Notes under the pieces: generated by a model | The model's input: only the letters and a program-made list of their open reading frames with translations | What the model was told of the DNA's origin: nothing | Database searches by the model: none | Shown here: one piece after another, positions 1 to 23,358 of the stretch | Layout: each line of letters opens with the position of its first letter | Numbering within the stretch: the first letter of the stretch is position 1 | IMG/VR virus record: IMGVR_UViG_3300010885_000968 | Location: 1-23,358 of that record | Source of the DNA: a virus | Direction: 5' to 3' (one strand) | DNA: 23,358 nucleotides | Program-made: the position numbers and the translations under genes

Positions 1-216
1 GAACGGGCGTTGCGCGATGCAAACCTGTCTAAAAAGGATGCGGTCACAGCCGCATCTATCTTCAAGAAAGTAATGGAACAGCGTGAAGCCCCTGCACCTA
101 TTGAAAATGCGCCCCAACTGAGCGACTCAGATGTGGAAGTGACCGAAAGCGAGATTCTTAAAGCCTTAAATGAGCGCGAGATTCTTAAACAACTTAATTC
201 CCGATTGAAAGGTTAA
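1..216 (+). CDS. Prohead protease, C-terminal fragment (5' end outside window)
   Basis: The frame is open from base 1 to the TAA at 214-216, so the gene starts upstream; the TTG at 10 is not needed as a start. The visible part is about 71 residues, rich in Ala, Glu and Lys. The early segment ALRDANLSKKDAV resembles the conserved tail of HK97-type (U35) prohead serine proteases, which often end in an 'LRDAG(L/F)S' segment followed by a variable charged tail. Its place directly before a capsid gene (2-base gap) is the canonical position for the protease, which would cut the capsid delta domain during maturation. The catalytic domain lies outside the window, so the call rests on this segment and gene order. 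A scaffold protein is the main alternative. Confidence 0.62.
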   Translation, partial: ERALRDANLSKKDAVTAASIFKKVMEQREAPAPIENAPQLSDSDVEVTESEILKALNEREILKQLNSRLKG

Positions 217-218
217 TC

Positions 219-1559
219 ATGTCAAAAGAAATTATTGAAAAACTTGACGCAATTGAAGCAACCAATGTTGCCAAGATTGAAGAAGTTACTGCTCAGACTC
301 AAGCTGCTGTTGAAGCCGCTAAAGCTGAATTTGCTGAAAAAGTGTCTGCATTGGAAGCCAAAGTAGCATCTGTGCAAGCTCCTGCAATTATCAAGATTGC
401 TAAAACTGTTCGCAGCGATGTGAACCGTTCTGTTAAAGAGCAATTGTCTGAATTCTACAAAGGTAATAACCGTGTAGAAAAAGAACTCAAGATGTTTGCT
501 GACGAAAGCCAGCACGATGCATATCTGAAAGAAGCATCTGCCCTTACCGCTGGCGGTGATGGCAAAGGTGGTCGTACAGCTTATGACCCTACTTTTGTTG
601 CATTGCGTTTGGCTAACCCACTGCGCGGTTTGACACGCACTGTTGCTACCGATGGTTCTAGCTATCAATTCCGTGTCAAAACTGGCAATGCTGGTGCTGC
701 ATGGGGTTATGGCATCCAAAACAACGGTACGCCAACAACTGAAGACACAACAATTTGGCAATTGGTTTTGCAAGACTTGAACGTCCAGTTTCCAATCCGT
801 ACTGCGGCATTGGATGACATTGACGGTCTGGAAGCAAACGTGGTTGACGATATGTTGGTTGAATTTGCACAAGCAGAAGCCTTGTCTATGATTCAAAACA
901 ACGACCAAGGCGCTACCAGCTTGCCATACGGCGGTTCTAACGGCTTGCGCGGTCTTGATCAGTACGCAGGTGCTAACAGCACTTACGCTGGCGGTACAAG
1001 CTCTGTAGCAGCATTTGGTACTTCTGGTACTGGTTCCACAAGCGGTTTGCACAGCTTGGCTACCTATGACCAGTTGACATCTAACGCTAACACCGTGGGC
1101 GCTAACTCTATTGTTTACAAAGACGTTATCAACCTGATCTACGCATTGCCACAACAATATTGGACACCTAACACCAAGTTTATGGTTAGCCCAATCTTGG
1201 CACAAGCAATCCGTGGTCTGCAAGATACTAACGGTCGTCCAATTTTCAACTCTGTTGAATCTTTGAACCCCGATGGCATCATTGGTCAGATGTTGGGCTT
1301 TGGCGTTGTGATGAACAAGTATTTGGATACTCCATCGCAAACTTCTACTGGCTCTGCTGGCACTAACAGCTTGTACCCAATGTACTTTGCTGATTGGTCA
1401 CGTTTCCACACTACCATTGACCGTTTGAACATGGTTATGCGCCGCTACGACCAGACATTGCCAGGCTACATTACCTTCTTTGGTGAGAAGCGTTTGGCTA
1501 CATCTGTGCGTGACCCTAACGCTGGTGTGCGTTATCGCTCCACTGGCACAGCGACCTAA
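219..1559 (+). CDS. Major capsid protein, HK97 fold, with N-terminal delta-like region
   Basis: A 446-residue protein, a usual size for an HK97-type capsid precursor. Residues about 1-100 are Ala/Glu/Lys-rich and predicted helical, like the delta domain that acts as an internal scaffold and is removed by the prohead protease. The shell domain begins near residue 106 (ASALTAGGDGKGGRT) and contains blocks typical of the family: ALRLANPLRGL, QFPIRTAALDD and, near the end, LPGYITFFGEKR followed by VRDPNAGVRYR. The ATG at 219 is preceded by GAAAGG about 6 bases upstream. A strong hairpin terminator follows immediately after the gene, as expected for the most highly expressed gene of the virion. 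A closely related paralogue follows at 1626. The fold and role are near certain; cleavage at about residue 100 is inferred. Confidence 0.93.
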   Translation: MSKEIIEKLDAIEATNVAKIEEVTAQTQAAVEAAKAEFAEKVSALEAKVASVQAPAIIKIAKTVRSDVNRSVKEQLSEFYKGNNRVEKELKMFADESQHDAYLKEASALTAGGDGKGGRTAYDPTFVALRLANPLRGLTRTVATDGSSYQFRVKTGNAGAAWGYGIQNNGTPTTEDTTIWQLVLQDLNVQFPIRTAALDDIDGLEANVVDDMLVEFAQAEALSMIQNNDQGATSLPYGGSNGLRGLDQYAGANSTYAGGTSSVAAFGTSGTGSTSGLHSLATYDQLTSNANTVGANSIVYKDVINLIYALPQQYWTPNTKFMVSPILAQAIRGLQDTNGRPIFNSVESLNPDGIIGQMLGFGVVMNKYLDTPSQTSTGSAGTNSLYPMYFADWSRFHTTIDRLNMVMRRYDQTLPGYITFFGEKRLATSVRDPNAGVRYRSTGTAT

Positions 1560-1570
1560 TCGTTGCCAAT

Positions 1571-1600
1571 TGGGTGGGGGGTTCGCCTCCCACCTTTTTC
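1571..1600 (+). terminator. Rho-independent terminator with UUCG tetraloop between the two capsid genes
   Basis: Bases 1573-1581 (GGTGGGGGG) pair with 1586-1594 (CCTCCCACC) to give a 9-bp stem with one G-U pair, closed by a TTCG tetraloop at 1582-1585 and followed at once by TTTTTC at 1595-1600. UUCG loops are exceptionally stable. A T-tract directly after a GC-rich stem is the classic intrinsic terminator. It lies 12 bases after the capsid stop codon and upstream of co-directional essential head genes, so it is probably leaky, or a promoter I cannot identify lies beyond it. Confidence 0.9.
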
Positions 1601-1625
1601 TTGCAACTTAATTTGGATATATAAA

Positions 1626-2654
1626 ATGACCATCACCGAAAAAATCCTCACAGGCATTAAGCAAACACTAGAGACAGGCGATCAAGTCAAAATTGACTTA
1701 CGTGAAGCGTCTGCAATCACAGGCTCTGGTTATGGGGTTGGTGGTCGCACTTATTTTGATGATGCATTTGCGGCTTTACGCTTTGCAAACCCAATTCGCC
1801 AAGTTGCACGAGTAATTCCTGCATCTGGCTCTGCGGTTCAGTTTGTAGCTAAGACGGGTAATGCCGCTAGTTCTACTAACCCTTGGACATACACATTTAC
1901 GCCTAACACTGGCTCACCAGACACTGACACAAGCATTTGGCAATTGCCAACTCGCGTGATCACGGCTCAATTGCCAATCCGATCAGCGGTTATGTCTGAT
2001 GTGAACTATTTGAACGAAACAATCGTAGAAGATTTGGCTATGGAATTTGCGTCTATTGAAGGCGCTTCTATGGTCTTAAACAACGATCAGGCTGGTTCTA
2101 CAACAACCACAACAGGCGGCACAAACGGCTTGCGTGGCTTAAATTCCTACACAAGCGCATCGGCTTCTGCTTATGGCACAAGCGGCAACGCAATTACAAA
2201 CGGCATACATTCAATTGCTACAGTAACGCAAGGTGCGGCGGCAATTAGTTATTCAGACATTACTGACATGGCGCGTTTGTTCCCGCCACAGTACTGGAAT
2301 TCTCCAAATGCGGCTTGGATGATGCATCCACAAACAATTCACAACTTGCGTAACCTTGGCGGCGCTGCTGTCATTAAGCAATTTGCTGAAGTTGGCGATG
2401 GCGATGGCGGCGCAGTTACGCACATTTTTGGATTCCCTGTTATTCCTAACTCCAACATGAGTTTGGTAGGTGCAGGTAACTTCAGCATTTACTTGGCTGA
2501 TTGGTCACGTTTTATGACGATTGCAGATGTTGAGGAAATGACCATTCAAGCAATGGAACAAACAACACCTGGCTTTATTACTCTATATGCTGAAAAGCGT
2601 TTAGTTTCAACTGTTCGTGACCCGTTTGCTGGCATTCGTTTAGTTGGGGTTTAA
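1626..2654 (+). CDS. Second HK97-fold capsid paralogue lacking the delta region
   Basis: I choose the ATG at 1626 (342 residues), because upstream in-frame codons back to a TTG at 1563 run through the terminator hairpin. The protein matches the upstream capsid along the whole shell domain: REASAIT (26-32) aligns with KEASALT (104-110), then ALRFANPIRQ with ALRLANPLRG, QLPIRSAV with QFPIRTAA, LNNDQ with IQNNDQ, GGTNGLRGL with GGSNGLRGL, YLADWSRF with YFADWSRF, and PGFITLYAEKR with PGYITFFGEKR. The offset is 78 residues, exactly the missing N-terminal delta-like region. It is therefore a diverged capsid paralogue that carries no scaffold of its own. It may be a minor shell component or vertex variant, a co-assembled partner, or a relic under weak selection. 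The frame is intact over its whole length and conserved motifs are kept, which argues against decay. Confidence 0.88.
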   Translation: MTITEKILTGIKQTLETGDQVKIDLREASAITGSGYGVGGRTYFDDAFAALRFANPIRQVARVIPASGSAVQFVAKTGNAASSTNPWTYTFTPNTGSPDTDTSIWQLPTRVITAQLPIRSAVMSDVNYLNETIVEDLAMEFASIEGASMVLNNDQAGSTTTTTGGTNGLRGLNSYTSASASAYGTSGNAITNGIHSIATVTQGAAAISYSDITDMARLFPPQYWNSPNAAWMMHPQTIHNLRNLGGAAVIKQFAEVGDGDGGAVTHIFGFPVIPNSNMSLVGAGNFSIYLADWSRFMTIADVEEMTIQAMEQTTPGFITLYAEKRLVSTVRDPFAGIRLVGV

Positions 2655-2656
2655 TC

Positions 2657-3325
2657 ATGCCCGTTGACGCAACTGGCTATTTAAACTACGGAGCGCCTAC
2701 GCGCAATCCGTTTAATTACGCAAAGTTTGAACAAATTTCGCGTGATTCTTCTACGCCTTGGCTGACAATGGCAGAGATAACTAATCAGTTAAACCTGTTT
2801 GACGATACAAGCCAAGACGATTACCTTTATGGGCTTGAATTGGCAACAAGACAAGCTATTGAGGATTATCTTGGGCTGTCTATATTCCCTACGTCTTATC
2901 GCGTATGGTACAACGCTGCCAGTTTGTATGGCGTTCCATTAACTTTGGATTTGCCAGAAGTTAGTCAAAACTTTTACTCAACGCAATCAGGCGTTACGAT
3001 TAATGCGGTTAAATATTGGACGCAAGCGACAATTCCTGTGTTGACAACGGTTTCTGCAAGCACTTACTATTACGACCCATCGGGTAATAAAGTAGTGTTG
3101 CAAACCTTGCCCACAGATTTAAATTCAAGCATGACTAGCCCTGTGTTTTGCGAATACACAACGGCTGCCAACCCAATCTCCAACTATCCTGTAATCAAAC
3201 AAGCGGCATTGTTGTTGTTGACTCATTTATACAACAACCGAAGTGAGACAACAGACAATCAGCTAAAGAGCATTCCTTTTGGCGTGGCTACTTTGCTTCG
3301 TCCGTACAAACCCCTCGTAATGTGA
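2657..3325 (+). CDS. Head-tail connector (adaptor) protein, HK97 gp6 / phiE125 gp8-like
   Basis: A 222-residue protein right after the capsid genes, the usual position for the adaptor that docks under the portal ring. The N-terminal half carries the helical pattern of the family (LTMAEITNQLNLFDD, then YLYGLELATRQAIEDYLG). The C-terminus has the characteristic helix and tail AALLLLTHLYNNR ending in IPFGVATLLRPYK, which matches the 'hW-Y-NRe...P-gv-aLL.pyR' pattern of phiE125 gp8-type connectors. The middle is beta-rich. The ATG at 2657 follows the previous TAA by 2 bases. Family membership is well supported by the C-terminal motif and gene order. Confidence 0.82.
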   Translation: MPVDATGYLNYGAPTRNPFNYAKFEQISRDSSTPWLTMAEITNQLNLFDDTSQDDYLYGLELATRQAIEDYLGLSIFPTSYRVWYNAASLYGVPLTLDLPEVSQNFYSTQSGVTINAVKYWTQATIPVLTTVSASTYYYDPSGNKVVLQTLPTDLNSSMTSPVFCEYTTAANPISNYPVIKQAALLLLTHLYNNRSETTDNQLKSIPFGVATLLRPYKPLVM

Positions 3326-3335
3326 GGCAATGTAA

Positions 3336-3680
3336 ATGGCAATCGCACGCTTTGAAAATATCACAATAAACAACTTGACCTTTGGGAAAAGTGCGTTTGG
3401 TGAGCAAAGCACAACGCAGACTTTGTGGTTTGCTACGCGAGCGCGTGTTCAATCTGTGGCTAACAGCGTAAAGATTTCAGATAAATATCGTGTTTATTCC
3501 GACATTGTTAACTTCACTTTGAACTACACGCCTAATACAAAACAAATGATTGATAATCAAAACCTGTATTCAATCAATTGGCGTGGGTTTGATTGGCGTA
3601 TTGATAATGTGCGTGAATCAGATGACCGAATGACGGTAATGATTCTTTGCGTTCGCAACGACCCTGTGGTGGCTGTTTAA
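3336..3680 (+). CDS. Head closure (head-tail joining) protein
   Basis: A 114-residue beta-rich protein between the connector and the tail terminator, the place of SPP1 gp16 / HK97 gp7-type head closure proteins. The pattern of an N-terminal short strand, a modification of a flexible loop (GEQSTTQTLWFATRARVQ), then YSDIVNFTLNYTP and a final WRGFDWRIDNVRESDDRMT block is typical of the phage head-tail joining family, whose C-terminal half ends in 'y.I..v.e.drr...i.c'. GAGG at 3324-3327 can serve as ribosome-binding site. The TAA overlaps the next ATG by one base (TAATG at 3678-3682), suggesting translational coupling. Confidence 0.75.
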   Translation: MAIARFENITINNLTFGKSAFGEQSTTQTLWFATRARVQSVANSVKISDKYRVYSDIVNFTLNYTPNTKQMIDNQNLYSINWRGFDWRIDNVRESDDRMTVMILCVRNDPVVAV

Positions 3681-4096
3681 TGGCACAAATGAACCCTGTT
3701 CAGTACGGCAAGGCAATTCAGTACCAACTGGAACAAATTGTCACGCCTGTGCCTGTTTATGCGGCTTTTAACCGCAATTTTGCAACGCAGCCTAAATTCA
3801 TTACTTGGATGCTTCGCAATGTCCACCAACCCGTTTACACGGGTACATATCAATCTGTAAAAGGTATTGATACGCCAGTATTCCAGATTTCAATATTTAC
3901 GCAAGCGATTGAAGACGGATTTACAATTTCAAATTCAATACTACAATCATTGCATGGATATAGCGGCTTATTTGGAGGCGCTGTAAACGGGTTCTACATT
4001 GCCAAAGCAGATGTGCAATGGCTTTATAATTCATACGACAACACAGACAAATTGGCGCAGATTTTTCTGGATTGCACAATTGACGTACCAACATAA
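3680..4096 (+). CDS. Tail terminator / tail completion protein (DUF3168-like)
   Basis: I start this gene at the ATG at 3680, which shares a base with the upstream TAA; the longer in-frame start at 3647 would sit inside the previous gene. The 138-residue product opens with a helix (YGKAIQYQLEQIV), then PVYAAF, a central strand TPVFQISIFTQ, a helix with ISNSILQSLHGY, and closing strands with a Trp/Tyr-rich turn. This order matches the gpU/DUF3168-type tail terminators that cap the tail tube and bind the head. Position after head closure and before the tail tube supports it. The exact subfamily is inferred. Confidence 0.7.
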   Translation: MAQMNPVQYGKAIQYQLEQIVTPVPVYAAFNRNFATQPKFITWMLRNVHQPVYTGTYQSVKGIDTPVFQISIFTQAIEDGFTISNSILQSLHGYSGLFGGAVNGFYIAKADVQWLYNSYDNTDKLAQIFLDCTIDVPT

Positions 4097-4131
4097 GATA
4101 ATCTCACAACTTTTTTTGAAGGAAAATCAAA

Positions 4132-4626
4132 ATGGCATTGCCTACCAAAATCTTACCTGGCTTTTTAGCCACGCTATACGCTCAACCGTCAACGACTCCA
4201 ACGCCTTTGACTGTGGCTAACCTTTCTGTTTACGCAAGCGTAAGCGCATTGGCTGTATCTGGCAACTTAGTGCCTGTGGAAGCTATCCCTGCATTTGGTC
4301 AAGATGATGCTGTTGCGTCTTTTGCTGTTGCTGGTGCGCGTCAGTCTGACAAAATCCCAACACAGTCAGCCCCCACAAGCATGACAATTACTGCGGCTTG
4401 GAACCCAAGCGACACAGTTCTTTTGTTGTTGCGCGGCGATGCTTACAACGGCACTATTGATCGCACTTTTGTGATTTCTGCTACCGATGGCACAGGCATT
4501 GTGAACTACGCTTTTAACGGTCGCGTGAGCCAGTGGCAAATTGATAGTCAGCCAGGTGCAGAAGCCAAGGCGACATTTACAATTCATCCTCGCGGCAACC
4601 AGTACGGTTGGACTGCAAGCACCTAA
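4132..4626 (+). CDS. Major tail tube protein
   Basis: A 164-residue beta-rich protein with a good ribosome-binding site (GAAGGA, 4118-4123) and the only sizeable gap in this part of the cluster in front of it, consistent with high expression. Features typical of tube subunits are the N-terminal arm (LPTKILPGFLATLYAQ), the phrase SAPTSMTITAAWNPSD followed by a long strand, and the closing DSQPGAEAKATFTIHPRG strand. Size and position between the tail terminator and the chaperone/tape-measure genes fit. The protein would polymerise as hexameric rings around the tape measure. Confidence 0.8.
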   Translation: MALPTKILPGFLATLYAQPSTTPTPLTVANLSVYASVSALAVSGNLVPVEAIPAFGQDDAVASFAVAGARQSDKIPTQSAPTSMTITAAWNPSDTVLLLLRGDAYNGTIDRTFVISATDGTGIVNYAFNGRVSQWQIDSQPGAEAKATFTIHPRGNQYGWTAST

Positions 4627-4627
4627 G

Positions 4628-4831
4628 ATGAGCGCCCTAAAAGAAGTGCTGGCAGAGATGACTAGCAGCTACGTCAGCCTTGATGTTTTGGCCCGCAGCC
4701 AGAATGTCAGCGCTGATGATGTGGCAAAAGCAATTGCCAAGGCAGACCCAGATTCTGCTGAGATGGTTGCTTTGCAGGCATTGGCTAAGTGGAATCCTGT
4801 GCAGGAAGAAGCCCCTAAAGATGCAGATTAA
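4628..4831 (+). CDS. Small hypothetical phage protein, tail region
   Basis: A 67-residue frame starting at the ATG at 4628, one base after the tube gene's stop. The product is largely helical and acidic, with VLAEMTSSYVSLDVLARSQ, an ADDVAKAIAKAD segment and an acidic, Pro-containing C-terminus. I do not recognise the family. It lies where many siphophages keep a small tail assembly factor, but the real frameshifted chaperone pair is found at 5617. It overlaps the next gene by 11 bases in a different frame. Confidence 0.6.
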   Translation: MSALKEVLAEMTSSYVSLDVLARSQNVSADDVAKAIAKADPDSAEMVALQALAKWNPVQEEAPKDAD

Positions 4832-5045
4832 AGACTCAAACGATTTGCTTGGATTCCTTGTCAACCAAGCGGAAACGGGAAACAAGCAATGGTTTGGGTT
4901 CTTGCAACAAAAGATTATTGGCATTACATTGGCGCACCAGATCGCTGCCAATCATGCCGATAAGCTAACGCCAGAGCAAGTGGTGGATTACGTCATTGAT
5001 TTAAACAACGAAATATTTAATCGTCTTATCAGCAAAAAATCATGA
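4821..5045 (+). CDS. Small hypothetical phage protein, tail region
   Basis: A 74-residue frame starting at the ATG at 4821, within the last codons of the previous gene; the longer in-frame extension back to 4680 would overlap that gene fully and is rejected. The product contains mostly helices (DLLGFLVNQAETGN, QQKIIGITLAHQIAANHAD, EQVVDYVIDLNNEIFNRLI), with no membrane segment. The family is not recognised. The stop overlaps the next ATG as ATGA at 5042-5045, so this gene and its neighbours probably share one translated unit. Confidence 0.6.
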   Translation: MQIKDSNDLLGFLVNQAETGNKQWFGFLQQKIIGITLAHQIAANHADKLTPEQVVDYVIDLNNEIFNRLISKKS

Positions 5046-5605
5046 CAGCCACAAAAGTTGAAGTAACTGGACTAAGCGATGCTTTGGCAGTCTTTGACGA
5101 ACTTGCAGACGAAATCGGCGACAAAAAAGCTACAAGCAAAATTTTAGTGCCAGCAGCGCGTGAGGCTATGCGCCCTGTTTTACAGTCAGCTAGACTGTTG
5201 GCCCCTAAAGATACTGGCGACCTATCTAGAACGCTTCAGATTGAGGCTAGAAGGCCCAATAAGCGCGACCAGAGGTCTAAGTACGCCAGCCCAACAGATA
5301 CGGTTATTTCTTTGGTAACGACAAAGGCTTTTCCTAAAAAGAAACGCAAAGAGTTTTACGAAGAAAACAAAGCCTTGTATGCTTCTAACACAAAAGCCTA
5401 TAAAAAGAAGTTCAAAGAATATGCGCTATCTATTGGTTTCCCTTATGACGCAAGGGCGATAGCGCAGGAGTTTGGGTCTGCTCATAACGGAGCGCACCCA
5501 TTCATGAGGCCAGCGTTGGAATCAAACTCTACTGCGGTGGCAAACAAACTTGGTGAGATAATCGGCAGACGCTGTGAGGAATTCAGAGCGAAAAACATGA
5601 AATAA
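5042..5605 (+). CDS. HK97 gp10-like tail component
   Basis: A 187-residue protein. The N-terminus (VEVTGLSDALAVFDEL) and the segment RLLAPKDTGDLSRTLQI match the 'a.k.TG.L..si' core of the HK97 gp10 family. The C-terminal part IAQEFGSAHNGAHPFMRPAL is the hallmark 'E.Gt....a.PFmrPAl' motif. Between them lies an unusually Lys-rich stretch (about residues 98-130, KKKRK and KAYKKKFKEY) that lengthens it beyond the family's usual 130-150 residues. Family members are neck/tail completion proteins usually found before the tube gene; here it lies after it. Confidence 0.8.
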   Translation: MTATKVEVTGLSDALAVFDELADEIGDKKATSKILVPAAREAMRPVLQSARLLAPKDTGDLSRTLQIEARRPNKRDQRSKYASPTDTVISLVTTKAFPKKKRKEFYEENKALYASNTKAYKKKFKEYALSIGFPYDARAIAQEFGSAHNGAHPFMRPALESNSTAVANKLGEIIGRRCEEFRAKNMK

Positions 5606-5616
5606 CAGGAAAAAAC

Positions 5617-6099
5617 ATGACAAAACTATCGACACTTCTTGGAAGTAAGTATCAAAGCAAACGTAAAAATTTATTTGTACGCCAATTTGAATTGGGTGGC
5701 CATACCTTTAAGGTAAGAGTGCCAACGGTGTCTGAATCAGATGCAATGTATGAGCGCATCCAAAGCCCAGCAGAGGCGGCAATTGAGCAAGTTTATGCAG
5801 AAATTGCCAAACCGCTTGAGCAATTTAAAGGTCAAGAAACTCAAGATTTTAAGTTTTTAGAAAACGACATTCTGGTCAATGGTCGTTCTTTGCGCGAGAC
5901 TGCGCGGCTTAAATTAACTACACAAAACCGCATTACTGAGTTTGTAAAACTGTTAATTCCAGAAGCAGAAAACGATTCATTAAGTGATTTGACCTACAAA
6001 GAAATTGAAGAAGAATTCCCTATGTCGGTGCAGATTGCGCTGTTAGAAAAGATTGCCGAAGCTATCAGCCCAAGCTATAAGGAATCGCGGGGAAACTGA
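5617..6099 (+). CDS. Tail assembly chaperone, upstream product (lambda gpG analogue)
   Basis: A 160-residue protein with a Shine-Dalgarno-like CAGGA about 7 bases before the ATG. It opens with a beta-hairpin (RKNLFVRQFELGGHTFKVRVP) followed by helices, like gpG-type chaperones that bind tape measure protein and recruit tube subunits. The TGA at 6097-6099 directly follows a slippery heptamer, so a minority of ribosomes would shift -1 and make a longer product. Position just upstream of the tape measure is canonical. Function is assigned by order plus the frameshift rather than by strong residue motifs. Confidence 0.8.
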   Translation: MTKLSTLLGSKYQSKRKNLFVRQFELGGHTFKVRVPTVSESDAMYERIQSPAEAAIEQVYAEIAKPLEQFKGQETQDFKFLENDILVNGRSLRETARLKLTTQNRITEFVKLLIPEAENDSLSDLTYKEIEEEFPMSVQIALLEKIAEAISPSYKESRGN

Positions 6100-6147
6100 T
6101 TGGCTCATTGAGGAAACAAGTCGAAATTGCGATGATCTTCAATGGGC
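6090..6147 (+). promoter_or_regulatory. Programmed -1 ribosomal frameshift signal (GGGAAAC plus 12-bp stem)
   Basis: Bases 6090-6096 read G GGA AAC in the upstream frame, an X XXY YYZ slippery heptamer. The zero-frame stop TGA follows at 6097. After a 6-base spacer, 6103-6114 (GCTCATTGAGGA) pairs with 6136-6147 (TCTTCAATGGGC): 12 continuous pairs with two G-U, around a 21-base loop. That loop holds a further TCG (6121-6123)/CGA (6130-6132) mini-stem. The spacing and element order are those of known -1 frameshift sites, and the -1 frame is open from 6081 to 6452. Confidence 0.93.
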
Positions 6148-6455
6148 ATACACATGACACTTTGGCAGATATAGATGATGTAACTATGTCGCAATTACAA
6201 ACCATGTATGCAGATGGCATGGTTGGAAATAATGGGGTTTTAGAAGTGCTTGGAACGCTTACCGCTGGCGTGTTTAATTACATGAGAACGGCAAATTCTA
6301 GCCCTTATAAACTAGCCAACATTTTAGGTAATGCGTATGATTACATCTATCCACCATTGACAGAGCAAGACAAAAAACAAGCTGTGAATAATAGTTTGCT
6401 TGCTTTTATGACACAAGCGCCAGGCTTCCAACAAGATAGGTTTAAACATGGCTAA
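6096..6455 (+). CDS. Frameshift extension of tail chaperone (lambda T part of gpGT)
   Basis: This is the -1 frame reached after slippage on GGGAAAC: reading resumes with CTG at 6096 and runs 119 codons to the stop at 6453-6455. The fused product would be 160 + 119 = 279 residues. In this frame the nearest upstream stop is a TAA at 6078 and there is no good independent start (a TTG at 6108 lies in the stem arm), which supports expression by frameshift only. The extension is mostly helical, with IDDVTMSQLQTMYADG and a Tyr/Pro-rich YDYIYPPLTEQDKK. It overlaps the tape measure start by 8 bases. In lambda the T extension binds tube protein while G binds the tape measure. Confidence 0.88.
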   Translation: MIGSLRKQVEIAMIFNGHTHDTLADIDDVTMSQLQTMYADGMVGNNGVLEVLGTLTAGVFNYMRTANSSPYKLANILGNAYDYIYPPLTEQDKKQAVNNSLLAFMTQAPGFQQDRFKHG

Positions 6456-8364
6456 TACGATTGCAAGATTAGGCGTTCGACTTGGCATTGACAGCGCCGA
6501 ATTTACAAAAGGCATTGAAGCTGCTAAGAAAGACTTGTCTAATTTTGCAACCGCAGCCACGGGATATGCAACCGTAGCATCTGCGGCATTTACGGCAATG
6601 ACTTTCCAAGCGTTGCAGTTTGCTGATTCAATTGCTGATGTGGCAAAAGCAAATGATGTAGCTATTAGTACCGTCCTACAGTTAAGCTCTGCTTTACAAC
6701 AAAACGGTGGCAATGCTGAAAATGCCAGCAAGATGTTATCGGCTTTTACGGCTTTTGTAGACAAAGCTGCAAGCGGTTCATTTGATGCTCAAAAATCATT
6801 TAAAGATGTTGGAATAAGTCTTAAAGACATTGCCACAATGGATATGGAATCCTTGATGGCTAAGACTCTTGCGGGTCTTAATCAAATGCCAGATACATTG
6901 ACGCGCAATGCTAGGGCAATGGATTTCTTTGGCAAAGCAGCCAAGGGCGTTGACATGGTTGGCTTGTCTGACGACATGAGCAAAACGTCAGCAATTACTG
7001 AGAAACAAACAAAAGCAATTGAAGATGCTGCCAAGGCTTGGGATTTATTAGAAAAAAGAACACATGATGCGTTAGTGACTTTTACATCTTTTGTTGGTAC
7101 GCCAATGTTGAAGATGGTTGAACAGCTTGTTCAATTGCCTAAATATATTGATCAAGTCATTATTTCTTTTCAAAATTTAGGTAACACAATTAGTTTTGTT
7201 AGTCGTTTATCTTCTGCTGTTCTTACAAGAGATGCAGACGCTTTAAAAAGTGTTTTTGAAGACTATAAAAAAATACAAGCTGCAATATCTCTTGGCGAAT
7301 TTGATGGCGGCGGGGATAGTTATGATAATAAAACATCTACAAAAGATAATTCTCAAAAACGTCAAACAAAATTAGGCGTAGACCCAGAAGCTGTAAAAGC
7401 AGAAGCATTAAGACAACAGCAGATTCGTTTTAATATTACTCAACGTCAGCGCGAAGGCAAAGAAATTGAAGACAACACCAAGCGCATGGTGGAACAATTT
7501 GCAACTGAAAGTTTGCGCCAAGATGCTTATGCAAGAACTTTAAAAGATAAACAAGCAGAGTTTGAGTTAGATATTGCTGGCAAGCACATGAGAGAAGAAG
7601 ACTTGCGACTTGCTAAAGATATTTTACAAATTGAAAGTAATCGTGCTGAAAAAATAAGAGAAATAAAATTAAACAATGATTTGAATCTGGCAGCGCAAGA
7701 GCAACTAATTGACAGGGAAAATCAATTAGCTACTGAAGCAGAACGACTTGCAAGGGCTAGAAATGAACTAAGCAGGTCAGTTCGTGAGGGTTCATTAGAA
7801 CAAGGTTTTGGCATGGCAATGGAAGACTACTTCCGTAATGCAGCCACCGAAATGGAGCGTGGCCAGCAAATCTTTACTTCTGTCATTGGCAACATGGGCG
7901 CTGCAATAGATAACTTTGTTCGGACGGGCAAGTTTGCATTTAAAGATTTTGCTAAAAGCATTATTCAAGACATTATTGCTATTCAATTAAAAGCGCAAGC
8001 AACACAATTGTTATCTGGTGCTTTGTCTATGTTTGGTGGCAAATACACGCCAGGCTCTAACAGCTTTGTTGGCCCTATGCCGCAAGGCTTTGCCGATGGA
8101 GGCTCACCACCTGTTGGCGTTGCATCGCTTGTTGGCGAGCGTGGGCCTGAATTGTTTATTCCAAAAACAGCAGGTACAATCATTCCAAATGGCTCACTTG
8201 CTGGCGCAATGGGTGGCGGGCAAACTGTTAACTACAACGGGCCATACATTGCCAGCATGAGTGCAATTGATACGCAGTCAGCCACACAATTCTTGGCAAA
8301 GAACAAACAGACGATTTGGGCTGTAAATCAATCTGCTCAACGATCTTTACCAGTGAGCAAGTAA
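6448..8364 (+). CDS. Tail tape measure protein
   Basis: A 638-residue protein. The N-terminus IARLGVRLGIDSAEFTKGIEAAKKD is the usual opening of tape measures, followed by a hydrophobic Ala-rich stretch (about 35-60). A long charged helical region rich in Lys/Glu/Arg/Gln covers roughly 310-450. Near the end, FKDFAKSIIQDIIAIQLKAQ (about 498-517) matches the lambda-type tape measure C-terminal domain. It is followed by the common FADGG...GVASLVGERGPELFIP tail (about 546-575). At roughly 0.15 nm per residue this predicts a tail near 95 nm. No lysozyme or peptidase domain is visible, and the protein is on the short side for the family. Confidence 0.92.
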   Translation: MANTIARLGVRLGIDSAEFTKGIEAAKKDLSNFATAATGYATVASAAFTAMTFQALQFADSIADVAKANDVAISTVLQLSSALQQNGGNAENASKMLSAFTAFVDKAASGSFDAQKSFKDVGISLKDIATMDMESLMAKTLAGLNQMPDTLTRNARAMDFFGKAAKGVDMVGLSDDMSKTSAITEKQTKAIEDAAKAWDLLEKRTHDALVTFTSFVGTPMLKMVEQLVQLPKYIDQVIISFQNLGNTISFVSRLSSAVLTRDADALKSVFEDYKKIQAAISLGEFDGGGDSYDNKTSTKDNSQKRQTKLGVDPEAVKAEALRQQQIRFNITQRQREGKEIEDNTKRMVEQFATESLRQDAYARTLKDKQAEFELDIAGKHMREEDLRLAKDILQIESNRAEKIREIKLNNDLNLAAQEQLIDRENQLATEAERLARARNELSRSVREGSLEQGFGMAMEDYFRNAATEMERGQQIFTSVIGNMGAAIDNFVRTGKFAFKDFAKSIIQDIIAIQLKAQATQLLSGALSMFGGKYTPGSNSFVGPMPQGFADGGSPPVGVASLVGERGPELFIPKTAGTIIPNGSLAGAMGGGQTVNYNGPYIASMSAIDTQSATQFLAKNKQTIWAVNQSAQRSLPVSK

Positions 8365-8365
8365 T

Positions 8366-9046
8366 ATGAGCCTGCAAGCCATTCTTTCAATCAGCGAATC
8401 TGTTGGCATCAACGATCAGCGCTTTGTTGGTCAAACAATCAGCCGCAACCAAAAAATTACAACTTCAGAAATTTTGACTGTTGTTCCTTTTGCGTTTGAA
8501 CTAAAGCCAATGAACTACCTTCTGTATTCGCAGAATCGTGGATTGCTTAACACTTTGCGGATTCCTGACAAAGCCATAACTCAATACATTAATTTTGGTT
8601 CAACTGGTTGGGTGAACTACATTAAATATCAGGGAGACATGACTTCTGCTGAAATTTCAGCTTGTCAATGGCAAACATCTAGCGCAGCAAAAGTTCTTGT
8701 GCTTGGTTCTTTGCCATCAATCTCAAGTGGTGCATATTTGTTTAAGATTGGCGATTTTGTTCAAGTTGGTTTGTACTCATACATTGTTACGGATAATGTC
8801 TTGCGAGGGGGTGCTGCAACCGTAAACGTACCAGTGCATCGAAGTTTAATTAGTGCATTAACTTCTCCAGTTGCTTGTGTAGCTGGCGAGTACGGGACAA
8901 CAGTATCTATGGGAGGCTCTACATATACTGGTGTAACTTTTCCTGTGATCTTGCGCGAATACCCAACTTACACTCTTATTCCAATGACTAATGATTCATT
9001 TATTAGTTGGAATGGAACATTTAAAGCATTTGAAAGCGTACTATGA
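8366..9046 (+). CDS. Distal tail / minor tail protein
   Basis: A 226-residue, beta-rich protein starting one base after the tape measure stop region. The segment YLFKIGDFVQVG...YIVTDNV followed by NVPVHRSLISAL resembles the 'GDfiqi....y.vt.d......g.a.v.v.p.Lr' pattern seen in phage minor tail and distal tail proteins, where it forms part of the ring below the tube. Its position first after the tape measure is that of lambda gpM or of Dit. The ATGA overlap with the next gene (9043-9046) indicates coupling. The family is inferred from pattern and position. Confidence 0.6.
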   Translation: MSLQAILSISESVGINDQRFVGQTISRNQKITTSEILTVVPFAFELKPMNYLLYSQNRGLLNTLRIPDKAITQYINFGSTGWVNYIKYQGDMTSAEISACQWQTSSAAKVLVLGSLPSISSGAYLFKIGDFVQVGLYSYIVTDNVLRGGAATVNVPVHRSLISALTSPVACVAGEYGTTVSMGGSTYTGVTFPVILREYPTYTLIPMTNDSFISWNGTFKAFESVL

Positions 9047-9636
9047 ACGTAATTGCGCCTGTAGATGGAACAAGCAGCATTAGGCTTGCTGATTTTGTCC
9101 GTGTAAATACTGGTACTGACATTTATCGTTTTACAACGGCTCCATCAAATACATTGGTTTCAGCAGTTGATTCAACGGCGTTTAGTGCTGTTGGCACTTT
9201 GATGAAAATTGGCGATGTTCAGAGAGACATTAAAAGTACGGCAAATGAAACTACTGTTACTTTAATTGGTATTGATACTGCAATGTTGGGTTGGGTTCTT
9301 GGGCAGTCTGTAAAAGGTTCACAAATTGATATGTGGCATGGCTTTTACAACGAAGCTAATCAATTGATTACAACTGGTGGAACTGGTGGTTTGTATCAGT
9401 TTTTTAGCGGCATCATTACATCGTTTACCATCTCTGAAACATGGATGGAAGAAGCGCGTAGTTATGTTGGAACAATCACAATTGCTGCATCTGCAATACA
9501 GTTAATTTTGCAAAACAGGATTGCTGGTCGATACACAAATAACAATTCATGGCAATTTTTTAACAGCACAGACACTTCAATGAATCGTGTAAATTTCATT
9601 GAAACTATCAATTACGAATTTGGTAAGAACGTATGA
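9043..9636 (+). CDS. Minor tail / hub-proximal protein
   Basis: A 197-residue beta-rich protein. It begins with a strand pattern around DIYRFTTAPSNTLV, then GQSVKGSQIDMWHGF and FFSGIITSFTISETWMEE, and ends with QNRIAGRYTNNNSW followed by DTSMNRVNFIE. This resembles DUF2163/gpL-type tail proteins, which describe a 'cell-wall facing' ring and often carry an 'nR.agryt....q......D.sf..v' segment near the C-terminus. Placement between a distal tail gene and the tip genes supports this. It overlaps both neighbours by 4 bases. The exact family is uncertain. Confidence 0.55.
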   Translation: MNVIAPVDGTSSIRLADFVRVNTGTDIYRFTTAPSNTLVSAVDSTAFSAVGTLMKIGDVQRDIKSTANETTVTLIGIDTAMLGWVLGQSVKGSQIDMWHGFYNEANQLITTGGTGGLYQFFSGIITSFTISETWMEEARSYVGTITIAASAIQLILQNRIAGRYTNNNSWQFFNSTDTSMNRVNFIETINYEFGKNV

Positions 9637-10079
9637 TTGTTCGCCAAGCAACCCCATTTGATATCCCTGTGCTTTTAGATATGCTTCGCAGGTATAGGAA
9701 GTTAACTCCCTTGGAGTTTCTTGCTGAAGCTGATGACGCAGAATATATAACCAATTTGTTAACAGAGATGATGGCTGGAAAAGGCGTTGTGCTTGTTGTT
9801 GACAATGATGGTATTGTTGGAATGTTGCTTGCCTCAATATCGCCCAGTATTTGGTCGCCAAAGCATTTTTTAATGACAGAGTTGGCGTATTGGGTTGAGC
9901 CTGAATCTCGCGGCGGTACGGCTGGTTATAGATTGTTAACAGAATACAAAAAAATAGGAATGCAAATGAAAAAAGAAAAACGCATTTGCAATTTCTTAAT
10001 CAGTAAAATGAGCAATAGCCCGAACCTTCAATATCAGAAATTCGGATTTGACAAACTTGAAGAATTTTGGGTGATCTAA
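9633..10079 (+). CDS. GNAT-fold acetyltransferase-like protein in the tail-tip operon
   Basis: A 148-residue protein with the GNAT order of elements: an N-terminal strand and helix (IVRQATPFDIPVLLDMLRR), a strand pair VVLVVDNDGIVGMLLA (about 52-67), a second strand TELAYWVEPESRGGTAGYRLL (82-102) containing the acetyl-CoA loop region, and a C-terminal YQKFGFD (134-140). The loop reads R93-G-G-T-A-G, so the glycine expected at the fourth position of Q/RxxGxG/A is Thr96; catalysis is therefore uncertain. It overlaps the upstream gene by ATGA and abuts the gpJ-like gene, exactly where lambda keeps the NlpC/P60 protein gpK. A structural role, as known for the GNAT-like virion protein of T7, is one possibility. 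Confidence 0.75.
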   Translation: MIVRQATPFDIPVLLDMLRRYRKLTPLEFLAEADDAEYITNLLTEMMAGKGVVLVVDNDGIVGMLLASISPSIWSPKHFLMTELAYWVEPESRGGTAGYRLLTEYKKIGMQMKKEKRICNFLISKMSNSPNLQYQKFGFDKLEEFWVI

Positions 10080-13000
10080 ATGCCAGGTTCAATTATTGCC
10101 GCTGAATTAGGTCTTGCTGGATTTGAAGCTATTGCTACCGCTTTTGCAATTAACATGGTTGCTGCATCTGTTATCAGCAAAGCATTTGGGCCACAAGCGC
10201 CTAATTTTAATGATGCTACGCAAAACCCTGGCAGTCGTTCGCAAGTCCCGCCAGCAGGTGACAACAAAGTGCCAGTTGTTTATGGTTCTGCTTATCTTGG
10301 CGGCATCATTACAGACTTAAGCATTACGTCTGACAATCAAAAACTATTTTATGTTTTGACACTTGCTGAGGTCACAAACACAGAAACAGGCGGCACTCCA
10401 GATACATATACATTTGGCGATGTGTATTGGGGCGGCAAGAAATGCGTATTTGGAACTGGAGCAGACACATACAAAGTTGTTGGCTTGTTGGATGAATCTA
10501 CAGGCATAACCGATACAACTGTTGCAGGAAAGATGAATATTTATCTTTACCGCAATGGCTCATCATCTGGCACAAATACATCTTTGACAGCTATTCAGGT
10601 AATGCAATCCTCTGGACTTGTTTACCAATGGGATAACACAAAGTTAATGAGTAATTCTGCGTTTGCAATTATTGAATTGACGTACAACAGAGAAGCAAAT
10701 ATTACGGGTATCCAACAAACTAGATTTCAAATTACAAATAGCCGCTACAAGCCTGGCGATTGCTTTAGCGATTATTGGCAATCTGAAAGATATGGCGCTG
10801 GCTTATTGTTGTCTCAAATTGACACAACATCGTTAACAGCTTTAAATACTTACAGTGATGAAAATTTTTCATATATTCCGTCTGGTGGAGGTAGCGCAAC
10901 GCAAGCTAGATTTAGATTTGATGGAGCGTTAGAAACCACCAACACGATCATGACCAATATGCAGTCAATGGCATCGTGCTGCGACTGTTTAATTAAGTAC
11001 AACCAGATCACTGGTAAATGGGGCGTTATTGTTCAAAAGCCAACCTACACAGTGGTAATGGACATTAACGACTCAAACATGGTGTCTGCAATTCAAGTGT
11101 CTCCAATTGACCTTGCATCTAGCTACAACATTGCTGAAGTAAAGTTTCCAGACGGAACTGCAAAAGACAGTTTTAACAGCGCCACGTTTGATTTATCCAT
11201 AATTAATCCTTCGTTGCTTTATCCTAATGAACCAATTAACAAACAGACTATTAGTTTGCCATTGGTAAACAATAGCGTTCGTTCACAATATTTAGCAAAC
11301 CGATTTTTAGAATCTGCAAGAGAAGATTTGCAAATCAAAGTTGACATTAACTTTTCAGGCATTCAGTTAGATGCTGGAGATGTTGTAACAGTTACAAATG
11401 CAAATTACGGATGGTCTGCAAAGTTATTTAGAATTTCTCAAATTGTTGAAAAGTTTAGTGATGACGGACAAGTTACTGCTGGTTTGTCTTTAATGGAATT
11501 TAATCCATTAGTTTATGACGACATGAGCATTACGCAATTCAAGCCATCGCCAAACACAGGTATTGGTTCGCCTCTTGGTTTTGGTACGCTTTATGTGCCT
11601 AGCGTAACTAATATTCAAACAACTGCGCCAATACCTTCTTTTGATGTTTTTGTAACAGCGGCAAGTAATGGCATTGTGCAATATGCAGAAGTTTATTACT
11701 CTGCCTACTCCTCGCCAACTTTGTCTCAAAGGTTCTTTGCTGGAACAACGGCAATTAACCCTGGCGGCAATCCGTACAGCCCTTCATCATCAATGGGCGT
11801 TGTTACCATAAGCAACATACCACAGGGAGATTGGTATTTTTCTGTCAAGTATGTAAACGCACTTGGCTCAAGCAACTTTTCTGCATCATCTTCTGTATTT
11901 CAATGGCGTCCATTAACTTTTCAGTTCAGCAAACGATGGTTGGCTGTTGCATACGCAGACAACGCTACAGGTACAAGTGGGTTTAGTTATATTGCCCGTA
12001 ACAAAGCCTACTTTGGCATTTACAACAATGACACAGCTAATGGCGGTACAGACCCAACGCTATACACATGGTATTCAGTAGCCGCATTTGGAACAACAAA
12101 TTATTTGCTTTATGCAAACCGTCAAAACCGCAAATTTAGTTTTGATGTAGGTACTGCTGGATACATAAATTTGGGCGGCGCTTTTGTTCCTACCAATACA
12201 TCTATTTATGACTCAACTCAATGGTCTGCTTTGCTTGACCCAGCAGGTAGCGTTCAAAGTTTTATTGACTTGGATGTGAGAACTGGTCAACTTACGATTA
12301 CTGGCGCTACGGGTAACAACTTAAACGATGGATTTTTGGCTGTAACCAACAACCCAGATGGTTCAATGAAGGTCAATTTGCATGACTATTTAAATTTTGG
12401 CGCTGGCGTTTATTCAAAATCATTTAATGCCGCAACTCTTACCATTGACATTTATGGTCGCGTTGTTGGATTTACCGAATCTGATAATTTCTATTACACA
12501 GAACAAGTATTTATTGCTACTGCTGGTCAAACAAGTTTTAGTTTTACACATACAGTTGGCTGGATTCTTGTGTTTCGTAATGGCGTATTGCTTGACCCAA
12601 GCGAATACAGCGAAACAAGCACCACTGTGGTTATGAGCAATGCTTGTGTTGTAAGTGAAACAGTTGTTATCATTTTCATGAGAGGCAATAGCACAAGCGT
12701 ATATTACGAACCATTAAATATAACAATTGGGTCAAGCGGTTCAAACACTGTTACTTATTCTGGTCTGCCTTGGAATCAAGTTAAAGCTGGTGATGTGTTG
12801 TCATTTACAAATACAGGCTCACCAACTACTTACACCGTTTCTACTGTCAACCAAACAACCAAAGTAATTACGTTTACCACAACAATTTCTGGAGCTACTG
12901 CTGGATTGACAATTTATCGGTATCGAGCTGCTGGTTCAAACTATGCGCCATTTACTAGGTACGATCAGGACGTTTCGTCAATTACAAGTTTTAGTCCAAC

Positions 13001-13397
13001 AACTTATCAAATAAGAAACGGATTTGAATTTATTTTTGTAAACGGTGTTCAATTTAGCGAAATTGATTATGATGTAAACGTAACAACAAGCGCATTAGAT
13101 GGGTTTCCTTCGGCTTTGACTGGTCGTTTATCCATAATTCAATTTGCACCAAATAACTTGGCTGTGCCAGCAAGCAACATTGCTAACACGCCAGCTTACT
13201 CAACTTCTGGTCAAACAACTTACCCATTCCCAAATAATCCTTTGTCAATGGAAATTTATGCCAATGGATTTTTACTAACAAAAGGTTCAGGATATGATTA
13301 CACGGCAAGTGCAAACAATTTTATTTTGACAACCGCTTTTGACAATAATTTGACGTTGCTTAATCAACAAACTTTTGCAAGGATAGGCGCTGCCTAA
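10080..13397 (+). CDS. Tail tip / central fibre protein, gpJ-like
   Basis: A 1105-residue protein. Residues 1-37 are hydrophobic (AAELGLAGFEAIATAFAINM), followed by VPPAGDNKVPVVYG (56-69), the start motif of gpI/gpJ-type proteins. The hub region (about 230-490) includes YGAGLLLSQID, a Cys-rich SMASCCDCLI and LDAGDVVTVTNANYGW (about 429-444), typical of gpJ. About 507-610 looks like a fibronectin-type III domain. The C-terminus has three related modules (about 805-870, 957-1030, 1040-1105) with a recurring 'QTsf.f...v...NGv.l....dY' pattern, e.g. GWILVFRNGVLLDPSEY and SMEIYANGFLLTKG. The protein would close the tube and carry receptor-facing domains. No separate gpK or gpI gene is present. Confidence 0.87.
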   Translation: MPGSIIAAELGLAGFEAIATAFAINMVAASVISKAFGPQAPNFNDATQNPGSRSQVPPAGDNKVPVVYGSAYLGGIITDLSITSDNQKLFYVLTLAEVTNTETGGTPDTYTFGDVYWGGKKCVFGTGADTYKVVGLLDESTGITDTTVAGKMNIYLYRNGSSSGTNTSLTAIQVMQSSGLVYQWDNTKLMSNSAFAIIELTYNREANITGIQQTRFQITNSRYKPGDCFSDYWQSERYGAGLLLSQIDTTSLTALNTYSDENFSYIPSGGGSATQARFRFDGALETTNTIMTNMQSMASCCDCLIKYNQITGKWGVIVQKPTYTVVMDINDSNMVSAIQVSPIDLASSYNIAEVKFPDGTAKDSFNSATFDLSIINPSLLYPNEPINKQTISLPLVNNSVRSQYLANRFLESAREDLQIKVDINFSGIQLDAGDVVTVTNANYGWSAKLFRISQIVEKFSDDGQVTAGLSLMEFNPLVYDDMSITQFKPSPNTGIGSPLGFGTLYVPSVTNIQTTAPIPSFDVFVTAASNGIVQYAEVYYSAYSSPTLSQRFFAGTTAINPGGNPYSPSSSMGVVTISNIPQGDWYFSVKYVNALGSSNFSASSSVFQWRPLTFQFSKRWLAVAYADNATGTSGFSYIARNKAYFGIYNNDTANGGTDPTLYTWYSVAAFGTTNYLLYANRQNRKFSFDVGTAGYINLGGAFVPTNTSIYDSTQWSALLDPAGSVQSFIDLDVRTGQLTITGATGNNLNDGFLAVTNNPDGSMKVNLHDYLNFGAGVYSKSFNAATLTIDIYGRVVGFTESDNFYYTEQVFIATAGQTSFSFTHTVGWILVFRNGVLLDPSEYSETSTTVVMSNACVVSETVVIIFMRGNSTSVYYEPLNITIGSSGSNTVTYSGLPWNQVKAGDVLSFTNTGSPTTYTVSTVNQTTKVITFTTTISGATAGLTIYRYRAAGSNYAPFTRYDQDVSSITSFSPTTYQIRNGFEFIFVNGVQFSEIDYDVNVTTSALDGFPSALTGRLSIIQFAPNNLAVPASNIANTPAYSTSGQTTYPFPNNPLSMEIYANGFLLTKGSGYDYTASANNFILTTAFDNNLTLLNQQTFARIGAA

Positions 13398-13406
13398 AGG
13401 AGAACT

Positions 13407-14171
13407 ATGACTCAGGCTTACAATATTTCGCAACTAGCGAACAATTTAAACACTTCTGGACAGCTTGACGCAACTGACGGATTGGTAAACGCTGTTCCTG
13501 TTGCTAACGGTGGCACTGGCGCAAGCACTGCTGCAAATGCGCGTACAAACCTTGGACTTGTAATTGGTACAAACGTGCCATCGCCAACAGGCACAGGCGC
13601 TTCTGGCACTTGGGCAATTAACGTCTCAGGTTCATCTGCTTCTACTACAGGTTCGTCTGCTTCTACTACAGGTAATGCTGCAACAGCCACCGCCCCTGCA
13701 TCTGGTGGTTCATTCATCACAAGTTTAAATATTGCTAGTCAATCGGTAAACTATGCAACTACTTCTGGTAATGGTGGCGTTACATCTGTAAATGGAAGCA
13801 CAGGCGCTGTAACTGTTACACAAAACCCTGGCACAGTAACTTCAGTTGCAACAGGTAACGGTTTATCTGGTGGAACAATTACAAGTTCGGGAACTTTAAC
13901 AATTGCTGCTCCAACTGAAGGAAGTATTGGTAGTTATGTTCTTGCTATCACTACTACAACAGGAACAATTAACCCAGGTTCAACTGTGTCTGCCACAACA
14001 CTTCGAGTAACTGGCTTGCAAAATGGAGGGTCTGGTCTTCGCGTCCAGTCTGGAAATACGCTAGGAACCGCTACTTTGTCAGGCACTTGGAAATCCCTGT
14101 CATATTCTATTTATTACAATTGTTGCGGAAATACTTTGTACAACGGCGGTTTGTGGGTTCGAGTTTCTTAA
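13407..14171 (+). CDS. Short tail fibre / adhesin
   Basis: A 254-residue protein with the best ribosome-binding site in the region (AAGGAGA, 13398-13404). The N-terminal part includes PVANGGTGASTAANARTNLG, the widespread phage tail-fibre motif. The middle is Gly/Ser/Thr-rich and contains GTVTSVATGNGLSGGTI, a motif shared with the collagen-like fibre at 15427. The C-terminus LSGTWKSLSYSIYYNCCG ending in GGLWVRVS resembles the 'GTWr.lgy......LW.Ris' end domain of aquatic phage fibres, the likely receptor-contacting tip. An internal 7-residue duplication (GSSASTT, about 13629-13671) is visible at DNA level. Confidence 0.8.
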   Translation: MTQAYNISQLANNLNTSGQLDATDGLVNAVPVANGGTGASTAANARTNLGLVIGTNVPSPTGTGASGTWAINVSGSSASTTGSSASTTGNAATATAPASGGSFITSLNIASQSVNYATTSGNGGVTSVNGSTGAVTVTQNPGTVTSVATGNGLSGGTITSSGTLTIAAPTEGSIGSYVLAITTTTGTINPGSTVSATTLRVTGLQNGGSGLRVQSGNTLGTATLSGTWKSLSYSIYYNCCGNTLYNGGLWVRVS

Positions 14172-14180
14172 AGGACAAAT

Positions 14181-14447
14181 ATGTTTACAGTTGATTATGT
14201 AAAAACCCCAAAGTGGGCCAATGAACAACATTCAATGTTTGAGTGCATTGTTAAATTTGATGAGTTTGCAGACGAAATGCCGTTTGGTTGCAATTCCGCT
14301 GATGAATACGAGCACAGTAAAGAAATTTGGACGCGCACTTTAACGGGTGAGTTTGGTGAAATTTCACAATACGTCCCACCAGCTATTGATGAAAACGGCA
14401 ACGCAACACAGTCGCAACCAACTACCCAAGGCGCTCAAACATTGTGA
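14181..14447 (+). CDS. Small fibre-associated protein (possible assembly chaperone)
   Basis: An 88-residue acidic protein with AAGGAC about 7 bases before the ATG. It contains several aromatic residues (YVKTPKWANEQHSMFECIVKF), an acidic helix SADEYEHSKEIWTR, and a Pro/Gln-rich tail. Small proteins of this size directly behind tail-fibre genes are often fibre assembly chaperones, and this layout is similar, but no diagnostic residue supports that role here. Its TGA overlaps the next gene's GTG start. Confidence 0.65.
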   Translation: MFTVDYVKTPKWANEQHSMFECIVKFDEFADEMPFGCNSADEYEHSKEIWTRTLTGEFGEISQYVPPAIDENGNATQSQPTTQGAQTL

Positions 14448-14620
14448 TTTATCCAAACTGCACTCCAGAGTTTCGTTTGTTTGTAAAAGAAGATGGCGCA
14501 CAAACCATGCAAGTGCGTTACATAAACATAACTCAAGGGTATACAAGCAAGTGGCAAGATGTGCCAGTAGTATATGAAAATGACAAAACACATAACACCA
14601 AAACACCAAGTCACGTATGA
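14444..14620 (+). CDS. Small hypothetical protein
   Basis: A 58-residue frame with a GTG start at 14444 that overlaps the upstream TGA by 4 bases (GTGA). The product begins with Met-Ile-Tyr-Pro and has a beta-like LFVKEDGAQTMQVRYIN followed by KWQDVPVVYEND. The 'W.DVPvV.e' phrase recurs in small phage proteins near tail-fibre genes, which supports it being real. The last 47 bases overlap the start of the cupin-like gene in another frame. The function is unknown. Confidence 0.55.
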   Translation: MIYPNCTPEFRLFVKEDGAQTMQVRYINITQGYTSKWQDVPVVYENDKTHNTKTPSHV

Positions 14621-14861
14621 CGGGGCCAGCCTTAACGTATACCACGCTAACAAAGGCGAAGGGCTGCCGCGCCATGAACACGCATATTCGCATTTGACTA
14701 TGTGCCACGCTGGTTCATGTTTGGTGACCAAAGAAGCAAAGTCCCTGATCATGAACAAAGACACGCAGCCTGTAAACCTAGTTGCAGACGAATGGCATGA
14801 AATTGAAGCGCTTGAGGATGGAACGGTTTTTGTAAATGTGTTTGCAGAAGGCAAATATTGA
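14574..14861 (+). CDS. Cupin-like metal-binding protein
   Basis: A 95-residue protein that fits a single minimal cupin barrel. Residues 28-47 satisfy most of cupin motif 1, G(X)5HXH(X)3-4E(X)6G: G28, five residues, H34-E-H36, three residues, H40 in place of the usual Glu, six residues, then G47. A downstream motif-2-like strand gives H75 (ADEWHEIEA). H34, H36, H40 and H75 could therefore form an all-His metal site. There is no signal peptide. ATGs at 14574 and 14580 are both possible starts, with no clear ribosome-binding site, so coupling to the overlapping upstream ORF is likely. It lies among fibre genes; a sugar-modifying or structural role cannot be decided. Confidence 0.75.
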   Translation: MKMTKHITPKHQVTYDGASLNVYHANKGEGLPRHEHAYSHLTMCHAGSCLVTKEAKSLIMNKDTQPVNLVADEWHEIEALEDGTVFVNVFAEGKY

Positions 14862-14885
14862 CGTAAAATAAAACAACAATACAAG
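14858..14885 (+). promoter_or_regulatory. Possible sigma70-type promoter before the BppU-like gene
   Basis: TTGACG (14858-14863, 5 of 6 matches to TTGACA) is followed after 16 bases by TACAAG (14880-14885, 4 of 6 to TATAAT). The -35 overlaps the cupin-like gene's stop codon. The spacer is A-rich. It sits at the head of one of the few real gaps in the cluster (81 bases) and would start a transcript near 14892, just before a structured leader. Confidence 0.35.
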
Positions 14886-14894
14886 ACTTCGTAG

Positions 14895-14942
14895 CCCTGT
14901 GAGTACATAGGGAGCGTCACAACCTGAGAACAGGGAACTATC
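14895..14942 (+). promoter_or_regulatory. Leader with mutually exclusive hairpins that may mask the ribosome-binding site
   Basis: CCCTGT (14895-14900) is complementary to ACAGGG (14930-14935), which includes the AGGGA ribosome-binding site lying 6 bases before the TTG start at 14943. The same CCCT can instead pair with AGGG (14909-14912), and CCTG (14923-14926) with CAGG (14931-14934) around AGAA. The leader thus has at least two alternative folds. No known riboswitch or tRNA pattern is recognised. Confidence 0.4.
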
Positions 14943-15425
14943 TTGGCAATATTTAATAAAAACACTCTGACGCAAGTGTCAGGGTTTGACAATCCAATCA
15001 TTTCTGGAGAGCTGGTCTATAACCAAAAGACTTTCTGGAATTTGACAATGGCAACGGCTGGTGTGCCTGTTGACCTTACTGGTGCAACAATCAGCGCACA
15101 AATCATTCGCAGACAAATTTCAAACCTTATTGACACTCGTTATGGTTTATCTTTTGACATTGCTGATTACACAGTATCAACGCCAACAGCGGTAGACCTG
15201 ACGGTTACAAACAGAAATAATGCTGCTGGTCTTTTTACGCTGGTAATTGATGAAAGCGCATGGTCTGTAATCTCTACTGACCCGCAGTTAGACATTAACG
15301 CTCAAGACCCTGTGGCATTTAGTGGTCGCATCAAGATTAGTTTTCCGTCTTCTGGCACAACACCAGCACAAGACAGCATTATTTTCTTGTTGTTCCTTGT
15401 CCGCTCAGATGGCGTGGTGAACTAA
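14943..15425 (+). CDS. BppU-like baseplate/tail upper protein
   Basis: A 160-residue protein with a TTG start and AGGGA 6 bases upstream. The segment YNQKTFWNLTMATAGVPVDLTGATISAQII matches the N-terminal BppU-type fold ('g.tf...l.....pvdLtGa.i...ir'), which attaches receptor-binding fibres to the tail tip. The rest is beta-rich and ends IFLLFLVRSDGV. It is immediately followed (1 base) by the collagen-like fibre gene, which suggests it anchors that fibre. No other domain is present, so it is a stand-alone anchor rather than a fused fibre. Confidence 0.7.
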   Translation: MAIFNKNTLTQVSGFDNPIISGELVYNQKTFWNLTMATAGVPVDLTGATISAQIIRRQISNLIDTRYGLSFDIADYTVSTPTAVDLTVTNRNNAAGLFTLVIDESAWSVISTDPQLDINAQDPVAFSGRIKISFPSSGTTPAQDSIIFLLFLVRSDGVVN

Positions 15426-15426
15426 T

Positions 15427-17091
15427 ATGGCGACCCAACTGACAATCACCAAAGGGGCTGTCAGCGATGTTGCTGTAACAGTAAATGAGACTGAGGTTTT
15501 AGTTTCTAGTCAACAGAACATTCTTGTTGAAGTTACGCCAGTTGCCCGTCAAGAGATCAATATTGATCACGGGATGATTGGCCCACAAGGGCCGCAAGGT
15601 CAAACGGGCGCTCAAGGGCCGCAAGGTGCAACTGGTGCGGCTGCAACTATTGCGGTTGGCGCTACTACAACAGGGGCGGCTGGAACGCCTGCTGCTGTAA
15701 CAAATACAGGCACATCTAGCGCGGCTGTTTTTAACTTTACGATTCCTCAAGGCATTAAGGGCGACACGGGTAATACTGGGCCAAAAGGCGACACGGGCGC
15801 TACGGGCGCAGGCGTTGCTACTGGCGGCACAACGGGACAAGTGCTTGTCAAAGCAAGTAATACAAACTACGACACAACCTGGACAGCAATTCCTGTTACA
15901 TCGGTAAACGGGCAAACGGGCGCTGTTAGCCTTGGATATGCTGACTTAGCTGGCGCAATTCCTACGTGGAATCAAAACACCACAGGGACTGCGGCAAACG
16001 TTACTGGTGTAGTTGCTATTGCTAATGGCGGTACAGGGGCAATTACGGCTCCTTTGGCTTTAACTGCTCTTGGTGCTTATCCTGCATCTAACCCATCTGG
16101 TTACACAAGTAACACGGGAACGGTAACATCTGTAGCAGCCACGGCAGGTACTGGGATTTCTGTAACAGGAAGCCCGATTACTTCAAGCGGTACGCTAAAC
16201 ATTACCAACACTGCTCCCGATCAAACGGTTGCAATTGCTTCTGGCACTGGTATTTCTGTTACAGGTACTTACCCTAACTTTACAGTAACAAACACAAGTC
16301 CTTCATCTGGTGGAACGGTTACATCTGTAACGGGGACTGCGCCTGTTGTGTCTTCTGGTGGCACAACGCCTGCAATCAGCATGGCAGCCGCCACCGCATC
16401 AGTTAATGGATACTTGACATCAACAGATTGGAATACGTTTAACAACAAAGGCTCAGTTACATCTGTTTCCGCTTCTGCTGGCACTGGTATTTCAATTACT
16501 GGAAGTCCGATTACAAGTAGCGGCACTTTAAACATTACTAACACCGCACCAGATCAAACTGTAGTTTTGACTGCTGGCACTGGTATTTCAACAAGCGGGA
16601 CTTATCCTAACTTTACGATCACTAACACCAGCCCATCGTCAGGCGGCACAGTTACAAGCGTAGCAACAGGTACAGGTCTTACTGGTGGCCCAATTACAGG
16701 TACAGGAACTATTGCAATTGATGCAACGGTTGCCACCTTGACGGGGACACAGATTTTGTCAAACAAGCGTATCGACCCTAGAGTCGTAACCGCAGCGACA
16801 GCCACATCCCTCACTCCAAGCATCGCCACAGCGGACGTATACGCCTATACAGCCCTTGCATCTGCCCTGACCATCAACGCTCCAACAGGAACGCCTCTGG
16901 ACGGTAATAAGCTGATTTTCAGGCTGCTGGACAACGGCACTGCCAGAGCGTTGACTTGGGACGCAACCTATACCGTAGTTGGTACGGTCTTACCAACAAC
17001 CACAGTCATCAACAAGACCACGTATGTTGGATGTATGTACAACACCAACAACACACGTTGGGATGTCATTGCAGTAACTACACAGGCTTAA
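15427..17091 (+). CDS. Collagen-like tail fibre with tandem beta-repeats
   Basis: A 554-residue protein. After about 50 residues come collagen-type Gly-X-Y runs (GPQGPQGQTGAQGPQGATG, about 52-70, and GIKGDTGNTGPKGDTGATG, about 109-127), which would trimerise. IANGGTG follows, then two copies of a module of about 70 residues (DNA about 16120-16325 and 16450-16655) reading GTGIS.TGSPITSSGTLNIT, NTAPDQTV and GTYPNFT.TNTSPSSGG. The C-terminal domain (about 455-554) with YTALASALTINAPTGTP and FRLLDNGTARALTWD, ending in RWDVIAV, is a recurrent phage fibre end domain and the likely receptor-binding or trimer-capping part. Confidence 0.85.
   Translation: MATQLTITKGAVSDVAVTVNETEVLVSSQQNILVEVTPVARQEINIDHGMIGPQGPQGQTGAQGPQGATGAAATIAVGATTTGAAGTPAAVTNTGTSSAAVFNFTIPQGIKGDTGNTGPKGDTGATGAGVATGGTTGQVLVKASNTNYDTTWTAIPVTSVNGQTGAVSLGYADLAGAIPTWNQNTTGTAANVTGVVAIANGGTGAITAPLALTALGAYPASNPSGYTSNTGTVTSVAATAGTGISVTGSPITSSGTLNITNTAPDQTVAIASGTGISVTGTYPNFTVTNTSPSSGGTVTSVTGTAPVVSSGGTTPAISMAAATASVNGYLTSTDWNTFNNKGSVTSVSASAGTGISITGSPITSSGTLNITNTAPDQTVVLTAGTGISTSGTYPNFTITNTSPSSGGTVTSVATGTGLTGGPITGTGTIAIDATVATLTGTQILSNKRIDPRVVTAATATSLTPSIATADVYAYTALASALTINAPTGTPLDGNKLIFRLLDNGTARALTWDATYTVVGTVLPTTTVINKTTYVGCMYNTNNTRWDVIAVTTQA
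16120..16655 (+). repeat. Two tandem protein-level repeats in the collagen-like fibre
   Basis: Copy one spans about 16120-16325 and copy two about 16450-16655, separated by a linker of about 120 bases. They encode nearly the same peptide but use different synonymous codons: in the identical 16-residue stretch at 16183-16230 and 16516-16563, 10 of 16 codons differ, including TCA versus AGT for one serine. Confidence 0.85.
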
Positions 17092-17092
17092 T

Positions 17093-17314
17093 ATGCAAAT
17101 CATTTTTGAATACGACCACAACGGGGCTATTTTTAGGGATGCGTTAAACCTTCCTGACAACCACACGTACACCGATGACGAGCTGGAGGCCATGAAGCAA
17201 GAGCGTATTGCCAACTGGTTGACCGCTATCACAGCACCACCACCAAATTACATGCGTGATGAGCAGGGCGAGGTTGTTTACGATCAGGATGGCAACCCCA
17301 TCCCTGCTGAGTAA
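17093..17314 (+). CDS. Small fibre-associated protein
   Basis: A 73-residue acidic protein starting one base after the fibre stop and overlapping the next ATG by one base (TAATG, 17312-17316). It reads as a strand (IIFEYDHNGAIFRDAL), an acidic helix (DDELEAMKQERIANWLTAI), then a Pro/Asp-rich tail ending DQDGNPIPAE. Like the ORF at 14181, it lies right behind a fibre gene and before another adhesin gene. A role in fibre assembly is a positional inference only. Confidence 0.65.
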   Translation: MQIIFEYDHNGAIFRDALNLPDNHTYTDDELEAMKQERIANWLTAITAPPPNYMRDEQGEVVYDQDGNPIPAE

Positions 17315-20300
17315 TGGCAAACAGATACTGGGTTGGCGGCACAGGTACTTGGAACGGTACAAATACCTTAAACTGGTCTGCCTCATCAGGCGGGGTTGTT
17401 GGTGCGTCTGTCCCAACATCTGCTGATAACGTATTTTTTGACGCCAACTCCAACGTAGGTACGACTGCGTTCACAGTAACGATGTCGACTGTTACTGCGG
17501 TTTGCGCTGACTTTGATGCTACTGCTGTTAACGGTGTAATGACGTTAGCGGGTACGGTTGCGTTTGATGTGTATGGTAGTTTTCGATTGCCAATAACTTC
17601 GCTTTTTACTCGATCTTATTCAAGCACAACTACATTTCGAGCCACAACAACAGGTAAAACAGTAAGTACAAACGGAAATACATTAGCTGCTGTTACTTTT
17701 GATGGCGTTGGAGGTGGCTGGACATTAGCAACTGCACTCACTACACCTAGCCCACTTACTCTTACAAACGGGTCATTAAATCTTGGTGGTTTTACGGCTT
17801 CTTGTTTTTCGTTTGGTTCAAACAATTCAAACATTAGAACATTAGCTTTTAATGGTGGTTCAATATCCTTAGCTGGTACATCTAACACAGGTAACCAAAC
17901 GCTTTGGAGCGTAGCAACCGCAACCAACTTAACAGTCACAGGTACACCGACAGTCAACGTAATTAACAACAGTACCAACTCTGGTTTTACAAGAACATTT
18001 ACCCACGGTGCTACCGCTGGAGGAACTGAACCAAACGCAGTTAACTTGAACATTCAAGCTGGTGATGTTGGCAGTCTTGTAAACGTAAGCGGCGTATGGA
18101 AAAATATAAACTTTACTGGTTGCTCAAGCACACTGTCAAATAGCGCTAGAAACATATACGGCAACTTGGTAATGAGTAGCACCATGACGTTAACTGCTGG
18201 CACAAGCGGAATTTTTTTCGCTCTTACAAGTGGCACTCAACAAATTACAAGTGCTGGATTAAATTTTGATTTTCCAATTGGTTTTGGATATTCTTTTGCT
18301 ACAACAGCAGCATCTGGAGATGGAACAACTGCTACATTAACATTTGCAACGTCTATTCAAGTTATTGCTGTTGGTAGCACCATTGTTGTTTCAGGAGTTA
18401 CTCCAACAGGTTACAACGGTACATACACAGTAACAGCAAGTACCAACTCAACTGTTTCATACGCAAACGCAACCACAGGCGCACAAACTGTAGCAGGACT
18501 TATTGTTAACGGCGGGTCAACAACCTATACGTTGCAAGATGATTTGAGCGTAGGGACAGCAACAAGCAGAACAATTACGCTTAACACTGGCACGCTTAAT
18601 TTAAACAATTTTACGTTGACAAACTTTGGATTGTGGGCATCAAACAATTCAAACACAAGAGCGATTGCATTTGGTACTGGTAATTACACCAACATCTATA
18701 ACGTAGGAAGTGCTGGTGTTTGGGGTATGCAAACCGCAACAGGCTTTACTCTTACAGGAACACCAACTGTTAATATAACAGGCAACCAAAGTGGTGCTGT
18801 TACAAGAACTATATCTCATGGAAATACCGCTGGAGGGTCGGAAACAAACGCTATTACTGTAAACGTGTCAGCAGGTTCAGATACTATTGGTATTAACGGA
18901 TGCTTTATAGATTTAAATCTTACGGGTTTTACTGGAACATTAGCTGGTAACACTAGGTTTATATACGGTAACTTGATTATCAGTAGCGGAACAACCGTAA
19001 CCCCAAGTACATTAAGCACTTCATTTTGCAGAGCAAGCGGAACTCAGCAAATTACAACTAACGCCAAAAACTTAGATTTCCCAATCAACTTTGGATACAA
19101 CCTTACCACAACTGCCGCAACGGGTAACGGAACAACAGCTACTTTAACTATTGGTAGTACACTTAACTGTATTGCAGTAGGTAGCACAATCATTGTTTCG
19201 GGCGTCACTCCAACAGGTTACAACGGCACGTACACGGTAACAGCAAGCACTAACACAACCGTATCGTATTTAAACGCCACAACAGGCGCTCAAACTGTAG
19301 CTGGTTCAGTCGCAAACGCTGGTTCAACAACTTACACATTGCAAGACGCATTAAACGTTGGTTCTGCTGGCGCTAGAAACGTAGGTCTTTCTACGGGCAC
19401 GCTTAATTTAAACAACTTTACATTTACGTTATACGGCAACTTTGCCAGTTCAGTTTCCTATACAAGAACTCTGGCTTTTGGCACAGGCAACATAACAATA
19501 ACTAACACAAACGTAGGGCAAACAATATGGAACTGTGCTCTTGCGACCAACCTAACCGTCACAGGAACTCCAACAGTTAACGTCACGGGCGCTGTGCCAT
19601 CAGGGACTACACGATTTATTAGCCACGGACAAACTGGTGGCGGCACAGAAGCAAACTCTGTGTCGTTCTATATTAGCGCTGGTGCAGAGCCTTTTACCAT
19701 TCAAGGGTTTATTCGCAATCTTGACTTCACGGGATACACAGCGGCATTAAACAACAGCGCAAGAACAGTTTACGGCAACCTGACGCTTTCATCGGGCATG
19801 AGTTTGGTTGCTGGAGCGAACACAACAACATTTGGTTCAACCAGCGCAACTGTCCGAACAATAACTACTAACGCTCAGAACTTAGATTTCCCCATCACTT
19901 TTAACGGCGTGGGCGGCTCATGGCAGTTGCAAGATAACTTGGCTTGTGGGACTTCTGCTCTTAGATCAATGACTTTGACAGCGGGGACGCTCGATCTCAA
20001 TGCTTCCAACATAACTTTGTTTGGTACATTTACTGGCACTGGGTCGACTGCAAGAACAATTGCCTTTGGTACAGGTCAGTTTTTCTTGACAGGTACGTCA
20101 GGTTCATTGTGGAGCGTAACTGGAACCAACCTGACAATTACAGGAACAAACCCAACGATTACCGCAAACGCAAACGCATCTAGTGGCGAAAGAACTTTTT
20201 CTCATGTGCCTACCACGGTTGCAGAAAACCTTGCAATTAACATGAACTTCACCGCTGGCAGTGCCGACCTTGGTTTTAGTGGTGGCATTCAGTTGGTTAA

Positions 20301-21195
20301 AAGCATAAACTTTACTGGATTTACAGGTAGGGCTGGTAACGCAGGATTGTCTTCTGCGCCGCAATTCAACATATACAACAACATGACCTTTAATACTGGC
20401 ATGACGTTGATTGCGGGTAATATTGCTTTTGCTTTCAGAGGCTCATCAGGCACGCAGGTGCTTACATCAAATGGCGTAACGATAAACTCACCCATAAATT
20501 TTGGCACAGGAACAAATACCACAACAACATATCAGTTGGCAGACGCTTTAACAGTGGCAAGCGATAAAGCTATTACTTTATCTAGCGGAATTTTTGATTC
20601 AAACGCCAAATCAATTACCACGGGAACTTTTAGCTTTGGTAGCGGCAACACAAAAACATTAACGCTTACAAACAGTTCTATAACAATCACTGGCGGCACA
20701 TCCACAACAGGATTTACTGGGTCAACAACTGGAACATCATATAACTTTACTGGTACTGAGATTGTTTTTACAACTTCTTCAGCAGCAGCGCTTGCGGGTA
20801 TAAGTACGTTTGTTCCAGATGCGATTGTCACAATGTCTGGCACGGGAACTTTAACCATAGGCTCCACCAATCAGGCCATAACACTTAAAACTTTAAGGAA
20901 CACCGTTCAACCCTGCACAATTTCTTTGCTCAGTACGGCAAACTCATTAACCGTCACCAACTTCAACTTGAGCGGAACGGCGGGCAACTTGGTGACCTTT
21001 AACAGTAGCGTGGCTGGTACGGCAAGGACAATCAACAAAGCCAGCGGAACGACCAACGCTTACTACATGAACATCCAAGATTCAACGGCTACGGGCGGTA
21101 CGTGGAACGCATACAATTCGACCAACAGCGGCAACAACACTGGTTGGAACTTCCTGACCGCAAACAGCGGAAACTTTTTAATGTTTTTTAATTGA
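17314..21195 (+). CDS. Giant repetitive tail adhesin (1293 residues)
   Basis: This is the largest gene here. It begins MANRYWVGGTGTWNG...NW and PTSADNVFFDA, an N-terminal motif seen in many phage and environmental repeat proteins, with no signal peptide. Residues about 125-1060 consist of tandem units marked by NLDFPI.FG...TLQD.L.VG....R, then TGTLNLNNF, a GTPTVNVTG turn, ISHG.TAGG, YGNL..SSG and SGTQQITTNA. Two middle units each hold an extra domain of about 70 residues with IVVSGVTPTGYNGTYTVTAS. The composition (Thr, Gly, Asn, Ser; almost no charge) suggests a beta-solenoid. The C-terminus (about 1230-1285, TTNAYYMNIQDSTATGG and GNNTGWNF) is a common fibre end domain. A tail location is inferred from context. 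Confidence 0.78.
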   Translation: MANRYWVGGTGTWNGTNTLNWSASSGGVVGASVPTSADNVFFDANSNVGTTAFTVTMSTVTAVCADFDATAVNGVMTLAGTVAFDVYGSFRLPITSLFTRSYSSTTTFRATTTGKTVSTNGNTLAAVTFDGVGGGWTLATALTTPSPLTLTNGSLNLGGFTASCFSFGSNNSNIRTLAFNGGSISLAGTSNTGNQTLWSVATATNLTVTGTPTVNVINNSTNSGFTRTFTHGATAGGTEPNAVNLNIQAGDVGSLVNVSGVWKNINFTGCSSTLSNSARNIYGNLVMSSTMTLTAGTSGIFFALTSGTQQITSAGLNFDFPIGFGYSFATTAASGDGTTATLTFATSIQVIAVGSTIVVSGVTPTGYNGTYTVTASTNSTVSYANATTGAQTVAGLIVNGGSTTYTLQDDLSVGTATSRTITLNTGTLNLNNFTLTNFGLWASNNSNTRAIAFGTGNYTNIYNVGSAGVWGMQTATGFTLTGTPTVNITGNQSGAVTRTISHGNTAGGSETNAITVNVSAGSDTIGINGCFIDLNLTGFTGTLAGNTRFIYGNLIISSGTTVTPSTLSTSFCRASGTQQITTNAKNLDFPINFGYNLTTTAATGNGTTATLTIGSTLNCIAVGSTIIVSGVTPTGYNGTYTVTASTNTTVSYLNATTGAQTVAGSVANAGSTTYTLQDALNVGSAGARNVGLSTGTLNLNNFTFTLYGNFASSVSYTRTLAFGTGNITITNTNVGQTIWNCALATNLTVTGTPTVNVTGAVPSGTTRFISHGQTGGGTEANSVSFYISAGAEPFTIQGFIRNLDFTGYTAALNNSARTVYGNLTLSSGMSLVAGANTTTFGSTSATVRTITTNAQNLDFPITFNGVGGSWQLQDNLACGTSALRSMTLTAGTLDLNASNITLFGTFTGTGSTARTIAFGTGQFFLTGTSGSLWSVTGTNLTITGTNPTITANANASSGERTFSHVPTTVAENLAINMNFTAGSADLGFSGGIQLVKSINFTGFTGRAGNAGLSSAPQFNIYNNMTFNTGMTLIAGNIAFAFRGSSGTQVLTSNGVTINSPINFGTGTNTTTTYQLADALTVASDKAITLSSGIFDSNAKSITTGTFSFGSGNTKTLTLTNSSITITGGTSTTGFTGSTTGTSYNFTGTEIVFTTSSAAALAGISTFVPDAIVTMSGTGTLTIGSTNQAITLKTLRNTVQPCTISLLSTANSLTVTNFNLSGTAGNLVTFNSSVAGTARTINKASGTTNAYYMNIQDSTATGGTWNAYNSTNSGNNTGWNFLTANSGNFLMFFN
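17690..20640 (+). repeat. Tandem repeat array inside the giant adhesin
   Basis: Unit starts judged by the 'DFPI.F' or equivalent segment fall near 17690, 18258, 19069, 19879 and 20476, giving units of about 570, 810, 810 and 597 bases and a last partial one. The two 810-base units share an insertion of about 72 codons (around 18300-18515 and 19110-19325). The copies are diverged, mostly at third codon positions. Confidence 0.82.
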
Positions 21196-21205
21196 GAAAA
21201 CAGAA

Positions 21206-21385
21206 ATGACAACGATTGACGCAACAGACGCAAGGCTATCCACCCACGAAGAAGTTTGTGCTTTGCGTTATGAGATTATCAACGCCAGGTTAAAACGCAT
21301 GGAAACCATCATGATTACTTGCGCTGGTGCAATGATTATGAGTATGGCAGGCGCTGTCTTTATGTTGATGAATCACACAAAATAA
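21206..21385 (+). CDS. Small membrane protein, possible XhlA-like holin accessory
   Basis: A 59-residue frame beginning at the ATG at 21206. The N-terminal 32 residues are charged and helical (THEEVCALRYEIINARLKRM), followed by one Met-rich membrane segment (IMITCAGAMIMSMAGAVFML, about 35-54). A short soluble coiled helix then a C-terminal membrane helix is the layout of XhlA-type lysis proteins, and it sits at the start of the lysis cassette. The TAA overlaps the next gene's alternative ATG. No sequence motif proves the role. Confidence 0.6.
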   Translation: MTTIDATDARLSTHEEVCALRYEIINARLKRMETIMITCAGAMIMSMAGAVFMLMNHTK

Positions 21386-21386
21386 T

Positions 21387-22127
21387 GTGGACCCAATCAG
21401 TCTCCTTCTTATGGCACAAAGCGCTGTGGGTGCTATTCGAGCTGGTTGCCAAATGCTCTCAGAAGGCAAGCAATTCATCGATGATGCTAAATCTGAAGTG
21501 GAAGGCATTGTCGGTCAAGTCAAAGAAACTTACGAAACAGTTACGGGGCTATGGGGTTGGATTACTAATCTTTTTAGTGGTGAACAAAATGGCAAATCTG
21601 AGAAACAAACTGTTTTGTCGTCAACGCCTGAAACACAAGCCAAGCCTGTGGAGAAAAAGGCAAGTCGCAAGCCAGAACCAGAACTGAGTTATGAAGAATT
21701 CCAAGCAAGAGCCGTACACGATATATGTGAAAATTTAAAGGTTTATTTTGAGGCTATTCGACAGCTCAAAATACATTGTCTGGAACTTGATGAAGAAGCT
21801 CTTACCACCGAGAAAGTTGCCGATAGTGCAATTGATCGCATAGAAATTCAATGGCAAATGAAACAACTTTCAGCACAACTAAAGCAATCCATGATCTACG
21901 GCACACCTGAGTCGCTAGGTTTGGGTGCAATGTACGCAGAATTTTTGGCAAAGCAAGATGAGATAGTTGAGGAACAAGAGGTTGCTCGTGAGTTAAAGCT
22001 CAAGAAAGATCGAGATAACGCATGGCAACACGATCACCGCAAACAAATTTTGATGGCCAAACTGGGGTACGTGATCGTGCTAACAGTATCGGCCCTGTGG
22101 ATAACGGCGTTGTATTCAGCACTATGA
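21387..22127 (+). CDS. Membrane-anchored hypothetical protein before the holin
   Basis: A 246-residue protein with a GTG start at 21387, one base beyond the upstream stop; no convincing ribosome-binding site, so translational coupling is likely. The N-terminus (DPISLLLMAQSAVGAIRAG) is hydrophobic/amphipathic, followed by a helical VEGIVGQVKETYETVTGLWG, a Lys/Pro-rich linker (about 75-98) and a long charged helical region (100-220). The last 23 residues (LGYVIVLTVSALWITALYSAL) are a membrane helix with almost nothing after it, i.e. tail-anchored. The family is not recognised. Its ATGA overlap with the next gene places it in the lysis operon, though a virion role is also possible. Confidence 0.7.
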   Translation: MDPISLLLMAQSAVGAIRAGCQMLSEGKQFIDDAKSEVEGIVGQVKETYETVTGLWGWITNLFSGEQNGKSEKQTVLSSTPETQAKPVEKKASRKPEPELSYEEFQARAVHDICENLKVYFEAIRQLKIHCLELDEEALTTEKVADSAIDRIEIQWQMKQLSAQLKQSMIYGTPESLGLGAMYAEFLAKQDEIVEEQEVARELKLKKDRDNAWQHDHRKQILMAKLGYVIVLTVSALWITALYSAL

Positions 22128-22300
22128 AAGAATTTTATTTGTGGGTAGCAATTGTCACTTGCCTGATTGTGTTGTTGGGGTTCTCAATTGCACTAGCGTT
22201 GTACGCAGACAAACAAATTCGTAAAGCTGAAATCATCCTGCAACGTGCAGAACAGCTTGAACGTAAGCAAAAACTTTTTGAAAGGAAAGATGATGAATGA
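22124..22300 (+). CDS. Small membrane protein with coiled-coil tail
   Basis: I start at the ATG at 22124, overlapping the upstream TGA; the in-frame extension back to 22022 would run inside the previous gene. The 58-residue product has an N-terminal membrane helix (LWVAIVTCLIVLLGFSIALAL, about 6-26) followed by a charged helix (DKQIRKAEIILQRAEQLERK). This is the layout of an inner-membrane spanin or a small single-span holin, but it is short for an i-spanin and no partner o-spanin lipobox is seen. The function is undecided. Confidence 0.6.
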   Translation: MKEFYLWVAIVTCLIVLLGFSIALALYADKQIRKAEIILQRAEQLERKQKLFERKDDE

Positions 22301-22790
22301 TTTATTCAATTTGCTCAAAGGTATCGCCCCGACATTGGCGACAGCGGTTGCTGGGCCATTGGGCGGTGCTGCCGTTAGCGCTTTGGCTACTAAGTTTGGC
22401 GTTTCTGATTCTGTTGAGGCTGTGGCTAAGGCTATATCGGGCGACCCTGCGGCTGCACAAAAGCTGGCAGAGTTGGAGTTGGAATATGCCAAGCTAGACA
22501 TGGCCAACACCGCTGATGCTAGAAACATGAACAGTAAGATTCAAGAATCTGAAAATGCTTCATGGGTAGCCAAAAACGCGGCTTACATCCTTGATTTTGC
22601 GATTGTGAGTGCAACCATCATCATGACTTGGATTGTGTTCTTTAAGGGCGTTCCTGTTGAGAATAAAGAGATTGCATATATGGCCATCGGTTCGCTGATA
22701 ACCATGTGCGGTACTGTGTTGAACTTTCACCGTGGTTCATCTGCTGGAAGCAAGTCTAAAACCGAAGAGATGATGAGGGCAGTCAAATGA
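22290..22790 (+). CDS. Holin, 3-TM type (GTA-holin-like)
   Basis: A 166-residue protein from the first of two adjacent ATGs (22290, 22293) with AAAGGAAA just upstream. It has a Gly/Ala-rich N-terminal hydrophobic segment (about 8-32, IAPTLATAVAGPLGGAAVSA), an acidic helical linker (KLAELELEYAKLDMAN), then two membrane helices (YILDFAIVSATIIMTWIVFF, about 96-115, and AYMAIGSLITMCGTVLNF, about 129-146) and the basic tail HRGSSAGSKSKTEEM. This follows the pattern of the 3-TM holin family known from gene transfer agents and many phages. It overlaps the endolysin by 4 bases (ATGA), the classic holin-endolysin pairing. Confidence 0.8.
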   Translation: MMNDLFNLLKGIAPTLATAVAGPLGGAAVSALATKFGVSDSVEAVAKAISGDPAAAQKLAELELEYAKLDMANTADARNMNSKIQESENASWVAKNAAYILDFAIVSATIIMTWIVFFKGVPVENKEIAYMAIGSLITMCGTVLNFHRGSSAGSKSKTEEMMRAVK

Positions 22791-23230
22791 ACTTAACACC
22801 ACACTTTACGCTTGAAGAACTTACGCATACCGACCACCGTGAGTTTGACAACACGCCTAATGATTCAGAGTTGGCTAACCTAGTGCGCTTGGCTGACTTT
22901 TTAGAACAAGTCAAAGTCGTTTTAGGCGGCAAGCCAATCATGGTTAATTCGGCGTTTAGGTGTAAACAGGTCAATGACGCTGTGGGTTCTAAAGACACAA
23001 GCCAGCACCGTATTGGTTGCGCTGCTGACATTCGTGTGCCAGGCATGACACCAGATCAAGTTGTGAAGGCCATCATTGCGTCTGGCATTGCTTACGACCA
23101 AGTGATTCGTGAGTTTGAAACGCCAACAGGCGGCGGTTGGACACACATTTCTATTCCAAATACTGTTGCAACAGCACCACGCAAACAAGCTCTTATCATT
23201 GATAAAGCTGGCACACGCGCTTATTCATAA
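22787..23230 (+). CDS. Endolysin, peptidase M15 family
   Basis: A 147-residue protein with the full set of M15-type zinc and active-site elements: SAFRCKQVNDAVGS (55-68), TSQHRIGCAADIRV (71-84) giving ligands H74 and D81, and GGWTHISI (116-123) giving H120. Members cleave peptidoglycan peptide cross-bridges (D-Ala-D-Ala carboxypeptidase or L-Ala-D-Glu type endopeptidase). The N-terminus FTLEELTHTDHREF is the common start of the single-domain phage forms. There is no signal peptide or wall-binding domain, so export depends on the holin. The ATG at 22787 overlaps the holin stop. Confidence 0.92.
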   Translation: MNLTPHFTLEELTHTDHREFDNTPNDSELANLVRLADFLEQVKVVLGGKPIMVNSAFRCKQVNDAVGSKDTSQHRIGCAADIRVPGMTPDQVVKAIIASGIAYDQVIREFETPTGGGWTHISIPNTVATAPRKQALIIDKAGTRAYS

Positions 23231-23248
23231 ATAGGTCATACTGAAAAC

Positions 23249-23282
23249 GTCTAATGCGCTTATGAAAATCAAGCGCGTAGAC
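23249..23282 (+). other. Stem-loop downstream of the endolysin, with an ATG in its loop
   Basis: GTCTA (23249-23253) plus TGCGCTT (23255-23261) pairs with AAGCGCG (23271-23277) plus TAGAC (23278-23282): 12 pairs with one G-U and a single bulged A at 23254. The 9-base loop ATGAAAATC (23262-23270) contains a start codon. No T-tract follows, so it is not a standard terminator. Confidence 0.7.
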
Positions 23283-23358
23283 ATTCGCTGTTCAAAAATA
23301 CAGAAAGAATTGCAGGTACTTCAAAAAAAGTGCCTACCTTTTGATACACCTTTTAATA
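23262..23358 (+). CDS. Start of a partial ORF, possibly a GNAT acetyltransferase
   Basis: From the ATG at 23262 the frame is open for 32 codons to the window edge. The visible peptide is basic at first (KIKRVDIRCSKIQKELQVLQ) and then has KKCLPFDTPF. An N-terminal helix followed by 'LP.D.P' is common in GNAT acetyltransferases, but the fragment is too short to confirm. No good ribosome-binding site is visible, and the start codon lies in a hairpin loop. A second inverted repeat, 23314-23321 with 23328-23335, falls inside this frame. Confidence 0.45.
   Translation, partial: MKIKRVDIRCSKIQKELQVLQKKCLPFDTPFN

Follow-up and report, generated by a model that had tools for sequence, protein, structure and literature searches.

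Tandem HK97-fold capsid genes separated by a conserved terminator in mostly uncultured freshwater phages: a probable hexamer and vertex pair comparable to T4 gp23/gp24

According to a review of the T4 head, a separate vertex protein is an exception among well-studied phages (PMC9958956). In T4, gp23 loses 65 residues and gp24 loses 10 when their propeptides are removed, and gp24 is located at 11 vertices (PMC9958956). The two proteins are adjoining HK97-fold paralogues, of which the second is shorter and has a much smaller N-terminal propeptide. A hairpin with a T-run lies immediately 3′ of gene 23, before segD and gene 24. In HK97, a single capsid gene (gp5) serves hexamers and pentamers, the gene order is terL, portal, protease (gp4) and capsid, the capsid protein carries an N-terminal delta region, and a terminator is annotated after gene 5. 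The T=7 heads of HK97 and P22 contain 415 copies of the capsid protein (PMC10052503). In the Rhodobacter capsulatus gene transfer agent (RcGTA), one and the same protein makes up the hexamers and the pentamers (PMC7296036), so a head can in principle do without a second subunit. The Family 2B encapsulins (Enc1/Enc2) are adjacent HK97-fold paralogues that are conserved as a pair and fall into phylogenetically distinct groups; these proteins form cellular compartments with an irregular mixed tiling.

In this study, we analysed a viral DNA record of 23,358 bases, referred to as the window, the 5′ end of which falls inside a prohead protease gene. The missing left end is supplied by an almost identical contig (L003/L083; 38,787 bases), and in it the large terminase, the portal, the S78 prohead protease and the capsid genes A and B follow one another, which is the order of HK97 with a second capsid gene added. 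The portal (PF04860) and the protease (PF04586) directly upstream of A identify an HK97-type head module. The features of the window that concern us are as follows.

1-216, + strand: prohead protease (Peptidase_S78, PF04586), C-terminal end only; the full gene of 259 aa lies at L083 3730-4509 (PF04586, 2.1e-10)
219-1559, + strand: capsid protein A, 446 aa, with an N-terminal delta-like region of ~105 aa and an HK97 shell domain (PF05065, 6e-26; PHROG 10, major head protein)
531-539, + strand: L-x-E-A-S motif of A, codons E105-A106-S107, proposed maturation cleavage site
1572-1600, + strand: intrinsic terminator between A and B, with a 10-pair stem, a UUCG loop and a T-run; kept in relatives
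1626-2654, + strand: capsid protein B, 342 aa, with an N-terminal segment of ~27 aa and an HK97 shell domain (PF05065, 1.1e-24)
1704-1712, + strand: L-x-E-A-S motif of B, codons E27-A28-S29, proposed cleavage site
2657-3325, + strand: head-tail adaptor (gp6-like), the next head-operon gene after B (PHROG 40, 1e-13; PF05135)

Beyond the adaptor, Pfam and PHROGs identify tail genes. The tail gene cluster includes a GNAT acetyltransferase-like protein (9633-10079; PF00583, 6e-5), and the large protein encoded just 3′ of it corresponds in position to the host-specificity J gene of Methylophilaceae phage P19250A. Two further tail-region proteins of 1293 and 554 aa (17314-21195 and 15427-17091) have no Pfam match, and a Peptidase M15-type protein (22787-23230; PF08291, 1e-14) is probably the endolysin.

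The original prediction, made from the letters of the window, was that positions 219-2654 hold tandem capsid paralogues in two intact frames, and both statements stand. A and B are HK97-fold capsid proteins: they score 91.9 and 87.7 bits against Pfam Phage_capsid, for which the curated cut-off is 24.2, and BLASTP aligns them with 139 identities in 344 positions (40%, E 3e-73). The alignment begins at A103/B25, which reproduces the 78-residue offset that had been claimed; the offset is not constant, because A has extra residues relative to B at about 253-260, 286-289 and 380-382, and later offsets vary. The start of B also had to be moved, since the open reading frame call begins at TTG 1563, inside the terminator-bearing spacer, and the start kept in relatives is ATG 1626. 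The nearest solved structure is the RcGTA capsid (Rcc01687; profile match 3e-7), which, unlike the present pair, is the only capsid protein of its head, an oblate one derived from T=3. It is also the top Foldseek match (6tb9, E 4e-13) of the predicted model of B, and the same low-confidence model (pLDDT 56) matches HK97 prohead I with an E value of 1e-11. The AF2 model of A is poor (pLDDT 44, pTM 0.30), and the family membership of A rests on sequence profiles. Both models were limited by their input alignments, which consisted of close relatives.

Loci were collected through four viral-contig scans, in which the A and B proteins of both the window phage and P19250A served as queries, and one genome-contig scan. 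Each locus was retrieved through a match to A or to B, and the second gene was never a requirement. The search for the pair in other genomes, which the original prediction had recommended, was productive: in all 227 loci long enough for both, A comes first and B second, on one strand. Sixteen loci show a single gene, and in these the contig is cut at an end there, as it is in the fragment-only loci. Some loci overlap on the same contig, and 158 distinct full-length pairs remained after the removal of duplicates and fragments. The viral-contig scans with divergent queries found no close relative with a single capsid gene. The carriers form a large group of siphovirus-type tailed phages of ~38 kb from fresh water, most of them uncultured. 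A single clear homologue, P19250A (KX815270), stands out among 50,697 phage records, and it is the only isolate found with the capsid pair. Its genes 0005 and 0006 are 63% and 53% identical to A and B in the same order, and gene 0004, upstream of them, matches PF04586. Among the matches listed for the P19250A terminase, no further relative exceeds about 33% identity, which indicates that the two-capsid group is almost wholly uncultured. We found no description of the A/B pair in the literature, and a mention in the original P19250A paper is possible. The finding also fills an annotation gap: hundreds of viral contigs carry a B-type gene, whereas that of the isolate (0006) is annotated as a hypothetical protein and its A-type gene (0005) as a gene transfer agent capsid.

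Purifying selection on A and B is equal. Pairwise Nei-Gojobori estimates at dS 0.1-1, for pairs that are not independent, gave a median dN/dS of 0.13 for A and 0.12 for B with a maximum of 0.42, and the median ratio of dN in B to dN in A was 0.96 over shared genome pairs. The relaxed selection on B (dN/dS near 1) that had been named beforehand as refuting the prediction was not observed. A maximum-likelihood tree of 41 representatives places A in one clade (support 95/97) and B in another (93/85); therefore, the duplication is older than the sampled diversity. The grouping of A with B has a support of 92/77, and because the outgroup branches are very long, this grouping and the root are only fairly supported. 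We reject a recent or foreign acquisition of B, since A and B are by far each other's nearest relatives among the phage capsid proteins found, and the single clade formed by each also argues against it. The tree of A and that of B conflict at some points (L001, L084, L105 and others); for example, L084 is the sister of the window in the A tree and not in the B tree. Such conflict suggests recombination near the spacer between related phages, which would explain it.

The new element of this locus is a conserved intrinsic terminator that separates A from B. In the window, the spacer of 66 bases contains a hairpin at 1572-1595 followed by a T-run, with a z-score of -3.66. A strict rule of hairpin plus T-run, applied to 144 distinct A-B spacers, was satisfied by 128 of them with 91 different hairpin sequences, compared with 0 of 133 sequences just 3′ of B and 30 of 720 shuffled spacers. 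In most of the remaining 16 spacers a hairpin is still visible, but its T-run is weaker or its stem is larger or interrupted. The sequence of the terminator turns over, and its position and form stay. A terminator in such a place is commonly read as parting an abundant shell protein from low-copy genes, and B would lie on the low-copy side. Moreover, the fraction of NNY codons ending in C is 0.53 in A and 0.38 in B and is higher in A in 150 of the 158 pairs, which would rank the expression of A above that of B if, as we assume, codon bias reflects expression level in the hosts of these phages. Taken together, terminator and codons speak for B as a minor component of the shell rather than for two subunits on an equal footing. 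Because HK97, with its single capsid gene, also has a terminator after that gene, the terminator suggests unequal supply and does not by itself suggest a vertex location.

The N-terminal regions differ in a manner that recalls T4. Approximately 105 residues precede E-A-S in A and approximately 27 in B, so the statement that B lacks the delta scaffold region was slightly too strong, although its segment is far shorter. The loss of 65 and 10 residues in T4 is the same asymmetry. A long helix predicted at residues 2-50 of A (AF2 model, pLDDT 44) is what would be expected of a delta-type scaffold. Both N-terminal segments end in L-x-E-A-S, which we propose, from its conservation, as the maturation cleavage site of both proteins. 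E-A-S is nearly invariant across the 158 distinct pairs: E105 is present in 158, A106 in 150 and S107 in 155, and in B E27 is present in 158, A28 in 156 and S29 in 155. In addition, a D-x-x-G-R-x-I-F loop, at a position that we take to be the capsid axial domain, has a strict match in 84 of 158 A sequences and in 0 of 158 B sequences, and occurs in similar form in HK97 and other phage capsid proteins. Its absence from B is expected if the place of B around the symmetry axis differs.

Overall, we consider it probable (about 0.6) that the locus encodes an independent HK97-type two-capsid system in which A forms the hexamers and B is the minor subunit of the pentameric vertices, an independent counterpart of T4 gp23/gp24. 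We infer presence in the virion, vertex location, cleavage, stoichiometry and T=7 geometry from the genes. A and B would be two subunits of one shell, with A the major one: the N-terminal region of A would act as a built-in scaffold while its shell domain makes hexamers, and the protease encoded upstream would probably cut this region off at L-x-E-A-S. B would hold the vertices and depend on A for assembly, and its own short segment may be clipped at the same motif. The terminator would let less transcription through to B and the connector genes, which would leave A in excess. If the head is T=7, which we assume as in HK97 and P22 with genomes of similar length, the copy numbers would be about 360 for A and 55 for B. 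What the original prediction made of the pair is partly borne out: the paralogues are ancient, stay side by side throughout a large phage group and are under purifying selection, and terminator and codons point to a minor B. The decoration-like role that it also offered is less likely because B keeps the whole HK97 shell domain.

The main rival is a shell in which A and B co-assemble at mixed capsomer positions and B tunes stability or curvature, as two-component HK97-fold encapsulins of Family 2B do (PMC12407261). Seventy alignment columns are conserved and identical in both proteins, so many contacts may be common to A and B. However, the ancient and universal separation of the A and B clades and 20 shell-domain columns fixed differently between them suggest distinct, fixed roles, and the expression of the two genes appears to be unequal. 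We therefore consider mixed capsomers unlikely. The locus is a phage head-tail operon, which rules out its identity as a two-component encapsulin.

A similarly unlikely alternative is that B, instead of being a regular subunit of the shell, is a low-copy capsid protein for a special purpose, acting for example around the portal vertex or solely during assembly. The location of B beyond the terminator and next to the connector genes would suit this role, but its HK97 shell domain is complete and its constraint equals that of A. Very unlikely, in our opinion, is the reversed assignment, in which B forms the hexamers or is the subunit in greater supply, and A chiefly carries the scaffold or sits at the vertices. 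B does look like a mature capsid protein trimmed in advance; nevertheless, terminator and codon bias both point to more A, the axial-loop motif of other phages is kept in A and not in B, and A is the more conserved of the two (mean column identity of 87% versus 79%). Finally, B as a decaying duplicate or an annotation artefact without a role is refuted by the selection test (dN/dS about 0.12) and by its intact frame in every sufficiently long locus, and we give it almost no credence.

As in T4, two adjacent HK97-fold paralogues are conserved together (227/227 loci, two clades). However, T4 is a myovirus with a prolate 170-kb head, a separate scaffold, the gp21 protease and a gp23/gp24 pair of ~20% identity, whereas the phages described here have an S78 protease, the delta-like region within A and a far closer pair in a much smaller genome. 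No T4-type record was present among the tblastn matches listed for A (all phages, E up to 10), and neither A nor B matched a T4 capsid chain in profile searches of the PDB. Because no sequence homology to gp23/gp24 was found, the likeness to T4, to the extent that the anatomy reveals it, is a functional parallel and not membership. We think it slightly better than an even chance that a dedicated vertex capsid protein was invented independently in this small siphovirus-type lineage, with the subunit ratio set by the terminator. If true, this second, independent case would show how hexamer and pentamer roles part after gene duplication, and small phages with a built-in scaffold would allow the question to be tested in a far simpler setting.

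In one relative (L004), the A-B spacer is 585 bases long and contains, after the terminator, an open reading frame of 180 aa (L004:5462-6001), at the position of the GIY-YIG homing gene segD between T4 genes 23 and 24. Its N-terminus appears GIY-YIG-like by eye (FYTYI...PFYIGKG), and Pfam did not confirm the homing-endonuclease reading. In Rhizobium phage RHph_X2_25 (L248), a homing endonuclease gene (2481-3329) lies directly 3′ of a single capsid gene.
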